Shown piece after piece: positions 1-64,000 of a DNA stretch of 64,000 bases. Position 1 is the first letter of the stretch. The number at the start of each line of letters is the position of its first letter. A model generated the notes under the pieces. That model had not been told where the DNA came from. It ran no database searches and saw only the letters and a program-made list of their open reading frames with translations. Position numbers and translations under genes: made by a program. The DNA is from Syntrophobotulus glycolicus DSM 8271 (lineage in GTDB: Bacteria; Bacillota; Desulfitobacteriia; Desulfitobacteriales; Syntrophobotulaceae): positions 1,364,001 to 1,428,000 of the forward strand of contig NC_015172.1 in assembly GCF_000190635.1 (NCBI RefSeq), read 5' to 3'.

Positions 1-2
1 TT

Positions 3-1085
3 TCCAATAGTTTAGCCGGATTTCTTACCACACTGCCATTACTTATTTTTGCGGGACTTTCACCGCTTTCATCTAAAATAGGGAATAAAATAGGTGAGGA
101 GCGTACCATTTTCTTTGGGTTTATTGTATTAATAATTGGGATCCTGTTACGTTCTTTCGGGGGAATTACGGCCTTGTTTGCCGGTACTGTTCTCATTGGT
201 GCGGGGATTGTGACGGGCAATGTGCTTATACCAAGCATGATCAAGCGCAAATTTCCACAAAAAATAGGTCTGTTAACCAGTATCTTTTCTACTGCCATGT
301 CGCTTATGGCTGGGATTGCATCCGGAGTAAGCGTACCTCTTGCCATGAAATTAGGCTTAGGGTGGAGGAATTCCTTGCTGATCTGGGGCTTGCTTGTGGT
401 AATCGCGATTTTCTTTTGGATTCCTCAATTGAAAAATGGCGAAAAACCTGATCCTGCCATCAAAGCGGCTACAGATGGTTCAGACGCAAAATCCGTATGG
501 AGATCTCCATTGGCCTGGAAAATTGCTTTGTTTATGGGACTGCAATCTCTTCTTTTTTACAGTTTAATTGCCTGGCTTCCCGATATTCTCTCCAGCCGGG
601 GTCTTAGCATGGAAACTGGCGGTTGGTTGCTGTCTGTCTTCCAGATCGTTGCAATCCCGACTTCCTTTATCGCGCCAATTGTGGCCGACCGGCGGGAAGA
701 CCAGCGCGGCATCGCGGTAGCATCGGGCTTGGTTTATTTTGCGGGAATGCTTGGCTTTTTGCTCAGTGAAAATATGGCATCGTTAACCGGATCAGTTATC
801 CTGATGGCAATTGGCGGCGGGGCGTGCGTCAGCCTGGCATTTACCTTTATCGGATTGCGCAGCGCCAGCAATAAGCAAGCTGCCGAACTGTCCGGAATGG
901 CACAATCAGTCGGGTATCTATTAGCGGCGGCCGGGCCTCTGTTCATCGGTGTTTTATCTGATTATTCAAAAGAATGGACGTCTTCCATTGTCTTTTTATT
1001 GGTTGTAATTTTGCTGCTCCTGTATTTTGGCTTTTGCTCAGGGCAGAATAAGCATATTAATGAAGAAAAAACAGCCTCAAGTTGA
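3..1085 (+). CDS. MFS transporter, CynX/NimT-like (5' end outside window)
   Basis: The reading frame is open from the first bases, so the N-terminus lies upstream; a TTG at 174 is an internal codon, not a convincing start. The visible product is a polytopic membrane protein with about nine hydrophobic helices. A charged cytoplasmic loop (KNGEKPDPAIKAATDG) sits between the two six-helix halves, as in the major facilitator superfamily. The run MGLQSLLFYSLIAWLPDIL at the start of the second half is typical of the CynX/NimT (cyanate, nitroimidazole) branch. The substrate cannot be read from the sequence. The stop is followed directly by remnants of another gene. Confidence 0.85.
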   Translation, partial: SNSLAGFLTTLPLLIFAGLSPLSSKIGNKIGEERTIFFGFIVLIIGILLRSFGGITALFAGTVLIGAGIVTGNVLIPSMIKRKFPQKIGLLTSIFSTAMSLMAGIASGVSVPLAMKLGLGWRNSLLIWGLLVVIAIFFWIPQLKNGEKPDPAIKAATDGSDAKSVWRSPLAWKIALFMGLQSLLFYSLIAWLPDILSSRGLSMETGGWLLSVFQIVAIPTSFIAPIVADRREDQRGIAVASGLVYFAGMLGFLLSENMASLTGSVILMAIGGGACVSLAFTFIGLRSASNKQAAELSGMAQSVGYLLAAAGPLFIGVLSDYSKEWTSSIVFLLVVILLLLYFGFCSGQNKHINEEKTASS

Positions 1086-1255
1086 CCCGCTAAAGTGGAT
1101 ATTTCCTTGAAGGATTTGGAAAAAGGCAAAGTGGTCTGCCTAGCGGGAATACATATAAAATACTTACGCGTTTTCTGAGTATGATGCCTAGAAAGAGCTA
1201 CTATAAATTTATTTGCAACTTCAGCCGGAAAAACTTTGGAGATAAGGAGAAATAA
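1086..1255 (+). pseudogene. C-terminal remnant of a short-chain dehydrogenase, frameshifted
   Basis: Directly after the MFS stop, the same frame reads KVDISLKDLEKGKVVCLAG and stops at 1176. A second frame then continues with SMMPRKSYYKFICNFSRKNF up to TAA at 1253. Joined across the frameshift, these resemble the extreme C-terminus of DltE/COG0300-type short-chain dehydrogenases (a DLEKGK-VV-PG motif, then a basic tail). There is no start codon, ribosome site or catalytic region, so this is a broken fragment. The family assignment is from recall of the motif only. Confidence 0.5.
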
Positions 1256-1314
1256 TATCGATCTTTAATTTTATCCCTTGCTATGCTAAGATACATAACA
1301 AGGAGTTGTTTTCA

Positions 1315-1536
1315 ATGGATAAACTCGATTTAATCCTGGAAAAATTAGAATCTCTCGAACGCATTGAAGCAGATATTCGGGGCTTAAAAAATAATAACAG
1401 ATCAATAAATGACAAACTAGATGTCCTGTCAGAAAAAGTGCAACAAACCTGGATAGCCGTAAAGGAAGTTCAGGAGGAATTAACAGATAACAGCTTAAAA
1501 ATCAAAATGATTGATAACAAAGTAAAGGCTTTATAA
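1315..1536 (+). CDS. Small coiled-coil protein of unknown function
   Basis: This 73-residue product starts at ATG 1315, nine bases after AAGGAG; the TTG at 1306 abuts that site and is unlikely. The sequence is one long amphipathic helix with leucine/isoleucine heptads (DLILEKLESLERIEADIRGL) rich in Glu, Lys and Asp. There is no membrane segment or cysteine. Such short coiled-coil proteins are common in Clostridia and often annotated only as hypothetical. It stands alone with a T-rich stretch after the stop, and no partner gene suggests a role. Confidence 0.6.
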   Translation: MDKLDLILEKLESLERIEADIRGLKNNNRSINDKLDVLSEKVQQTWIAVKEVQEELTDNSLKIKMIDNKVKAL

Positions 1537-1601
1537 TTTAAAGTCTTTTTTCTTTTCGGCATAAGCAAAGGATAAAATTAGGGATAGAGGAGTATGAACA
1601 T

Positions 1602-1721
1602 ATGAATCAGCAGGGGAAGGTATTTGAGATATTAAACGCTTTAGGGATTGAATATCAGGTTATAAATCATCCGGCTGTTTTTACTGTTGAAGATGGAACT
1701 GGATTTCTTTTGAAGCTTTAA
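1602..1721 (+). pseudogene. N-terminal fragment of a YbaK/ProX-type aminoacyl-tRNA deacylase
   Basis: A 39-codon frame begins at ATG 1602 after GAGGAG and reads LGIEYQVINHPAVFTVEDG before stopping at 1719. The pattern LGI-Y-V--HPAVFTVE is the start of the YbaK/ProX deacylase fold, which removes mischarged amino acids from tRNA. The normal protein is about 150-160 residues, so three quarters is missing. The start region and ribosome site are intact, which suggests a recent deletion fused it to unrelated downstream sequence. Confidence 0.5.
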
Positions 1722-1739
1722 AAAGCTTTATCGAACATA

Positions 1740-1877
1740 ATGGCAATAGGATTCACTTTGTTACCATTTAATGCTTTAATAGAAATTTTCATGATGGAAC
1801 TTATAATTGCGCATTTTAAGCATGTCAACATATTTTGGCTTAGCTATATGAAAATGGGAATTTATGGGATAAAATGA
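1740..1877 (+). pseudogene. Possible C-terminal membrane-protein remnant
   Basis: In the same frame as the deacylase fragment, beyond its stop, is a hydrophobic stretch with IGFTLLPFNALIEIFMMEL followed by a short tail and TGA at 1875. It looks like the last helix of a permease, possibly an anion transporter, but has no ribosome site. It probably marks the far side of the deletion that truncated the deacylase. The assignment is weak. Confidence 0.22.
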
Positions 1878-1982
1878 ATTGCTGTGGCCGAGTAGTTTCG
1901 CCAGGGGAAGGTTAGCGAGTTGAAGCCAATTTCGACCCATAGCGGCGGGGATGTTCGCCGTAAAATAAAGGAGGACTTATAG

Positions 1983-2465
1983 ATGAGCAGAAAATTAGTC
2001 GCGTATTTTTCAGCAAGCGGTGTCACAGGCAATGTGGCAAAGACTCTGGCAGAGGCGGCAGATGCCGACCTGCATGAAATCAAGCCGGAGGTGCCGTACA
2101 CAAAAGCCGACTTAGACTGGCAGGATAAAAAATCCCGTAGTACGATTGAGATGAACGACAAATCCTTTCGCCCGCCGATTGCCGATAAAAATGCAAATGT
2201 CGCGGCCTATGACGTTGTGTTCGTTGGTTTCCCGATTTGGTGGTATGTCGCACCAACCATAGTCAATACCTTTCTTGAGGGCTATAATTTTGCAGGGAAG
2301 ACTGTCATACTATTTGCGACATCCGGTAGCAGCGGTTTTGGGAAGACCCTGGAAAACCTGAAAGGCAGCGTTCCCATTTCGACCGTCATCAAGGAAGGCA
2401 AAATCCTTAACGGACGGCGGACAAAAGAAGAGTTGACGGTTTGGGTTAATAGCCTTGAGCTGTAA
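1983..2465 (+). CDS. Flavodoxin
   Basis: The 160-residue product starts at ATG 1983 after AAAGGAGG. The N-terminal beta strand and phosphate loop KLVAYFSASGVTGNVAKTLA match the flavodoxin FMN-binding T/S-x-T/S-G-x-T pattern, and the central VFVGFPIWWYVAPTIVNTFL contains the conserved W-Y-x-x-P segment of the Flavodoxin_4 group. ILFATSGSSGFGKT follows. It is a soluble FMN electron carrier or small NAD(P)H-linked reductase; its electron partner is not evident. It has no cotranscribed redox gene. Confidence 0.88.
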   Translation: MSRKLVAYFSASGVTGNVAKTLAEAADADLHEIKPEVPYTKADLDWQDKKSRSTIEMNDKSFRPPIADKNANVAAYDVVFVGFPIWWYVAPTIVNTFLEGYNFAGKTVILFATSGSSGFGKTLENLKGSVPISTVIKEGKILNGRRTKEELTVWVNSLEL

Positions 2466-2566
2466 ATATCCGGAGGTATATGGTTCCGGAAATATATCCT
2501 GCCGCCAAGGGGATACCAGCTTCAGACGGCATCTTTTGTACCGCTTTAATTTAAGGAGATAGTTGC

Positions 2567-2938
2567 ATGGATGTTTTTGGGAAATACCTGTCGGATATCG
2601 ATAACCCGCAGCATCGCGACCGTATTGGAGAGGTCTTGAATTGGGTGACTGCGAAGTATCCGAATTTATCGCCAAAAATCGGATGGAATCAACCGATGTT
2701 TACCGACCACGGCACATTTATTATCGGATTCAGCGCAGCCCGTAAGCATTTTGCCGTCGCCCCTGAAACTGCCGGCATCACTCGTTTTTCTGACGAAATC
2801 ATAGAGGCGGGATATGATCACACCAAAGGTCTCATACGTATTCCGTGGGATAGCCCGGTCGATTATCCTTTACTCGAAAAGATAATAGAGTTCAATATCC
2901 AGGACAAGGCGGACTGCGAAACCTTTTGGCGAAAATAA
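2567..2938 (+). CDS. DUF1801 (YdhG-like) small protein
   Basis: A 123-residue protein starting at ATG 2567 after AAGGAG. It has the DUF1801 pattern: a helix around [14 protein letters not shown], the strand-turn [11 protein letters not shown], then [13 protein letters not shown] and a C-terminal [12 protein letters not shown] segment. Some relatives have been called intracellular iron chaperones, but no metal ligands stand out here, so the role is open. A second DUF1801 protein lies 0.9 kb downstream, which makes this a small accessory cluster with paralogs. Confidence 0.7.
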
Positions 2939-2972
2939 GGCAATTATAGCGGTCTTTAAGGTATGAGAGAAG

Positions 2973-3785
2973 GTGGGCTTCATTATATATTTAAGCAGCT
3001 TTTCGTTTTCAGAGGAGACAGTAAGAAATCCGAATATTTATCCCTATCATGTGTTTGCCGATAAGGCGGAAAAATTATTGTTCTTCAGACCAATTACAAT
3101 TTTGTATGGCAATAATGCATCCGGAAAATCCACGGTGCTAAATATTATGGCGGCTAAGTTGCAAATTGAAGGACGAGAGTGCGCTACCGGATATGAAAAT
3201 TATTTTGCAAAGTTTGTGGGCGAATGCAGTTATACCTTGGGTGAGGATGAAAAAGGCAGGCAGCTTTACAGCATTCCTCAGATAAGCAGGTATATCAAAA
3301 GCGAGGATATTTTATATGAAATAAAGAAAATACAACAGGAACAGGTTCTGCGAGAGGGATATATATATGAACACATCAGGCGGGGAATGAGTAAGGAACA
3401 AATAGAGCAGTTAAAGAACTCCCGTGAAATGAGAAAACGGATAGAAATTTTAAAATTTGCCCAAACAAAGTATTCAAATGGAGAAACGACTTTGCAATTG
3501 CTGGATGATTATATGGAGCCGGACTCACTTTATTTGCTGGATGAGCCGGAGGTATCCTTGTCCCCGGCAAACCAAACCTTGTTAGCAGAGAAGATTAATG
3601 AAATGGCAAGGCTTTTGGGGTGCCAATTTGTTATTTCTACGCATTCGCCGTTTATGCTGGGAACATTAGATGCGAAGATCTATAATCTGGATTCAAGGGA
3701 ATTACAGGTTGTAAAATGGACGGAAGTTGAGAACGTGAGATATTTTTACGACTTTTTTAAGAAGCATAAGAAAGCCTTTGAGTAA
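2973..3785 (+). CDS. AAA (ABC-like) ATPase
   Basis: The 270-residue product starts at GTG 2973 after AGAGAAGG. Residues near 43-53 hold the Walker A motif YGNNASGKST. A Walker B with ABC-type catalytic glutamate, LYLLDEPEVSLS, lies near residue 190, followed by a switch histidine in FVISTHSPFMLG. The short insert and lack of transmembrane or transporter partner place it in the AAA_21/OLD-like soluble ATPases, which include phage-defence components and repair-like proteins. No nuclease partner is adjacent, so its role is unknown. The gene is AT-rich relative to its neighbours, consistent with acquisition. Confidence 0.7.
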   Translation: MGFIIYLSSFSFSEETVRNPNIYPYHVFADKAEKLLFFRPITILYGNNASGKSTVLNIMAAKLQIEGRECATGYENYFAKFVGECSYTLGEDEKGRQLYSIPQISRYIKSEDILYEIKKIQQEQVLREGYIYEHIRRGMSKEQIEQLKNSREMRKRIEILKFAQTKYSNGETTLQLLDDYMEPDSLYLLDEPEVSLSPANQTLLAEKINEMARLLGCQFVISTHSPFMLGTLDAKIYNLDSRELQVVKWTEVENVRYFYDFFKKHKKAFE

Positions 3786-3825
3786 GAAGTGAATCAGCGG
3801 AATAATAACAAGGAGTGTGGGTGAA

Positions 3826-4245
3826 ATGTGGAAATGTCCGAAATGTGGCCGTGAATTCAAAAACACAGAACAAGATCACTTTTGTGGAAAACCGAACAGC
3901 ATTGATGAATATATTGCCGCGCAATCGGAAAGTGTACGGCCTCTATTACAAAGTATCCGCGAAACTATCCACGCAGCTGCACCGGAAGCTACGGAGAAGA
4001 TCTCGTGGCAGATGCCGACATTCTGGCAGGACGAAAATCTCATCCACTTTGCAGCATTCAAAAAACACATTGGGATTTATCCCGGCGGCGAAGCTACGGC
4101 TGAGTTTGCGGAGCGGCTCGCAGGCTATAGGACTTCCAAAGGAGCGATCCAACTGCCGCTTGGCAAGCCAATCGATGATGAACTCATCGCCGACATTGTG
4201 GCGTGGAGAATAAGGCGGAAAGCGAAAGGGAGTGAAATCACATGA
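3826..4245 (+). CDS. DUF1801 protein with N-terminal zinc ribbon
   Basis: The start is ATG 3826, ten bases after AGGAG; a GTG at 3817 is too close to that site. The first 20 residues contain CPKCGREFKNTEQDHFC, a likely zinc-binding CxxC...C. The rest is the DUF1801 domain (ISWQMPTFWQ, HFAAFKKHIGIYPG, KGAIQLPLGKPID). The stop overlaps the next start by four bases (ATGA), so it is translationally coupled to the DUF2200 gene. Function unknown. Confidence 0.72.
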   Translation: MWKCPKCGREFKNTEQDHFCGKPNSIDEYIAAQSESVRPLLQSIRETIHAAAPEATEKISWQMPTFWQDENLIHFAAFKKHIGIYPGGEATAEFAERLAGYRTSKGAIQLPLGKPIDDELIADIVAWRIRRKAKGSEIT

Positions 4246-4592
4246 CAAACGAGCGTGTATATAAGATGGCGTTTTCGACCGTCTACCCGATGCTTGTTCA
4301 AAAGGCGGAGCGCAAAGGGCGCACCAAATCCGAGGTTGATGCCGTGATTTGCTGGCTGACTGGGTATGACGATTCTGGTTTGCAAGCACAAATTGTGAAG
4401 AATACAGATTACGAAACGTTCTTCAATGAAGCCCCTCAGATAAATCCGAATGCTGTCAAAATTTCAGGCGTGATTTGCGGACACCGCGTTGAGGAAATCA
4501 AAGACCCACTCATGCAGAAAATCAGGTGGCTTGATAAACTGGTGGACGAATTGGCAAAAGGCAAATCGATAGAAAAGGTTCTGGGCAAATGA
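4242..4592 (+). CDS. DUF2200 family protein
   Basis: A 116-residue protein coupled to the preceding DUF1801 gene. The sequence RVYKMAFSTVYPMLVQKAER, then KSEVDAVICWLTGYD and an NPNAVKISGVICG segment are the hallmarks of DUF2200, a small alpha-rich family without established activity. It carries no signal peptide. Co-occurrence with DUF1801 proteins in small accessory operons is common, but no mechanism is known. Confidence 0.75.
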   Translation: MTNERVYKMAFSTVYPMLVQKAERKGRTKSEVDAVICWLTGYDDSGLQAQIVKNTDYETFFNEAPQINPNAVKISGVICGHRVEEIKDPLMQKIRWLDKLVDELAKGKSIEKVLGK

Positions 4593-4629
4593 GGCGGGTC
4601 AGCCACTATAGGCAGCGGTTATATTGAAA

Positions 4630-4646
4630 TCATGACAGTGTCATGA
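4630..4646. promoter_or_regulatory. Perfect inverted repeat, TetR-type operator candidate
   Basis: TCATGACA-G-TGTCATGA is a perfect 8-bp inverted repeat around one base. The core TGACAnTGTCA resembles operators of TetR/AcrR-family repressors. No TetR gene lies beside it, so it may be a leftover or be served from elsewhere. Confidence 0.4.
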
Positions 4647-4804
4647 TAAAGTAGGTTAAGAAAGAGGGAGTGTATTGATGTCGGTAATTCTGTAAGGACT
4701 TAGTTAATGGCCTGAAATGAGCAGTTGTTCTGCTCTTGTTTGTGTTGTCAGAAACTGCCTTGCAGATTGAACGAACATCCATTATTGATAATGGTGTGAT
4801 TTGT

Positions 4805-4831
4805 AGCGCAGTAGCATACTGTGCTTTTTTG
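4805..4831 (+). terminator. Intrinsic terminator
   Basis: A nine-pair stem AGCGCAGTA/TACTGTGCT with a three-base loop and a run of six T follows the DUF2200 region and precedes the methyltransferase gene. Confidence 0.65.
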
Positions 4832-4871
4832 TTTCTTTCTATAAGGTGATAATTAGAAAGGAAGGAATACC

Positions 4872-5597
4872 ATGTATCCATTTACAAACCGGTTTATTTC
4901 TAACGATAAAAATGCTGAGTTCCTCAAAGCCGCTATGATGGGGCCAAACGCCATGCGCGTAGCGGAGGAATTAGCGTCACACCTGAACATCAAGAAGAAT
5001 ATGCGAATACTTGACCTCGGCTGCGGGTGCGGTCTTTCCACCCTTTTGTTCGTGAAAAAATATGGTGTGTCCGTTTTCGCCGCCGATCTTTGGATTTCGC
5101 CAACTGAAAACTATGAGCGTTTCCAATCTGGCGGGATTGATGATAAGGCCGTTCCGATTTTCCTGGACGCGACCAAAGAGCTGCCTTTCGCAAACGGATA
5201 TTTTGACTTGTTGTTCACCGTGGACGCTTACCATTATTTCGGTGATACGCCGGAAATGCTCCCGTCGCTCGTTCCTTTTGTAAAAAGGGGCGGCTGTATC
5301 GCTGTGGCGATTCCCGGCTTAAAGTACGAATTTGGGAAAAACATTCCCGGTGAAATGCAGCCGTTTTGGAACAGCGAGATGGAAAGAACCTTGCACTCTC
5401 TTGATTGGTGGAAAGATTTGTGGAAGAGGACAGCGGGCATTGAAGTGGTGGACAGTCGTGAAATGGCCTGTTGCGGACAGGCTTGGGAAGAATGGCTGAC
5501 CGGCTACCATCCCGTCGTCGCGGATGATATTAAAATGATGGAGGCTGAGGGCGGAAAGTATTTTAATCTCGTTCAGTTGATTGCTAAAGTCATTTGA
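4872..5597 (+). CDS. Class I SAM-dependent methyltransferase
   Basis: The 241-residue protein starts at ATG 4872 after GAAAGGAAGG. Motif I, RILDLGCGCGLSTLLFVKK near residues 44-62, is a clear SAM-binding loop. The motif II acidic end is VFAADLW, and motif III/IV is LPFANGYFDLLFTVDAYHYF, typical of Methyltransf_11/25 domains. The C-terminal part contains WEEWLTGYHP, seen in small-molecule methyltransferases of Firmicutes. The substrate is unknown. It is monocistronic. Confidence 0.82.
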   Translation: MYPFTNRFISNDKNAEFLKAAMMGPNAMRVAEELASHLNIKKNMRILDLGCGCGLSTLLFVKKYGVSVFAADLWISPTENYERFQSGGIDDKAVPIFLDATKELPFANGYFDLLFTVDAYHYFGDTPEMLPSLVPFVKRGGCIAVAIPGLKYEFGKNIPGEMQPFWNSEMERTLHSLDWWKDLWKRTAGIEVVDSREMACCGQAWEEWLTGYHPVVADDIKMMEAEGGKYFNLVQLIAKVI

Positions 5598-5670
5598 CTA
5601 TACTTAATTGAATATAACTGATTCCTGAAAATTTGCGGGAGGATTTATATTTATTTCCAATTATCCAAAA

Positions 5671-5745
5671 CTCCGTCTAGCGCTGACCCTTGGGTATCTA
5701 CCGGGCTGTGATAAGTAAAGATAGAACGCTTGTTAGACCCGTCTG
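5671..5745 (+). ncRNA. Candidate structured 5' leader (unidentified)
   Basis: The 357-base gap between the methyltransferase and the PucR gene contains a GC-rich segment in AT-rich surroundings. GTCTAGCG near 5675 can pair with CGCTTGTTAGAC near 5727-5738, enclosing an ACCC/GGGT mini-hairpin and TCTACCGGGC. A strong hairpin follows about 35 bases later. A structured leader followed by a terminator-like stem is how a riboswitch would look, but I do not recognise a class. Confidence 0.25.
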
Positions 5746-5777
5746 GATTTATTAAAGGCTAGATATGGCAATGATCC

Positions 5778-5825
5778 GATAAACCGCCAATTGACAAATA
5801 AATTATTTGACATTGGCGGTTTATC
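5778..5825 (+). terminator. Long hairpin, terminator or attenuator
   Basis: GATAAACCGCCAAT and ATTGGCGGTTTATC are perfect 14-base arms; inner bases (CAAATAA/TTATTTG) extend the stem with a small bulge. It lies about 130 bases before the pucR-like start. There is no long T-run, so it could be a bidirectional terminator for the methyltransferase or an attenuator in the pucR leader. Confidence 0.5.
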
Positions 5826-5954
5826 TTCCTGTTTGCAAATTATCAATTGTGAAAACAGTCACTTTGACGTATATTATAATTGAAATAATCTAATAATTGA
5901 TATTACTTTAACGTTAAGGCTCTTTAACGGACCGGTTGGAAGGGATGAACACTG

Positions 5955-7112
5955 GTGGCTGCAACATTAAAAAACTTATGCAAATATGCCAGGGAAAACT
6001 ATGGAATGAATCTGATCTGCGGGGAAAGCAATATGAACAATTTGGTCAATTGGGTTCATATGCTGGAAGACCCGGAGACAGCCGGTTTTCTTCATGGCCA
6101 GGAGCTTATTTTTTCCACAGGAATCGGACATCGCAATACGGAATGGCTGTTGGAATTTGCTAAAGGACTGGTGGAACATCAGGCCAGCGGCTTGGTTTTG
6201 AATATTGGCCCGTATATCGAATCAGTACCTGAAGATCTGATTCGCTTTTGCCGGGAAGTTCGTTTCCCACTATTTACCATACCGTGGAAGACCAGAATTG
6301 TTGACATCACAAACGATTTCTGCCGTAAAATTATAAAATCTGAAGAAAATGAAGTTACGGTCGCCAGCGCGTTTCGCAATGCCATCTTTTTTCCGGAGCA
6401 GGGAGCCGAATACCGCCCTGTATTAGAACGCAGGGAATTCGATTTGGAGACGGATTTTTGTGTTCTGGCCATCTCAATCCGGGGCATTTCCAATGAAGAT
6501 TATCCGGAATATGATAAAATAGTGAGACTGAAGTTTACGCGGATATTCGTTAACCATAGCGACAGGTTCAATATTTTCAGGCAGGATAAAAATTTAATCG
6601 CTGTCTTGCAAAATTTTGACCCTGATTTTATCGAAAAAGCAGTGGATACGCTGCACGAAGAGCTGAAATACGGCTATCCTGACTGTAAAATTAACATCGG
6701 AATCAGCTTTAACGGACAAGGGATTACCTCTCTGGCCAGAAATTACAAAAGAGCGACAGCACTGGCGCGGATCGCTGAAAAACAGGATAAGGTCAAGCTT
6801 TCATACCAAAATATCGGATTATATCAGTTGCTGATCGAAGTTGAAGATCCGAAAGCATTGAGAAAATTTTACGAAGATACCCTTGGGAAACTGGAATCCT
6901 ACGATCTGAAATATAAGACCGATTATGTGGCCACCTTAAAGAACTATCTGGACAATAACGCAAGTGTGCAAGAGGTGGCCAAAGAAACCTTCGTCCATCG
7001 CAACACCATTAATTATAAGATCAAAAAAATAAAAGAACTGCTCCAGTCTGAGCTGAATTATCAAGACGGTCTGAAGCTTCTTTTGGCTTATTATGTCAGG
7101 GAATTGTTATGA
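5955..7112 (+). CDS. PucR family transcriptional regulator
   Basis: The start is GTG 5955, with GAAGGG upstream; the ATG at 5936 is in another frame. The protein is 385 residues. The first 130 residues form the PucR N-terminal ligand-sensing domain (FLHGQELIFSTG, ASGLVLNIGPYI). The middle is a GGDEF-like CdaR domain (INIGISFNGQGITSLARNYKRA). The end is the PucR/HTH_30 helix-turn-helix (FVHRNTINYKIKKIKELL). PucR-type proteins regulate purine and related nitrogen catabolism. Its position just before a pyrimidine-type catabolic cluster makes it the probable local activator. Confidence 0.85.
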   Translation: MAATLKNLCKYARENYGMNLICGESNMNNLVNWVHMLEDPETAGFLHGQELIFSTGIGHRNTEWLLEFAKGLVEHQASGLVLNIGPYIESVPEDLIRFCREVRFPLFTIPWKTRIVDITNDFCRKIIKSEENEVTVASAFRNAIFFPEQGAEYRPVLERREFDLETDFCVLAISIRGISNEDYPEYDKIVRLKFTRIFVNHSDRFNIFRQDKNLIAVLQNFDPDFIEKAVDTLHEELKYGYPDCKINIGISFNGQGITSLARNYKRATALARIAEKQDKVKLSYQNIGLYQLLIEVEDPKALRKFYEDTLGKLESYDLKYKTDYVATLKNYLDNNASVQEVAKETFVHRNTINYKIKKIKELLQSELNYQDGLKLLLAYYVRELL

Positions 7113-7204
7113 TGTGCATAAGCACAACAGATTTTGTGCTGAAATCTGTTGAATCGAAAAGTAAAAATGATAAGATAAAACCATTCTAAGTGAAAAACGA
7201 AGGC

Positions 7205-7240
7205 AAAGGGGCCTGTTCTAAGAACAGGTCCCTTTGTTTG
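7205..7240 (+). terminator. Strong hairpin between regulator and catabolic genes
   Basis: AAAGGGGCCTGTTC pairs with GAACAGGTCCCTTT over 14 bases with one G-U pair and a TAA loop, followed by GTTTGATC. It may terminate the pucR transcript or attenuate entry into the catabolic operon. Confidence 0.65.
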
Positions 7241-7262
7241 ATCTAATGAGGTGAAAGAAAAA

Positions 7263-8600
7263 GTGGAACTTGAACTCACAACAGCGAAGGAAATCGTGGA
7301 GACATCCCAAAAATATAATTTGCATGCCTGGACCGTTCAAGGGTCGTCAAAACCCTTAACCATGATCGGCGGGGAGGGCATTTACTTCTGGGATGGCGAA
7401 GGGAAACGCTACTATGATATGTCTTCCCAGCTTGTCAATCTGAATATCGGGTACGGGAACAGCAAGGTCATCAAAGCCATTCAGGAACAGGCGGAAAGAC
7501 TTGCCTATTCTTCCCCCTCTTTTGCCATTGACGTCAGGTCCCAGTTAGCAAAAATGGTTGTCGAGCTGGCGCCGGACAATATGGGCAAAGTGTTTTTCAC
7601 CCTGGGCGGTTCGGACGCCAATGAGAACGCGATCAAGATTGCCAAGATGGTCACCGGGAGATATAAAATCTTTTCCCGCTATCTTTCTTATCATGGCTCA
7701 TCTTACGGAGCGGCGAACCTGACGGGAGAACCGAGACGGTATACTTGCGAACCGGGGATTCCGGGATTTATTAAGTTCTTTGATCCCTATGTCTATCGCT
7801 CCCCGGTTCCTTTCGCCGATGAAGAAGCTGCCAGTCACTATTATTTGCAACAGCTCAGAGACCAGGTGATTTATGAAGGCCGGGATGCCGTGGCCGCGAT
7901 TGTGGTGGAAACCATCACCGGCAGTAACGGAGTGATTATTCCCCCCAAAGGATATCTAAACGGAATTCGCCGGATCTGTGATGAATTCGGAATCATGATG
8001 GTATGCGACGAAGTGATGACCGGATGGGGCAGGACCGGAGAATGGTTCGCGATCAATAATTTTGATGTTAAGCCGGACATCATTACCTTTGCCAAAGGGA
8101 TTACCTGTGGATATGCGCCCATCGGGGGCGTGATTGTGAGCAAAGAAATCGCCTCCTATTTTGATGACCGGTTCTTAAACTGCGGTCTGACCTATTCGGC
8201 GCATCCGCTTGGCTGTGCCGCCGGCATAGCGACCATCGAGTACTATCAAGAGACAGGTCTGATTGCCCAGGCCAAAGAACGCGGCGTCCTGTTAGGCCGT
8301 ATTCTGGAAGACCTGAAAGAAAAGCATGCCTGTGTGGGCGATGTGCGTTATATTGGCTTGTTCTCAGCAATCGAGCTGGTCAAGAATAAAGAAAGCAAAG
8401 AGCCCCTAGTGGAGTTTGATCATGATCCGGACAAGGTCATGAGTAAAATCATCGGGACGCTTTGTGCCAGGGGTTTCTTCACCTATTCGCACGAAAATAC
8501 AATCATGGTGGCGCCGCCGCTTATTATCACGGAGCAAGAGCTGGAAAGCGCCATGGCGATTATGGATGACGTCTTGGGTGAAGTGGATAAATCCTTATAG
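7263..8600 (+). CDS. Class III aminotransferase, probable beta-alanine transaminase
   Basis: I take GTG 7263, nine bases after AGGTG; the GTG at 7251 overlaps that site. The protein is about 445 residues, usual for PLP fold type I omega-transaminases. Visible landmarks are FFTLGGSDANENAIK (phosphate binding), YHGSSYGA, the cofactor aspartate in VCDEVMTGWGRTG, and the PLP lysine in ITFAKGITCGYAPIGG near residue 278. The family includes beta-alanine-, taurine- and GABA-pyruvate/2-oxoglutarate enzymes. Next to dihydropyrimidinase and a malonate-semialdehyde-type reductase, beta-alanine is the likely amino donor, giving malonate semialdehyde. Taurine is the main alternative. Confidence 0.8.
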   Translation: MELELTTAKEIVETSQKYNLHAWTVQGSSKPLTMIGGEGIYFWDGEGKRYYDMSSQLVNLNIGYGNSKVIKAIQEQAERLAYSSPSFAIDVRSQLAKMVVELAPDNMGKVFFTLGGSDANENAIKIAKMVTGRYKIFSRYLSYHGSSYGAANLTGEPRRYTCEPGIPGFIKFFDPYVYRSPVPFADEEAASHYYLQQLRDQVIYEGRDAVAAIVVETITGSNGVIIPPKGYLNGIRRICDEFGIMMVCDEVMTGWGRTGEWFAINNFDVKPDIITFAKGITCGYAPIGGVIVSKEIASYFDDRFLNCGLTYSAHPLGCAAGIATIEYYQETGLIAQAKERGVLLGRILEDLKEKHACVGDVRYIGLFSAIELVKNKESKEPLVEFDHDPDKVMSKIIGTLCARGFFTYSHENTIMVAPPLIITEQELESAMAIMDDVLGEVDKSL

Positions 8601-8643
8601 AAATCGGTTACGTACTCTGCTTGGACGGAAATGGGGAGGAAAA

Positions 8644-9768
8644 ATGATCAGCAACTACTATATGCCGACCAAAGTCCTGATGGGATCTGATTGTGTTGTC
8701 AGGAATTCCGGGCTCTTGAGACAGCTCGGCAGGAAAGCGCTGCTTGTCACCGGCAGGCAATCAGCCAAACAAAACGGTTCGGAAAAGGATATGAAAGAAG
8801 CTTTGGGTTCAGCAGGAATAGAGTATGCAGTATTTGACCGGGTCATGAGCAATCCCACCATTGCCTGTGTTTATGAAGGGGCGGCTTTGGCCCGGGAGAA
8901 CAAGGTAGATTTCATTATCGGGATTGGGGGAGGTTCTCCCATGGATGCGGCAAAAGCGATCGCCCTGCTCGCGGCTCAGGATATTGAGGAGCAAGACTTA
9001 TTTAGCGGAAATTATCCAAACAAAGTTCTTCCGATGGCCTTTGTGCCGACCACTGCCGGCACAGGCTCGGAAGTCACCCCGTATTCCATCCTGACCAATG
9101 ATCAGGCCCAAACCAAGACCAGTATTGCCTCGGAATTCTTATTTCCCAGGATGGCCTTTTTGGATGCCAGGTATACCCAGTCTCTTTCTGCGGTGACCAC
9201 AATAAACACTGCGCTGGACGCCTTGTCCCATGCGGTGGAGGGAATGTTATCCGTGAAAGCCTCAAGGATATCCGACGCCCTGGCGATCAACAGCATTCGG
9301 ATGATCATGGAGTGTATGCCGGCCCTGCGGGAGAGCTTCAAAGCGGGAGATCCCGGCAAAGTTGATTTAAGGCAAAGGGAAATTCTGCTTCAGGCCTCCC
9401 TCATCGCCGGTATGGTCATCGCCCAAACAGGAACTACTGTGGTCCATGCCATGGGCTATTCCCTGACCTATTTTCATGATATTGATCATGGCAGAGCCAA
9501 TGGCTTGCTCTTAGCGGAATACCTCAAATTGGTGGAACAGGAAAACCCGGAATTGGCCGGCAGGATATTGACAGGAATGAATTTTTCCACAGCGGAGGAG
9601 TTTAAAGCGTTGACAGATGAGCTTTTGGGGCATAAAGAAGCGCTGACGGAAAAAGAAATCATGGAATACAGCCGGAAAACCCTGAAAACGAAAAATATGG
9701 ACAATTGCCTGGTAAAACCGGATCAGGAGGAAATCGAACAGATCTATGTCAGCTCCTTTCAATCATAA
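8644..9768 (+). CDS. Iron-type alcohol dehydrogenase, probable malonate semialdehyde reductase
   Basis: The start is ATG 8644 after GGGGAGGAAAA, giving 374 residues as usual for group III dehydrogenases. The NAD(P)-binding loop IGIGGGSPMDAAKAIA, the TTAGTGSEVTPYSIL segment, and metal ligands in DALSHAVEG, VVHAMGYSL and FHDIDHGRANG are all present. It would reduce an aldehyde to an alcohol. Following the aminotransferase, the simplest reading is malonate semialdehyde to 3-hydroxypropionate; sulfoacetaldehyde to isethionate is the alternative if the aminotransferase acts on taurine. Confidence 0.82.
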   Translation: MISNYYMPTKVLMGSDCVVRNSGLLRQLGRKALLVTGRQSAKQNGSEKDMKEALGSAGIEYAVFDRVMSNPTIACVYEGAALARENKVDFIIGIGGGSPMDAAKAIALLAAQDIEEQDLFSGNYPNKVLPMAFVPTTAGTGSEVTPYSILTNDQAQTKTSIASEFLFPRMAFLDARYTQSLSAVTTINTALDALSHAVEGMLSVKASRISDALAINSIRMIMECMPALRESFKAGDPGKVDLRQREILLQASLIAGMVIAQTGTTVVHAMGYSLTYFHDIDHGRANGLLLAEYLKLVEQENPELAGRILTGMNFSTAEEFKALTDELLGHKEALTEKEIMEYSRKTLKTKNMDNCLVKPDQEEIEQIYVSSFQS

Positions 9769-9821
9769 AATTCTGGTAAAAAATAAAATTTCGCTAAAAA
9801 ATAAATTCTGGGGAGGCAGCA

Positions 9822-11132
9822 ATGGAAACGATACAAGAAACAATAACCAAATTGGCGGAAGAATTAAAACCGGCGCTTGTGGATTTTTGTCAGAGACTGA
9901 TTCGGGTTCCGGCGCTCTCCGGAGCGGAAAAAGGGGTTGCGGACCTCTATCTGGCCGAAATGGAGAAATTGGGATATGACCGGTATTTCCGGGACAAGTG
10001 GGGAAATGTAATCGGAATCATCGAGGGAACGGAGCCGGGACCGGCCATTATGTATAACGCCCATCTGGATCACGTTGACACAGGGGATTACAGTGAATGG
10101 GGCGGCTATGATCCGTACGGGGCGGAAATTGACGTGAATGAAATGGAAAATCAGGACCGGGACGGCTATGAGCAGGCTGAAGTCATTCATGGCAGAGCGG
10201 CGGCCGATGTGAAGGGCGGAGGCGCCTGTCAGATTTATTCCGGAAAAATCATGATCGAACTTCGGAAATTGGGCTATCCCATAAAAGGGAGATATATTTT
10301 TACCGGTGTTGTTTTGGAGGAACCGGCTGAACAGCTGGGCATGATCAAACTCATCGAGGATACGTTCCCGGAAGAGGGGATTGACTATGACGGGGTTGTT
10401 TCCTGTGAAGCAACGTCTCTGAAGCTCTACCTGGGGCACCGGGGAAGAGTGGAGCTGCAAGTAACGGTTTCCGGCACAACTTCTCACGGCAGCGCGCCCT
10501 GGCTGGGGGTTAACGCCGTGAACAAAGCCACCAAATTGATTGACAGGGTCGAGGAATCTATCGCCGCCCAGCGCCGGACAGATGAGCATTTGGGAAATTC
10601 CAGCATTGCTTTGACCATTATTAACTGTACACCCGGTTCCATGTGTATCGTCCCCGACAGGTGCCACATTACGTATGACCGCCGCTTTGTGCCCGGGGAA
10701 ACCTTTAAGGGCTGTGTTGAGGAGATTCAGAAGATTATTGACGGTCTGACAGAAGAGGACCCTGAGTTCAGGGCAGCCGTAGAGATCGCCACCGTACCGC
10801 GAACCACCTATACCGGGCTGACGGTTGCTGTGCCGAACGTCAAGCAGGCCTGGAAGATCAGTCCCGAGCACCCGTTTGCCAAAGCGGCGGCCGCTGGGCT
10901 CAGCTCGATAGGACAGCCGGTAAAATACGGCTATTGGGATTTCGGCACTGACCTCTCCGTCATCTGCGGCCGGGAGAAAAAACCGGCAATCGGTTATTCG
11001 CCCATGCAGGAATTTTATTGCCACAGGCCCGTGGATAAAGTCAGAATCGACTATATGGTGAAAGCCCTGGCGGGAAATGTGGCCATTTATCAAGAACTGA
11101 CAGCCTTAGAACAAAAGGATTTCATTCTTTAA
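9822..11132 (+). CDS. M20 family metallohydrolase (YgeY-like), first copy
   Basis: A 436-residue protein starting at ATG 9822 after GGGGAGG. Zinc ligands lie in NAHLDHVDTG (His81, Asp83) and RAAADVKGG (Asp129), with the catalytic and ligand glutamates in LEEPAE (166-167). The dimerisation domain segment TSHGSAPWLGVNAVNKA is present. The sequence resembles the YgeY group seen beside hydantoinase/dihydropyrimidinase genes. It is a candidate beta-ureidopropionase (N-carbamoyl-beta-alanine amidohydrolase), releasing beta-alanine, CO2 and ammonia. The close paralog downstream may share or divide this role. Confidence 0.78.
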   Translation: METIQETITKLAEELKPALVDFCQRLIRVPALSGAEKGVADLYLAEMEKLGYDRYFRDKWGNVIGIIEGTEPGPAIMYNAHLDHVDTGDYSEWGGYDPYGAEIDVNEMENQDRDGYEQAEVIHGRAAADVKGGGACQIYSGKIMIELRKLGYPIKGRYIFTGVVLEEPAEQLGMIKLIEDTFPEEGIDYDGVVSCEATSLKLYLGHRGRVELQVTVSGTTSHGSAPWLGVNAVNKATKLIDRVEESIAAQRRTDEHLGNSSIALTIINCTPGSMCIVPDRCHITYDRRFVPGETFKGCVEEIQKIIDGLTEEDPEFRAAVEIATVPRTTYTGLTVAVPNVKQAWKISPEHPFAKAAAAGLSSIGQPVKYGYWDFGTDLSVICGREKKPAIGYSPMQEFYCHRPVDKVRIDYMVKALAGNVAIYQELTALEQKDFIL

Positions 11133-11165
11133 CATAGAGTATTTGGAAGAAAGGTGGGAAAGAAA

Positions 11166-12497
11166 ATGAACGGATCAGAGCAGAACCTGATTGAGGCGCT
11201 GAAAGAGATTGCGGATGAACTTTATCCCAACATGATATTTTTCGCCCAGAAACTGGTTCAGACCCCAAGTATCAGCGGCACGGAGGGGAAGCTGGCCGAC
11301 TTGGATATCGCTGAAATGCAAAAGCTCGGCTATGATGAAGTTTTTCGGGACGCCCAGGGAAACATCGTCGGTGTCGTCAACGGGACGGAACCGGGACCGA
11401 CAATTATGTATAATTCTCACATGGATCATGTGAGCCCCGGAGATCCGGCCAATTGGCTGGGCTATGACCCCTATGGGGGAGAAATTGATGTCTGTGCGGT
11501 GGATACCCGGGACAAAAAGCCCGATCAGGCGGAATGTATTCACGGACGGGGAGCCTCGGATGTCAAGTGCGGGGAAGCGGTGCAAATTTATACGGGAGGT
11601 CTGCTTTTGAAACTGCGGGAGAAAGGATTCCCCCTGAAAGGCAGGTTCCTGTTTACCGGGGTTGTGCAGGAGGAGCCGGCCGAAATGGTAGGAATGCTGC
11701 ATTTGCTTGACCAGACATTTCCCGCCAAAGGACTGACGTATGATGCCATGGTTTCCTCAGAAGCCACTTCTTTAAAAATTTACTGCGGACACCGGGGCCG
11801 CGTGGAAATGCTGATCACGGTTTACGGCCGGACATCACACGGCAGTGCCCCCTGGCTGGGCGTTAATGCCATTTATAAAGCGCTGCCGCTCATCACCAGA
11901 ATCAAAGACGAACTTTATCCGTCTCTGCCAAGTGATCCTGAGCTGGGACAGGCTTCCGTTTCCCTTAATATTATTGAATGTTCCCCCGGCGCATTATCGA
12001 TTGTCCCGGACAGATGTATGCTTTCTCTGGACCGGAGGACCTTGCCCGGTGAAACAGCCGCTTCGGCCATTGCCCAGATTCAGAAGATCATTGATGATTT
12101 AGCGGCCCAGGATCCGGAGTTCAGAGCTGATGTTGCGGTTAAAAGTGCCGTCGAAACATCTTATACAGGATTATCTTATGAGGCGGCCAAAGATATGGAT
12201 CCCTGGAAAATCAGCCCGGATCATGGATTTGTACAGGCTGCGGCGGCGGCACTGGAAGCCCTTGGCCAGAAGGTGGAATACGGGTACTGGGATTTTGGAA
12301 CGGACGCCAGCAAAACCTGCGGGATCGACAGAAAACCGACAATCGGCTATTCTCCCATGCAGGAACAATATGCCCACACCCCTTATGATAAATGCCGCAC
12401 GGATTTTATGAAAACCGCGTTGGAAGGCAATGCGGCAATTTATCTGAACGCAACCCTTCAGGGGCCTGAAACCTACAAAAAAGTTGAGTGGAAATAG
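11166..12497 (+). CDS. M20 family metallohydrolase (YgeY-like), second copy
   Basis: The start is ATG 11166, about ten bases after AAGGTGGG; GTG 11154 overlaps that site. The protein is about 443 residues and aligns along its whole length with the preceding gene: NSHMDHVSPGD, RGASDVKCGE, QEEPAEM, TSHGSAPWLGVNAIYKA, EYGYWDFGTD and GYSPMQEQYAHTP. The spacing of only about 30 bases and the shared architecture indicate tandem duplication followed by divergence. The metal ligands are intact, so it should be active. Substrate specificity may differ, for example different N-carbamoyl amino acids. Confidence 0.78.
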   Translation: MNGSEQNLIEALKEIADELYPNMIFFAQKLVQTPSISGTEGKLADLDIAEMQKLGYDEVFRDAQGNIVGVVNGTEPGPTIMYNSHMDHVSPGDPANWLGYDPYGGEIDVCAVDTRDKKPDQAECIHGRGASDVKCGEAVQIYTGGLLLKLREKGFPLKGRFLFTGVVQEEPAEMVGMLHLLDQTFPAKGLTYDAMVSSEATSLKIYCGHRGRVEMLITVYGRTSHGSAPWLGVNAIYKALPLITRIKDELYPSLPSDPELGQASVSLNIIECSPGALSIVPDRCMLSLDRRTLPGETAASAIAQIQKIIDDLAAQDPEFRADVAVKSAVETSYTGLSYEAAKDMDPWKISPDHGFVQAAAAALEALGQKVEYGYWDFGTDASKTCGIDRKPTIGYSPMQEQYAHTPYDKCRTDFMKTALEGNAAIYLNATLQGPETYKKVEWK

Positions 12498-12564
12498 CGC
12501 AGGCCCGGGACAAGGAAAATTTGTCACAGAATTTATCTTCGGAATCAGGTTAGGAGGTTGGAAG

Positions 12565-13935
12565 ATGGACTTGATCATCAAAAACGGCACAATTATTTCT
12601 CCTACTGAAACATATAAGGCGGATATCGCTGTTCGAGACGGAAAAATTTTGGCGATCGGCTCAGAATTTCCGGAAGCAGGCGCCAAAATAGTAGATGCCG
12701 CGGGCAAGCTTGTGCTGCCCGGAGCAATCGATGTGCATACGCATTTGGCCATGCCGTTTGGCGGAACGGTATCTGCGGACAGTTATTTTTCAGGAACAAG
12801 GGCGGCAGCCTGCGGCGGTGTGACAACTGTTTTTGACTATCCGGTACAAAGAAAAGGAAACACAATTTTAGGACTGATCAACGAAAAAAAAGAGATCTGT
12901 GCCCAAGAAGCCTGTGTCGACTACGCCTTTCATTGCTGTATTACTGATTTAAATGACGGCGCGATCTTGGAAGAAATGCAGAAAGCGGTTGAGGAAGGGA
13001 TTACAAGTTTTAAATGTTTCTTTGTGTATAAAAAAGAAGGCATGATGGTCGATGACGGAACCTTTGCCAAACTGCTTTTGCGTGCCAAAGAAATCGGAGC
13101 GATGATCAATATTCATGCGGAAAATCCTGATCTGATCGATCTGAAGATCGCGCAATTCAAAAAAGAGGGAAAGACCTCACCCTGGTATCATTATTTAAGC
13201 CGCCCGGAATTTGTGGAAGCCGAGGGAGACAAAAGGGCCATTCATTGGGCCAAGAATCTGGAAGCCCCTCTTTATCTTGTGCACATGGCGGATAAAGAAG
13301 GCCTGGAAGCCGCTATCACAGCCAAAACGGATGGATACGACATCTATGTGGAAACCTGTCCGCAATATTTGGAATTTACCAGTGAAGTTTATAAACGGGA
13401 AGACGGCCGGAATTTTGTCTGTTCCCCGCCCATGAAAGGGCAGGAAAGTCAGGACGCCTTATGGAAGGCGGTGAAGACAGGCGGGATCGACACGATCGCT
13501 ACGGATCACTGTCCGTTCCAAAGCGCTGAAAAGGATTGGGGCAAAGATGATTTTACGAAAATCCCCAATGGCTGTGCCGGTATTGAGAACATGTATCCTT
13601 ACATGCTGGCGGCCGCCAATGAAGGGAAGATCAGTTTTAACAGAGCAGTTGAGCTATGTTCCGCCAATCCGGCCCGGATATTCGGCTGTCAGGAAAAGGG
13701 CTCGCTAACAGTGGGCAAAGACGCGGATATCGTGATCTATGATCCGGAAAAAGACTTCACGGTTTCAGTGGCAACAATGCACTCTGACTATGATCATACC
13801 ATTTGGGAAGGCAAACAATTTCACGGTTATCCTGTGATGACGTTTTCTCGCGGCAGGTTGGTCTACGAAGAGGGAAAATTTGTTGGAGAAGCCGGCTGGG
13901 GGAATTTTGTCAAAAGAGCGGGCAGAGGGAAGTGA
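12565..13935 (+). CDS. Dihydropyrimidinase / D-hydantoinase
   Basis: ATG 12565 follows TAGGAGG; a longer frame from 12484 overlaps the upstream stop and lacks a site. The 456-residue amidohydrolase has the metal pair in DVHTHLAMPF (His58, His60), the lysine to be carboxylated in ITSFKCFFVYK (Lys150), His184 in INIHAENPD, a histidine in YLVHMADKEG, and the catalytic aspartate in IATDHCPF. These are the full binuclear zinc set of dihydropyrimidinase/hydantoinase. It would open 5,6-dihydrouracil or dihydrothymine to the N-carbamoyl-beta-amino acid. It lies between the M20 hydrolases and the dihydropyrimidine dehydrogenase. Confidence 0.88.
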   Translation: MDLIIKNGTIISPTETYKADIAVRDGKILAIGSEFPEAGAKIVDAAGKLVLPGAIDVHTHLAMPFGGTVSADSYFSGTRAAACGGVTTVFDYPVQRKGNTILGLINEKKEICAQEACVDYAFHCCITDLNDGAILEEMQKAVEEGITSFKCFFVYKKEGMMVDDGTFAKLLLRAKEIGAMINIHAENPDLIDLKIAQFKKEGKTSPWYHYLSRPEFVEAEGDKRAIHWAKNLEAPLYLVHMADKEGLEAAITAKTDGYDIYVETCPQYLEFTSEVYKREDGRNFVCSPPMKGQESQDALWKAVKTGGIDTIATDHCPFQSAEKDWGKDDFTKIPNGCAGIENMYPYMLAAANEGKISFNRAVELCSANPARIFGCQEKGSLTVGKDADIVIYDPEKDFTVSVATMHSDYDHTIWEGKQFHGYPVMTFSRGRLVYEEGKFVGEAGWGNFVKRAGRGK

Positions 13936-13947
13936 GGTTGATCACCT

Positions 13948-15456
13948 TTGCGGGAAACAATACGAAATCAATTTTCGGCCAAAAGTGAAGCGGATAGTTG
14001 TTTACTCTGCTATACGGCACCATGTACAGCAAACTGTCCGCACGGGCTGGATGCGGCAAAGCTGATTCGTTCCCTGCGTTTTAAACATATTCCTGGAGGA
14101 GCTGATTGGCCAAAGTGCGGTGATGTTTGCGGCCCATGCGAGTCCCAAGACTGTACGGAAGCCTGTCTGAGAGGAAAGATGGATCGTCCGGTCAGAATAC
14201 CTGAGCTCATCGAATATGTCAGGAATTTGGGTCAGAGTAAATTCAGATTACCGGGTAAAATAAATTTGGGAATTGAATTTTGCGGGATACCATGTGAGAA
14301 TCCGTTTTTCTTATCTTCTTCAGTGGTTGCCAGTAATTATACAATGGTAGCGAAAGCATTTGAGATGGGATGGGCAGGGGCGGTTTTTAAGACAATCGGA
14401 ACCTTCGTTCCGCAAGAAGTTTCACCAAGATTTTCCAGCATTGGCAAAGAAGGAAACTCTTTCAGCGGTTTCAAAAACATTGAGCAAATATCGGATCACA
14501 CGTTAGAAGAAAATTTGGAGTTTATGTCCCGACTCAAAAGGGATTTCCCGCATAAAGTGGTTGTCGCCTCCATTTTGGGTCAGGATGAAGAGGAGTGGAC
14601 ATTCCTGGCTCGAAAAGTCACTGAGGCTGGAGTGGACATCATTGAATGCAATTTTTCCTGTCCCCATATGACGGGAGAAGGGTTAGGGTCAGATGTGGGT
14701 CAAAGCCCTGAATTGGTCGCTTTGTATACAGCGGCAACCAGAAAAGGAACAGACTTGCCAATCCTGGCCAAAATGACCCCGAACATCGGGAATATGGAGA
14801 TTCCCGCTATCGCGGCCATGGAGAACGGAGCGACAGGAATCGCGGCGATTAATACCATAAAAAGCATTATGAATATCAATCTCGATGACTTTGTCTCGGA
14901 GCCGCGGGTAGACGGCAAATCCTGCGTCGGAGGGTATTCCGGCAAAACAGTCAAACCAATTGCCTTGCGTTTTATTCATGATATGAAAAAACATCCCAAA
15001 TTGAAAGAATGTCCGATCAGCGGTATGGGCGGGATTGAAACCTGGAGGGATGCGGCTGAATTCATCGCGATGGGCTGTGCCAACGTGCAAATAACAACTT
15101 CAGTCATGCAATACGGTTACCGAATAATTGAAGATTTCATTGACGGATTGACAGCATTTTTATCGGAAAAAGGATACCACTCGCTCCAGGAAATAATCGG
15201 ACTGGCTTTACCGAATGTTGTGCAGGCGGATCAATTAAACCGGAACTCCATCTCCTATCCGAAATTTGATTTCCATAAATGTCTTGGCTGCGGAAGGTGT
15301 TATCTATCCTGTTATGACGGCGGTCATCAAGCTTTGGAAATCGCCGAAGAAAACGGAAGACCGAAACTTATGCCCAAAAAATGTGTCGGATGTCAGCTTT
15401 GTACCTTTGTATGTCCGGCCGGAGCAATTTCTTCCAGTACAAGAGTGAACGCTTAA
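13948..15456 (+). CDS. preA: PreA-type dihydropyrimidine dehydrogenase with N-terminal Fe-S domain
   Basis: TTG 13948 lies eight bases or so after GTGAGG and gives 502 residues, about 90 more than E. coli PreA. The first 90 residues carry two cysteine sets (CLLCYTAPCTANC and CGDVCGPCESQDC) like the Fe-S domain at the start of PreT or mammalian DPD. Residues from about 105 to 415 form the FMN-binding TIM barrel (ECNFSCPHMTGEGLGSDVGQ, ISGMGGIETW). The end carries two ferredoxin motifs (CLGCGRCYLSC, CVGCQLCTFVC). It should reduce uracil or thymine. The FAD/NADPH half (rest of PreT) is missing from the protein and from this window. Confidence 0.87.
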   Translation: MRETIRNQFSAKSEADSCLLCYTAPCTANCPHGLDAAKLIRSLRFKHIPGGADWPKCGDVCGPCESQDCTEACLRGKMDRPVRIPELIEYVRNLGQSKFRLPGKINLGIEFCGIPCENPFFLSSSVVASNYTMVAKAFEMGWAGAVFKTIGTFVPQEVSPRFSSIGKEGNSFSGFKNIEQISDHTLEENLEFMSRLKRDFPHKVVVASILGQDEEEWTFLARKVTEAGVDIIECNFSCPHMTGEGLGSDVGQSPELVALYTAATRKGTDLPILAKMTPNIGNMEIPAIAAMENGATGIAAINTIKSIMNINLDDFVSEPRVDGKSCVGGYSGKTVKPIALRFIHDMKKHPKLKECPISGMGGIETWRDAAEFIAMGCANVQITTSVMQYGYRIIEDFIDGLTAFLSEKGYHSLQEIIGLALPNVVQADQLNRNSISYPKFDFHKCLGCGRCYLSCYDGGHQALEIAEENGRPKLMPKKCVGCQLCTFVCPAGAISSSTRVNA

Positions 15457-15516
15457 GTCTGTTTAAATAAGCCTGTTTGAAAAGTCTGTTAAAAATTCTG
15501 TTAAAAGTCTGTTTAA
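15457..15516 (+). repeat. Short degenerate tandem repeat
   Basis: After preA the motif (A)GTCTGTTTAAA recurs about five times with small changes (GTCTGTTTAAA, GCCTGTTTGAA, GTCTGTTAAAA, TTCTGTTAAAA, GTCTGTTTAAAA) at an 11-14 base period. It probably arose by slippage. Confidence 0.55.
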
Positions 15517-15561
15517 AATAGAACTGCAAGGAAGCAGGGGATAAATTTTCACTCACATTAT

Positions 15562-15588
15562 GGGTAAGAATTTTATCACCCTTTTTTG
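15562..15588 (+). terminator. Weak terminator or attenuator before the ABC genes
   Basis: GGGT and ACCC enclose a largely A/T stem with two mismatches, followed by six T. It lies just before the ABC ATPase ribosome site, so it may reduce rather than stop transcription into the transporter genes. Confidence 0.4.
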
Positions 15589-15603
15589 TTGAGGAGGCCT
15601 GTT

Positions 15604-16374
15604 ATGAATGCGCCAGAAATTCAAATTAAAAATGTAAGCATGATCTATCCGGTCAAAAACGGAGAAGAGGTCATTGCCCTCAATGATGTCAGTCTAGACA
15701 TTCAGGAAGGAGAATTCATTTCTTTGCTTGGACCTTCGGGCTGCGGAAAAACGACATTGTTAAGGATTATTGCCGATTTGCTTCATCCGACAGCCGGCAG
15801 TGTATCAATCAGAGGTCAATCGCCCAGAGACATCAGATTGCAGCAAAAATACGGAATCGTCTTTCAAAGCCCGGTTCTTTATGATTGGAGAACGGTCAGG
15901 AGAAATATTTGCATGCCGATGGAGATTATGGGGATTCCCAGAAAAGAGCGCACAGCCAGGATCAATCAAATGCTGGACCTCGTCGGACTGCAGGATTTCG
16001 GTTATAAATACCCATTTGAACTGAGCGGGGGAATGCAGCAGAGAGTAGGAATATGCAGGGCCTTGGCGCTTAATCCGGAGTTTTTGTTAATGGACGAGCC
16101 ATTTTCAGCTTTGGATGAGTTTACCCGTGAAAAACTCAATGAAGATTTGCTCGGTATTTGGAGTAAAACCAGAAAGACGGTCATTTTCGTCACCCATAAC
16201 ATTGTGGAATCAGTATTTTTATCGGATCGGGTTGTCGTTCTTTCTCCGCACCCCGGCAGGCTCTCCGCCATAGTCAATATTGATTTGCCGCGTCCCCGGG
16301 AAAACTCAATCCGGGAAACCCCTGAATTTTTTAAATATGTGGCCGAGATCAGAAGAAGCTTTGAGGGGGTGTGA
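15604..16374 (+). CDS. ABC transporter ATP-binding protein, nitrate/sulfonate/pyrimidine type
   Basis: ATG 15604 follows GAGGAGG; the TTG at 15586 is upstream of that site. The 256-residue protein has Walker A GPSGCGKTTLLRI, Q-loop VFQSPVLYDW, signature LSGGMQQRVGICRAL, Walker B LLMDEPFSALDEFTRE and the H-loop VTHNIVESVF. This pattern is the SsuB/TauB/ThiZ group. It should energise the two permeases encoded next; its stop overlaps the first permease start by four bases. Confidence 0.88.
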   Translation: MNAPEIQIKNVSMIYPVKNGEEVIALNDVSLDIQEGEFISLLGPSGCGKTTLLRIIADLLHPTAGSVSIRGQSPRDIRLQQKYGIVFQSPVLYDWRTVRRNICMPMEIMGIPRKERTARINQMLDLVGLQDFGYKYPFELSGGMQQRVGICRALALNPEFLLMDEPFSALDEFTREKLNEDLLGIWSKTRKTVIFVTHNIVESVFLSDRVVVLSPHPGRLSAIVNIDLPRPRENSIRETPEFFKYVAEIRRSFEGV

Positions 16375-17165
16375 AGGTGAACAAAAAGGAAAAAAGACAG
16401 GTGGGAATTGTTTGGATCATCGGGATAGCTGTTTTTTGGGAATTGTTATCTTTTCTTCTTGAACACGCTTTTCATGACAGTATGGCTTCCGCGAAGCTGC
16501 CCTATCTGCATACAATTGTGTCTACCTGGTTTGAAAATTGGGATATGCTGCTTGTTGCCGGGGCGGTGACATTCTCCCGGGCCGCAATCGGGTTTGCGTT
16601 AGGGGCGGCGGTGGGGATTATTCTGGCCGTGATCATGAGCTTGTCCAAGACAGCGGAGAGAATTGCTTTTCCGTACCTGATTATTTCTCAGATGATACCG
16701 GTTTTGGGATTGGCTCCGATTATTTTCAATATTGTCAGAGACATGGACCTGTCCAGAATCATGATCGCGGCCTATATCACCTTTTTCCCGGTTTCTGTAA
16801 ATATGCTCAGCGGACTGAAAAGTGTCGAGCAGGAGAAAAAAGATTTGCTGTTCTCTATTGCCGCCAATAAATTTAAAATTTACGCGAAGCTAATGTTCCC
16901 ATTCTCCCTGTCCTTTTTGTTTACAGGGTTAAAAATTGCCGCGCCAATGTCCGTTACTGCCTCAATACTGGTAGATATGTTAGGTTCTAAAAGTGGGATC
17001 GGCGTGAAGATGCTGTATTCTCTGTACTCCAACTCGACAGATATTTTCTGGGCTTCCGTGATGACAAGCGCTCTTATGGGAATCATCAGTTTTTATCTGG
17101 TTGTTCTTGCCGAAAGAATTTTACTGCCGTGGCAAACCATGAAGCCAAGGGAGGAGGGGGTTTAA
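16371..17165 (+). CDS. ABC transporter permease, SsuC/ThiX type (first)
   Basis: GTG 16371 overlaps the ATPase stop; GTG 16377 is an alternative. The 264-residue membrane protein has an N-terminal helix then the BPD_transp_1 core with the coupling-helix EAA-like stretch (FSIAANKFKIYAKLMFPFS, where proteins contact the ATPase). About six helices are visible. The following gene encodes a similar permease, so the channel may be a heterodimer. Confidence 0.83.
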   Translation: MKVNKKEKRQVGIVWIIGIAVFWELLSFLLEHAFHDSMASAKLPYLHTIVSTWFENWDMLLVAGAVTFSRAAIGFALGAAVGIILAVIMSLSKTAERIAFPYLIISQMIPVLGLAPIIFNIVRDMDLSRIMIAAYITFFPVSVNMLSGLKSVEQEKKDLLFSIAANKFKIYAKLMFPFSLSFLFTGLKIAAPMSVTASILVDMLGSKSGIGVKMLYSLYSNSTDIFWASVMTSALMGIISFYLVVLAERILLPWQTMKPREEGV

Positions 17166-17167
17166 CC

Positions 17168-17935
17168 ATGAAAATTGATTGGAAAAATTTATTATGGCCG
17201 GCCGCTTTCGGAATCATCTTTATCCTGGCCTGGCAACTGGGACTATTCCATAAAGTTTTAAATTTAAAGCCTTTTCAATTGCCGATTCCGTCGGAGATTG
17301 TTTCTACCCTTTGGAAGAACCTGCCGAAAGCGTTAAGTGACTGCGGAGTAACGATTTCCGGGGCAATTGTCGGGATGGTTTTGGGTTCGTTGATTGGGTT
17401 TATGATCGCGGCGATTGCAACATTTTTTCCGAAATGGGGCTATGGCGGAATGATATTAATCACCGCATTCAATGCAGTTCCGATTGTCGCCCTTTCCCCC
17501 ATCATGAACTTGTGGTTTTCAACCGGGATGGGACAAAAAATCGGTGTTGTGACAGTGGTCTGTATGGCGGCAATGGCCATAAACGCTTATGGCGGCTTAA
17601 ACAACTTAAAGCCTTTTTCCTTGGATTTGATGCACTCCGTAGCTGCGGACAAATGGACGATATTTAAAAAACTGCGTTTGCCAAATTCTCTTCCGTATCT
17701 TTTTACAGCGGCAAAAATCAATATCGCGGCATCGATTATTGCGGCAATCATCAGTGAGTATTTTGCGGCTTCGACTTCGGGATTGGGATTTGGGATTAAA
17801 GATAACCTGCGGAAAGCGGAGATGGCCATGGGATGGTCTTATATTGTTGTGGCTTCCCTGGCGGGCGTGATCCTTTACTGTATTATTCTGCTGGTCGAAC
17901 GTGATGCTATAAAATGGCACGCTTCACAAAAATAA
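17168..17935 (+). CDS. ABC transporter permease, SsuC/ThiX type (second)
   Basis: ATG 17168 follows GGAGGAGGGGG; upstream in-frame codons overlap the previous gene. The 255-residue protein has about six helices and the ATPase-contact loop SVAADKWTIFKKLRLPNSLPYLF. It pairs with the preceding permease. Two unlike permeases in one SsuC-like importer is less common than a homodimer. Confidence 0.83.
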   Translation: MKIDWKNLLWPAAFGIIFILAWQLGLFHKVLNLKPFQLPIPSEIVSTLWKNLPKALSDCGVTISGAIVGMVLGSLIGFMIAAIATFFPKWGYGGMILITAFNAVPIVALSPIMNLWFSTGMGQKIGVVTVVCMAAMAINAYGGLNNLKPFSLDLMHSVAADKWTIFKKLRLPNSLPYLFTAAKINIAASIIAAIISEYFAASTSGLGFGIKDNLRKAEMAMGWSYIVVASLAGVILYCIILLVERDAIKWHASQK

Positions 17936-17961
17936 ATATTTTATTTAGGAGTTGACGATTT

Positions 17962-19008
17962 ATGGGGAAAAGAAAAGTTTTGACAGGTCTCTTGGTTGTG
18001 CTTCTGTTAGCAGTCTTGGTTATCTCAGGATGTAGTTCCAGCCCCCAGGCAAGTTCAGATCAAGGAGCCCAGGCTTCGGGGAAACTTGACAAAATGACCC
18101 TTCAGCTTAAATGGCTGCCTCAATCACAATTCATGGGGTACTATGTCGCTCAGGCCAAAGGATATTACAAGGAACAAGGAATTGACTTGCAGATTCTTCC
18201 CGGCGGAAGCGATATTATCCCGGAACAGCAGGTATACAATGGGGTGGCTGATGTAGGGGTAACATGGGTTTCCAGCTTAATGAAATATCAGTCTCAGGGA
18301 TGGGATCTTGTTCATGTCGGACAAATATTCCAGAAAAGCGCTCTGCTGCTGGTATCTAAAACCTCAAAAGGAATTAATTCGCCCGCGGATCTGAAAGGGA
18401 AAAAAGTTGGTTCCTGGTTTGGGGGAAATGAATACGAAATTTATGCTTTATTAGAAGCAAACGGACTGAACAAGGAGAAAGATCTCAAGCTGGTACAGCA
18501 GGATTACACCATGAACCAGCTGCTGAATGATCAGCTGGATGCCGCTTCAGCAATGACCTATAACGAATACGGACTACTTCTGGAAGCGGGAATGAAAGAG
18601 AGCGATCTTCATGTGATTGATATGAACGATGCCAAGGTTGCCATGCTCGAGGATTGCCTTTTTGTAAAATCGGATTGGATAGCAAAGAATGCCGATCTTT
18701 ATCAACGCTTCCTCAAAGCTTCGATCAAAGGATGGCAGGATGCTTGCGCAGACCCCGCGGTAGCCGGTAAAACAGTTTATGACGCAGACAAGAGCGTTTC
18801 TCTGGACCATCAGGTATACATGGCCAAAGAAGTGGCGAAGCTTGTTGAACCACAGGGATTTGATCCGGCTAAAATTGGCTATACAGATATGAATGCCATA
18901 AAGCAAACCGGTGATCTGGCACACAAATACGGATTGTTAACGAAGCCTGCGGTAATCTCAGAAGATACCTTTGCCAGTAAATATTGGCAGCAGGCAACAG
19001 GAAAATAG
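17962..19008 (+). CDS. NMT1/ThiY-like substrate-binding lipoprotein
   Basis: The 348-residue protein begins with a lipoprotein signal: basic MGKRK, a hydrophobic core and lipobox VISGC, so it is anchored on the cell surface. The mature part has the NMT1/THI5-like opening MTLQLKWLPQSQFMGYYVAQ and KGYYKEQGIDLQILPGG, then DVGVTWVSSLM and GKKVGSWFGGNEYE. This family binds pyrimidine-like ligands such as N-formyl-aminopyrimidine (ThiY) and also sulfonates. In this cluster a pyrimidine base is the likely cargo. Confidence 0.82.
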   Translation: MGKRKVLTGLLVVLLLAVLVISGCSSSPQASSDQGAQASGKLDKMTLQLKWLPQSQFMGYYVAQAKGYYKEQGIDLQILPGGSDIIPEQQVYNGVADVGVTWVSSLMKYQSQGWDLVHVGQIFQKSALLLVSKTSKGINSPADLKGKKVGSWFGGNEYEIYALLEANGLNKEKDLKLVQQDYTMNQLLNDQLDAASAMTYNEYGLLLEAGMKESDLHVIDMNDAKVAMLEDCLFVKSDWIAKNADLYQRFLKASIKGWQDACADPAVAGKTVYDADKSVSLDHQVYMAKEVAKLVEPQGFDPAKIGYTDMNAIKQTGDLAHKYGLLTKPAVISEDTFASKYWQQATGK

Positions 19009-19047
19009 ATCCAAACATATACTGGACAATCGTAAATTTACTCCGCG

Positions 19048-19079
19048 GCCTGCCTCTTTTAATGAGGCAGGCCTCTTTT
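19048..19079 (+). terminator. Intrinsic terminator of the catabolic/transport operon
   Basis: GCCTGCCTC and GAGGCAGGC form a nine-pair stem with a seven-base loop, followed by CTCTTTTG. Confidence 0.75.
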
Positions 19080-19112
19080 GCTTTGGCCAAAGAGGAAAGG
19101 AAGCAAAATGTG

Positions 19113-19137
19113 CCGGGAATAGATCCCGGTCTTTTTT
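19113..19137 (+). terminator. Second intrinsic terminator
   Basis: CCGGGA and TCCCGG with a five-base loop, followed by TCTTTTTT, form a backup terminator before the CRISPR-Cas locus. Confidence 0.7.
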
Positions 19138-19289
19138 GATGGAGAATTGTAAAAACTGACCTGGGAAAAATAAGACAAAATATGATGATGAGCTGTTGAA
19201 GAAAGCGAGAAAATAGTAATTGATATCGAATGATATCTGAAAAACAAGAATAAAAGAGAGAATTGAAATAATAACGCGAAATAAAAAAA

Positions 19290-19316
19290 TGGACAACAAT
19301 ATCCATGTATTATAAT
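19290..19316 (+). promoter_or_regulatory. Candidate cas operon promoter
   Basis: TGGACA at 19290-19295 and TATAAT at 19311-19316 lie 15 bases apart in an AT-rich stretch. If used, transcription would begin near 19323, leaving a leader of about 170 bases before cas6 that contains two repeat-like elements. Confidence 0.35.
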
Positions 19317-19385
19317 ATAAATTTGTAATTCTCTACTACTACTTATATTGGTTCTAATATTTTATAATTAGATTTTGCTTTTCGG

Positions 19386-19463
19386 TTCGTTATCTACCCA
19401 ATATGGAATGTAATAATATATGTAGTTGGCGCCATATTAATCTAACCAATTTGGAATTTAACA
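19386..19463 (+). repeat. Two degenerate CRISPR-repeat-like elements upstream of cas6
   Basis: Positions 19386-19415 match the array repeat at 21 of 30 bases, including the exact block ATGGAATGTAA. Positions 19434-19463 match at 20 of 30, with AACCA and GGAAT kept. Both are in the same orientation as the array and are separated by 18 bases instead of 34-38. The layout resembles the mini-CRISPR regulators (CreR-like) or Cas6-binding leaders known near some cas operons. Function is inferred. Confidence 0.45.
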
Positions 19464-19493
19464 TGAGAAATATAAAGACGGGAGGTGAATGCT

Positions 19494-20222
19494 ATGCGGA
19501 TTAAAGTGGAATTGGAGACGAAAGAAGAGACATTGCCCCTGAATTATAGGGAGAAGTTTCTGTCTTATTTGAAAAAAATTTTTGAGGACCATAACCGAGA
19601 CATTTATCAGGCACTTTATAGCTCTGGGGCCAATTATAAACCCCTGTGTTCAGCCATTTATTTCCGGCCAGAAGTAGAAATTGTAAAAACAGGCATAACC
19701 TTAAAAAGCAAGCGCTTCGTTGCTACCTTTACCACGCGGGATGTGATGATGGGGGTGCATTTAATCAATGCCTTACTGTCCAGGCGCAACCACTGGGCCC
19801 CTTTAGCCGACACCGGAAACCAGCTTAAAATCACAGCAGTGACCAAGGTCCGGGAACATGAGATGACTGACACGGCGGCTTTTCGGATTCTTTCGCCCGT
19901 CGTGGTGCGGGATCATGACCAGAAAGAGGGCAGGGATTGGTATTTAACCTTTGAAGATAAGCTGTTTGAAGCGGTCTGGAAGCGCAATTTAAAGTCTGAA
20001 CTGCGAACTGTTTTGGGACGGGATGCGGGCCACGATGTAGATGGACTGAACATCAAACCGATCCAGCTCAGGAAAACGGTAGTGCTCTGTTATTCAATTT
20101 ATTTACCCTGTACCATTGGAACATTTGCGTTGGAGGGAGAGCCTTACTTACTGGATTATCTCTACAAATCGGGGCTGGGAAGCAAGCGTTCTTTAGGCTT
20201 TGGCTGCCTGGATATCTTGTAG
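19494..20222 (+). CDS. cas6: CRISPR RNA endoribonuclease Cas6
   Basis: ATG 19494 is eight bases after GGGAGG; GTG 19485 overlaps that site. The 242-residue protein has the RAMP fold and ends with the glycine-rich loop LGSKRSLGFGCLDIL, the Cas6 signature. Histidines in LSRRNHWAPL and KVREHEMTD are possible, unverified, active-site residues. Cas6 cuts the pre-crRNA within each repeat, normally leaving eight repeat bases as a 5' handle. It is the first gene of the cas operon. Confidence 0.9.
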   Translation: MRIKVELETKEETLPLNYREKFLSYLKKIFEDHNRDIYQALYSSGANYKPLCSAIYFRPEVEIVKTGITLKSKRFVATFTTRDVMMGVHLINALLSRRNHWAPLADTGNQLKITAVTKVREHEMTDTAAFRILSPVVVRDHDQKEGRDWYLTFEDKLFEAVWKRNLKSELRTVLGRDAGHDVDGLNIKPIQLRKTVVLCYSIYLPCTIGTFALEGEPYLLDYLYKSGLGSKRSLGFGCLDIL

Positions 20223-20237
20223 AAAGGAGGGAGGAAG

Positions 20238-21946
20238 ATGGAAGAGGAGATTTTACGCCTCAGACTGGGAGACTGGCAGTGGAACGGGGCAGTGATTGGG
20301 TTTATCCGCATTGTCGGCAGGGAAAACGTTCTCTTTGAAAATGAATCTATAAAATTTTCATCCAAACTTCTGGAAAACTTCGAGGAAAAGTATTTTGCTT
20401 ATTTCATCAAGGCCTATGAGAAAACTTTATCATGGTATAAAATCGTCAGCTTTAAAGAATGGCTGGAAGCCCAGGAGGACGATGAGTTTGGGACATTTGT
20501 CCTTAAGGATCTTAACGCTTTGAATGAACAGATCAAAACCGTGAAAAGCCTGATCAAGAGCAACAGCTATAAAGCAGCCTATGAACTGATGGCACTGGGT
20601 GAAGATATCCTGGTTTGGGAAAAGGAATTGGTCTCCATCAAAGAACCGAAAAGCGAACAGGCTTTTGCGGCGGACAAGCCTGAATTGATCGCTAAGGTCA
20701 GGGAAACCTTCTCTACATTAAGGAAAATCATCTCTTATTGTGAAAGTCCGGAAGGGAAACGGTACATTCGGGCTAAGAACATTATTTACACCGTGATTAA
20801 GAATGCCTGGAACGGGGTCAGTTTCCTGAATCCCCAGACAAAAGAAAAAGATGTTTATTTGGATTACAAAGCGCATTTTGTGGATGGAGCCATCGCTTAC
20901 CTCAAGCAGAATAAAGATAAATTCAAATATCACTGTTTTATTTGCGATGAGCCGATCAAGGATATGAGCCTTGACCTGAGCTTTATGAACGCCACCGGAT
21001 TTGATGTAGCCAGAAAATCCTCTCATGTGTGGGATTTTCAAAACGATATTGCGGTCTGCCCCTTGTGCAAATTGATTTATTCCTGTTTGCCCGCCGGATT
21101 CACCTATGTTTACGACCGGGGGATCTATATCAATATCAATACGAGTGTGGAAGACGCTTATGAAGTTAACTACAAAATCCATCACGAGGTTCTCCGAAAG
21201 GAAGGAAATTTACGCTCCATTTATCCGGTTCTGATCGGAGCCCTGCACGAACAGGAGAATGCAGGTGCTAGCTATGAACTGGCCGATATCCAGGTGGTTC
21301 GTTATGAACGGGAGGCTTACCGGTTCAATATTTTGTCCCGCAAAATGCTGCAGCTTATTTTTGATTCAAAGGACAGGCTGGACAGTCTCATCAATACATC
21401 GTTTGCGGAAAATAAACTAACCGTCCGCATCTATGATGAAGCGATTTCCCGGATTTTTAACAATCAGAACTTATTTACCCTGATTCACCGCATGCTTTAT
21501 GATCTGCTGTCCGATCCGTCCAAATGCCGCTTTAACGGAGCGCATATCACCCATTTATTAAGAATCAATCAACGGATTTACCAAACGTTAGGAGGGATGA
21601 AAATGGGGTGTGAAGATAAGGACAACGCCCTGGTCCGGGAGGCCAGAACAGCTGGAGAACAGTTAAAAAGGTACTATTATGGGAAAAATGCTCAGCATAA
21701 ACTGCCGGGTATTTGCTATCGCTTACTTAATGCGCTAAAAACGTCCAATCAGGAAATGTTTTTGGATGTAACGTTGAATTGTTATCTTTATGTAGGTTTT
21801 CCAGTTCAGAGGGTACATACCGACTCGCTGGGACAGGAAAAGGATTTCAGCACTGTGGGATATGCTTTTGTTGCCGCCTTGATCGATAATAGCAAGAGCG
21901 AAGACAAAGGCAGCAGTCCGGTTGGGGAAATGGAGGAGGAGAAAAA

Positions 21947-21950
<4 letters not shown>
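20238..21950 (+). CDS. cas8b: Type I-B Cascade large subunit, Cas8b1/Cst1 (CXXC-CXXC)
   Basis: The 570-residue protein starts at ATG 20238 after GAAAGGAGGGAGG. It carries the two cysteine pairs CFIC and CPLC separated by about 40 residues, which define the Cst1 (CXXC-CXXC) family of the Tneap subtype. The rest is helical and poorly conserved, as expected for the PAM-recognising large subunit. Its stop overlaps the cas7 start (ATGA). The mature complex would combine Cas8, Cas7, Cas5 and Cas6 on the crRNA. Confidence 0.87.
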
Positions 21951-23564
<1,614 letters not shown>

Positions 23565-23661
23565 AGAAAGGTCTGACTTCAAAGTAAACGGGCCTGGCTT
23601 TAGGTTATACAGGTCTGATTAATACTGAGCAGGCTGATTAAGGTAAGCAGAGGTGAGCTTT

Positions 23662-26058
23662 ATGGATGAGAAGAAAAGACGAAAAGGGATAGATGAATCA
23701 GCCTTGGCCAAATCTCAACCGAAAGAGGATATTCAAACCCATACGGACGGTTTGCTGTGCAACTTGAACATTCTCAAAGAGCTTTATCCCAATCTGTTCG
23801 CAGATTGGGATAAATTATATGAATTGCTGCGACTGGCCTGCCTTTATCACGATATGGGCAAATTGTATCCCCGGTTCCAATATTGCATTGCCCGCCGGAT
23901 TCCTTATGATGGTATCCCCCATGGGCTCTTGAGCTTGGCATTTATCGACTGGAAACGGCTCAGGCAGGAAAAGGGATTGAATAACGATGATTTAAAACTG
24001 CTCTATCAAGCGGTGGCTTATCATCATGACCGGAAAATGCCGATGGGCAATAAGGAAATTGAGGCGGAGTTTCCTAAACTCAGAGAGGGGTGGGAACGCT
24101 TTGAATATTCGGAATTGCCCTGGAAAGGTGAGATCCAAAAAGTAATCAATCAACGCTATTTTGGAGTCGGTAAGCGGATCGGCAAAAGAGATCAAGATTT
24201 GTTCCCTCGCTTTATCAAGTTGGAAGGCTTGTTGATCCGCCTGGATTATGCTGCTAGTGCTCATGTGAAAGTAGAGCATCCCAATGATTTTTTGGCGCAA
24301 GATATGGAAGGCTTAATAGAGCGTTGGAGAAAGAACGGTATTGGAACCAAATGGAACGATTTGCAGCTTTATATGAGTCAGAACCGGGATAAAAATGTAA
24401 TAGCCATCGCCCAGACCGGGATGGGAAAAACCGAGGCAGGTCTGCTGTGGCTGGGCAATGCCAAGGGGTTCTTTACCCTGCCCCTGAAAAGTGCGATTAA
24501 TGCCATCTACCAGCGGATCATTGACGAAATCGTCATGGAAAAAAAGGACGAACGGGTAGGCCTCCTGCATTCCGACACTTACACCCAGTATTTGCAGCTT
24601 AAAGAAGAAAGCGCAAAGGGCAAAGAAACAAAGGAGGAAGAGGAAGATATCCCTGCAGATCTTTATTATGCCAGGACCCGACAATTATCTTTGCCCCTAA
24701 CTGTTTGTACTCTGGATCAGCTGTTTGATTTTGTTTTCCTCTATTGGGGGTTTGAGCGGAAGCTGGCGACTCTGGCCTATGCCAAAATTATTATTGATGA
24801 AGTTCAGATGTATTCCCCTGAACTGATGGCCTATTTGATTTTAGGGCTGCGCTATATCACCGGAATGGGGGGCAGGTTTGCTATTCTCACAGCGACTCTG
24901 CCGGCCTTTTTCATCGATCTTCTGCGAGAGGAGAAGATACCTTTTGCGCCTCGCCGCACCTTTACCGATGGCAGAATCCGGCATAGCCTGAAGGTGATTG
25001 CGAAAGCGATCAGCGGGGAAGATATCGTGGAGCTGAGCAGGCAATATCCGGGCAAAAAGATCCTGGTGATTTGCAATACGGTGAAGAGTGCAGTCAATCT
25101 GTACCGCCAGCTTCGGTGGGATCAGGATTTGCAGGAGGTTAAACTGGTTGATGTCAATGGGAAGGAGGGCGATCCGTCAGAGGATAGAGATGGGGAGCGG
25201 GAAGCTTCCGGGGTGAACTTGCTCCACAGCTGCTTTATCAAACGGGACCGGAGAGAAAAGGAACGGCTGATCTTAAAAATGGGTGAAAAAGACAGTAACC
25301 AGAGCGGGATCTGGATAGCCACGCAAATTGTCGAGGCTTCTCTGGACATCGATTTTGATCTGCTGTTCACCGAGCTGTCCGACCTGAACGGTCTTTTTCA
25401 GCGGATGGGCCGGTGCTACCGCAAGCGGGAACTGAAAGGCACTCCGTACAATTGCTTTGTATTTACGGGAGGAAGCAAGCCGTGCAGCGGGGTGGGAGTC
25501 TTTATTGATCAAGAGATCCACCGCCTTTCTCAAGCGGCTTTGGCAGAAACGGATGGGATCTTGAGAGAAGCGCAGAAGGTGGAGATGATTGAAAAATTGT
25601 ATACGAAGGAAAACCTGCCGGAGTATTATGAGCACATTAAAAAAGATTTAGCTTATGCTGACTGTTGGTCTGTGGGAGAGATTAAGGCCAGTAAGGCCAA
25701 AGAGAAGTTCAGGGACATTGATAATGTGGCCGTGATTCCCCGTCAGGTGTACGAAACTTATCGGCAGGAGATTGCACAGGCTCAGTCAATTCTCCAGATG
25801 GATTATTCCGGCATGACGGAAGAGCAGATCAGGGAGTTAAAGGAATCGAAAGCTAAGGCACGCAATGCGATCATGGACTTTACGGTGGATATTTCCCGTT
25901 CTTGGTATCAAGATATTGAAACGGATCAGATCTTGGAGCTTAATCGGTATGAACGAGTTCCCATTGTGAAAGGCGATTATAACAGTCAAGTGGGGATGAT
26001 TCGTCCGGCCCTGAAAAAGAATGCCGAATTTACAGATTTTTCATCACGGAGTTTTTAG
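23662..26058 (+). CDS. cas3: Cas3 nuclease-helicase
   Basis: I choose ATG 23662, seven bases after AGAGGTG; GTG 23653 overlaps that site. The 798-residue protein has an N-terminal HD nuclease domain (HTDG near residue 30, CLYHDMGKLYPRF, YHHDRKMPMG). A superfamily 2 helicase follows, with Walker A AQTGMGKTEAG, box II IIDEVQMYSPE, motif III LTATLPAFF and motif VI FQRMGRCYRKRE. All core motifs look intact. Recruited by Cascade, it unwinds and degrades target DNA. Confidence 0.92.
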   Translation: MDEKKRRKGIDESALAKSQPKEDIQTHTDGLLCNLNILKELYPNLFADWDKLYELLRLACLYHDMGKLYPRFQYCIARRIPYDGIPHGLLSLAFIDWKRLRQEKGLNNDDLKLLYQAVAYHHDRKMPMGNKEIEAEFPKLREGWERFEYSELPWKGEIQKVINQRYFGVGKRIGKRDQDLFPRFIKLEGLLIRLDYAASAHVKVEHPNDFLAQDMEGLIERWRKNGIGTKWNDLQLYMSQNRDKNVIAIAQTGMGKTEAGLLWLGNAKGFFTLPLKSAINAIYQRIIDEIVMEKKDERVGLLHSDTYTQYLQLKEESAKGKETKEEEEDIPADLYYARTRQLSLPLTVCTLDQLFDFVFLYWGFERKLATLAYAKIIIDEVQMYSPELMAYLILGLRYITGMGGRFAILTATLPAFFIDLLREEKIPFAPRRTFTDGRIRHSLKVIAKAISGEDIVELSRQYPGKKILVICNTVKSAVNLYRQLRWDQDLQEVKLVDVNGKEGDPSEDRDGEREASGVNLLHSCFIKRDRREKERLILKMGEKDSNQSGIWIATQIVEASLDIDFDLLFTELSDLNGLFQRMGRCYRKRELKGTPYNCFVFTGGSKPCSGVGVFIDQEIHRLSQAALAETDGILREAQKVEMIEKLYTKENLPEYYEHIKKDLAYADCWSVGEIKASKAKEKFRDIDNVAVIPRQVYETYRQEIAQAQSILQMDYSGMTEEQIRELKESKAKARNAIMDFTVDISRSWYQDIETDQILELNRYERVPIVKGDYNSQVGMIRPALKKNAEFTDFSSRSF

Positions 26059-26106
26059 CCGGAAAATTTGCCGCCTTTGTGAAGCCGTCCGGCGAAAGGA
26101 GGGGAA

Positions 26107-26601
26107 ATGGCCTTGCACATTACCGGAACGATGTTTTATTACTATTTTGTCTGCCGACGGAAGCTATGGTGCTTTAGCCAGCACATTACTCTGGAAAATG
26201 AGAGCGAGCGGGTTTTATTGGGGAAGATTCTTGATGATATGGCTTATGGCCGGGAGCACAAGCACATTATGATTGATGAAACCGTGAATGTGGATTTTAT
26301 CAAAGACTGGAAGATCCTGCACGAAATTAAAAAGAGCAAAAGCATTGAAGAAGCGTCCATCTGGCAGGTTAAGTATTACCTTTATTTTCTGAACCAGCGG
26401 GGTATCAAGATCGAGAAAGGTATTCTGGATTATCCCAAGATCAAGGAACGGGAGGAAATCAGGCTGGAACCGGGGGATGAGGAGAAAATCAAGAGAATTC
26501 TGCAGGATATTGAGGAGATTGTGTCCCAGGAAAAAATGCCCCCGCCGGTCAACGCAAAAATCTGTAAGAGTTGTGCTTATTATGAGTACTGTTATGTGTA
26601 G
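26107..26601 (+). CDS. cas4: Cas4 exonuclease
   Basis: The 164-residue protein starts at ATG 26107 after AAAGGAGGGG. The N-terminal cysteine in YYYFVCRRKLWCFS and the C-terminal cluster CKSCAYYEYC supply the four cysteines for the Fe-S site. The RecB-like segments LLGKILDDMAY, VDFI and EIKKSKSIEEASIWQVKYYLYF hold the nuclease residues (D, E-x-K, QxxxY). Cas4 helps Cas1-Cas2 select and trim spacers with the correct PAM. Confidence 0.9.
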   Translation: MALHITGTMFYYYFVCRRKLWCFSQHITLENESERVLLGKILDDMAYGREHKHIMIDETVNVDFIKDWKILHEIKKSKSIEEASIWQVKYYLYFLNQRGIKIEKGILDYPKIKEREEIRLEPGDEEKIKRILQDIEEIVSQEKMPPPVNAKICKSCAYYEYCYV

Positions 26602-26612
26602 GGAGGATGGAT

Positions 26613-27605
26613 ATGGCGGAAAGTTTTTATCTTTTTTCCAACGGGGAATTGCAGCGTAAGGATAATGTTTTGCGCATGGTGGCGCCGGACGGACGCTTCA
26701 AGGATATTAAAGTGGAAATGACCAGAGATATTTACCTGTTCGGAGAGGTCAGCCTGAATACCAAATGCCTGAACTATGCGGGACAATTGTCTATCCCGAT
26801 TCACATCTTTAATTATTACGGGTTTTATACCGGGAGCTTCTATCCTAAGGAAGAAAATGTATCGGGCAAGTTATTGATTGGTCAGGTACAGCATTATACG
26901 GACCCGCGGCAGCGGTTGGAAATTGCCAGGGCTTTCATTGAGGCGGCCAGCTATAATATGCTGCGCAATCTGCGCTATTATAATGAGCGCAGCCGGGACT
27001 TGGAAGCTTGTATGGCAGAGATCAGGGGGTTAAGAAAAGGAATTGAAACGGCCAAGGATATTCAGGAACTGATGGGAGTGGAAGGAAGCATCAGGAAGGC
27101 TTATTATGGCAGCTGGAAAGAAATCATTAACCAGGAGATTGACTTTGAAAAGAGAGTCAAACGCCCGCCGGACAATATGATCAATGCCCTGATTTCTTTT
27201 GTAAATTCCCTGGTCTATGTGACCTGTCTGACCGAGATCTATAAAACGCAGCTCCATCCGGCGGTGAGCTATCTCCATAGCGCGGGAGAGCGGCGGTTTT
27301 CCCTTTGTCTGGATATTGCCGAAGTCTTCAAACCTCTGATCGCTGACCGCTTGATTTTTTCCATGCTGAATAAGAAAATGCTAACGGAAAAGGATTTTGA
27401 GCGGGAGTCCAATTTTTGCTATTTGAAAGAGGCCGGGCGCAAGCGTTTATTGGAGCAATATGATGAAGATCTGAATCGGACGATCCGGCATAAAGGGCTG
27501 AATAAGAATGTATCTTACCGCTATCTTATCCGGCTTGAGTGTTATAAGCTGATCAAGCATTTGATGGGGGACAAGCAATATGAAGGTTTTATGATCTGGT
27601 GGTGA
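26613..27605 (+). CDS. cas1: Cas1 integrase
   Basis: The GGGAGG site at 26601-26606 directly abuts ATG 26607, so ATG 26613, six bases downstream, is the better start (330 residues). The domain order is the N-terminal beta domain (LFGEVSLNTKCLNYAGQLSIP) then the helical catalytic domain. Likely metal ligands are the glutamate in NALISFVNSLVYVTCLTEI, the histidine in LHPAVSYLHSAGERR, and the acidic LDIAEVFKPLIADRLIF. With Cas2 it integrates new spacers. Confidence 0.92.
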   Translation: MAESFYLFSNGELQRKDNVLRMVAPDGRFKDIKVEMTRDIYLFGEVSLNTKCLNYAGQLSIPIHIFNYYGFYTGSFYPKEENVSGKLLIGQVQHYTDPRQRLEIARAFIEAASYNMLRNLRYYNERSRDLEACMAEIRGLRKGIETAKDIQELMGVEGSIRKAYYGSWKEIINQEIDFEKRVKRPPDNMINALISFVNSLVYVTCLTEIYKTQLHPAVSYLHSAGERRFSLCLDIAEVFKPLIADRLIFSMLNKKMLTEKDFERESNFCYLKEAGRKRLLEQYDEDLNRTIRHKGLNKNVSYRYLIRLECYKLIKHLMGDKQYEGFMIWW

Positions 27606-27611
27606 AAGGCA

Positions 27612-27890
27612 ATGTATATTATACTGGTTTATGATATTGAAATGGATGAAGGCGGAGCCAGGGCTTCCAGACGGATTTTCAAAACCTGCAAGAAGTATTT
27701 GACTCATGTACAGAAATCGGTATTTGAAGGAGACATTACTCCCGCTCTGCTGAAAAAGCTTCAGGCGGAGCTAAGCGCTTATATTAGAGAGGACCGGGAC
27801 TCCGTATTGGTTTTTAAAAGCAGAGAGGAGCGATGGCTGCAAAAAGAATTTTGGGGCAAAGAGGATGATAAAACCTCTAATTTTTTCTAG
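27612..27890 (+). CDS. cas2: Cas2
   Basis: The 92-residue protein begins MYIILVYDIEM, the canonical Cas2 first strand with its aspartate, and has KYLTHVQKSVFEGDI, the expected second strand. It bridges two Cas1 dimers in the integration complex. It is the last gene of the operon, 201 bases before the first repeat. Confidence 0.93.
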   Translation: MYIILVYDIEMDEGGARASRRIFKTCKKYLTHVQKSVFEGDITPALLKKLQAELSAYIREDRDSVLVFKSREERWLQKEFWGKEDDKTSNFF

Positions 27891-28091
27891 GGTTTTGGAT
27901 AATGAGGTTTTCTGTCGACCGGGGATAGTGTAATTTTTCCCGGAGAACGACAAAGCATTGATATGCCTGGAAAATGTGTATGATGACAGCAGACTTATCT
28001 GGGAAAATAGGTGTTGATTTTGGGTGCCACCGTATAGATCGACAGAAATTGAAGGTGGAGGCCTTGATATAGGCCGGTTTCAGGAAGGAAG
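27891..28091 (+). other. CRISPR leader
   Basis: These 201 bases between cas2 and the first repeat hold no ORF. They include CCGGG/CCCGG near 27918-27944 and GCCACC/GGTGG pairing just before the array. Its position at the conserved end of the array, while degenerate repeats lie at the other end, identifies it as the leader where transcription and spacer insertion begin. Confidence 0.65.
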
Positions 28092-29714
28092 CTTGTAATT
28101 TAACCAGAATGGAATGTAAAGAATAGCAAACTTACAGGTATTATTCTCTCGGCCGACCTTGTAATTTAACCAGAATGGAATGTAAAGTCTTTATGTTCAC
28201 ATTACACTGAAGAGTCCGTCTTGCTTGTAATTTAACCAGAATGGAATGTAAAGTCAGCATAAATAACTAAATTATCCACGTTATCCTCCTTGTAATTTAA
28301 CCAGAATGGAATGTAAAGGCCTCCACATTGTACGCCTCCCCTACCTCCGAGGCCCTTGTAATTTAACCAGAATGGAATGTAAAGGAGCCAGCATTGGGCC
28401 GCTTGTAATGCCGCCCGTGGCCCTTGTAATTTAACCAGAATGGAATGTAAAGATCAACATCCTTGATAGAATCAATGACCAAGAAACTCCTTGTAATTTA
28501 ACCAGAATGGAATGTAAAGTTGATTGTCAATGTCGATACGGTATATATCCATACAGCTTGTAATTTAACCAGAATGGAATGTAAAGTTGATTGTCAATGT
28601 CGATACGGTATATATCCATACAGCTTGTAATTTAACCAGAATGGAATGTAAAGTTGATTGTCAATGTCGATACGGTATATATCCATACAGCTTGTAATTT
28701 AACCAGAATGGAATGTAAAGTGGTTTCAAAGTACGAGAATAATATTCATACTCCCAACTTGTAATTTAACCAGAATGGAATGTAAAGGATTTTGATTTCA
28801 TTATAGCATCGTTCCGTATAAAACTTGTAATTTAACCAGAATGGAATGTAAAGGGCCTGTCCCCGGAGATTGAAATTGATGTCGATGACACCTTGTAATT
28901 TAACCAGAATGGAATGTAAAGACTACTACTGAAGAAGCCTTAGCCATCTTTCCGGATTCTTGTAATTTAACCAGAATGGAATGTAAAGTAAATTATGGCC
29001 GCGCCGTCAACCTTGAAATAGTATGACTTGTAATTTAACCAGAATGGAATGTAAAGTTCGCTGTTATCTATTCGCTTGCCGCGAAAAAGTCTTGTAATTT
29101 AACCAGAATGGAATGTAAAGCCTGCTGAAGCTTATAGGCCATGATATATGACCAGCTTGTAATTTAACCAGAATGGAATGTAAATTTTCTAACTCCAACG
29201 CCTGCTCATTGCCCTCGGCATCCTTGTAATTTAACCAGAATGGAATGTAAATCGATCACATCAAGCACGGACTGACAGGTCTTATACCCTTGTAATTTAA
29301 CCAGAATGGAATGTAAATTAAGTTACTTATTGATAGTCAGTCTGAAATGGCAAGCTTGTAATTTAACCAGAATGGAATGTAAATAGGTGATCAGCATCAA
29401 GGGTGATCAGGCTGCGGGTACTTGTAATTTAACCAGAATGGAATGTAAACGCAAATGTGAAATACTGTGTCCTTGATATCGACTGGCTTGTAATTTAACC
29501 AGAATGGAATGTAAACGGACGATACCGCTTAAACGAGATAACCCAGACCCAGCTTGTAATTTAGCCAGAATGGAATGTAAACTCCTATGGCTTCCTGTAA
29601 TTGCCCTTCCAATTCTTTCTTGTAATTTAGCCAGAATGGAATGTAAACTTGATCACGTTGTCTTCAGAGATATTTACAAACTGCCTTGTAATTTAGCCAG
29701 AATGGAATGTAAAC
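28092..29714 (+). CRISPR. CRISPR array, leader-proximal part: 25 repeats
   Basis: The 30-base repeat begins CTTGTAATTTAACC and ends GAATGGAATGTAAA plus one base. I count 25 copies at a period of 64-68, giving 24 spacers of 34-38 bases. The last base is G in repeats 1-16, T in 17-20 and C in 21-25; repeats 23-25 also read TTTAGCC. Spacers 7, 8 and 9 (from 28520, 28587 and 28654) are identical. The downstream end is broken by an IS3-family element. Confidence 0.97.
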
Positions 29715-29802
29715 GCTGCTGGGGGATACCTGATAATGACCGATACCCCGTTTTACAGACACCCTAAACACCAAGTACAATAAAAATAAGAGGTGTTTGA
29801 AA

Positions 29803-30090
29803 ATGGCCAAAAACTTTGATCAAGCGTATAAGCTGGAAATCTGTAAAAGAGTGGTAGAAAACAGAGAATCAGTGACGGCAGTTGCTCGTGAAGTAGGTAT
29901 TTATGAAAACACTGTATACGGATGGGTAGCCAGATACCGTCAGAACAGCAGCAAGCCCTTTGTCGGCAGCGGACATGTCAAAGCAGAAGATGAGGAATTA
30001 AAGCGACTTGCAAAAGAAAACAAAGAACTTAGAGAAGAAATAGAAATATTAAAAAAGGCGGCAGCTTACTTCGCGAAAAACCAGAAATAG
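29803..30090 (+). CDS. IS3-family transposase OrfA (helix-turn-helix)
   Basis: ATG 29803 follows AAGAGGTG. The 95-residue protein has the Tnp_1 helix-turn-helix (YKLEICKRVV...TAVAREVGIYENTVYGW) and a leucine-zipper tail (LKRLAKENKELREEIEILKKA). Near its end is the slippery run AAAAAAG (30051-30057), the usual -1 frameshift site that makes the OrfAB transposase. Confidence 0.85.
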   Translation: MAKNFDQAYKLEICKRVVENRESVTAVAREVGIYENTVYGWVARYRQNSSKPFVGSGHVKAEDEELKRLAKENKELREEIEILKKAAAYFAKNQK

Positions 30091-30551
30091 AGAAATATAA
30101 GTTTATCAAAGCTGAATCCGCAAAGTATAAAATAGCGAAGCTGTGCAGAATACTTCATGTTTCTAGAAGCACATATTATGTATGGGATAAACCACCTGAA
30201 AGCAAAAGAAGCATACGCAGGAAAGAACTGATCGAAGCAGTAAAGCAAAATTTTTATGAAAACAAAATGATTCCAGGTTCATTAAAAATCGCAGAAAATC
30301 TAAGTAAACCCGAAGCACCGGTGAACCGGAAACTTGTAGCCAAAATCATGAAAGAAAATGGCTTGAAGTCAAAAGTAGTCAAGAAATATAAGGCGACAAC
30401 CAATTCCAATCATAAACTTCCAGTTGCAGAAAACATACTGAACAGAGAATTTACTGCGGAAAAACCCAATCAGAAATGGGTAAGCGACATAACCTATGTA
30501 CCGACAGATGAAGGCTGGTTATATGTTGCAGGAATTCTCGATCTGTTTTAG
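30051..30551 (+). pseudogene. IS3-family transposase OrfB, truncated
   Basis: From the slippery run the -1 frame is open to TAG at 30549. It contains the HTH_21 region (KIAKLCRILHVSRSTYYVW) and the start of the integrase core up to WVSDITYVPTDEGW, which supplies the first catalytic aspartate. The frame stops at AGILDLF, where intact proteins continue to the second Asp and the Glu. The transposase is therefore inactive. Confidence 0.8.
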
Positions 30552-30576
30552 GTGTCTAATGGTTTGGGACAAGGTC

Positions 30577-30800
30577 ATTTAGCCATAGTGGAATGTAAAC
30601 ATCCGCCAGCGTCAGATCATCAAAAGAGACATTCCGCCTTGTAATTTAGCCATAGTGGAATGTAAACCAAAGTAAGGCATGGCCTGACAGGCTTCTTCAT
30701 CTCTTGTAATTTAACCAGAATGGAATGTAAACACGATACCGATTATGGCAGTGAAATTGATACGTTGCGCCTTGTAATTTAGCCAGAGTTGGATGTAAAG
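30577..30800 (+). CRISPR. CRISPR array, leader-distal part: four degenerate repeats
   Basis: After the insertion there is a 24-base repeat remnant (30577-30600), then full repeats at 30638, 30703 and 30771. Two read AGCCATAGTGGAATG, one is a canonical AACC copy ending in C, and the last has AGCCAGAGTTGGATG. Increasing divergence fits the trailer end. Spacers are 35-38 bases. Confidence 0.93.
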
Positions 30801-31005
30801 ACTTTCCAGAAGATGATGATCATTCCGGCTAAAAAAGAACCTTGTCCGTCAAAGTAGAACAGTCAGTGGTTTGCAAGGAGCGTGATGCCGGTGGCGTCGC
30901 TCTTTCCTTTGCTTGAGCAAACATAAAATCGCTCTCCTTGGAAACCAAAGAGCTAAACTCAGGGAGTTTGTGGGCAAAGTCCTCTTCACTGTCTTTGATT
31001 AAACA

Positions 31006-32028
31006 CTAGACCTGGGGAAAGATCAGCTCGATACCAAAACCTTGACCGGATATCGATATTGGCTCAATCTTGACCTCGACGGATAAGGCTTCGGCATATT
31101 TTTTGACGAGATACAGGCCCATCCCTGTTGCATTCTGCCGCTCCGGACAGCTGCCGGTAAATCCCTTATCAAAAAGGAAGGGCAGATCTTCAGGTGGAAC
31201 ACCCTTGCCGTTATCCCGGACGGCAAGATGGATTTTACCGTCGTCCGCAGTGTCCGGCCAGCTGACGACACGGACAACACCATTGTCAGGCGCCGAGTAC
31301 TTGAAGGCATTGCTGAAAAGCTGGGAGAGCATGAAGGCCAGGACCTTCTTGTCGCTTACAACCTGTAAAGGCTTAAGGTTCAGTTGCACGTCAATGTTCT
31401 TTTCACCCGATATCGCGCGAAAATTTTCAAGACATTCCTGAACACAGTCGCTTAAACTCATTTTCGCGAATTGATCGTCCGCGTGGTCAGCCTGAAGCCG
31501 GGCATAATATAAGATCCGTTCAACATCGCTGTTGACCGTGCAGCGGACGTGCTCCATCCGATGATAAACATACGATGACATTTCTTCCCTGTGGTTGGCC
31601 AAAATCAATGTTGCAAGAGACAGAGGGGTCTTGATTTGGTGGGTCCAGGCCTCGATGAATTCCTGATAGCTTTGCAATTCAAGCTGTTTATCTGATAGAG
31701 CTTGGGACTGCTCTCTGAGCCGGGCCGACGCCATCCGGATCATGGGGTGCCAGGAAGCATCTAGTATTGCGAATAAACGTTGTTCCGTTTCTTCATCCGG
31801 ACTGCTCAGAAAAGATTGCAGCACCTCCATCTGGTTTTTTTGTCTGATTCGATCAAGCCAATACCCCGCAAGAACAATAACGGCGGTAAAAAGCAAGATG
31901 ATGACAATAAGGCCTCCAAAGGTGTCCGGGCCGGCCAGCCAGACCAAAAAGATAAAAAAAAGGTCAGTGAAAAGCAACAGGTTAAGCCATTGTTTTTCGG
32001 CTTTCAAGCTCATATCCCGCCGTTTCAT
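31006..32028 (-). CDS. Sensor histidine kinase, BceS-like
   Basis: The 340-residue protein has two N-terminal transmembrane helices (LLLFTDLFFIFLVWLAG and VIILLFTAVIVLAGYWL) with almost no extracellular loop, as in intramembrane-sensing kinases. The phosphoacceptor box is EAWTHQIKTPLSLA, followed by N box QLFSNAFKYS, G1 VRDNGKGVP and G2 ATGMGLYLVKKYA. Such kinases sense through their partner ABC permease rather than directly. Its start overlaps the response-regulator stop by four bases. Confidence 0.87.
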   Translation of the reverse strand: MKRRDMSLKAEKQWLNLLLFTDLFFIFLVWLAGPDTFGGLIVIILLFTAVIVLAGYWLDRIRQKNQMEVLQSFLSSPDEETEQRLFAILDASWHPMIRMASARLREQSQALSDKQLELQSYQEFIEAWTHQIKTPLSLATLILANHREEMSSYVYHRMEHVRCTVNSDVERILYYARLQADHADDQFAKMSLSDCVQECLENFRAISGEKNIDVQLNLKPLQVVSDKKVLAFMLSQLFSNAFKYSAPDNGVVRVVSWPDTADDGKIHLAVRDNGKGVPPEDLPFLFDKGFTGSCPERQNATGMGLYLVKKYAEALSVEVKIEPISISGQGFGIELIFPQV

Positions 32029-32705
32029 GATTTTCTTACCTCCAGACGGTAACCTTGTCCCCGCTCAGTTTGAATCATCTCTCTGAGACCTATGGCAGCC
32101 AAGCTCTTTCTCAGGCGGGTGACATTTACTTGAAGAATGTTTTCGTCAACATAGGCCTCGCCGCCCCAAAGCTCAACAAGCAGTCTCTGTTTGGAAACCA
32201 CGTCCGGGTACTGTTCCAGCAAAACCCGCAGAAATTTTCCTTCCGTATCGGACAAGACCACATGCGCATTTTGCCAAATCACCTTATAGGTATCAAGGTC
32301 CAGGACAAGGCCTCCCGCCTGTACCAAGTTTCGCACCTTTCCGTATGTTTGAAGCAATCGCTCCGCCCGAGCGATCAGACGGTCAGAGTGGCATGGCTTT
32401 GTCAGAAAATCATCCGCGCCAAGCTCCAGGGCGTATAATTCATCTGACAGGGTATCGCGCGCTGTGAGCACCAGGATCGGAAAAGATGCTCGCGCTTTCA
32501 GCCTTTTGCACAATTCAAATCCTGAGCTGCCCGGAAGGTTTAAGTCTAACAGGGCTAAGTCGGGATTGCTGTCCAGAATTTCTTCTTCAGGCGCGTCGAA
32601 AGAAGAGATGCTCAATACCGAGTATCCCTTCTTGATGAAGGTATGGACAAGCTCTTCCCGCAAGTAAATGTCATCTTCGATGACCATGATTCTAGGCAAA
32701 GGCAT
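32025..32705 (-). CDS. Response regulator, BceR-like (OmpR family)
   Basis: About 226 residues, from ATG 32705 (GTG 32708 also possible). The receiver domain has the acidic pair IEDD, the phosphorylated aspartate in LALLDLNLPGSSG and the lysine in FLTKPC. The C-terminal winged helix shows LLVELWGGEAYVDENILQVNVTRLRKSL. It is the partner of the BceS-like kinase and would activate the ABC genes upstream. The start overlaps the permease stop (TGATG). Confidence 0.88.
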   Translation of the reverse strand: MPLPRIMVIEDDIYLREELVHTFIKKGYSVLSISSFDAPEEEILDSNPDLALLDLNLPGSSGFELCKRLKARASFPILVLTARDTLSDELYALELGADDFLTKPCHSDRLIARAERLLQTYGKVRNLVQAGGLVLDLDTYKVIWQNAHVVLSDTEGKFLRVLLEQYPDVVSKQRLLVELWGGEAYVDENILQVNVTRLRKSLAAIGLREMIQTERGQGYRLEVRKS

Positions 32706-34786
32706 CACCCCCCGTCTGTTACCCGCAATGCTTGGATCTCTCGCTTGCTGGTTTGTTCAACAATGCTGATATAAATGAATTCGATCACCACAAACAGGCT
32801 GAAGGCGGTCCCCGCAAGCAATACCACCTTGGCAAAGGGTGTTTCCGCCGGTAATTTCAGAAAACTGGTGAACATAGACCAGATTGCAAAGACGGAATTG
32901 AGCACTGCGATACCAAGTGCCAAAGCAAAAAACAGTTGGATTTGCTCTTTGGCCGATTTGCACAGATCCTTTATCCCGGCTCCAAACATAAGCAAAGTAA
33001 GGTAACGGCGTTGATTTGCCCGCTGCTGCATCAGATACTTTAATCCGATCACTGTGTTGGCAATAACCATGAATAAAATACCGAGATAGATTGTCAGGTA
33101 ACTGGCAGCCACGGTATAAAAAAGATTTCTGCCGATGCCGCTGATATAGCTTTCGTATTCCAGGCCTGTTCCCGCAAGGTGCTGTTCCATCAATTGAATT
33201 GCCTGCATCAAGCCCTTTTCTTCGATGACCTTTGGGCTCAGCACAACATTCCAGCAGAAAACCTCGCTGCGGTCAGAAGCCCAGTTCCGGTAGTTTTCAT
33301 CGGAAACGATTAAGCCGCTGTAGAGCGTGATTGCGCGGTCCGCGACCACATTATCCTGATAAATGCCGGGCAATAGCTCGTATTTCCGGCCGTCAACTTC
33401 AATGTAAGCGCCGGACTTCAGGGCACTGTCGAGGACGCCGATAAATTCGCTGCTATCCGGAATGGAAGTGTACAGCGCCGCTTGATCCTTTTCCAGCCGA
33501 AGCGGTTTCTTGCCAATCGCCTGCAAGAGATCATTGTAGCTCGATTCCGAGATGAGATTCGGGGCTGAGCGGTCAGAAAAATTCTTCATGATATTGTTCC
33601 TTAGGTCCGTTGCGGGCAGTTTTGCCAGTGCGGCCTGAAGCCCGTCCCAGGAGAACTCGTGGGCATTTGGCTTGCTTTGGAGGACTGCTCCGGTTTGATC
33701 GTAGATGTTTGTCTCCATCGAACTCAGAAACATGGGGTAGTACACAGAAATCATCGGCTTGCTTGCTTCCGAATCCAAAACCGCGCGCACTTCCTGTTCG
33801 CTTCCTCTAATGGAAAAATCCGCTGTTCTGGTCTCCGCCGACCCGCGGCCGGAAGCAACGCCGATCCCAAAAGACAGGCATGCTAACGCCAACAATAAAA
33901 GCAAGGACGAAACGGCCAGCGCCTTGTACTGGTGAAGCACATTCTCCTGAATCTGCCGGCTTGTAAAGGTAAACAAACCAGAGCGCATCGGACTTTTCCG
34001 CCGGATATGATGACCGATAAATACACCCAGACCGCGATACAGCAAAAAGGTGCCGCTCCCGCCGAGGATGAAAATCAGGGCCACAATTTGGGGATCGAAG
34101 CTTTTCAGCAGCCTGATTCCAGCCACATAGGCCAGAATCAGAAATATCAGACCAAAGACAAAGCAGAGTCCGCCTTTTTTCCCGGATAAAGATACTTGCT
34201 TTTGGGCGCAATCTGATCGGAGCAGCTCCAGCGGCTGTTTGCGGCTGAATTCAAGGCTCAGGAACAGCATGGCGATCAGCTGTACGGCAATAAACCCGGC
34301 AATTGTCCCCAGGACGGCCGGGATTGAGAAAGAAATTTTATGCCCGATGATCCCCAGCCCGACCAGCTTTGCTGTCGTTAGGCTGATCCCCTCCGTAAGA
34401 AGCAAGGCAAGCGGCAAGCCGAGTAAAATGGATACGAGGCTGTTCCAAACGGCTTCGCTCATCAGCATGGCAAAAAGTTTGCTTCGTTTCATCCCAAGCA
34501 TCAGACAGAGCCCAAATTCTTTTTTGCGATTGTCCATCTGATAGCGGTAGGAAAAGTAAACCAGAAAGAAAACGAAGAAAAGAGAAATCAGATAGATAAC
34601 CGGAATCAAGAGCATAAGTTTGTGCACAGCGTCGCTTTCCATCGTTTTCAAAAAACGCATGACATCCTGGTCGCCCAAAGACAATAGGGTATAAAACGCG
34701 ATAATGGCAACGATAAGGGAGCCAAAGAATAATCCGTTGTTTTTTCGATTTTTGGCCGCGTTGCGACGAATCTGCTCAAAGAACAT
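32705..34786 (-). CDS. ABC transporter permease, BceB-like
   Basis: ATG 34786 is about eleven bases after GGGAGG; GTG 34798 abuts that site. The protein is about 693 residues with ten predicted helices, arranged 1 + 3 pairs + 3, and a large extracellular domain of roughly 200 residues between helices seven and eight (about 310-520). This is the FtsX-type architecture of the Bce family. It confers resistance to cell-wall-targeting peptides and relays the signal to the kinase. Confidence 0.86.
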   Translation of the reverse strand: MFFEQIRRNAAKNRKNNGLFFGSLIVAIIAFYTLLSLGDQDVMRFLKTMESDAVHKLMLLIPVIYLISLFFVFFLVYFSYRYQMDNRKKEFGLCLMLGMKRSKLFAMLMSEAVWNSLVSILLGLPLALLLTEGISLTTAKLVGLGIIGHKISFSIPAVLGTIAGFIAVQLIAMLFLSLEFSRKQPLELLRSDCAQKQVSLSGKKGGLCFVFGLIFLILAYVAGIRLLKSFDPQIVALIFILGGSGTFLLYRGLGVFIGHHIRRKSPMRSGLFTFTSRQIQENVLHQYKALAVSSLLLLLALACLSFGIGVASGRGSAETRTADFSIRGSEQEVRAVLDSEASKPMISVYYPMFLSSMETNIYDQTGAVLQSKPNAHEFSWDGLQAALAKLPATDLRNNIMKNFSDRSAPNLISESSYNDLLQAIGKKPLRLEKDQAALYTSIPDSSEFIGVLDSALKSGAYIEVDGRKYELLPGIYQDNVVADRAITLYSGLIVSDENYRNWASDRSEVFCWNVVLSPKVIEEKGLMQAIQLMEQHLAGTGLEYESYISGIGRNLFYTVAASYLTIYLGILFMVIANTVIGLKYLMQQRANQRRYLTLLMFGAGIKDLCKSAKEQIQLFFALALGIAVLNSVFAIWSMFTSFLKLPAETPFAKVVLLAGTAFSLFVVIEFIYISIVEQTSKREIQALRVTDGG

Positions 34787-35555
34787 TTGCGCTGCCACCT
34801 CCCAGTTGGGCCATGACTGTCACGATACGCCCGTAAAAGCGGTCCGGGGTTTCCGTTTCAATATTTTTCCTGAGCTCGTGGAACAGCCGCCCGTCTTGAA
34901 TGAAAAGGATGCGTGAGCAATAACTTGCGGCCAGCGCATTGTGCGTGACCAATAAAATTGTTTTCTGTTGGTCCTTATTGATGGCAGAAAGCTTATCCAT
35001 GAGTATCTTAGAGTTTTTGCTGTCAAGGGCACCTGTCGGCTCATCAGCCAGCACAATGCTCGGCTTGGAGATCAGGGCCCTGGCAGCGGCCACACGCTGC
35101 TTCTGCCCGCCGGACATTTGTGCAGGAAACTTATCCAGTACGCCCTTAATGTCCAGGCGGTCTGCCAATTCCTGAAGCTCCGGTTCAGCCTGCCTGCCGG
35201 TCACATGATGTAAGGACAGGGGGAGAATAATATTCTCTCTCGCTGTTAAATTATCCAGAAGCTCAAATTCCTGAAACAGGTAGCCAATCTCTCTGCCGCG
35301 ATAGTCAGCCAGCTGGGTTCCTTTGAAGGAAGAGATATCGCTGCTTTGGAGCAGGATTTTGCCTGAGGTCGGTTTGATCATTGTGGCAATGCAGTTGAGC
35401 AGCGTCGTTTTCCCCGAGCCGCTGGCCCCCATAATCCCAAGGAATTCGCCCTCAAGGACGTCAAAGCTGATTCCTTTGAGCGCTTCTGTCACATTGTCAC
35501 CCTTACCATAGCTTTTCGTGATCTGTTCAACTCGTAATATTCGCTTTGGATTCAT
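34776..35555 (-). CDS. ABC transporter ATP-binding protein, BceA-like
   Basis: ATG 35555 follows GGGGGGAG, giving 259 residues. The protein has Walker A GASGSGKTTLLNC, Q-loop YLFQEFELLDN, signature MSGGQKQRVAAARAL, Walker B IVLADEPTGALDS and H-loop LLVTHNALAA, all typical of the MacB/BceA ATPases. Upstream codons in the same frame run into the intergenic region and lack a ribosome site. It is the first gene of the four-gene operon. Confidence 0.88.
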   Translation of the reverse strand: MNPKRILRVEQITKSYGKGDNVTEALKGISFDVLEGEFLGIMGASGSGKTTLLNCIATMIKPTSGKILLQSSDISSFKGTQLADYRGREIGYLFQEFELLDNLTARENIILPLSLHHVTGRQAEPELQELADRLDIKGVLDKFPAQMSGGQKQRVAAARALISKPSIVLADEPTGALDSKNSKILMDKLSAINKDQQKTILLVTHNALAASYCSRILFIQDGRLFHELRKNIETETPDRFYGRIVTVMAQLGGGSANVL

Positions 35556-35583
35556 TTTCTCCCCCCTGACTTTCTTGATTTTC

Positions 35584-35628
35584 ATTATAGCAAGCGTCAC
35601 GGCAGATAAACACTTACAGTTGCTGTCA
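35584..35628 (-). promoter_or_regulatory. Bce-type promoter with response-regulator box
   Basis: On the minus strand TATAAT lies at 35589-35584, about 30 bases before the bceA-like start, with no good -35. Upstream is the inverted repeat TTACA-GTTGC-TGTCA (35614-35628), close to the TnACA-N4-TGTnA boxes of BceR-type regulators. A poor -35 plus an upstream box fits activation by the cognate regulator. Confidence 0.5.
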
Positions 35629-35803
35629 GGTATGGCCCTTCTGGGCCAGAGAGGCCGCGAAGGCAGGCGTAAAGGCTCCGCGTCTGGTATACTTGAATTG
35701 CTGAAAAACATCATCCGCCGGAAAAACCGCGGCCGGGAAAACCCTTTGCGGAATATCCAAACAGGCAGGCGGACGCCGGCTGGGCGAAGAAGGGGGGAAC
35801 GCC

Positions 35804-36673
35804 ATGCATGACAAGGAGGTTAAGGGGATTCTCTCCGCCAAAAACGGCATGAACCTCTACCGGGGCTGTACCCACGGCTGCATTTACTGCGATTCCCGCA
35901 GCAGATGTTACCAGATGGATCATGACTTTGAGGATGTGGAAATCAAGCGTAACGCGCCGGAGCTGCTGGAAGCTGCCCTGCGCCGCAAGCGCCGCCGCTG
36001 TATGATCACAACCGGTTCCATGTGCGACCCTTATTTGCCGCTTGAAAAAAAGGAGAAGCTGACCCGCTGCTGTCTGGAGCTCATCGACAGCTACGGCTTC
36101 GGCTTTTCGGTCATCACCAAATCCCATCTGGTTTTGCGGGATCTGGATCTGCTCAAACGCATCAACAGGAAAACCAAATGCGTGGTGCAAATGACACTGA
36201 CGACCGTTGACGAAGACCTCTGCCGTGTTCTGGAGCCGAAGGTCTGCACCACGGCAAAGCGGGCCGAAGTGCTGAATATCCTGCGGGACGAAGGTATCCC
36301 TACGGTGGTGTGGCTCTCGCCCATCCTGCCCTTTATCAATGATACCGAGGCAAATCTGCGGGGAATTTTGAACCGCTGTTTTGAGGCAAAGGTCAAGGGC
36401 GTGATCTGCTTCGGCATGGGCGTGACTCTGCGGGAGGGCGATCGGGAGTATTTTTACAAAAAGCTGGACGAGCATTTTCCCGGCATGAAACAGCGGTATA
36501 TCGAAACGTTCGGCAACCGCTATTCCTGCGACAGCCCCAACCAGACGAACTTAATGAAAATTTTCCGTGAGCAGTGCCAAAGGCAGGGGGTGCTGCATTC
36601 GCCCGATGCTGTGTTCACATACCTGAACGAGTTTGAAGACAAGCAATCTGGTGAACAGATGACGCTGTTCTGA
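35804..36673 (+). CDS. Radical SAM protein, SplB-like (COG1533)
   Basis: The 289-residue protein starts at ATG 35804. The cluster motif is in YRGCTHGCIYCDSRS (CxxxCxxC). The region ITTGSMCDPYLPLEKK and VITKSHLVLRDLDLL are typical of the spore-photoproduct-lyase-related SPL/Rv2578c family. The family is thought to repair or modify nucleic acid, but activity of this branch is not established. It stands alone and is followed by a terminator. Confidence 0.83.
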   Translation: MHDKEVKGILSAKNGMNLYRGCTHGCIYCDSRSRCYQMDHDFEDVEIKRNAPELLEAALRRKRRRCMITTGSMCDPYLPLEKKEKLTRCCLELIDSYGFGFSVITKSHLVLRDLDLLKRINRKTKCVVQMTLTTVDEDLCRVLEPKVCTTAKRAEVLNILRDEGIPTVVWLSPILPFINDTEANLRGILNRCFEAKVKGVICFGMGVTLREGDREYFYKKLDEHFPGMKQRYIETFGNRYSCDSPNQTNLMKIFREQCQRQGVLHSPDAVFTYLNEFEDKQSGEQMTLF

Positions 36674-36756
36674 AGAAGAGCGGAGAGGGCAGACGAGCCC
36701 TGGCTGGGGCTGTATTCATTGAATAGGCCAAAGAATAACCAGAGGCTCTTTCTTTT

Positions 36757-36791
36757 GTCAGCGGAAAGTTTAATTCTGCTGGCTTTTTTTT
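36757..36791 (+). terminator. Intrinsic terminator
   Basis: GTCAGCGG and CTGCTGGC pair over eight bases (two G-U) around an 11-base loop, followed by eight T. It ends the radical SAM transcript. Confidence 0.7.
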
Positions 36792-36795
36792 CATA

Positions 36796-36847
36796 TTGAC
36801 GGTGCAAGGCATTTTAATCTATAATGATTTTGCACAATTTAATTTTC
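36796..36847 (+). promoter_or_regulatory. Promoter and possible OhrR operator of the peroxidase operon
   Basis: TTGACG (36796) and TATAAT (36820) lie 18 bases apart. Just downstream, CACAATTTAATTTTC (36833-36847) resembles the A/T-rich palindromic OhrR operator, and GTGCAA/TTGCAC flanks the -10. This placement would let an OhrR-type repressor block the promoter. Confidence 0.5.
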
Positions 36848-36871
36848 CTAAATTTATAAGGAGGCTTTGTA

Positions 36872-37414
36872 ATGTCTGTTTATGATTACGAATACACATC
36901 AATTGAGAATCGCCCGGTGCAAATGTCCGAGTATCAGGGACAAGTAGTGCTCATTGTCAACACAGCCAGCAAATGCGGCTTCACCCCGCAGTACAAGGGG
37001 CTTGAAGAGCTTTACCGGCGTTACAGGGATCAGGGCTTTACGGTCATCGGCTTTCCCTGCAACCAGTTTATGGAGCAAGAAAAAGGAAGCAATGAGCAAA
37101 TCTCCGAGTTTTGTTCGGTGCGCTACGGTGTGACCTTCCCTTTGTCGCAAAAGGTGGATGTACGCGGGGAAACCGCCATACCGCTCTATCAATATTTGAC
37201 CTCCCAAAAAGGCTTTGAAGGGCTGGGCAAGGGGATCAAGGCCAAGGCGCTGGAGCTTACGCTCAAGGCCAGATACAAGGACGGTTTTGCGGACGAGCAA
37301 ATCAAATGGAACTTTACCAAATTTCTGATTGACCGGAACGGAAAGGTGGTTTCCCGTTACGAGCCGATTGTCGAACCCAAGGACATTGCCTCCGACATTG
37401 AAAAATTACTGTAA
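36872..37414 (+). CDS. Glutathione peroxidase-family thiol peroxidase
   Basis: The 180-residue protein starts at ATG 36872 after AAGGAGG. The peroxidatic cysteine is in NTASKCGFTPQY (encoded TGC, not selenocysteine). FPCNQFMEQE supplies the conserved Gln and a second Cys, and KWNFTKFLID gives the Trp and Asn. Bacterial Cys-type enzymes usually use thioredoxin rather than glutathione. It reduces hydro- or organic peroxides. The next gene, 15 bases away, encodes an OhrR-like repressor. Confidence 0.9.
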   Translation: MSVYDYEYTSIENRPVQMSEYQGQVVLIVNTASKCGFTPQYKGLEELYRRYRDQGFTVIGFPCNQFMEQEKGSNEQISEFCSVRYGVTFPLSQKVDVRGETAIPLYQYLTSQKGFEGLGKGIKAKALELTLKARYKDGFADEQIKWNFTKFLIDRNGKVVSRYEPIVEPKDIASDIEKLL

Positions 37415-37428
37415 AAGGAAGGCATCTC

Positions 37429-37872
37429 ATGGATAACCAAATACTCAAGCTCGAAAATCAGCTTTGCTTTCCGCTTTACGCCGCGGCCAAAGAGGTGGTA
37501 AACCGCTATAAGCCTTTTCTGGATGAAATAGAGCTCACCTATACACAGTACATCGCCATGATGGTGCTCTGGGAATACAAAAGCATCGGGGTGAAGGAGC
37601 TGGGCCGTCGCCTGTATCTTGATTCAGGCACACTGACCCCGCTGTTGAAAAGGCTTGAAGGCAAAGGCCTGGTCCGGCGCGAACGGTCCAGAGAGGATGA
37701 GCGGGCGGTCAAGATCACCATCACTGAAGCGGGGGAAAAGCTTCAGGAAAAAGCAAGCGGCATTCCCCAGCAAATGAGAAAGTGCCTGCCGCTGTCCGAG
37801 GAGGAGGCCGGAATGCTCTACACCCTTTTATATCAGCTGCTGGAGGGGAGCCATCGCGAAGGCCAGGCATAA
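37429..37872 (+). CDS. OhrR-like MarR family regulator
   Basis: The 147-residue protein starts at ATG 37429. The N-terminal LENQLCFPLYAAAKEVV contains the reactive cysteine (about residue 13) that senses organic peroxide in OhrR. The winged helix is GRRLYLDSGTLTPLLKRLE with KGLVRRERSREDERAV as the wing. A second cysteine (KCLP) is near the end. Cotranscription with a peroxidase makes it the likely peroxide-responsive repressor of this operon. Confidence 0.85.
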   Translation: MDNQILKLENQLCFPLYAAAKEVVNRYKPFLDEIELTYTQYIAMMVLWEYKSIGVKELGRRLYLDSGTLTPLLKRLEGKGLVRRERSREDERAVKITITEAGEKLQEKASGIPQQMRKCLPLSEEEAGMLYTLLYQLLEGSHREGQA

Positions 37873-38058
37873 GAGGGCGGCCGCAGATCAGGACTGGCCG
37901 GCGGAATCGACGAGGGAGGATGGCGAGGCGTGTCAAGGGGTTTTTTCTGTTCGGCTCTTCCCAGGCATCCAGAATTCCCGGTAGTTTTTTGATGTCCGCC
38001 TTCTGATCGATAATCTTCTAAACCTTCATGTCCGTTTTATCAATCCATCCCAATAAAC

Positions 38059-38177
38059 TGCTCAAAATTTCAACTTTTGCGGTATAAATGGAGGTAAAAT
38101 ACACATTTTCAGGCCTCTTCTCTTTGAAAAACGCTATTTTTTCGAAAAATATACCACAAAAGTTGCAAAATTGAGCA
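38059..38177. repeat. Imperfect long inverted repeat, MITE-like
   Basis: The 500-base gap between the OhrR-like gene and the antitoxin contains 28-base arms at 38059-38086 and 38150-38177 that match at 24 of 28 positions as inverted copies. They enclose 63 A/T-rich bases with no ORF. The size and terminal arms suggest a miniature transposable element or a large hairpin RNA. Nothing else was seen in this gap. Confidence 0.45.
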
Positions 38178-38373
38178 ATCGTTGAATAAAGCAGAGCGTG
38201 CGCCGATATCTGGAAATACCGCAGGTATCCACGCGTTAGGGCATACATTTTTGCCGTTTCTCGAAAGAAGAATGCCTATTGATCAAGGCTTTTCAGGTTT
38301 CATCATCCAATCTTTTTCTTAAAGCGGTCAAGTCAGGAGATAATCCTGTATGTAAAAATCAATAATGATCTTC

Positions 38374-38706
38374 TCACGACTTAAGCTCTTCAAGAGCTTT
38401 TTCTACATCATCATGTTGAACAGAAGGGTCGCGGGCAATGCGTTCTGCTTCCAACAAAGCCGTAATTGTTTCTGCGTTGGGTGTGTTAATGGTAATGTCA
38501 AAAGGAATACACCCTTTACGAACAGCCTGACGAAGAAAGATATTAAACGCTGTCGTCATATTAAGACCAAGCTGAGAAAACAAGATATCGGCTTGTGTTT
38601 TTAAGTCTCTGTCAATACGAAAGCTGACATTGGATGTTTTGTTAAGACCTTCAGGTGGGACAGCAAGTCTATTTAAGGACCTTGCATCAGCCGTGTCACA
38701 GCTCAT
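38374..38706 (-). CDS. RelB/DinJ-family antitoxin, orphan
   Basis: The conserved part reads NKTSNVSFRIDRDLKTQAD and LGLNMTTAFNIFLRQAVRKG, the ribbon-helix-helix DNA-binding domain of DinJ. Usual DinJ proteins start just before this segment, but that codon is CTT here, so the only ATG is 38706, adding about 20 unusual residues. No RelE/YafQ toxin lies on either side. It is either an orphan or a decaying gene. Confidence 0.65.
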   Translation of the reverse strand: MSCDTADARSLNRLAVPPEGLNKTSNVSFRIDRDLKTQADILFSQLGLNMTTAFNIFLRQAVRKGCIPFDITINTPNAETITALLEAERIARDPSVQHDDVEKALEELKS

Positions 38707-38770
38707 CGTTTCAAACCCTGCCGCTTTGTGGTAAAATTATTCGGAAATCCGCTTTGATAAAGGAGTACAT

Positions 38771-40924
38771 ATGGAAAATGTGGTCAGGATACTGGCACGA
38801 GAATTCAATAAAAGTGAAGAACATGTTCAAAATGTCATAGACCTCATCGATCAGGGGAATACCATTCCATTTATTGCCCGCTACCGCAAGGAAATGCACG
38901 GAACAATGGATGACACCGTGCTGCGCAACCTGACGGACAGACTCAACTATCTGCGAAACCTCGCGGCACGCCGCGAAGAGGTCAAAAAGGCGATTGAAGT
39001 CCAGGAAAAACTCACGGGGGAACTTGCGGCCCAAATCGACACCGCGCAGACCCTCGCGGAGGTGGAGGATATCTACCGCCCATATAAGCAGAAGCGTCGT
39101 ACCCGGGCCACCGCCGCCAGGGAAAAAGGACTTGAGCCGCTTGCGACGAGGCTGTTGGAGCAGAACAAGGATCTGCCCGATATCAGGGAGCTGGCCGCGG
39201 AGTATATCGATCCGGAAAAGGGCGTGGAAAGCCTTGACGCCGCGCTCGCGGGCGCGGCGGACATCATCGCGGAGACAGCGGCGGACAGCCCACAGATCAG
39301 GGGCCGCCTGCGGGAGCTGATGATGAACAAGGGATATCTCCACGCGGCTGCGGAAAAAGACGAGGACTCGGTATACAGCCTTTACTATACGTTTCGTCAG
39401 CCGCTTTCACGGCTGCAGGGGCATCAGATATTGGCGATAAACCGCGGCGAAAAAGAAGGGTACCTGAAAGTCTCGGCGGAGATCGACAGGGAATGGGCCC
39501 TGGAGTTTGTGTGGAAGGCACTTGTCAAGCCCGGGTCGAGCGCGTCGGATTTTGTTCGGTGCGCCGCGGAGGACGGATATGACCGTCTGCTCTTTCCGTC
39601 CATAAAACGGGAGGTGCGCGGTATCCTGACAGATACTGCAGCAGAGGGCGCGATACATAATTTCGCGCTCAATTTAAAACCACTGTTCATGCAGCCGCCT
39701 GTAAAAGGACATGTGACAATGGGACTCGATCCCGGGTACCGTAACGGATGCAAGGTCGCCGTGGTGGACGGGACGGGCAAGGTTCTGGATACTGCCGTAG
39801 TGTATCCAACTTATGGGGAGCGCCAGAAAACAGAAGCAATCGAGGCCCTGGAAAGGCTGATCAGGAAACACGGAGTAGAGCATATCGCCATCGGAAACGG
39901 CACAGCCTCCCGGGAGACGGAGCAGATGACCTGCGAGCTCATCTCCCGCACGCCGGGCGTAAGCTACATGATCGTCAACGAGGCGGGGGCCTCGGTATAT
40001 TCCGCGTCCAAGCTTGCCGCTGAGGAATTTCCCCAGTACGATGTCAACCTGCGCTCGGCCGTATCTATTGCCCGCAGGATGCAGGACCCGCTGGCGGAGC
40101 TGGTAAAGATTGATCCCAAGGCCATCGGCGTCGGGCAGTATCAGCACGATATGCCGCAGAAAAGACTGGACGACACGCTTACCGGTGTGGTGGAGGACTG
40201 CGTCAACGCCGTAGGCGTCGATGTGAACACCGCCTCTCCTTCTCTGCTTCAGCGGGTTTCGGGGCTGAACGGCACGAGTGCGAAAAACATTGTTGTCTAC
40301 CGCGAGGAAAACGGCACCTTCATTTCGCGCAGACAGCTTTTGAAGGTGCCAAAGCTCGGCCCGAAGGCTTACGAGCAATGCGCGGGCTTTTTGCGCATAC
40401 CGGAGAGCAAATCCGTGCTGGATAATACGGGAGTCCACCCTGAAAGCTATCCCGCGGCGGAAAAGCTGCTTGCGCTGTGTGGATATAAGCTCAATGATGT
40501 GGCGGGCGGACAGATTTCCGAACTTCCGGAGCGGGTGAAAGGCTATGGCGAAGCCAAGGCCGCCGAGGAATGCGCGGTCGGCGTCCCGACACTCAGAGAT
40601 ATCGTCAAAGAGCTGGTGAAGCCCGGACGCGACCCGCGCGACGAGCTTCCCGCGCCGCTGCTGCGTACGGACGTCATCGAGATGAAGGATCTGACGCCCG
40701 GCATGATGCTGACCGGCACGGTGCGCAATGTCATTGATTTCGGAGTATTTGTCGATATCGGCGTGCATCAGGACGGTCTTGTTCACATCTCGGAGATGGC
40801 GGACAAATTCATCCGCCATCCCTCGGAAATGGTAGCTGTGGGGGATCTGGTAAAAGTCGTCGTACTGGCTGTGGAGACGAAGAAGAAGCGTATATCCCTC
40901 TCAATGAAGCAGGCACAACAGTAA
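38771..40924 (+). CDS. tex: Tex, S1-domain RNA-binding transcription accessory protein
   Basis: The 717-residue protein starts at ATG 38771 after AAAGGAG and has the normal length. Order: Tex N-terminal helices (IPFIARYRKEMHGTMDD, EDIYRPYKQKRRTRAT), the YqgF/RNase H-like domain (TMGLDPGYRNGCKVAVVDGTG, IAIGNGTASRETE), helix-hairpin-helix region (VGVDVNTASPSLLQRVSGLN), and a C-terminal S1 domain (MMLTGTVRNVIDFGVFVDIGV). Tex influences transcription and RNA metabolism. The gene is GC-richer than the preceding region. Confidence 0.95.
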   Translation: MENVVRILAREFNKSEEHVQNVIDLIDQGNTIPFIARYRKEMHGTMDDTVLRNLTDRLNYLRNLAARREEVKKAIEVQEKLTGELAAQIDTAQTLAEVEDIYRPYKQKRRTRATAAREKGLEPLATRLLEQNKDLPDIRELAAEYIDPEKGVESLDAALAGAADIIAETAADSPQIRGRLRELMMNKGYLHAAAEKDEDSVYSLYYTFRQPLSRLQGHQILAINRGEKEGYLKVSAEIDREWALEFVWKALVKPGSSASDFVRCAAEDGYDRLLFPSIKREVRGILTDTAAEGAIHNFALNLKPLFMQPPVKGHVTMGLDPGYRNGCKVAVVDGTGKVLDTAVVYPTYGERQKTEAIEALERLIRKHGVEHIAIGNGTASRETEQMTCELISRTPGVSYMIVNEAGASVYSASKLAAEEFPQYDVNLRSAVSIARRMQDPLAELVKIDPKAIGVGQYQHDMPQKRLDDTLTGVVEDCVNAVGVDVNTASPSLLQRVSGLNGTSAKNIVVYREENGTFISRRQLLKVPKLGPKAYEQCAGFLRIPESKSVLDNTGVHPESYPAAEKLLALCGYKLNDVAGGQISELPERVKGYGEAKAAEECAVGVPTLRDIVKELVKPGRDPRDELPAPLLRTDVIEMKDLTPGMMLTGTVRNVIDFGVFVDIGVHQDGLVHISEMADKFIRHPSEMVAVGDLVKVVVLAVETKKKRISLSMKQAQQ

Positions 40925-41003
40925 ACGTTTCAGCAGACCCTCAATGAGAAGAAGAATGATAAAACCAAATACCATTCATCCCGTTAGGCTTGACGCCAAG
41001 GAT

Positions 41004-41051
41004 AAAAAATACCGAACGCTCAGATCAGACCTGAGAATTCGGTACTTTTTT
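41004..41051. terminator. Bidirectional terminator between tex and the ABC genes
   Basis: TACCGAA/TTCGGTA and CTCAG/CTGAG form a two-part stem, flanked by A6 on the left and T6 on the right. It can stop both the plus-strand tex and the convergent minus-strand transporter operon. Confidence 0.75.
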
Positions 41052-41080
41052 ATGGAATATAAGATTGAATGTCTGATGTG

Positions 41081-41935
41081 TTATCTGCTTTTTCGCGTGA
41101 GCCTGAAAAGCGCAAGCGAATAAAAGACCAGAGCGGTGGCGGCCAGAACCAGCACGCTTCCCCACCACGGGAAGACATTGCCCCCGTAGGTGAAGACAAC
41201 GCCCATCTCTTCCCTGAAGGCATTGGCCGCCGAAGAAGGCGCGCCTGCAAAGGATTCCCGCAGGGGCACGTCCATCATCAGCTGCCGGAATAACACGCCC
41301 GAGTGGGATACGGGGAAAAGCCGAATGACGGTCTGGATCGGGTCCGGGAATATGCCGATCGGGATATACGTTCCCGTCAAAAATCCGATCAGCGTACCGA
41401 TGATCGTACTTGCTGTGCCGAAGGCGTTCATACTGCTTAAAAAAGAGACGAGCAGGCAGACCATCGAGCTTGAGGAAAGCACGGAAAGGAGAATGACGCC
41501 GATCAGCCTGAGCGCAGCCGGTAAATCGAGCAGCCGCCCGCCGTAGGCCACGATATAGAGTTCAGCAAACACCAAAGCAACCAGAGTCAGAATGACGCCG
41601 ATGACAAAGGAGCTGGCGATATAACCGGCGGTCAGGGAACGCCGGCTTAAGGGGGAGGCGTTAAAATCCTTGATCACCTTCTTTGCCTTGTCATCGACCA
41701 TGGTGCCGAACGCGCCGAGGGCAGCCGTGATCGAGGATACCGCGAGGACACCCGCCATGATCCAGCTGTCAATGAGGAAGCGCGCCCCTTTTATCTCACC
41801 CAGGTCTGAGATAACGAGATCTCCTAAAAACAGTACATACAGCCCGATGATGATGAGGACTCCGAGCAGTGAAAAAAACACGCTTGTCTTATCCCGGAAA
41901 AAAACGTTCAGGTTGCGCACAAGCAGGTGGCTCAT
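41081..41935 (-). CDS. ABC-2 type exporter permease
   Basis: ATG 41935 overlaps the upstream ATPase stop; a longer frame to 42022 lies inside that gene. The 284-residue protein has about six helices and the ABC-2 membrane pattern, including an SLSRRSLTAGYIASSF-type cytoplasmic loop and GTLIGFLTGTYIPIGIFPDP near the end. It pairs with the DrrA-like ATPase. Cargo, such as a drug, lipid or peptide, cannot be told. Confidence 0.82.
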   Translation of the reverse strand: MSHLLVRNLNVFFRDKTSVFFSLLGVLIIIGLYVLFLGDLVISDLGEIKGARFLIDSWIMAGVLAVSSITAALGAFGTMVDDKAKKVIKDFNASPLSRRSLTAGYIASSFVIGVILTLVALVFAELYIVAYGGRLLDLPAALRLIGVILLSVLSSSSMVCLLVSFLSSMNAFGTASTIIGTLIGFLTGTYIPIGIFPDPIQTVIRLFPVSHSGVLFRQLMMDVPLRESFAGAPSSAANAFREEMGVVFTYGGNVFPWWGSVLVLAATALVFYSLALFRLTRKSR

Positions 41936-42846
41936 TCTCTGATCTCCTTTCCGGTAATGGCGATAAACACATCGTCCATCGTGCCGCTCTGCACCTCGAT
42001 GTGGGTCAGATATTCCTGGCATCTGGCCAGGATAGCCACTGAATCCACTGTGCTTTTCAGCTTGAGCGTAAACTGGATGCCGGAGGCGGTATAATCGACA
42101 CCCAGCCCGTCCAGCACAGCTTTCAAGCCGTCCGCGTCCGGAGCGGTCATCCGCAGGGTGTCGGAAGTGTAGCGATGCCGCAGCTCGTCCGGCGTACCTT
42201 GGGCGACAAGCAGCCCGTGATCAATAATGACTACATAATCGGCACGTGCGGCCTCCTCCATGTAATGCGTGGTCATCAACACGGTCATCTTGTTCTCGGA
42301 CTGCAGGGTACGGATAGTCTGCCAGATATTTCCCCTCGTCTGGGGGTCAAGTCCTGTCGTCGGCTCGTCGAGAAACAGGATTTTCGGCGCGTTGACCAGT
42401 GCTCTGGCAATATCCGCTCTCCGCCGCTGCCCGCCGGAAAGACTGCCGTACCGGCGATCGATGAAATCCGTCACCCCGGCTGATTGTGCGGCCTGTCCGA
42501 CCTTTTCCCTTAACACGGCCCGCGGTATTTTGTAAAAGCTGCCGCGCGTCATAAGATTTTCCCGCACCGTGAGCAGGGGGTCTAACAGATGATCCTGAAA
42601 CACGACGCCGATTGAGGAGCGGATCCTGGAATCAGCGCCGCCAAGCACGTGGCCGTTGATCACCACCCTGCCGCTGTCCGCTTTCAGCAGTGTACATAAA
42701 ATGTCAATTGTCGTGGATTTGCCGGCGCCGTTCGGACCCAAAAAGGCAAATAACTGGCCCTGCTCCACATCAAAATCAATGCCCCTGACAGCCCTGATCT
42801 CCCCGTAAGATTTCGTGAGCCCGGATACCTCGATCATTTTGCTCAT
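41932..42846 (-). CDS. ABC exporter ATP-binding protein, DrrA/CcmA-like
   Basis: The 304-residue protein has Walker A GPNGAGKSTTIDIL, Q-loop VVFQDHLLDPLL, signature LSGGQRRRADIARAL, Walker B ILFLDEPTTGLDPQ and H-loop MTTHYMEEAARAD. A C-terminal extension of about 80 residues (DGLKAVLDGLGVDY onward) is the DrrA-type regulatory domain. It couples by four bases to the permease gene. Confidence 0.86.
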   Translation of the reverse strand: MSKMIEVSGLTKSYGEIRAVRGIDFDVEQGQLFAFLGPNGAGKSTTIDILCTLLKADSGRVVINGHVLGGADSRIRSSIGVVFQDHLLDPLLTVRENLMTRGSFYKIPRAVLREKVGQAAQSAGVTDFIDRRYGSLSGGQRRRADIARALVNAPKILFLDEPTTGLDPQTRGNIWQTIRTLQSENKMTVLMTTHYMEEAARADYVVIIDHGLLVAQGTPDELRHRYTSDTLRMTAPDADGLKAVLDGLGVDYTASGIQFTLKLKSTVDSVAILARCQEYLTHIEVQSGTMDDVFIAITGKEIRE

Positions 42847-42991
42847 TTGAGCATCACCCTTTTGCCTTTATTTTCAAAAAAAAGCCGATACACCTGGTGC
42901 AGGATATCAGCCTTGCTTTTCGTTTTGAATGAGATCAGCTTCGGGGAAGGGTTTCCTTCAATATCTGCTCTTGATATACTCTTTTATCTGT

Positions 42992-45103
42992 TCAATTGGC
43001 CCTGGACCAATGCCGGTGCATAGCCAGCTGGTCGACGAATGCTGTGCAGAACGGCTGAAGCGTGGAACCGCCGTTGACCACCACCACTCCCTGAAAAATC
43101 TGCGGCGCGGCCTGCGCATCCCTAAGATCAGGCAGGAAAGCCGCCGCGTCCGTGGCTTGAAGCAATTCCGCTCCTTCGTCCGATGCCCCTATTGTTTTGG
43201 CATGATGGAGGGCTTCATTGATGAAGCTGCGCGCGTTGTGGTTTTGTTTTAACACATTGACATGATCGCTGCCGCCCGGAACATACACCGCGTCGTAAAG
43301 CAGAGCGCCCGATGTGGTCAGGTCCTTGTCCGGTTTAAGCGGGGTGCCGTCTTTACCGGAAATCTCACTCAAGCTGCTGCTCACCGTTTCCCCGACCGCT
43401 CCGGCCGCTTTAAGCTCAGCCAGCATATTCCGGACAGATACCGTGCAGAAGCCGCTTTCCAAAAGGATCGCCACCTTTCTGGTTCTGGCCGTTTTTATGG
43501 TGTTTTCCTGACTCAGTGCAGGTGAGGATGCCTGTGTGCTCTTCGGCACGGCCTGTGCGGGCGGCTTGGCGCCGATCCCCGCCGCGATTTGGACCGCCAG
43601 CTCGGGCGCAACACTGGCAAACATATCCACGACCCGCTGTTTGAGATTGACGTCTTTGACGCTGCCCACTTCAAAGTGAAAGGCGTCCACAATATGCTCC
43701 TTTTCAGCCGCGGACATGCTGTTCCAGAACAGCGTGGCCTGACTGAAGTGATCGCGGAAGCTCTCACTGCGGGCGCGGACCGCATGCCCGTCGATCCGCT
43801 GGGCGTAATGCGCAAAGCCCCCTTCTTCCTCGGGAACGGGGGACGGGGAATTCTGCGCCAGCGAATTCGGAAAATAGCTGACCGGTCCCGGATGGATGGC
43901 CATGCGGTGCATACCGTCGCGCTGATTGTTGTGCACGGGCGCTACCGGCCGGTTGATGGGAATTTCGCGGAAGTTCGGCCCGCCCAAACGGGTGAGCTGG
44001 GTGTCTTCATAAGAGAACAAACGCCCCTGTAACAGCGGATCATTGCTGAAGTCAATTCCGGGTACAATATTGGCGGGGCAAAAAGCGACCTGCTCCGTCT
44101 CTGCAAAGAAATTATCCACATTTTTGTTCAGCGTCATTTTCCCGATGATTTTCACCGGTATCAATTCTTCCGGCCATAGCTTGGTGGGATCAAGAAGATC
44201 AAAATCAAAATCGAATTCCTGATCTTCTTCAATCATCTGTACGCCGAATTCATACTCGGGATAATTGCCCTGCTCAATCGCGTCCCAAATATCCCGGCGG
44301 TGGTAATCGGGATCTTTCCCCGAGAGCTTTTGCGCTTCATCCCTCATCAGGGAATGGACGCCAAGCAGCGGCTTCCAATGAAATTTGACAAACCGGGCTT
44401 TATCCTGGGCATTGATCAACCGGAACGTATTGACGCCAAAGCCTTCCATCATACGAAAGCTTTTGGGAATAGCCCGGTCAGACATGGCCCACATGACCAT
44501 GTGCGCCGTTTCCGGCGCATTCACGACAAAGTCCCAGAACGTGTCATGCGCGGTGGTGGCCTGGGGAATTTCGTTGTTCGGCTCCGGCTTCACCGCATGA
44601 ATCAAATCGGGAAATTTTATGGCGTCCTGGATAAAGAAAATCGGAATATTATTGCCGACGATATCATAGTTTCCGCTCTCTGTATAAAATTTCGTGGCGA
44701 AGCCGCGAACATCGCGCACGGTGTCTGCCGACCCGCGTGAGCCGACAACGGTTGAGAAACGCACGAATACCGGGGTTTTTGAGCCCGGAACCTGCAGGAA
44801 ATCCGCCTTGGTATACTCTGACATCGACTCATACAGCTCGAAATACCCATGAGCGCCGAACCCCCGGGCATGGACGACGCGCTCGGGGATCCGCTCGTGA
44901 TCAAAGTGCGTGATCTTCTCACGGAAATGGAAATCCTCCAGCAGGGTCGGTCCGCGTTCGCCCGCTTTTAAGGAATCGTCAGTGCTGGTGAGTTTAAGCG
45001 CGTTATCCGTGGTGAGGGCCTGACCGTCGTCATCCGAACGGTACGCTTCCATTTGCTTCATTTTTTTCTGGTCGTTCTCCTGAAAAGTGTCTGAAAATGA
45101 CAT
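42992..45103 (-). CDS. katE: Large-subunit heme catalase (KatE/HPII type)
   Basis: The 703-residue protein is the long clade 2 form. The catalytic histidine is in [15 protein letters not shown], the asparagine in [15 protein letters not shown], and the proximal heme tyrosine in [18 protein letters not shown]. The last 150 residues form the flavodoxin/DJ-1-like domain ([16 protein letters not shown]...[12 protein letters not shown]) found only in large catalases. It detoxifies hydrogen peroxide in the cytoplasm. A siroheme-to-heme gene set lies immediately on the other side of its promoter. Confidence 0.93.
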
Positions 45104-45160
45104 GTTATTACTCCCTTAATCAATGATATCCATAGTATTCCAAGCTGCGCTTATCCTATT

Positions 45161-45177
45161 CAATTCGGGAGGAATTG
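45161..45177. promoter_or_regulatory. Inverted repeat upstream of katE
   Basis: The 404-base divergent gap between katE and ahbC contains CAATTC-GGGAG-GAATTG, a six-base inverted repeat about 58 bases before the katE start, possibly an operator. Farther right, AGCAG/CTGCTGCTC pairing with a short T-run lies near 45250-45295. No other feature was seen in this gap. Confidence 0.3.
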
Positions 45178-45507
45178 GATGCTCATGACCCGGCTCTTTC
45201 ATCATACTTCATGTTTTCGTCAGCTTTTCAGCGCGGTCCCAAGAACAGCAGGGCAATTTGAGCGGTCCTTTTTAGCTGCTGCTCTTTTGATTTTTGTAAC
45301 ACAAGGGAAATCAGTTCTTGAACATTGCTCCTTTAAACAGGTTTTATCAGGATCTGCAAAAAATGACAGCGGCAGCAGCACTCATCAGAGAACCTGAAAG
45401 ATTAATGGATGAATAAACGGCTGCTCCATGATAAAATATAGAAATATTCAATGAAAGTTTCCGGTTATCCGTGTCAAAGGGAAAGCGCCGTTTAATGGAG
45501 TGAAGAC

Positions 45508-46731
45508 ATGATCAGTATCACGAAGCTGTTATTCGATACCGAGTATTTCGGGGATTCCCTGCGCTATAGCCGGGACAGCAAGAATGCCAGGCATGGGACG
45601 ACCGAAGGGTCCGGCCCGGTCGTGGTTTGGAATTCGACCCGGACGTGCAATTTGCACTGCGTGCATTGTTATATGGATTCCGATGCGGAAAACGACGAGA
45701 ATGAGCTCTCCACGGAAGAAGCGAAAAAGCTGATCTCCGATCTGGCGGAGTTTAAGGTGCCGGTGCTGCTTTTTTCCGGGGGAGAACCCCTGATCCGCCC
45801 TGATTTTTTTGAGCTGGCCGCCTATGCCGCCGCCCAGGGGATCAGGCCCACCCTGTCCACCAACGGCACCCTGATTACCGCGGAAGCGGCCCGGAAGATC
45901 AAACAGATCGGGGTCGGATATGTAGGGATTTCCCTGGACGGCCTGCGGGAAGTCAACGACAAGTTCCGGGGGAAAGAAGGGGCCTTCGCGGCCGCCATGG
46001 AAGGGATTCAAAACTGCGTGGCCGCCGGGCAGCGGGTCGGCCTGCGCTTTACCATCAACCGGAATAATGTTCAGGAGCTGGACCGGATTTTCGATTTCAT
46101 CGAAGCGGAGAAAATCGACCGGGCCTGTTTTTATCATTTGGTCTATTCCGGGCGGGGCCGGGGAATGGTGACGGACGATATCTCCCCGCAGGAATCCAGA
46201 CAGGCGATGGATACCATTATCCGCAGGACAAGGGACTTTCAGCAAAGGGGCCTGAACAAGGAAATCCTGACGGTGGACAATCACAGTGACGGTGTCTACC
46301 TCTACCTGTCAGCGTTGAAAGAAAATCCGGAGCGGGCCGAGAGGATCAAAACCCTGATCGGACGAAGCGGCGGGAACCGTTCCGGGATCGCGTTCGGTGA
46401 GGTTGATCCTTATGGAGAGGTCCACCCGGATCAATTTACCCGCCATATTTCCTTGGGCAATGTGCGGGAGAAAAAGTTCGGGGAGATCTGGACGGATATG
46501 AGCCGGCCGCTCCTGGCCGCCCTGAAGGACCGCAAGCCTTTTTTGAAGGGGCGTTGTGCCCGCTGCCGTTTTCTGAGCCTCTGCAACGGAAATTTCAGAG
46601 CCCGGGCCGAAGCGGTGACCGGGGATTTTTGGGCCTCCGATCCCGCCTGTTACCTGACGGATGAAGAGGTCCTTCCAAACAGCGGCGCGGGGGAGGAAAA
46701 TCTGATGGAGAAAGCAGGACTTGAACCATGA
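45508..46731 (+). CDS. ahbC: Radical SAM heme-biosynthesis protein, AhbC/NirJ1-like
   Basis: The 407-residue protein starts at ATG 45508 after GGAGTG. The N-terminal SISKLL-type leader (ISITKLLFDTEYFGDSLRY) and VVVWNSTRTCNLHCVHCYMDSD, with the radical SAM CxxxCxxC, match NirJ1. A SPASM-like C-terminal cluster (GRCARCRFLSLCNGNFRARAE) gives an auxiliary Fe-S site. AhbC removes the acetate side chains of 12,18-didecarboxysiroheme to give Fe-coproporphyrin III. It overlaps the next gene by four bases. Confidence 0.83.
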   Translation: MISITKLLFDTEYFGDSLRYSRDSKNARHGTTEGSGPVVVWNSTRTCNLHCVHCYMDSDAENDENELSTEEAKKLISDLAEFKVPVLLFSGGEPLIRPDFFELAAYAAAQGIRPTLSTNGTLITAEAARKIKQIGVGYVGISLDGLREVNDKFRGKEGAFAAAMEGIQNCVAAGQRVGLRFTINRNNVQELDRIFDFIEAEKIDRACFYHLVYSGRGRGMVTDDISPQESRQAMDTIIRRTRDFQQRGLNKEILTVDNHSDGVYLYLSALKENPERAERIKTLIGRSGGNRSGIAFGEVDPYGEVHPDQFTRHISLGNVREKKFGEIWTDMSRPLLAALKDRKPFLKGRCARCRFLSLCNGNFRARAEAVTGDFWASDPACYLTDEEVLPNSGAGEENLMEKAGLEP

Positions 46732-47726
46732 TCGTATCCTGGAATACAACCAATGCCTGTAATATGTATTGCGACCACTGTTACCGGGACTCCGGCGTCC
46801 GGCAGGAAGAGGAATTAAGCACGGCCGAAGCCGAGACAATGCTGGAGCAGATCGCCCGGGCCGGGTTTAAAATTATGATTTTCAGCGGAGGGGAACCCTT
46901 GATGCGGCCGGATATCGTCGATTTGGCCGCCTATGCCAGAGAGCTGGGCCTGCGTCCGGTTTTCGGCACCAACGGGACTTTGCTCACGGCGGAGCTTGCC
47001 CAAAAGCTCAAAGGGGCCGGTGCTATGGGGATGGGCATTTCCCTCGATTCTTTGGACCGGGCAAAGCATGATCAATTTCGCCGTTATCCGGGAGCCTGGG
47101 AAGAGGCTGTCCGGGGGATGCGGAATTGCCGGCAGGCCGGGCTGCCATTTCAAATCCATACCACAGTCATGGACTGGAATTCAGGGGAGCTGGAGGCACT
47201 GACCGATTTTGCCGGAAAAGAAGGGGCCGTCGCGCATCATATTTTCTTCCTGGTCCCGGCCGGACGGGCCGTGTCCCTGGAAGAGGAAGCGCTGAAAGCG
47301 GAGAATTATGAGGATGTTCTGACCCGGATCATGAAAAAGCAGCAGACCGTGGACATCGAGCTGAAGCCGACCTGTGCCCCCCAGTTTACCCGGATCGCCA
47401 AACAGTTGGGGGTGGCGACCCGCTTCAGCCGCGGTTGTCTGGCCGGAACATCGTATTGCATCATCAGTCCCCAGGGACAAGTGCAGCCTTGCGCTTATCT
47501 CAATATCCCCTTGGGCGATGTGCGGACAACTCCTTTTGATGAGATCTGGCGCAGCCACCCCGTGTTTGAGGAGCTGCGCACTCTGGCCTATAAAGGCGGC
47601 TGCGGGGCCTGTCTTTATCAGAAAATCTGCGGCGGCTGCCGGGCCCGGGCCGCCTATTACCATGAAGGGGACTTTATGGCCGAGGAGCCCTGGTGCCTTT
47701 ATCAGGGGCGCAGAGGGGGACAGTGA
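46728..47726 (+). CDS. ahbD: Radical SAM heme synthase, AhbD/NirJ2-like
   Basis: The 332-residue protein starts at ATG 46728 overlapping ahbC. The radical SAM motif is SWNTTNACNMYCDHCYRDSG. The auxiliary cluster region is CLAGTSYC, QPCAYLNIPLGDV and GGCGACLYQKICGGCRARA. This pattern is NirJ2/AhbD, which decarboxylates two propionates of Fe-coproporphyrin III to vinyls, giving heme. The ahbC/ahbD assignment rests on order and N-terminal form and could be checked by phylogeny. Confidence 0.83.
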   Translation: MIVSWNTTNACNMYCDHCYRDSGVRQEEELSTAEAETMLEQIARAGFKIMIFSGGEPLMRPDIVDLAAYARELGLRPVFGTNGTLLTAELAQKLKGAGAMGMGISLDSLDRAKHDQFRRYPGAWEEAVRGMRNCRQAGLPFQIHTTVMDWNSGELEALTDFAGKEGAVAHHIFFLVPAGRAVSLEEEALKAENYEDVLTRIMKKQQTVDIELKPTCAPQFTRIAKQLGVATRFSRGCLAGTSYCIISPQGQVQPCAYLNIPLGDVRTTPFDEIWRSHPVFEELRTLAYKGGCGACLYQKICGGCRARAAYYHEGDFMAEEPWCLYQGRRGGQ

Positions 47727-48958
47727 TGGATGCGGTTGATCGGGCGATCCTCAATATGATTCAGGAGTCCTTCCCGGCGGATTCCCGCCCCTACCGGACG
47801 ATCGGAAGCAAAACCGGCCTGAGCGAAGGGGCGGCCTTCCAAAGGATCGAACAGTTAAAACACAGGGAAATGATTCGCCGCCTCGGCGGAATCTTTGATT
47901 CCGCGAAGCTGGGCTATGTCAGCACACTTTGCGCGGCCAGGGCGCCGGAGGATAAGATCCCGGCTTTGGCGGAGCTGATGGGCGGCATCACCGAAATTAC
48001 GCACAGTTACCTGCGCCGGCACCATTACAACTTATGGTTTACGATCATCGCCTGTTCCCGCCAGAGACTGGAGCAAATCTTGAATGAAATCAAAGCGGTC
48101 CTGGGCAGTGAGGAAACGTACAGCCTCCCGGCCCAAAGAGTATTTAAAGTCAAGGTTTGTTTAAATTTCCCGGGCGGGGAGCAGACAGGGGAGAGCCGGG
48201 CCGCTAGCATCCCCTTTACTGCCGCCGCTCCGGATAGAGAGACGGGAGAGGCTCCGTTTTCCGGCCTGAGTGTCAGCGAAGAGGAGAAAGCCTTGATCAG
48301 ACTGCTGCAGGGCAATCTGCCCAGTACGCCGACCCCTTTTGCCGAGCTGGCCAAAGCCTTGAACAGCACGGAAGAAGAAGTCCTGGCCCAGGTGGATTCT
48401 TTCCGGCGCCGGGGCATCTTGCGGCGGCTGGCGGCGGTGCTCTATCATCAAAAAGCGGGGTTCACCTCCAATATCATGGGAGTCTGGCGCGTACCGGAGG
48501 TGCTGGTGCCTGAGACAGGGCGCAGGATGGCTGCTTCCCCGCAGGTCAGTCACTGCTACCAGCGTCCCTGTCTGCCTGAGCTTCCCTATAATCTCTATAC
48601 CATGATTCACGGTCATTCCGATCAAGAGTGCCGGGAGATGATGGCCGCCCTGGCGGAGGAGACCGGAATCAGAGATTATGCTCTGCTCTTCAGCCAGACC
48701 GAGCTCAAGAAGAGCAGCATGCGTTATTTCCTGGAAGAAAGGGAGGGCGGCACCAAGTCAATTATTTATGAGAATGCAATGGAAGATAAAGATGTCAAGG
48801 GTAAAGGAACACCCGTTTATCTTAAAACAGTAAGAAATAAAGAAACCAATAAAATTGAAAAATTGGTTGAAATGTCCGGGGATGAGGCATGGGAGAAAAT
48901 AAACAGTACTGATGATAGGATTATTCAGATGGTACGAACTCCATGGGATAAAAATTAG
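47726..48958 (+). CDS. Siroheme decarboxylase, AhbA-AhbB fusion with an extra C-terminal tail
   Basis: ATG 47726 overlaps the ahbD stop by one base and follows AGAGGGGG. The 410-residue protein contains two Lrp/AsnC-like halves. The first, about 1-155, has IGSKTGLSEGAAFQRIEQL and RRLGGIFDSAKLGY; the second, about 175-350, has LAKALNSTEEEVLAQVDSF and RRLAAVLYHQKAGFTSNIM. Usually these are separate AhbA and AhbB proteins that together convert siroheme to 12,18-didecarboxysiroheme. The last 55 or so residues, encoded by abruptly AT-rich DNA from about 48757, are not part of either domain. Confidence 0.82.
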   Translation: MDAVDRAILNMIQESFPADSRPYRTIGSKTGLSEGAAFQRIEQLKHREMIRRLGGIFDSAKLGYVSTLCAARAPEDKIPALAELMGGITEITHSYLRRHHYNLWFTIIACSRQRLEQILNEIKAVLGSEETYSLPAQRVFKVKVCLNFPGGEQTGESRAASIPFTAAAPDRETGEAPFSGLSVSEEEKALIRLLQGNLPSTPTPFAELAKALNSTEEEVLAQVDSFRRRGILRRLAAVLYHQKAGFTSNIMGVWRVPEVLVPETGRRMAASPQVSHCYQRPCLPELPYNLYTMIHGHSDQECREMMAALAEETGIRDYALLFSQTELKKSSMRYFLEEREGGTKSIIYENAMEDKDVKGKGTPVYLKTVRNKETNKIEKLVEMSGDEAWEKINSTDDRIIQMVRTPWDKN

Positions 48959-49035
48959 TATTTCAATATGTGACAATTGACCGTCACGACAAGCCATTCA
49001 ACCTTTCACACTCGCTTCACGGAACGGGAGGATGA

Positions 49036-49058
49036 AAAGCTGGAGGCTTTTTTTATTT
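49036..49058 (+). terminator. Probable terminator of the ahb operon
   Basis: AAAGC-TGGAG-GCTTT with a run of T ends the heme gene transcript; the stem is short. It lies inside a long upstream extension of the next frame, which supports a later start for that gene. Confidence 0.5.
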
Positions 49059-49117
49059 GCCCCGTTTGGGCCGTTCCGGCCGGAAGGAAGAATAACGAAA
49101 ACCGTTAAGCAAAAATA

Positions 49118-49126
49118 TGGTATAAT
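49118..49126 (+). promoter_or_regulatory. Extended -10 promoter for the LCP gene
   Basis: TGGTATAAT is an extended -10 element about 160 bases before the chosen start. The -35 region is poor. The rest of the 325-base gap after the ahb operon holds only the terminator above. Confidence 0.4.
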
Positions 49127-49283
49127 CGGATCAATCAAGAGAATATATTTTGGGAACAGCCGCAACCGGAATGAAAAAAATCACAAAATTTTATATCAGC
49201 AGGCCAGGCCCAAGCGGTACCTGCTGACGGCTTTCCGTATTCTCCGGACGGTACGCAAAAAATTAAACGGGGTGAACATATTG

Positions 49284-50879
49284 GTGAGAACGAGAAGCAA
49301 ACGCATTTTGCTCACGCTGGTCTTAGTGCTGGCAGGGATCATGGCGGGGACGGCAGCCGCCTTCTATTTCGGCTTTTTGGGCTTTGGTTCCGTGGATATG
49401 AACAGCCGGGTCAGCTTCCTGCTGATCGGGACGGATAAAAGACCGGGGGATCATTCATACAATGCGGACTCGATCATCGTGGCCAGCTTTGATCCCCGGA
49501 CCAAGCTCGTTTCCCTGCTCTCGATTCCGAGGGATACCCGGGTGGCCCTGTCCGGCGGGAAAGACTACTGTAAAATCAATGCCCTCCCGTCCTTAAAGGG
49601 AATCCCGGAGCTGGAAAAACAGGTGACGGCCCTCACCGGCATTAAGCTGAACGGTTATGTCCTGACCAATTTCCAGGGATTCAAGGAGATCATCGACACC
49701 TTGGGCGGGATTACGATCGATGTGGAGAAAAACATGTACTATGAGACCGGGGACGAAGAGGACGGCTATATTAACCTGAAAGCCGGGGTCCAGAAATTAA
49801 ACGGGACCAAGGCCCTTCAGTATGCCCGCTTCCGTCATGACGATACCGCTGATATCGGGCGGACCGCCAGACAGCAGAAAGTGCTGACGGCGGTAGCGAA
49901 AAAAGCGCTGGAACCCGTGAATATCCTCAAAATGCCCGCCCTTATCCCGCAATTCATGAAAGCGGTGGAGACGGACCTGGCGCTCAAAGACCTGACCACA
50001 CTTGCCGGAGCGGCAAATTCCTTCAGTGATGCCAAGATCGTAAGTCAGACCTTGCCCGGCAATGCCATTATGCTGGACGGATTAAGCTATTGGGAGGTCA
50101 ACAAGACCAAAGCGAGAGAAGTGGCCCAAAATCTCCTGCTGGGCCAAACAACCAGTGAGATCTGGGACAGCTCAGTGATGGACTCCCTTGACGCAGAGAC
50201 AAAAGCCCGCCTTGATTCTCCCAAAACCGAAACCGTGATCGAAATGCCGGAGATTTCGGGAGTGACCATACCCAAAGAAGGGGAAGAACCCGTCAAAACC
50301 ATCCAGACCGAGCAGTATTCCGGGACGGTTGTCTGGTCCCCGGATGACCAGGTCTTTGTGGCGGGACAGAAATATCAGGCGACCATTACCCTGGAGCCCA
50401 AAGCGGGCTATACCTTAAAAGGAATTAGGGCCAACTTCTTTACCGTACCGGGGGCGACCGCCGCCAATGCGGCGGGATCAGGGGTCATTACAGCCCAGTT
50501 CCCGGCGGTGCGGACCGAGCCAGAGACCGCGCCGGAAGAAGAACCGGAGGAAACGGCACCGGCGGGAACAGCACCGGCAGAAAACACGGCGACAGTGGTC
50601 AGCAGGGCGGACATCGCCGGGGTTATCCCGCCCAAAGCCGGGGCGGAGCCGGTGACCATGATCACCCCGACAGAGCAGTATAGCGGATCAGTGATCTGGG
50701 CCCCGGCCGACAAGCCCTTTGAGCAGGGCCGGCAATATACAGCGGTCATTATCCTGGTGCCCAAAGCAGGATATACCATGGAAGGCATCGGCCAGAATTT
50801 TTTCACGGTAGCGGGCGCCGCGGCGACCAATGACCCCGGCTCAGGGATCATCAAAGCGGCCTTTCCGGCCACAGAGTAA
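49284..50879 (+). CDS. LytR-CpsA-Psr (LCP) family cell-wall ligase with two C-terminal repeat domains
   Basis: I choose GTG 49284, nine bases after GGGGTG; GTG 49272 is possible, and a frame from 49032 crosses a terminator and promoter. One N-terminal helix (ILLTLVLVLAGIMAG) anchors an extracellular LCP domain (FLLIGTDKRPGDHSYNADSI, LLSIPRDTRVAL, NALQYARFRHDD-like KALQYARFRHDD). LCP enzymes attach teichoic acid or other polymers to peptidoglycan. After about residue 315 come two copies of an 85-residue domain (ISGVTIPKEGEEPV...GYTLKGIRANFFTV and IAGVIPPKAGAEPV...GYTMEGIGQNFFTV), linked by a Pro/Glu/Ala-rich spacer. Confidence 0.85.
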   Translation: MRTRSKRILLTLVLVLAGIMAGTAAAFYFGFLGFGSVDMNSRVSFLLIGTDKRPGDHSYNADSIIVASFDPRTKLVSLLSIPRDTRVALSGGKDYCKINALPSLKGIPELEKQVTALTGIKLNGYVLTNFQGFKEIIDTLGGITIDVEKNMYYETGDEEDGYINLKAGVQKLNGTKALQYARFRHDDTADIGRTARQQKVLTAVAKKALEPVNILKMPALIPQFMKAVETDLALKDLTTLAGAANSFSDAKIVSQTLPGNAIMLDGLSYWEVNKTKAREVAQNLLLGQTTSEIWDSSVMDSLDAETKARLDSPKTETVIEMPEISGVTIPKEGEEPVKTIQTEQYSGTVVWSPDDQVFVAGQKYQATITLEPKAGYTLKGIRANFFTVPGATAANAAGSGVITAQFPAVRTEPETAPEEEPEETAPAGTAPAENTATVVSRADIAGVIPPKAGAEPVTMITPTEQYSGSVIWAPADKPFEQGRQYTAVIILVPKAGYTMEGIGQNFFTVAGAAATNDPGSGIIKAAFPATE

Positions 50880-50890
50880 AAATAAGCGAA

Positions 50891-50919
50891 ACAGGGGGCG
50901 AGCTTGGCCCCCTGTTTTT
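50891..50919 (+). terminator. Intrinsic terminator of the LCP gene
   Basis: ACAGGGGGC and GCCCCCTGT form a nine-pair GC-rich stem with a seven-base loop followed by TTTT. Confidence 0.85.
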
Positions 50920-50967
50920 CTGTCTCTGATCTCTTCTCCTTTTTATCAAGCTGGATAGCGGTTTAAC

Positions 50968-51003
50968 TGTCCCAAATTCGACACCGGTGTCGAATTTGGG
51001 ACA
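50968..51003. repeat. Perfect 36-bp palindrome
   Basis: The half-site TGTCCCAAATTCGACACC is followed immediately by its exact reverse complement, with no loop and no mismatch. No T-run follows. It is too long to be chance and could be a dispersed repeat, protein-binding site or transposon junction. Confidence 0.85.
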
Positions 51004-51523
51004 AGCTATTCGGAGGAGATCGCCCGGGCGGGATCGGCCGAGTTTTCAAAAAACCAGTAAATTATTGTCGAAACAATTGGAATATAATGAACGAGGTGGT
51101 AAAATCAAGAGGACACTCGTTGAAAAACGGCCGATTTTCTGTCTGACCGCCAAGAAACCGGGAGAATAGGGGAAAGAAACACCTTGCGGGCCGATTCGGC
51201 CCGGGGATGATTGAGGATAATCATGAGTTTACAACCTTTTCATGTGATGACGGGGCCGGATCAAGTAAGTTGAGAGGAAAAGAAAGTGTCTCAACCTCTG
51301 TTTGATGAGAACAAGGACCGTGCGCCTGTCTGCTTCAGGGTCTTCTGTTTCCATTTTTCCTTGGGGAATGTATTGGTGGGAGAACGCTTTTTGCCAAGCC
51401 ATGTGCCTCTCGATTTTTTCATCTGCAGGCGGATGGCTTGTTTCTGTGTGTTTATCCAGGTGGCGGTTTTAGACGGGTTCCCCGGGGATTAAGATGAGCT
51501 TGATGAGAGGTGATCTGCTGTAA

Positions 51524-52672
51524 ATGCACAAGATGCGCAGCTTTATTCGTAATACGTTTTCCGCAGAAAACAGTGAGAAATTCCGGCAGGAAAAATTCAG
51601 GCACAATCATTTATGCATATTCGCGCTGTCTGTCTATCTGACATTTGAACAGCTGTATTACGGCTTTTGCATATCGGAACCGGGAAGCCTGAGGCAGAAA
51701 ATCTTTATCGGCACGGCAGGTCTCATGCTGGCCTATACGGCAATCAGCGCCCTGATTCACGCCAAAAAGACCGGGCAATTAACCCGGGGCCATAAAATAT
51801 ATGAACTGAGCTTTGGCCTGAGCGGTTTTGCCATCGCGATCGCCAGGTCCCTGATCTTACAAAACCATACATTTGCCTTGCCTTCCATCTATATTGCGGT
51901 GATTTACGGTTTTGCGGTATTTTTTTATTTGTCGCCGCTGGTCAGCTTCGGAATATACTTCATTACCTGTGCCTCGGTGCTCATCCTGCTGCCGCTGTTT
52001 CACCCCGAGATCGTCCTCATCACTTATGTCCAGGACATTGTGACCAATAACTTCATTGCCTGGATCGCCTCAGTCATCAGCTACCGGAGATATGTCAGAG
52101 AGTACAGGTGCCAGCAGACCATATCCGATAAGAACGAGGAGCTGCAGGCCAAGACGGCCAATATCCAGAAGACAAACCAGACCCTGCAATACATGTCCAA
52201 CATCGATGACCTGACCAATATTTACAATCGCAGAAAGCTGAACGAATTTCTGGAGCTGGAATATGAGCGGTGCCGGGCGGCGGGGAAAAACATCTCTTTA
52301 ATCTTGATTGATGTGGATTTCTTCAAAGCGATCAATGACACTTACGGACATTCCGCGGGCGATAAGGTGCTTGAACAGTTCGGAAAATTGCTCAAACAAA
52401 ACGTCAGCCTCAACAATATCGTGGGAAGGTGGGGCGGTGAAGAATTTTTAATGATCTGCCCGGAAACCAATCTTGAGGAAGCGGTCTGCCTGGCGGAAAA
52501 AATAAGGAGAATGGTCCAAAACGACGACTTTAAACTGGAAAATCAGGTCACATGCAGTCTCGGAGTGGCGACAAATCAGAATATCGATACCATAACCAAT
52601 TTGATTATCCGGGCGGACAGGGGACTTTACCGGGCGAAAGCCCTGGGAAGAAACAGAGTTGAAGAGGGATAA
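51524..52672 (+). CDS. Membrane diguanylate cyclase (GGDEF)
   Basis: The 382-residue protein starts at ATG 51524. About six transmembrane helices occupy residues 28-190. A short coiled coil (KNEELQAKTANIQKTNQTL) leads into the GGDEF domain from about 220: DDLTNIYNRRKL, IDVDFFKAINDTYGHSAGDK, the signature GGEEF in GRWGGEEFLMI, and ADRGLYRAKALGRNRV. The catalytic residues look intact, so it should make cyclic di-GMP. An RxxD inhibitory site is not seen before GGEEF. The signal sensed is unknown. Confidence 0.88.
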   Translation: MHKMRSFIRNTFSAENSEKFRQEKFRHNHLCIFALSVYLTFEQLYYGFCISEPGSLRQKIFIGTAGLMLAYTAISALIHAKKTGQLTRGHKIYELSFGLSGFAIAIARSLILQNHTFALPSIYIAVIYGFAVFFYLSPLVSFGIYFITCASVLILLPLFHPEIVLITYVQDIVTNNFIAWIASVISYRRYVREYRCQQTISDKNEELQAKTANIQKTNQTLQYMSNIDDLTNIYNRRKLNEFLELEYERCRAAGKNISLILIDVDFFKAINDTYGHSAGDKVLEQFGKLLKQNVSLNNIVGRWGGEEFLMICPETNLEEAVCLAEKIRRMVQNDDFKLENQVTCSLGVATNQNIDTITNLIIRADRGLYRAKALGRNRVEEG

Positions 52673-52779
52673 AGCGATCAAGCAAAAAAAAGAAAGGTGA
52701 AGACCGCTGGAATAACAGGCAAAACAAGGCCTGGGAGGGAAAAATCAGACGTGAGGAATGATTAAAAGGAATGGTTAAG

Positions 52780-53346
52780 ATGAAAAAATATTTGATCTGG
52801 TTCGTTGCCGCTGCCGTACTCTTGCTTGGTGGCTGCAATGCCCCGGCCGAAACGGCCCCGGAAAACAAAACAAGCGCAACGACTGAAACCAAAACAGTCC
52901 CGACAACGGAAAATAAAGTTGTAACCACTGGAATCGGCAGCTTGTCAAGCTATACCAGCGAAAAGGGGCTAATTGTTCAAATGCCTGAAAAATGGCAGAA
53001 CAAAGAAATAAGAGCGGAAGAAAACCAGAATTGCCTGCGGTTGATTTTTTCCGGAATAAATCATAAAGATGAAATCATGATGACGATCGGAGCATTGACG
53101 CAGGCCAAATACCAGGACCTGAAAAACAGGCCGGAGGATGATCCGGAGAAAATCAGAGAAGAAGATGTTCTGGGCGAAAATGAGAAATATGTATTTTATC
53201 TTATTCCAAAGTTGGATATTGGCTATACAATGGAAGAAATCAACGAGCATCAGCAGACGATCGTTGAGATATTTTTAGATCACACCGAGCTTAGAACGTT
53301 GATTAAGATCATCCCCGCAAAGGAAAACGAGCGGGAACCTTACTGA
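52780..53346 (+). CDS. Lipoprotein of unknown function
   Basis: ATG 52780 is nine bases after AAAGGA; ATG 52771 abuts that site. The protein is 188 residues with a signal and lipobox LLLGGC, then a Thr/Glu-rich linker and a globular region starting GLIVQMPEKWQNKEIRAE. The family is not recognised; similarity to PsbP/stress-type lipoproteins is only in general shape. Its last seven bases overlap the end of the opposite-strand lipoprotein gene. Confidence 0.7.
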   Translation: MKKYLIWFVAAAVLLLGGCNAPAETAPENKTSATTETKTVPTTENKVVTTGIGSLSSYTSEKGLIVQMPEKWQNKEIRAEENQNCLRLIFSGINHKDEIMMTIGALTQAKYQDLKNRPEDDPEKIREEDVLGENEKYVFYLIPKLDIGYTMEEINEHQQTIVEIFLDHTELRTLIKIIPAKENEREPY

Positions 53347-53978
53347 AAAACCTTGACTTGCTGGATTGGTTTTAAACGATCTTTTTCCAATATCGATAGA
53401 GCCCAGCCGTCTGCTCCGTCCTCATAACGGTATGTGAGTAAGACAATATTTCCGTCTTCATTGTAAACCGCATTCCCGGTATGACCATCGGTCAATATGC
53501 TGTTAAGCAGCTCCTGATCCACCTCTTTGACTTCTTTGAACTCCTCTAGTTCTTTTTTATTGGCTTTGTGCAATTCGTTTTTTTGCAGATGATAGACATA
53601 TGCAGAATGATCAATATCACTTTCGTTTCCAAAAGCAAGCTCGTTACGATTCGATTTCACGCTCGTATAGTCGCTGCCCTGCATTTTATTCAGGCCCAAA
53701 GACAGGTTATCAATGGTGTGGAGAATAGCCTGCTGATCAAAATCGTAAATCAAGATACCGTTAAAATTTAAGATCACTGCATATTGATCATAGGCATAAA
53801 CCAATCTTGGACCGGTCGCTCCAATCGGCTGGTTTTTTATTTTTTCAATGACTTGATCATCTTGATTCAAAAAATTTTCCAATTCGGAGTTTTTACCGGC
53901 GGTTTGCTCATTTGCACAGCTGACCAGCAGAAAAAGGGCGAATACCAGAACGAGAAGAAAGGCCGTTTTTTTTCGCAT
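53340..53978 (-). CDS. Lipoprotein of unknown function
   Basis: The 212-residue protein has a signal peptide ending in lipobox FLLVSC. The mature region includes RLVYAYDQYAVILNFNGILIYD and AVYNEDGNIVLLTYRYED, suggesting beta-strand repeats, perhaps a propeller-like or DUF domain, but no family is recognised. It converges on the other lipoprotein gene, overlapping by seven bases at the stops. Confidence 0.68.
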   Translation of the reverse strand: MRKKTAFLLVLVFALFLLVSCANEQTAGKNSELENFLNQDDQVIEKIKNQPIGATGPRLVYAYDQYAVILNFNGILIYDFDQQAILHTIDNLSLGLNKMQGSDYTSVKSNRNELAFGNESDIDHSAYVYHLQKNELHKANKKELEEFKEVKEVDQELLNSILTDGHTGNAVYNEDGNIVLLTYRYEDGADGWALSILEKDRLKPIQQVKVFQ

Positions 53979-54181
53979 AATTCAAGTCTCCTTATACGAA
54001 CAAAATAGGGGTTATTCCAAAAGCCTGTGATCTCTTGATTCAGTCAGAGCTTTCGGATGCCCTATAATTTAGTATACTGAAAATACCGGCTGAACGCCAG
54101 TATTGCGGAGCGGAATTGCCGGGCACAGCGATCCGGTTTTACCCTGGCTCACCTGTGTCCGACAATTCAGGCCGGGGTCAA

Positions 54182-54544
54182 TCAGCTGTGGCATTCATGC
54201 TCATGGGCATGACAGGAATCACCGGAATCAAGCAAAGATCCGGCAAGCCAGCGAAGAGCCACTTCCTTAACATTTCCTGAACACCCCCGCACCACCTCAA
54301 TACCTGAAGCATGCAGCACATTAACGGCGCCTTGCCCCATATTTCCGGCGAGCAAGACTTTGACATCCATTTCTGACAGTGTTTTAGCGATATTTGATTT
54401 GCATCCGCAGCCCGCGGGAGAGGCAATGGTCTGCTCATCAAGTATTGCTTTGCGATTGGGGTCAACAGTGAAAATGGTATAGTACTCACAGTGACCAAAA
54501 TGGTCGTCAATGGAATTTTGACGAGACGGCAGGGCGATTTTCAT
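54182..54544 (-). CDS. NifX/NafY-like dinitrogenase cofactor family protein
   Basis: ATG 54544 is ten bases after GGAGG. The 120-residue protein has IALPSRQNSIDDHFGHCEYYTIF and NMGQGAVNVLHASGIEVVRG, the core of the NifB/NifX C-terminal domain family (MTH1175-like). A CGCK motif and a His/Cys-rich tail (SCHAHEHECHS) could bind metal. Small stand-alone members carry Fe-S or Mo-containing clusters or are of unknown role. It is divergent from an MBL-fold gene and shares its operator region. Confidence 0.82.
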   Translation of the reverse strand: MKIALPSRQNSIDDHFGHCEYYTIFTVDPNRKAILDEQTIASPAGCGCKSNIAKTLSEMDVKVLLAGNMGQGAVNVLHASGIEVVRGCSGNVKEVALRWLAGSLLDSGDSCHAHEHECHS

Positions 54545-54583
54545 GTTGAACATTCCTCCATTTTTTTCAGTGCCGGCAATTGA

Positions 54584-54643
54584 GTTATTGACATATGCCA
54601 TTTATAACCCTATTATAATCCATAAAGAGCATATGTCAATAAC
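54584..54643. promoter_or_regulatory. Divergent promoter with two identical operator sites
   Basis: GTTATTGACATATGC lies at 54584-54598 and its exact inverse at 54629-54643, 30 bases apart. TTGACA in each can act as a -35, with TATTAT/TATAAT between, so it serves both the NifX-like gene and the MBL-fold gene. The same motif recurs at two later promoters. Confidence 0.6.
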
Positions 54644-54700
54644 TGAAATGATTCGGCCGCGAGCTGAGCAGGATGACAGGGGCATAATTGAGGAGCGAGA

Positions 54701-55528
54701 ATGATGATCATTAAAACATTGGTGGAAAATACAGCGGTCTCGGATCAATTCGAAGCTGAGCACGGGTTAAGTCTTTATATCGAGACCAATCAGCATAAGA
54801 TCTTATTTGATTTAGGCGCCAGCAGCGTATTCATCAAAAATGCCCGCAAAATGAAGATTGATCTTGCCGGTGTTGATCTCGCTGTGATCTCTCATGGACA
54901 TTACGATCACGGCGGCGGACTGCGGGAGTTTTTGCGCATCAATGAGCGGGCTCAAATTTATTTAAAGACAAAAGCGTTTCAACAGCACTGCGGCCGTAAA
55001 GCTGACGGGGGAATTGAAGATATCGGTTTGGATGACAGCTTGCTGCCCAATGCGCGTCTGACCCTGGTTGAAAATGATTTGAACATAGGCAGCGAGCTTG
55101 AGCTCTTCGGCAATGTCAACGGCCGGAAATTCATGTCCTCACTAAACACGGACATGCTGATGAGGGAGGGCCGGGAGCTTGTCCCGGATAATTTCGCCCA
55201 TGAGCAAAACCTGCTCATCAAGGAAGAAGGAAAGACCCTGCTCATAGCCGGATGTGCTCATACAGGAATGGTCAACATATTAGAGCACCTTTTTACGCAA
55301 AAACAAATCATACCCAGCCATATCATAGGAGGATTTCATTTATACAGCAGGGCGAAAAAGCAAGCGGAGGAAGCGAAGACTGTTGAAGAGATAGGGAAAT
55401 ACCTGCACCAGACCGGTTTAAGATTTTATACCTGTCATTGCACCGGCCGGGATTCTTTTCAAATCCTGAAAACAATCATGGGAGATCATATTCAGTACTT
55501 GGCAGCCGGAAGCCAAATCGAAATCTAA
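54701..55528 (+). CDS. MBL-fold metallohydrolase (COG1237 type)
   Basis: The 275-residue protein starts at ATG 54701 or 54704. The metallo-beta-lactamase motif is VISHGHYDHGGGL, with LFDLGASSVFIKNARKM before it. Further ligands are in LLIAGCAHTGMVNI and IIGGFHLYS, and the C-terminal CHCTGRDSF. This group includes the methanopterin precursor RFA-P synthase-like proteins and is often found near NifX-like genes. The substrate is unknown. Confidence 0.82.
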   Translation: MMIIKTLVENTAVSDQFEAEHGLSLYIETNQHKILFDLGASSVFIKNARKMKIDLAGVDLAVISHGHYDHGGGLREFLRINERAQIYLKTKAFQQHCGRKADGGIEDIGLDDSLLPNARLTLVENDLNIGSELELFGNVNGRKFMSSLNTDMLMREGRELVPDNFAHEQNLLIKEEGKTLLIAGCAHTGMVNILEHLFTQKQIIPSHIIGGFHLYSRAKKQAEEAKTVEEIGKYLHQTGLRFYTCHCTGRDSFQILKTIMGDHIQYLAAGSQIEI

Positions 55529-55569
55529 AGAAGATCCAAATTGATGAACAGCAGGATTCAGCTCATTTG

Positions 55570-55610
55570 GTTATTGGCATTTGACAATAACTGAATGAGG
55601 GGTATAATTT
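55570..55610 (+). promoter_or_regulatory. Promoter with shared operator, flavin reductase operon
   Basis: GTTATTGGCATTTG (55570-55583) matches the divergent-promoter motif at 12 of 14 bases and forms GTTATTG/CAATAAC around eight bases. TTGACA (55581) and TATAAT (about 55603) give a promoter with 16-base spacing. Confidence 0.55.
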
Positions 55611-55700
55611 TTTTAAGAGATAAAAAAGGGAAGGGGGGATTAGCGGCCGGCAATACTTGTCCCGGGCAGGACCCAACAATTTCAGATAGGAGAACTGGAA

Positions 55701-56201
55701 ATGAAAAAGACAGTGACCGATTTCAAAGGATGTTTAAAGCCGGTGCCGGATATTTTGGTATCCTGCAGAAACAAAGAGGGGAAGAATAACGCTTTGGCAG
55801 TAGCGTGTGCTTGCAATTGCAGTATGAATCCGCCAATGATTATGGCAGGGATTGTTCCCGGCAGGTATTCCTATGAATTCGTCAAAGAAACCGGAGTATT
55901 TGTTGTCAATCTTGTGACGGAGGAGTTAAGAACACAATATGCCTATCTTGGCAGCCACAGCGGCCGGGACGAAGACAAACTGGCAAAACTGGGAATGAAA
56001 ATCGGGGAAGGGGTAAAAATCAATGCCCCTATTTTATTGGATTGCCCTGTCAGTATCGAATGTACGGTAGTGGATTCCATAAAAACGGGAACTCACGAAA
56101 TGTTTGTCGGGAAAGTAGAATATATTCATGCCAAAGAAGAATTCATCTTAGAGAATGGGTCTGTTGATTATGCAAAGATCAACTTGCTGAAATTTCGTTA
56201 A
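55701..56201 (+). CDS. Flavin reductase-like, FMN-binding split barrel protein
   Basis: The 166-residue protein starts at ATG 55701 after TAGGAG. The pattern KPVPDILVSCRNKEGKNNAL, then MIMAGIVPGRYSYEFVKETG and FVVNLVTEELRTQY is the flavin reductase-like domain that binds FMN (flavoredoxin type). It likely transfers electrons to an oxidoreductase or oxygen. It shares the operator motif and probably a transcript with the following DUF1847 gene. Confidence 0.8.
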   Translation: MKKTVTDFKGCLKPVPDILVSCRNKEGKNNALAVACACNCSMNPPMIMAGIVPGRYSYEFVKETGVFVVNLVTEELRTQYAYLGSHSGRDEDKLAKLGMKIGEGVKINAPILLDCPVSIECTVVDSIKTGTHEMFVGKVEYIHAKEEFILENGSVDYAKINLLKFR

Positions 56202-56286
56202 TCGTTGAGATAAAGCGGATGAAACCCCGCGTGACCGGGAAAGCTCAAGCCTTTGGCAAAGAAAAAGGAAAAAGGGGGTTTGCAGC

Positions 56287-56946
56287 ATGAGCAAAGAAAC
56301 AAAGAGTCTGAGTTGTTCAGAGTGCGGAGTGGTCAATTGCTACAGGATGGAAAAAAAATTCCCGGAGTTCTGTCTGACAACAAATACCGATCATAAGCTG
56401 ATCCAGGAAACGAAAGAGCTCTATCAAAAAGATGAGTTTGTTTCGAAGTTGGCCCATGCAGCGGCAGAGATCGAAGGGACCTACTTTGGCAAGATTACGC
56501 GGGTGGAAGAGATCGTGCTGTTTGCCAAAAGAATTGGAGCAAAGAAGATTGGCATCGCCACTTGTGTAGGCTTAATGAATGAAGCGAAAATATTTGCCAG
56601 AATACTGCAGGCAAAAGGGCTGGAGAGCTATTGCGTGATCTGTAAAGTAAGCGCGACCGACAAAACAGAAATTGGGATAGACAAAAATCTCAAAATAAAA
56701 AAAGACTGTCATGAATCCTTATGTAATCCGGTCCTGCAGGCAAAGCTGCTGAATCAAGAAAATACGGATTTAAACGTGATCGTGGGGCTATGTGTCGGTC
56801 ATGATTCCATCTTCATGAAATATTCAGAAGCCCCCGTAACAACCCTGATCACAAAGGACAGGGTATTGGCCCATAATCCTGCCGGAGCATTGTACACCAC
56901 CGGATTTTACTATACCAGACTGCTGGAGACCGATAAGGACGAATAA
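56287..56946 (+). CDS. DUF1847 metal-binding protein
   Basis: The 219-residue protein starts at ATG 56287 after GGGGG. The cysteine set at the start (CSECGVVNCYRMEKKFPEFC), the IGIATCVGLMNEAKIFARIL segment, C in VICK and the KKDCHESLCNP motif are DUF1847 features. Eight or more cysteines suggest an Fe-S or zinc site. Function is not known. It is probably in an operon with the flavin reductase. Confidence 0.78.
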   Translation: MSKETKSLSCSECGVVNCYRMEKKFPEFCLTTNTDHKLIQETKELYQKDEFVSKLAHAAAEIEGTYFGKITRVEEIVLFAKRIGAKKIGIATCVGLMNEAKIFARILQAKGLESYCVICKVSATDKTEIGIDKNLKIKKDCHESLCNPVLQAKLLNQENTDLNVIVGLCVGHDSIFMKYSEAPVTTLITKDRVLAHNPAGALYTTGFYYTRLLETDKDE

Positions 56947-57048
56947 CCTGCTTTAACTTCAATGATGCCCTGGCAAAACAAATAGGCTTGAAGTAAGAAA
57001 GCCACGAAGTCATGGCGGCCCTCAGTAAAACAGTATTTGATTGAGAGT

Positions 57049-57078
57049 GTGGCGTAGCATAAAAGCTACGCCATTTCT
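57049..57078 (+). terminator. Hairpin after the DUF1847 gene
   Basis: TGGCGTAGC pairs with GCTACGCCA around a six-base loop. The following T-run is short (TTTCTTG). Confidence 0.6.
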
Positions 57079-57084
57079 TGTCTA

Positions 57085-57109
57085 AAGAAAAACACCTGCT
57101 AAGCAGGTG
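57085..57109 (-). terminator. Terminator of the MarR operon
   Basis: On the minus strand CACCTGC-TTA-GCAGGTG is followed by TTTTTC. It lies downstream of the marR-like gene. Confidence 0.6.
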
Positions 57110-57192
57110 GTAGGTATCTACGCATACTATTAAACATTTTTTCATAAAAAATCCTTCTTTCTGCTGATGAATTTTAGATTGTGGCATCCTCA

Positions 57193-57675
57193 TTACTGGA
57201 GCTGGTGAATTAGTTTTTGGGTTATTTGTTGAAATGCAGCCAATTCTTCTTTGTTCAAATCCCCAAGTATTTTAGCGGATTCATCAGCATGTGCTTTAAT
57301 AGCTTTCTTAACGACACTTTTCCCCTTATCAGATATAGTGGCAATAATACTACGTCCATCATCTGGTGCGGGAGTGCTTATAATAAATTCACTTTTTAAA
57401 AGCAAGTTTATTCGGTGGGTCATTGTTCCAGAAGCTACACCGGTGCGTTTTAACAATTCCTTTGGTGATAAGCCGCTTTCTCCTGCTTGGTATAAGATTA
57501 CCAACATATCATAACTCCAAGGCTCTAACTCAAAAGTTGCAAGTAGCTCTTTTCTTTTTTTCAGAATTAAGGTAGACATATGAGAGATGTTGAAAAGCAA
57601 ATGTATATTTACTACCTCGTCATTGTTTACAATAGTATTCCAAACGGAAGATTGGTTGTTTTTATCCTTGCCCAT
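57193..57675 (-). CDS. MarR family regulator
   Basis: The 160-residue protein has the winged helix GLSPKELLKRTGVASGTMTHRINLLLKS and wing STPAPDDGRSIIATISDKG. It ends an AT-rich three-gene minus-strand cluster, three bases after the HXXEE gene, and probably regulates it. No ligand can be inferred. Confidence 0.85.
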   Translation of the reverse strand: MGKDKNNQSSVWNTIVNNDEVVNIHLLFNISHMSTLILKKRKELLATFELEPWSYDMLVILYQAGESGLSPKELLKRTGVASGTMTHRINLLLKSEFIISTPAPDDGRSIIATISDKGKSVVKKAIKAHADESAKILGDLNKEELAAFQQITQKLIHQLQ

Positions 57676-57678
57676 TTT

Positions 57679-58200
57679 TTATTCTCCTTTTGCATAACAG
57701 GTAATCCATTGATCTATTCGTGGGGTCAACCAGTTTATAAATTTAAAGTTGCTGCCAATGATAATTAGAAGTATTGGAGAGCATAATAGCACTATATTCC
57801 ATTGGAGCAATTCAAGGCGGATGAAGGAATATATCACCCATGTGTATATAGGTAAGGTTAGTATACTTGTAATCAGCGAAGGGCAGTAACGCCGATAAAT
57901 GAAAAGCTCCAATATATGGCCCAAAAGATGAAAAGAATAAATACAGTAGAAAACCCAAATAAAAGAATATCCTTTCCAAAGTATAGCAGCAATCGAAAAA
58001 ACAGAAACCATAATAAATTCCTCAGCAATTAGTGCTGCAATTGTAGAGGAATTTGTATTTTTATAGCTCACAAAATAATGATTTTTCAAATGGTTATCTG
58101 TTTCTTTTCGTTTTAACCACGGCTTAATGAAAATAATTTCTTCAAACTCATGAAACATAAATGCGGCGAGTGCAACCATTATCATAAATGTAAAATCCAA
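57679..58200 (-). CDS. HXXEE domain membrane protein
   Basis: The 173-residue protein has about four to five helices. The HxxEE motif is in FMFHEFEEIIFIKPWLKR, and later EEF and HLLGHILELFIYRRY supply other conserved His/Glu. The family is of unknown function. It lies between a DUF6463 gene and a MarR gene. Confidence 0.78.
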   Translation of the reverse strand: MDFTFMIMVALAAFMFHEFEEIIFIKPWLKRKETDNHLKNHYFVSYKNTNSSTIAALIAEEFIMVSVFSIAAILWKGYSFIWVFYCIYSFHLLGHILELFIYRRYCPSLITSILTLPIYTWVIYSFIRLELLQWNIVLLCSPILLIIIGSNFKFINWLTPRIDQWITCYAKGE

Positions 58201-58233
58201 GTTATACTCCTTTCCAAAATTAGTTATGTGTCA

Positions 58234-58596
58234 CTACCGCCAAACAAGTAAAATTATAGATTGAATTAAAATCAACCATGAACCAGACTTGGGGGCAAAG
58301 ACCGTAGCTAAAATTCCTAACAACAAAAAACCAATACAGAATAGCAGTGGTAATTGCAAATTCATAACCCGAATGAGCCAATCCACCAAAACCCCAAGCA
58401 ACAACAAAGCCAATCCAGAAATCTCAAACCAGAAGAAAAGGTTAACATCATTGGGTATAGAAGCTGCATTATCATCTTTAATACTGGAAGATATGAGTTT
58501 AAATAAGAGAGGTCTATAATATAGTAGCCCGATAAAAAAATGCAATATGCTTGTTCCCATAATCGCTATTCCCGTATATGAATAAAGATATTTCAT
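58234..58596 (-). CDS. DUF6463-like small membrane protein
   Basis: The 120-residue protein has four hydrophobic segments starting YTGIAIMGTSILHFFIGLLYYRP. The pattern FFWFEISGLALLLLGVLVDW is typical of DUF6463. It heads the MarR/HXXEE cluster. Function unknown. Confidence 0.7.
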   Translation of the reverse strand: MKYLYSYTGIAIMGTSILHFFIGLLYYRPLLFKLISSSIKDDNAASIPNDVNLFFWFEISGLALLLLGVLVDWLIRVMNLQLPLLFCIGFLLLGILATVFAPKSGSWLILIQSIILLVWR

Positions 58597-58744
58597 GACA
58601 TCCCTCCTTGAAACAATCTCGATATCAAGATAAATGTACCGTATATTTCTTCATGCGTCAAGAGCAAGTGTGGAAACAGCTTGATGAAATGTTTATTATG
58701 CTATAATAATGGCAAATCCTATTTATAGATTGAGGGGTAAAAAC

Positions 58745-59242
58745 ATGCCAAGGCCGGTAAAATGGAGAAAAGTAGAATATATCCCGAATAACACTTATTT
58801 TGTTCCTTGCCCGAAGGGAAGCTGCAGAGAGTATTCTGATGTGAATGAGGTGCAAATCAAAATCGAAGAATTGGAAGCAATGCGCTTGAAAGATATAGAA
58901 GAGTTGTCTCAGGAGGAATGTGCCGAAAAAATGGAGGTTTCCAGACAGACGTTTCAGAATATCATTGATGAAGCCAGAAAGAAGGTTGTTTTCGCTCTGG
59001 TAGAAGGAAAGGCGATTTCCATCGGCGGCGGTCGCTACACAAAAAAAATATGCAGACTGAAATGTCTGAACTGCGGGAAAGAATTTGAGGCGTCTTTTGA
59101 GGAGGACCAGCAAAAATGCATAAATTGCGGTTCAGCTGAGCTCAGTTGTTTCAAAAAGGTCAATGGTCATAAGCATTGCCCCAAACAGTCCGGTGAATAC
59201 CCTGCTTCGGAAAAAAGGCTGGGGAACAGTCAGCTTGAATGA
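58745..59242 (+). CDS. DUF134 regulator with C-terminal zinc ribbon
   Basis: ATG 58745 starts MPRPVKWRKVEYIPNN; a longer frame from 58709 lacks a site. The 165-residue protein has the DUF134 sigma-70-like helix-turn-helix (ELEAMRLKDIEELSQEECAEKMEVSRQTFQNIIDEARKK). A zinc ribbon follows, with CLNCGKEFEAS and CINCG. It is probably a DNA-binding regulator. A second, shorter DUF134 gene lies 0.5 kb away. Confidence 0.83.
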   Translation: MPRPVKWRKVEYIPNNTYFVPCPKGSCREYSDVNEVQIKIEELEAMRLKDIEELSQEECAEKMEVSRQTFQNIIDEARKKVVFALVEGKAISIGGGRYTKKICRLKCLNCGKEFEASFEEDQQKCINCGSAELSCFKKVNGHKHCPKQSGEYPASEKRLGNSQLE

Positions 59243-59274
59243 CTGAATGGGGCCGCTCTGGTTCACGATCTGAA

Positions 59275-59319
59275 GAAAACCCACTTTACAATGAGCAGAT
59301 CAAAGTAAAGCGGGTTTTC
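59275..59319. terminator. Long-stem bidirectional terminator
   Basis: GAAAACCCACTTTAC and GTAAAGCGGGTTTTC pair over 15 bases with one mismatch and a 15-base loop. It lies between the DUF134 gene and a convergent small gene. Confidence 0.7.
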
Positions 59320-59345
59320 CAGATCCGATAAGCAACGATCACCGG

Positions 59346-59519
59346 CTAATCCTGATAACCGGATAATTGTTGATGTGCGGAGTGAAGCGAATTGATCGCT
59401 TGTTGAATTTTGTTTTTGTTGTCTAGCTTTTCGGCAGAATTCAGCGCCTGTTGTAATGTATTTACGCAGCTTTGAACTGAAGCCATACTCTGGTCAACGT
59501 ATTGTTTGGCTTTTGGCAT
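59346..59519 (-). CDS. Small helical protein of unknown function
   Basis: ATG 59519 follows AAAGGAGGTG, an excellent site, giving 57 residues. The product is two or three amphipathic helices (MPKAKQYVDQSMASVQSCVN, LNSAEKLDNKNKIQQAINSL) and no membrane segment. It resembles small Firmicute proteins of the spore or stress type, but no family is recognised. Confidence 0.65.
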   Translation of the reverse strand: MPKAKQYVDQSMASVQSCVNTLQQALNSAEKLDNKNKIQQAINSLHSAHQQLSGYQD

Positions 59520-59619
59520 ATGGGCACCTCCTTTCATCAGGAAAGTATTTCTGAAATAGCATCTGCACAAATTTAGATAAATATTCAGAACCAAAACCAA
59601 ATGCGGTTCAAAACGCAGT

Positions 59620-59652
59620 ATAATATAATCATAAAGGGTATATGTCAACAAC
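59620..59652. promoter_or_regulatory. Promoter with operator, second DUF134 gene
   Basis: TATAATATAAT at 59620-59630 is followed by GTATATGTCAACAAC (59638-59652). This is the inverse of the shared motif at 13 of 15 bases. An operator just after the -10 suggests repression, possibly autoregulation by the encoded DUF134 protein. Confidence 0.55.
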
Positions 59653-59677
59653 TTTCTTGTCTAAGAGGTGAAAAAAT

Positions 59678-60064
59678 ATGCCAAGACCGACAAAGGGCAG
59701 AAAGGTCTGCTGCCTGCCCGGAAGTAATCTTTTCGGCCCCCTCAAGCCCGGGCTTACCCAACCGGATATTTTAGTCATGTCTGTGGATGAGTATGAAACG
59801 ATCAGGCTGATTGACCTGCAGGGATTTACGCAGGAACAATGTGCCAATCAAATGCAGATTGCCCGGACAACAGCCCAGCGGATTTATAATAAGGCCCGAG
59901 AAAAGCTTGCCCAATCATTGGTGAACGGTAAGCTTCTGAAGATAGAGGGCGGTGATTATAAGCTGTGTAACGGGCAGGAAAACACATGCGCCTGCGGAGG
60001 CTGCCGCAGACACCGGTGCAGCAGTGCTTTTGCGGATGACGGCAGCTGCCGGGACAGGGAATGA
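59678..60064 (+). CDS. DUF134 regulator (short form)
   Basis: The 128-residue protein starts at ATG 59678 after AGAGGTG. It has [20 protein letters not shown], then the sigma-like helix-turn-helix [40 protein letters not shown] and a Cys-rich tail [11 protein letters not shown]. The Cys-rich end may sense metal. It lies 85 bases before modD and probably shares its transcript. Confidence 0.83.
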
Positions 60065-60148
60065 TATCCCGGAAGGTTTGTCCGAAACGGCAAAGGGTCT
60101 GCTGCTTGCTGCTCAAAATCAATGGGGTTTAAAAGGAGAGGTGATTCC

Positions 60149-61006
60149 GTGTTTATTACAGATGAAATGATTGACAGGCTGATCAAAGAAGATGTGCCAT
60201 ACTTTGATCTGACCACGTATGTATTGGATATCGGGAGGAGAAAGGGAAAGATCAGATATACTTCAAGACAAAGCGCTGTAATCAGCGGCACCGAAATCGT
60301 GGGAAGGGTGTTTGCCAAATTGGGAATAGACGCGGTAAACCTTCTTCCTTCCGGCACAAGAGTTGAAGCCGGGGATGTTCTGGCAGAGGGAGACGGCAAT
60401 ACGGAAAGCCTGCACATGGCATGGAAGGTAGGCATGAACATCTTAGAGTATTGCTCTGGAATCGCAACGAGGACAAGCAAGCTGGTACAGGCGGTAAAGA
60501 AAATCGATCCCAAAATAGAAATTGTGACAACCCGTAAAATATTTCCCGGAACTAAGGAACTTTCCATCAAAGCGGCCTTAGATGGAGGAGCCTTGCCTCA
60601 TAGACTGGGATTATCTGAAACCATACTGGTTTTCAAGCAGCATGCTGTATTTTTGGGAGGGATAAAGGGATTTTTAAGTCAATTAGAAGAGATCAAGCTT
60701 AAAGCCCGTGAAAAGAAAATAACGGTTGAGGTGGAGTGCAGGGAGGATGCAATAGAGTTATGCAAGGCCGGCATAGATGCTCTTCAGTTTGACAAGGTTC
60801 CGCCGGAAGAACTGAAGGAGATCATTGCGGATATCAGAAAAATTAATCCGGGCATCACATTGATCGCGACGGGGGGAATCAATGCCGATAATATCGAAAA
60901 GTATGCTTCAGCCGGTATTGATACGGTGAATACGTCATGGGTTTATTATGGAAAGCCCGTTGATCTTGGCGCCGAGATTACAGGAACAGACGCAAACGGG
61001 CAGTGA
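60149..61006 (+). CDS. modD: ModD-like quinolinate phosphoribosyltransferase homolog
   Basis: GTG 60149 follows GGAGAGGTG. The 285-residue protein has the nicotinate/quinolinate phosphoribosyltransferase fold (DVLAEGDGNTESLHMAWKVG, TTRKIFPGTKELSIKAALDGG, ATGGINADNIEKYASAGID). The ModD branch is associated with molybdenum transport genes, though its reaction is not settled. Being beside DUF134 and NifX-like genes supports a metal-related role rather than NAD synthesis. Confidence 0.8.
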   Translation: MFITDEMIDRLIKEDVPYFDLTTYVLDIGRRKGKIRYTSRQSAVISGTEIVGRVFAKLGIDAVNLLPSGTRVEAGDVLAEGDGNTESLHMAWKVGMNILEYCSGIATRTSKLVQAVKKIDPKIEIVTTRKIFPGTKELSIKAALDGGALPHRLGLSETILVFKQHAVFLGGIKGFLSQLEEIKLKAREKKITVEVECREDAIELCKAGIDALQFDKVPPEELKEIIADIRKINPGITLIATGGINADNIEKYASAGIDTVNTSWVYYGKPVDLGAEITGTDANGQ

Positions 61007-61122
61007 TTGTGGATTCACTGTTTTTAAAAGCTTAAGGCCGCCTCTTCGCACGGCGTATTCTTTTTGAGGAACGGAATGTCTTTTATCTATTTCAAGCTGG
61101 TTGTCCGGAGAAGGAGAAGCGA

Positions 61123-63156
61123 ATGGAATCTTTCTTGATGATCTTGATCATGCTGGCCGCAATCGGGCTTTCCAATATGATTAATCATATTGTGCCATTT
61201 ATACCTGTACCGCTGATCCAGATTGCTCTTGGCGTTTTGATCGCGGCCGTTCCGGGAGGACTCCATATTCCATTGGAGCCGGAGCTGTTTTTTGTCCTGT
61301 TTATTGCCCCGATCCTTTTTAATGACGGGAAAAACGTGTCGAGAAAAACCCTGTGGAATTTACGCAAGCAGATTTTGTTGCTTGCTTTGGGCCTTGTTTT
61401 TCTAACGGTACTGGTGATCGGCTTTCTGACCCATTGGCTGATTCCTTCCATCCCCTTGTCGGCAGCCTTTGCCCTGGCCGCCATCTTATCGCCGACTGAT
61501 ATTGTGGCGGTCAGCGCCATGTCAAGCAGGGTCAGGATTCCGAAAAGCATCATGCATCTTCTTGAAGGGGAAGGGCTGATGAATGATGCCTCCGGTCTTG
61601 TCGCCTTTAATTTTGCCATTGCCGCCACCGTAACCGGAGCTTTTTCTTTAGGGGACGCAAGTCTGAGCTTTTTGAAAATTGCCGTCGGCGGTTTCGCGGG
61701 CGGCGCAGTGCTGGCCTTCCTCATCATCCGGCTGAGGCTTTTTATCCGCCGCCTGGGGATGGAAGACGTGACCTTTCACATGCTCATTCAAATCCTCACC
61801 CCGTTTGTCGTCTTTTTACTGATTGAACATATTCATTTATCGGGAATTTTAGCGGTGGTGGCAGCCGGGATTGTGCATGCAATGGAGCGTGACTACGAAG
61901 AATCGCCGACGATTAATTTGCAGGTTGTGTCCAGAAGCACTTGGATCGTTCTGCTGTATGTGTTAAATGGTTTGGTCTTTGTCCTGCTGGGGTCGCAAAT
62001 CCCGGATATTCTCAATGAAATCTTCAATGCCCCCACTTTCAATAATGCGGAAGAGATCGCTTATACCCTGGTCATTTCCCTGGCCCTTTTTGCCCTCCGC
62101 TTTATTTGGCTGCATCTTTTGGAGTGGAGCCGCTGGAAGCTGAAAAAGCCGGATGCGGTCAAGCCCGGGCTCAGAAGGACTGCGATCGCCGCAATATCAG
62201 GTGTCAGGGGAGCGGTAACCTTAGCGGGAGCGTTTTCCATCCCCTTTGTGCTGGCTGATGGCAGCCTCTTTCCGCAGCGTTCCTTAATGATATTTATTGC
62301 CGCGGGCGTGATTTTAGTGACGCTCATAACGGCGAGCATCGTTTTGCCGCTGATCACCAAGTCAGAAAATAATGAGGTGAAAAACAACAGAGAAAAGATG
62401 GAGAAGAGGGCGCTGATCCGAACCTATGAAGCGGCCGTCCGCGCCATGCGGGGAGCGCTGGATGAAGACAAGCGGGAAGCGGCCCTGAAGATCATGTCAA
62501 CCTACAATCATACCCTTCAGCAGCTGAAATCTGAAGAAAATGGAACGAACGCTCTCACTGTCAAAAAAATGGAGGCGGAAATCCGGATGAAGGCGCTGGA
62601 AGCGGAGTCTCAATGTATTGCTAAACTGACGGAAGAAAAACGCATCGATAAGGAAACCGCATTGCTGGCCCAGGCGCGTATTCGCCGGAGGGAGGTTGCC
62701 GTAACCAATCGGTCCAGATTCAGAATCTTGATGATTTGGACGTTAGTGAAGAGGATCTTATATCAAAGCAGTCAGATCTTGATCTCCCAAAATCATCAAT
62801 TGCGCAGAAAAGAACGGGAAAAAAGAATAAAGCTGTACCGGCTGAGAAAAGACTTGGGGGAAGCGGCCATTCGAGCGGTAAAAAAGGGCTTGACGCCGGA
62901 GAACCGGGAAATTTCTTATCTGATCATCGGGGAATATATTGAACTGATGACCAAGATCAAGTCCGGAAGAAGCGAGAACTATTCCCGGGCCTTGGCCAGG
63001 ATGGAACGAGAGCTGAAGGAAAAGGCTTTCCAAGCGGAACGGGACGAGATTCAGAAGCTATATGAGAATGGGAAAGTGACCAGAGATGTGACCCAAAAAA
63101 TCCGCCGGCAAATCAATATCCGGGAAGCCTATTCCCTGGAGGAAGAGAAATTTTGA
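61123..63156 (+). CDS. Na+/H+ antiporter, CPA1/NhaP type, with long C-terminal tail
   Basis: The 677-residue protein starts at ATG 61123. The membrane part, about 1-410, has 11-12 helices with the ion-binding region AILSPTDIVAVSAM and LLEGEGLMNDASGLVAFNFA (the Asn-Asp pair), plus ISGVRGAVTLAGAFSIP. The cytoplasmic tail of about 260 residues is made of two similar helical modules: about 425-525 (KMEAEIRMKALEAESQCIAKL) and 560-670 (RMERELKEKAFQAERDEI). It should exchange Na+ or K+ for H+. Confidence 0.88.
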   Translation: MESFLMILIMLAAIGLSNMINHIVPFIPVPLIQIALGVLIAAVPGGLHIPLEPELFFVLFIAPILFNDGKNVSRKTLWNLRKQILLLALGLVFLTVLVIGFLTHWLIPSIPLSAAFALAAILSPTDIVAVSAMSSRVRIPKSIMHLLEGEGLMNDASGLVAFNFAIAATVTGAFSLGDASLSFLKIAVGGFAGGAVLAFLIIRLRLFIRRLGMEDVTFHMLIQILTPFVVFLLIEHIHLSGILAVVAAGIVHAMERDYEESPTINLQVVSRSTWIVLLYVLNGLVFVLLGSQIPDILNEIFNAPTFNNAEEIAYTLVISLALFALRFIWLHLLEWSRWKLKKPDAVKPGLRRTAIAAISGVRGAVTLAGAFSIPFVLADGSLFPQRSLMIFIAAGVILVTLITASIVLPLITKSENNEVKNNREKMEKRALIRTYEAAVRAMRGALDEDKREAALKIMSTYNHTLQQLKSEENGTNALTVKKMEAEIRMKALEAESQCIAKLTEEKRIDKETALLAQARIRRREVAVTNRSRFRILMIWTLVKRILYQSSQILISQNHQLRRKEREKRIKLYRLRKDLGEAAIRAVKKGLTPENREISYLIIGEYIELMTKIKSGRSENYSRALARMERELKEKAFQAERDEIQKLYENGKVTRDVTQKIRRQINIREAYSLEEEKF

Positions 63157-63353
63157 CTGTATTGTCGAAAAAACCGGCTGGCAGTTTATTCTGTCAACCC
63201 ACTTGCCGTTTCTGCTTGCTCTGCAAGGAGCAAAAAGATATGAGCTCGATGCGGATGATGGGGATGGATCAGCGGATTTTAATCTCGAAATATCTCTGAA
63301 TATTTCGGAATAGCTCTAAACACCTCGAAATGGCTCGGAACAGAGAGAAAATA

Positions 63354-63382
63354 TTGCACCTTTTTAGGTGATCCTTTATACT
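63354..63382 (+). promoter_or_regulatory. Promoter for the small ORF-dgt transcript
   Basis: TTGCAC (63354) and TATACT (63377) are separated by 17 bases. About 40 bases later, GAGGTGAT precedes the small ORF at 63422. Confidence 0.5.
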
Positions 63383-63421
63383 ATGATTAGGCGATTGTTT
63401 TAATGGTTAAGAGGTGATCCG

Positions 63422-63616
63422 ATGTCAAATTCTTCCTTGAAGAATCCGTCATCCCGAACAAATTCATCAGAGATACAAAGAAAAACCGTGGCAAAAGGTT
63501 CATGCTGTTCCTTGGCTCCTCATCCGAGCATAAAGGAGAAAGTGGCAATCCCTGTGACCAAGATAGCCAGATACAACAGCAAGGTCCCGGCAACCATAAG
63601 GAAGCGGGCAAAGTAA
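63422..63616 (+). CDS. Possible 64-residue leader ORF before dgt
   Basis: ATG 63422 follows AAGAGGTGAT. The product is Ser/Lys-rich (SNSSLKNPSSRTNSSEIQRK) without recognised domain. The TAA ends one base before the dgt start, so translation may be coupled. On the opposite strand a short hydrophobic segment is encoded, which leaves the coding strand uncertain. Confidence 0.35.
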   Translation: MSNSSLKNPSSRTNSSEIQRKTVAKGSCCSLAPHPSIKEKVAIPVTKIARYNSKVPATIRKRAK

Positions 63617-63617
63617 A

Positions 63618-64000
63618 ATGGCGGCAAAGAGGGATGACACTTACCGGCTGAGGCCAACGGAAAAAACATGTGATGTAATGCTGCGTCCTCATTATCGGGT
63701 TGATTATGCGCGGGTGATTCATGCACCCGCTTTTCGTCGCCTGCAAAACAAAACCCAGCTTTTCCCCGGAGGCGAAAGTGACTTTTTTCGCAACCGGCTG
63801 ACGCATTCCCTTGAGGTGGCGCAAATTGCCAAATCTATCGCAATAATGCTGAAGGGAAAACATCTGGACACCGATATCGAGCCGGATGTCTGTGAGATCG
63901 CCGGCCTGCTGCATGATATAGGACACCCCCCGTTCGGCCATAACGGTGAGGCGGCATTGGATGAATGTATGAGGGAAAAATCCGGCGGTTTTGAAGGAAA
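63618..64000 (+). CDS. dgt: dGTP triphosphohydrolase, 5' part (runs off window)
   Basis: ATG 63618 starts MAAKRDDTYRLRPTEKTCDV and the frame stays open to the window end. The HD-domain metal motifs are visible: DYARVIHAPAFRRLQNKTQLF, the histidine in RNRLTHSLEVAQIAKSIA, and the HD pair in LLHDIGHPPFGHNGE. The family hydrolyses dGTP to deoxyguanosine and triphosphate, and some members act in phage defence. Only about 127 residues are seen. There is no strong ribosome site, so coupling to the preceding ORF is plausible. Confidence 0.82.
   Translation, partial: MAAKRDDTYRLRPTEKTCDVMLRPHYRVDYARVIHAPAFRRLQNKTQLFPGGESDFFRNRLTHSLEVAQIAKSIAIMLKGKHLDTDIEPDVCEIAGLLHDIGHPPFGHNGEAALDECMREKSGGFEG

Follow-up and report, generated by a model that had tools for sequence, protein, structure and literature searches.

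Short DUF134 proteins with an ARTT-class recognition helix are, in our reading, autoregulating factors of COG1433/MinD-type ATPase/Mrp operons and allied genes, which they would repress in response to an Fe-S or metal-cofactor signal; we put the probability of this at about three in four. The proposal grew from an earlier note on the 64-kb window (the whole stretch of DNA that was analysed), which had described a shared operator centred on DUF134. The centring on DUF134 stood up to a survey of other genomes, whereas the unit turned out to be a pair of arms of about 60 bp with a promoter embedded in it and not a 14-mer. The earlier description had left out the TTGACA at -35, the pairing around the -10 box, and two further elements elsewhere in the genome. 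The main target of the regulon is one of these, a NifX/ATPase/Mrp (orange-protein-like) operon outside the window.

Architecture of the element

In an alignment of the elements, the 15-mer AGTTATTGACATATG turned out to form a single arm of the element and not a free-standing site. The layout is an arm, then a -10 box, then an inverted arm, with a TTGACA -35 hexamer inside the upstream arm and a spacer of 16 or 17 nt between TTGACA and the -10 box in most pairs. The gap between the arms varies (22 to 35), so that cooperative looping is not obvious. Beyond TTGACA itself, GTTA upstream, ATATG downstream, and the second inverted arm past the -10 box are conserved. Each arm is an imperfect palindrome of about 20 bp with the core TGACATATGTCA. 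One arm lies over the -35 TTGACA; the other would cover roughly the stretch from the transcription start to +20, and the two would overlap polymerase contacts near -40 to -20 and -3 to +20.

Sites and genes in the window

A full bipartite candidate operator-promoter element occupies 54583..54645, scoring 57.1 bits (-) and 41.7 bits (+) with profile R1, which was built from other species. It lies between a gene for a NifX-like (Nitro_FeMo-Co, COG1433-type) protein (54182..54544, -; PF02579, E=1.7e-23) and one for an MBL-fold metal-dependent hydrolase (54701..55528, +; PF00753), homologs of which occur within about 4 kb of DUF134 in 21/80 ARTT-class loci. Arm A (54583..54597, +) holds the -35 TTGACA of the MBL gene at 54588-54593, followed by a weaker -10. 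Arm B, the same sequence inverted (54630..54644, -), holds the -35 TTGACA of the NifX-like gene at 54634-54639 and, beyond a spacer of 16 nt, is followed by TATAAT at 54612-54617 (-). The two identical inverted 15-mers reported at this place are real, as are the weaker sites reported before the flavin reductase gene (12/14) and immediately past the -10 box at the second DUF134 gene (13/15, or 12/14).

The last of these belongs to an element at 59606..59654 (+; 29.9 bits, genome-wide E=1.7e-6), in which the -10 TATAAT (59619-59624) and the downstream arm (59639-59652, -) are intact, but decay has taken the upstream arm's outer half together with the -35. It precedes the short DUF134 gene, DUF134#2 (59678..60064, +; PF02001, 65.8 bits against a Pfam gathering cutoff of 27), which encodes an ARTT-class, possibly sigma4-like helix-turn-helix (HTH) and is the proposed repressor. 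A ModD-like gene of the NadC family (60122..61006, +, start possibly 60149; TIGR01334, E=3.4e-69) follows and is probably cotranscribed. The long DUF134 gene (58733..59242, +; PF02001, 72.9 bits against 27; recognition helix SRQTFQ) showed no element at its promoter. Its product has a zinc-ribbon-like tail, and within the family the long form often stands beside a short one (L048, L049).

Before the genes for a flavin reductase-like protein (55701..56201, +; PF01613) and a DUF1847 protein (56287..56946, +; PF08901) there is a lone 22-bp palindrome, GTTATTGGCATTTGACAATAAC (55570..55591), which matches the motif at 12/14 on either strand (55570-55583, +; 55578-55591 on the other). The motif has a background of about 21 matches per genome at 2 mismatches, so a chance match in this particular intergenic region is unlikely; across the window, 9 matches at 3 mismatches were found against 4.5 expected, a number reached in 2/100 shuffles and thus mildly above chance. 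The palindrome is not conserved. It gave no match when the other-species profile was searched over this genome, the motif is absent from the promoters of flavin-reductase homologs in 12 other genomes, and in G021 a CATATG site lies 3′ of the homolog, not 5′. We regard it as a weak candidate for a single operator, given that the homologs are without the motif. In G088/L252, a DUF1847 homolog lies behind a gene for a DUF134-NifX fusion. Of the genes that the earlier note lists as controlled, the NifX-like, MBL, and short DUF134 genes have profile elements, the flavin reductase and DUF1847 genes are weak candidates with the lone palindrome, and ModD belongs solely by virtue of its position behind DUF134#2.

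Further elements in the same genome

The exact 14-mer has only four copies in 3.41 Mb, which make up two inverted pairs, one between the NifX-like and MBL genes and one at the orange-protein (ORP)-like operon. When a profile built solely from other species' elements was searched over the 3.4-Mb genome, exactly four elements scored at E<1e-5, two of them at DUF134 genes: the ORP operon (5e-16), NifX/MBL (6e-15), a third DUF134 gene (4e-9), and DUF134#2 (2e-6). The next distinct place scored E=0.9.

The ORP-like operon lies 1.1 Mb from the window, in locus L053, where the pair at 9594-9654 precedes a gene for a small glycine-rich protein; a NifX-like gene, two ferredoxin-MinD ATPase genes, an Mrp/NBP35 gene, and a second NifX-like gene follow. 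The stretch 5921-9257 thereby unites in one operon the gene set that defines ORP/MrpORP operons, namely, a COG1433 protein, ferredoxin-type MinD ATPases, and Mrp/NBP35. A second, degenerate pair (14281-14342) precedes the third DUF134 gene (78.6 bits to PF02001). Between the two, at 9859-13311, are genes for DUF364 and a ModABC-like (molybdate/tungstate-type) transporter, a set without a paired element of its own. The genome holds two copies of ARTT-class DUF134, so either may serve any one site.

Recurrence in other genomes

Absence of the motif from ortholog promoters would have refuted the earlier note, and the motif proved to be present there. We fetched 80 ARTT-class DUF134 loci by protein, regardless of motif, from Clostridia, Negativicutes, Bacilli, Synergistaceae, and Anaerolineaceae, among others, and looked for inverted arms with at most 2 mismatches in 20 nt and a gap of 20 to 40. 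Such a pair lies upstream in 59 of the 80, compared with 0 in dinucleotide shuffles; 21 loci are without a full pair, about 9 of them without any exact arm. Nearly all pairs fall within about 600 bp upstream of DUF134, with distances to the start that cluster at about 20 bp and about 350 bp. Approached from the other side, a scan for the pair only (gap, 20 to 40) matched 24 of 299 genomes of the phylum, and a reversed-pattern control matched 0. All 24 encode DUF134, against a background of 198/299 (p=3e-5), and in 17 the pair is within 1.5 kb of it. Like pairs adjoin DUF134 genes in order-level relatives, and in G034 (L233) DUF134 and the divergently oriented counterpart of the NifX gene in the window, its ortholog, have one element between them.

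The genes at 20 motif-selected loci were glycine-rich (15/20), DUF134 (14/20), NifX (11/20), ATPase (9 to 10/20), and Mrp (9/20) genes. DUF134 is the recurrent DNA-binding gene among them, usually heading a NifX-ATPase-ATPase-Mrp operon. The small Gly/Arg-rich protein (MPxRDGxGPxGxGxxxGRGxGxC...) is often encoded by the first gene after the element (L239, L244-L257, L222, L226, L271).

The DUF134 protein as the putative binder

The short DUF134 is most likely the binder of the element and its own regulator, as its distribution with the pair suggests. Presence of the pair also follows helix class: among motif-blind loci, it was found in 5/8 ARTT-only loci, a small set, versus 4/50 SR-class loci. 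At their own promoters, several SRPTFF genes (L108, L109, L112, L113, L116, L127) have a variant, TTGACATAWGTTCATAA ... TTATGAACAWATGACC, that shares this geometry. DUF134-NifX (Nitro_FeMo-Co) fusions with the element at or beside the gene occur in L089, L101, and L102 (confirmed by Pfam in L089 and L102) and tie the regulator to NifX function.

The best sequence and fold matches of the DUF134 HTH are sigma-70 region 4 and DeoR/SorC-type HTH domains (1ku7, 2h27, 7bhy). The Pfam matches to region 4 are weak (E=1e-6 to 8e-4), and the structural model (pLDDT 68.5) matches it at Z 6-7, the level of common HTH arrangements; since the C-terminal tail of the model is of low confidence, our statements about fold are limited to the HTH. 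Sigma-70 region 4 reads TTGACA, and TTGACA also lies within the DUF134-linked arm. The matches by sequence and model suggest that the DUF134 HTH may read it in the manner of a sigma factor. Unlike sigma factors, DUF134 is without the core-binding sigma regions and has a longer palindrome as its presumed target.

Proposed mechanism and its alternatives

We suppose that a DUF134 dimer would sit on each arm and that occupied arms would exclude RNA polymerase, blocking the promoter at both ends. Repression is favored because both arms appear to overlap polymerase contacts and the promoters look strong unaided. The signal would most likely be the state of an Fe-S or metal cofactor, perceived through the conserved cysteines of DUF134 or, in the fusions, through the attached NifX domain. 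In the ARTT class, C11 and C97 are conserved at 100%, C109 at 96%, and C104 at 86%, although these residues could be structural zinc ligands instead of a sensor. Autoregulated one-component repressors that flank their own promoters offer a parallel, with two operators around -35 and +1; DUF134 would differ from them as a new DNA-binding family with a new, putative operator and metal-cofactor targets.

One alternative, which we consider unlikely, is that DUF134 binds the same element as an activator or dual regulator, the upstream arm recruiting polymerase. Class II activators do act at the -35 region, which that arm overlaps, and DUF134 has a weak likeness to sigma region 4; however, a near-consensus TTGACA and TATAAT at 16 to 17 nt should need no help, and the second conserved arm falls past the -10 box, where binding blocks polymerase. 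It is less likely still that DUF134 is simply a target and that another factor, for example one of the CRP/FNR family, is the binder. Sites of this family resemble TTGAC-N4-GTCAA, a likeness shared by the core TTGACATATGTCAA, and in G131 the element has a CRP-like gene nearby. Against this, other regulators among the unlabelled neighbour families recur in at most 2 of the 20 motif-selected loci. A CRP/FNR-type binder was rejected, as G316 and G339 (98 to 99% complete) carry the pair without any cNMP-binding domain. Finally, TTGACA and a -10 box at good spacing might simply make up a strong and conserved promoter of the housekeeping kind, with no operator involved. This we find very improbable, given that a sigma-A promoter needs neither the GTTA and ATATG flanks nor the downstream inverted arm and that the element is confined to DUF134-linked genes.

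Repression by DUF134 might be cast more widely, with the family acting as widespread Fe-S/metallocofactor-sensing repressors of anaerobes whose sigma-region-4-like helix reads TTGACA and rivals the sigma factor at the -35 of Mrp/ORP operons. We offer this tentatively and on balance lean against so broad a form.

Relation to known systems

The proposed regulators are, by profile, members of the DUF134/UPF0251/COG1342 family (PF02001). In the titles, abstracts, and passages covered from the open-access literature on DUF134, UPF0251, COG1342, and TTGACATATG, we found no operator, regulon, or regulation by DUF134. The whole word DUF134 occurs in two papers, neither of which has a title that concerns regulation; for a rex-deletion strain of Thermoanaerobacterium, a UPF0251 gene is listed as bearing an insertion. 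The target operon has like kinds of genes to the ORP/MrpORP operons of Desulfovibrio vulgaris, namely, those for COG1433 NifX/ORP-like proteins, MinD-type ATPases with ferredoxin motifs, and Mrp/NBP35 (PMC6345978). The two divergent ORP operons of that organism require sigma54 together with its cognate activator (PMC6345978 and its refs 19, 20), whereas here the promoters look sigma-A-like (TTGACA/TATAAT) and bear the DUF134-linked element. About two thirds of the phylum genomes sampled encode DUF134, and an operator, its architecture, and a predicted target operon are now proposed together for it. The proposal would also offer a mode of control, in many anaerobes, for an Fe-S/Mo-cofactor gene set that is poorly understood and that in Desulfovibrio is governed by sigma54.

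In Desulfosporosinus-like genomes (L218-L228, L266), pairs lie in front of genes whose products look, from their sequences, like Hdr/Dsr-type Fe-S proteins and a ferredoxin, which is consistent with an Fe-S/metal signal; in two cases there is a 58-aa ORF that looks like a short DUF134 in an eroded state. At L242 (4228-4695), a pair lies ahead of a gene for an apparent Fur/PerR-type regulator, a hint that this kind of regulator and DUF134 may be connected. In relatives, long SRATFQ-class DUF134 genes (L028, L030, L032, L038, L042) share a near-palindrome, TTGAGCATATGCCCAA, immediately ahead of the ribosome-binding site; it may be an operator specific to their class.
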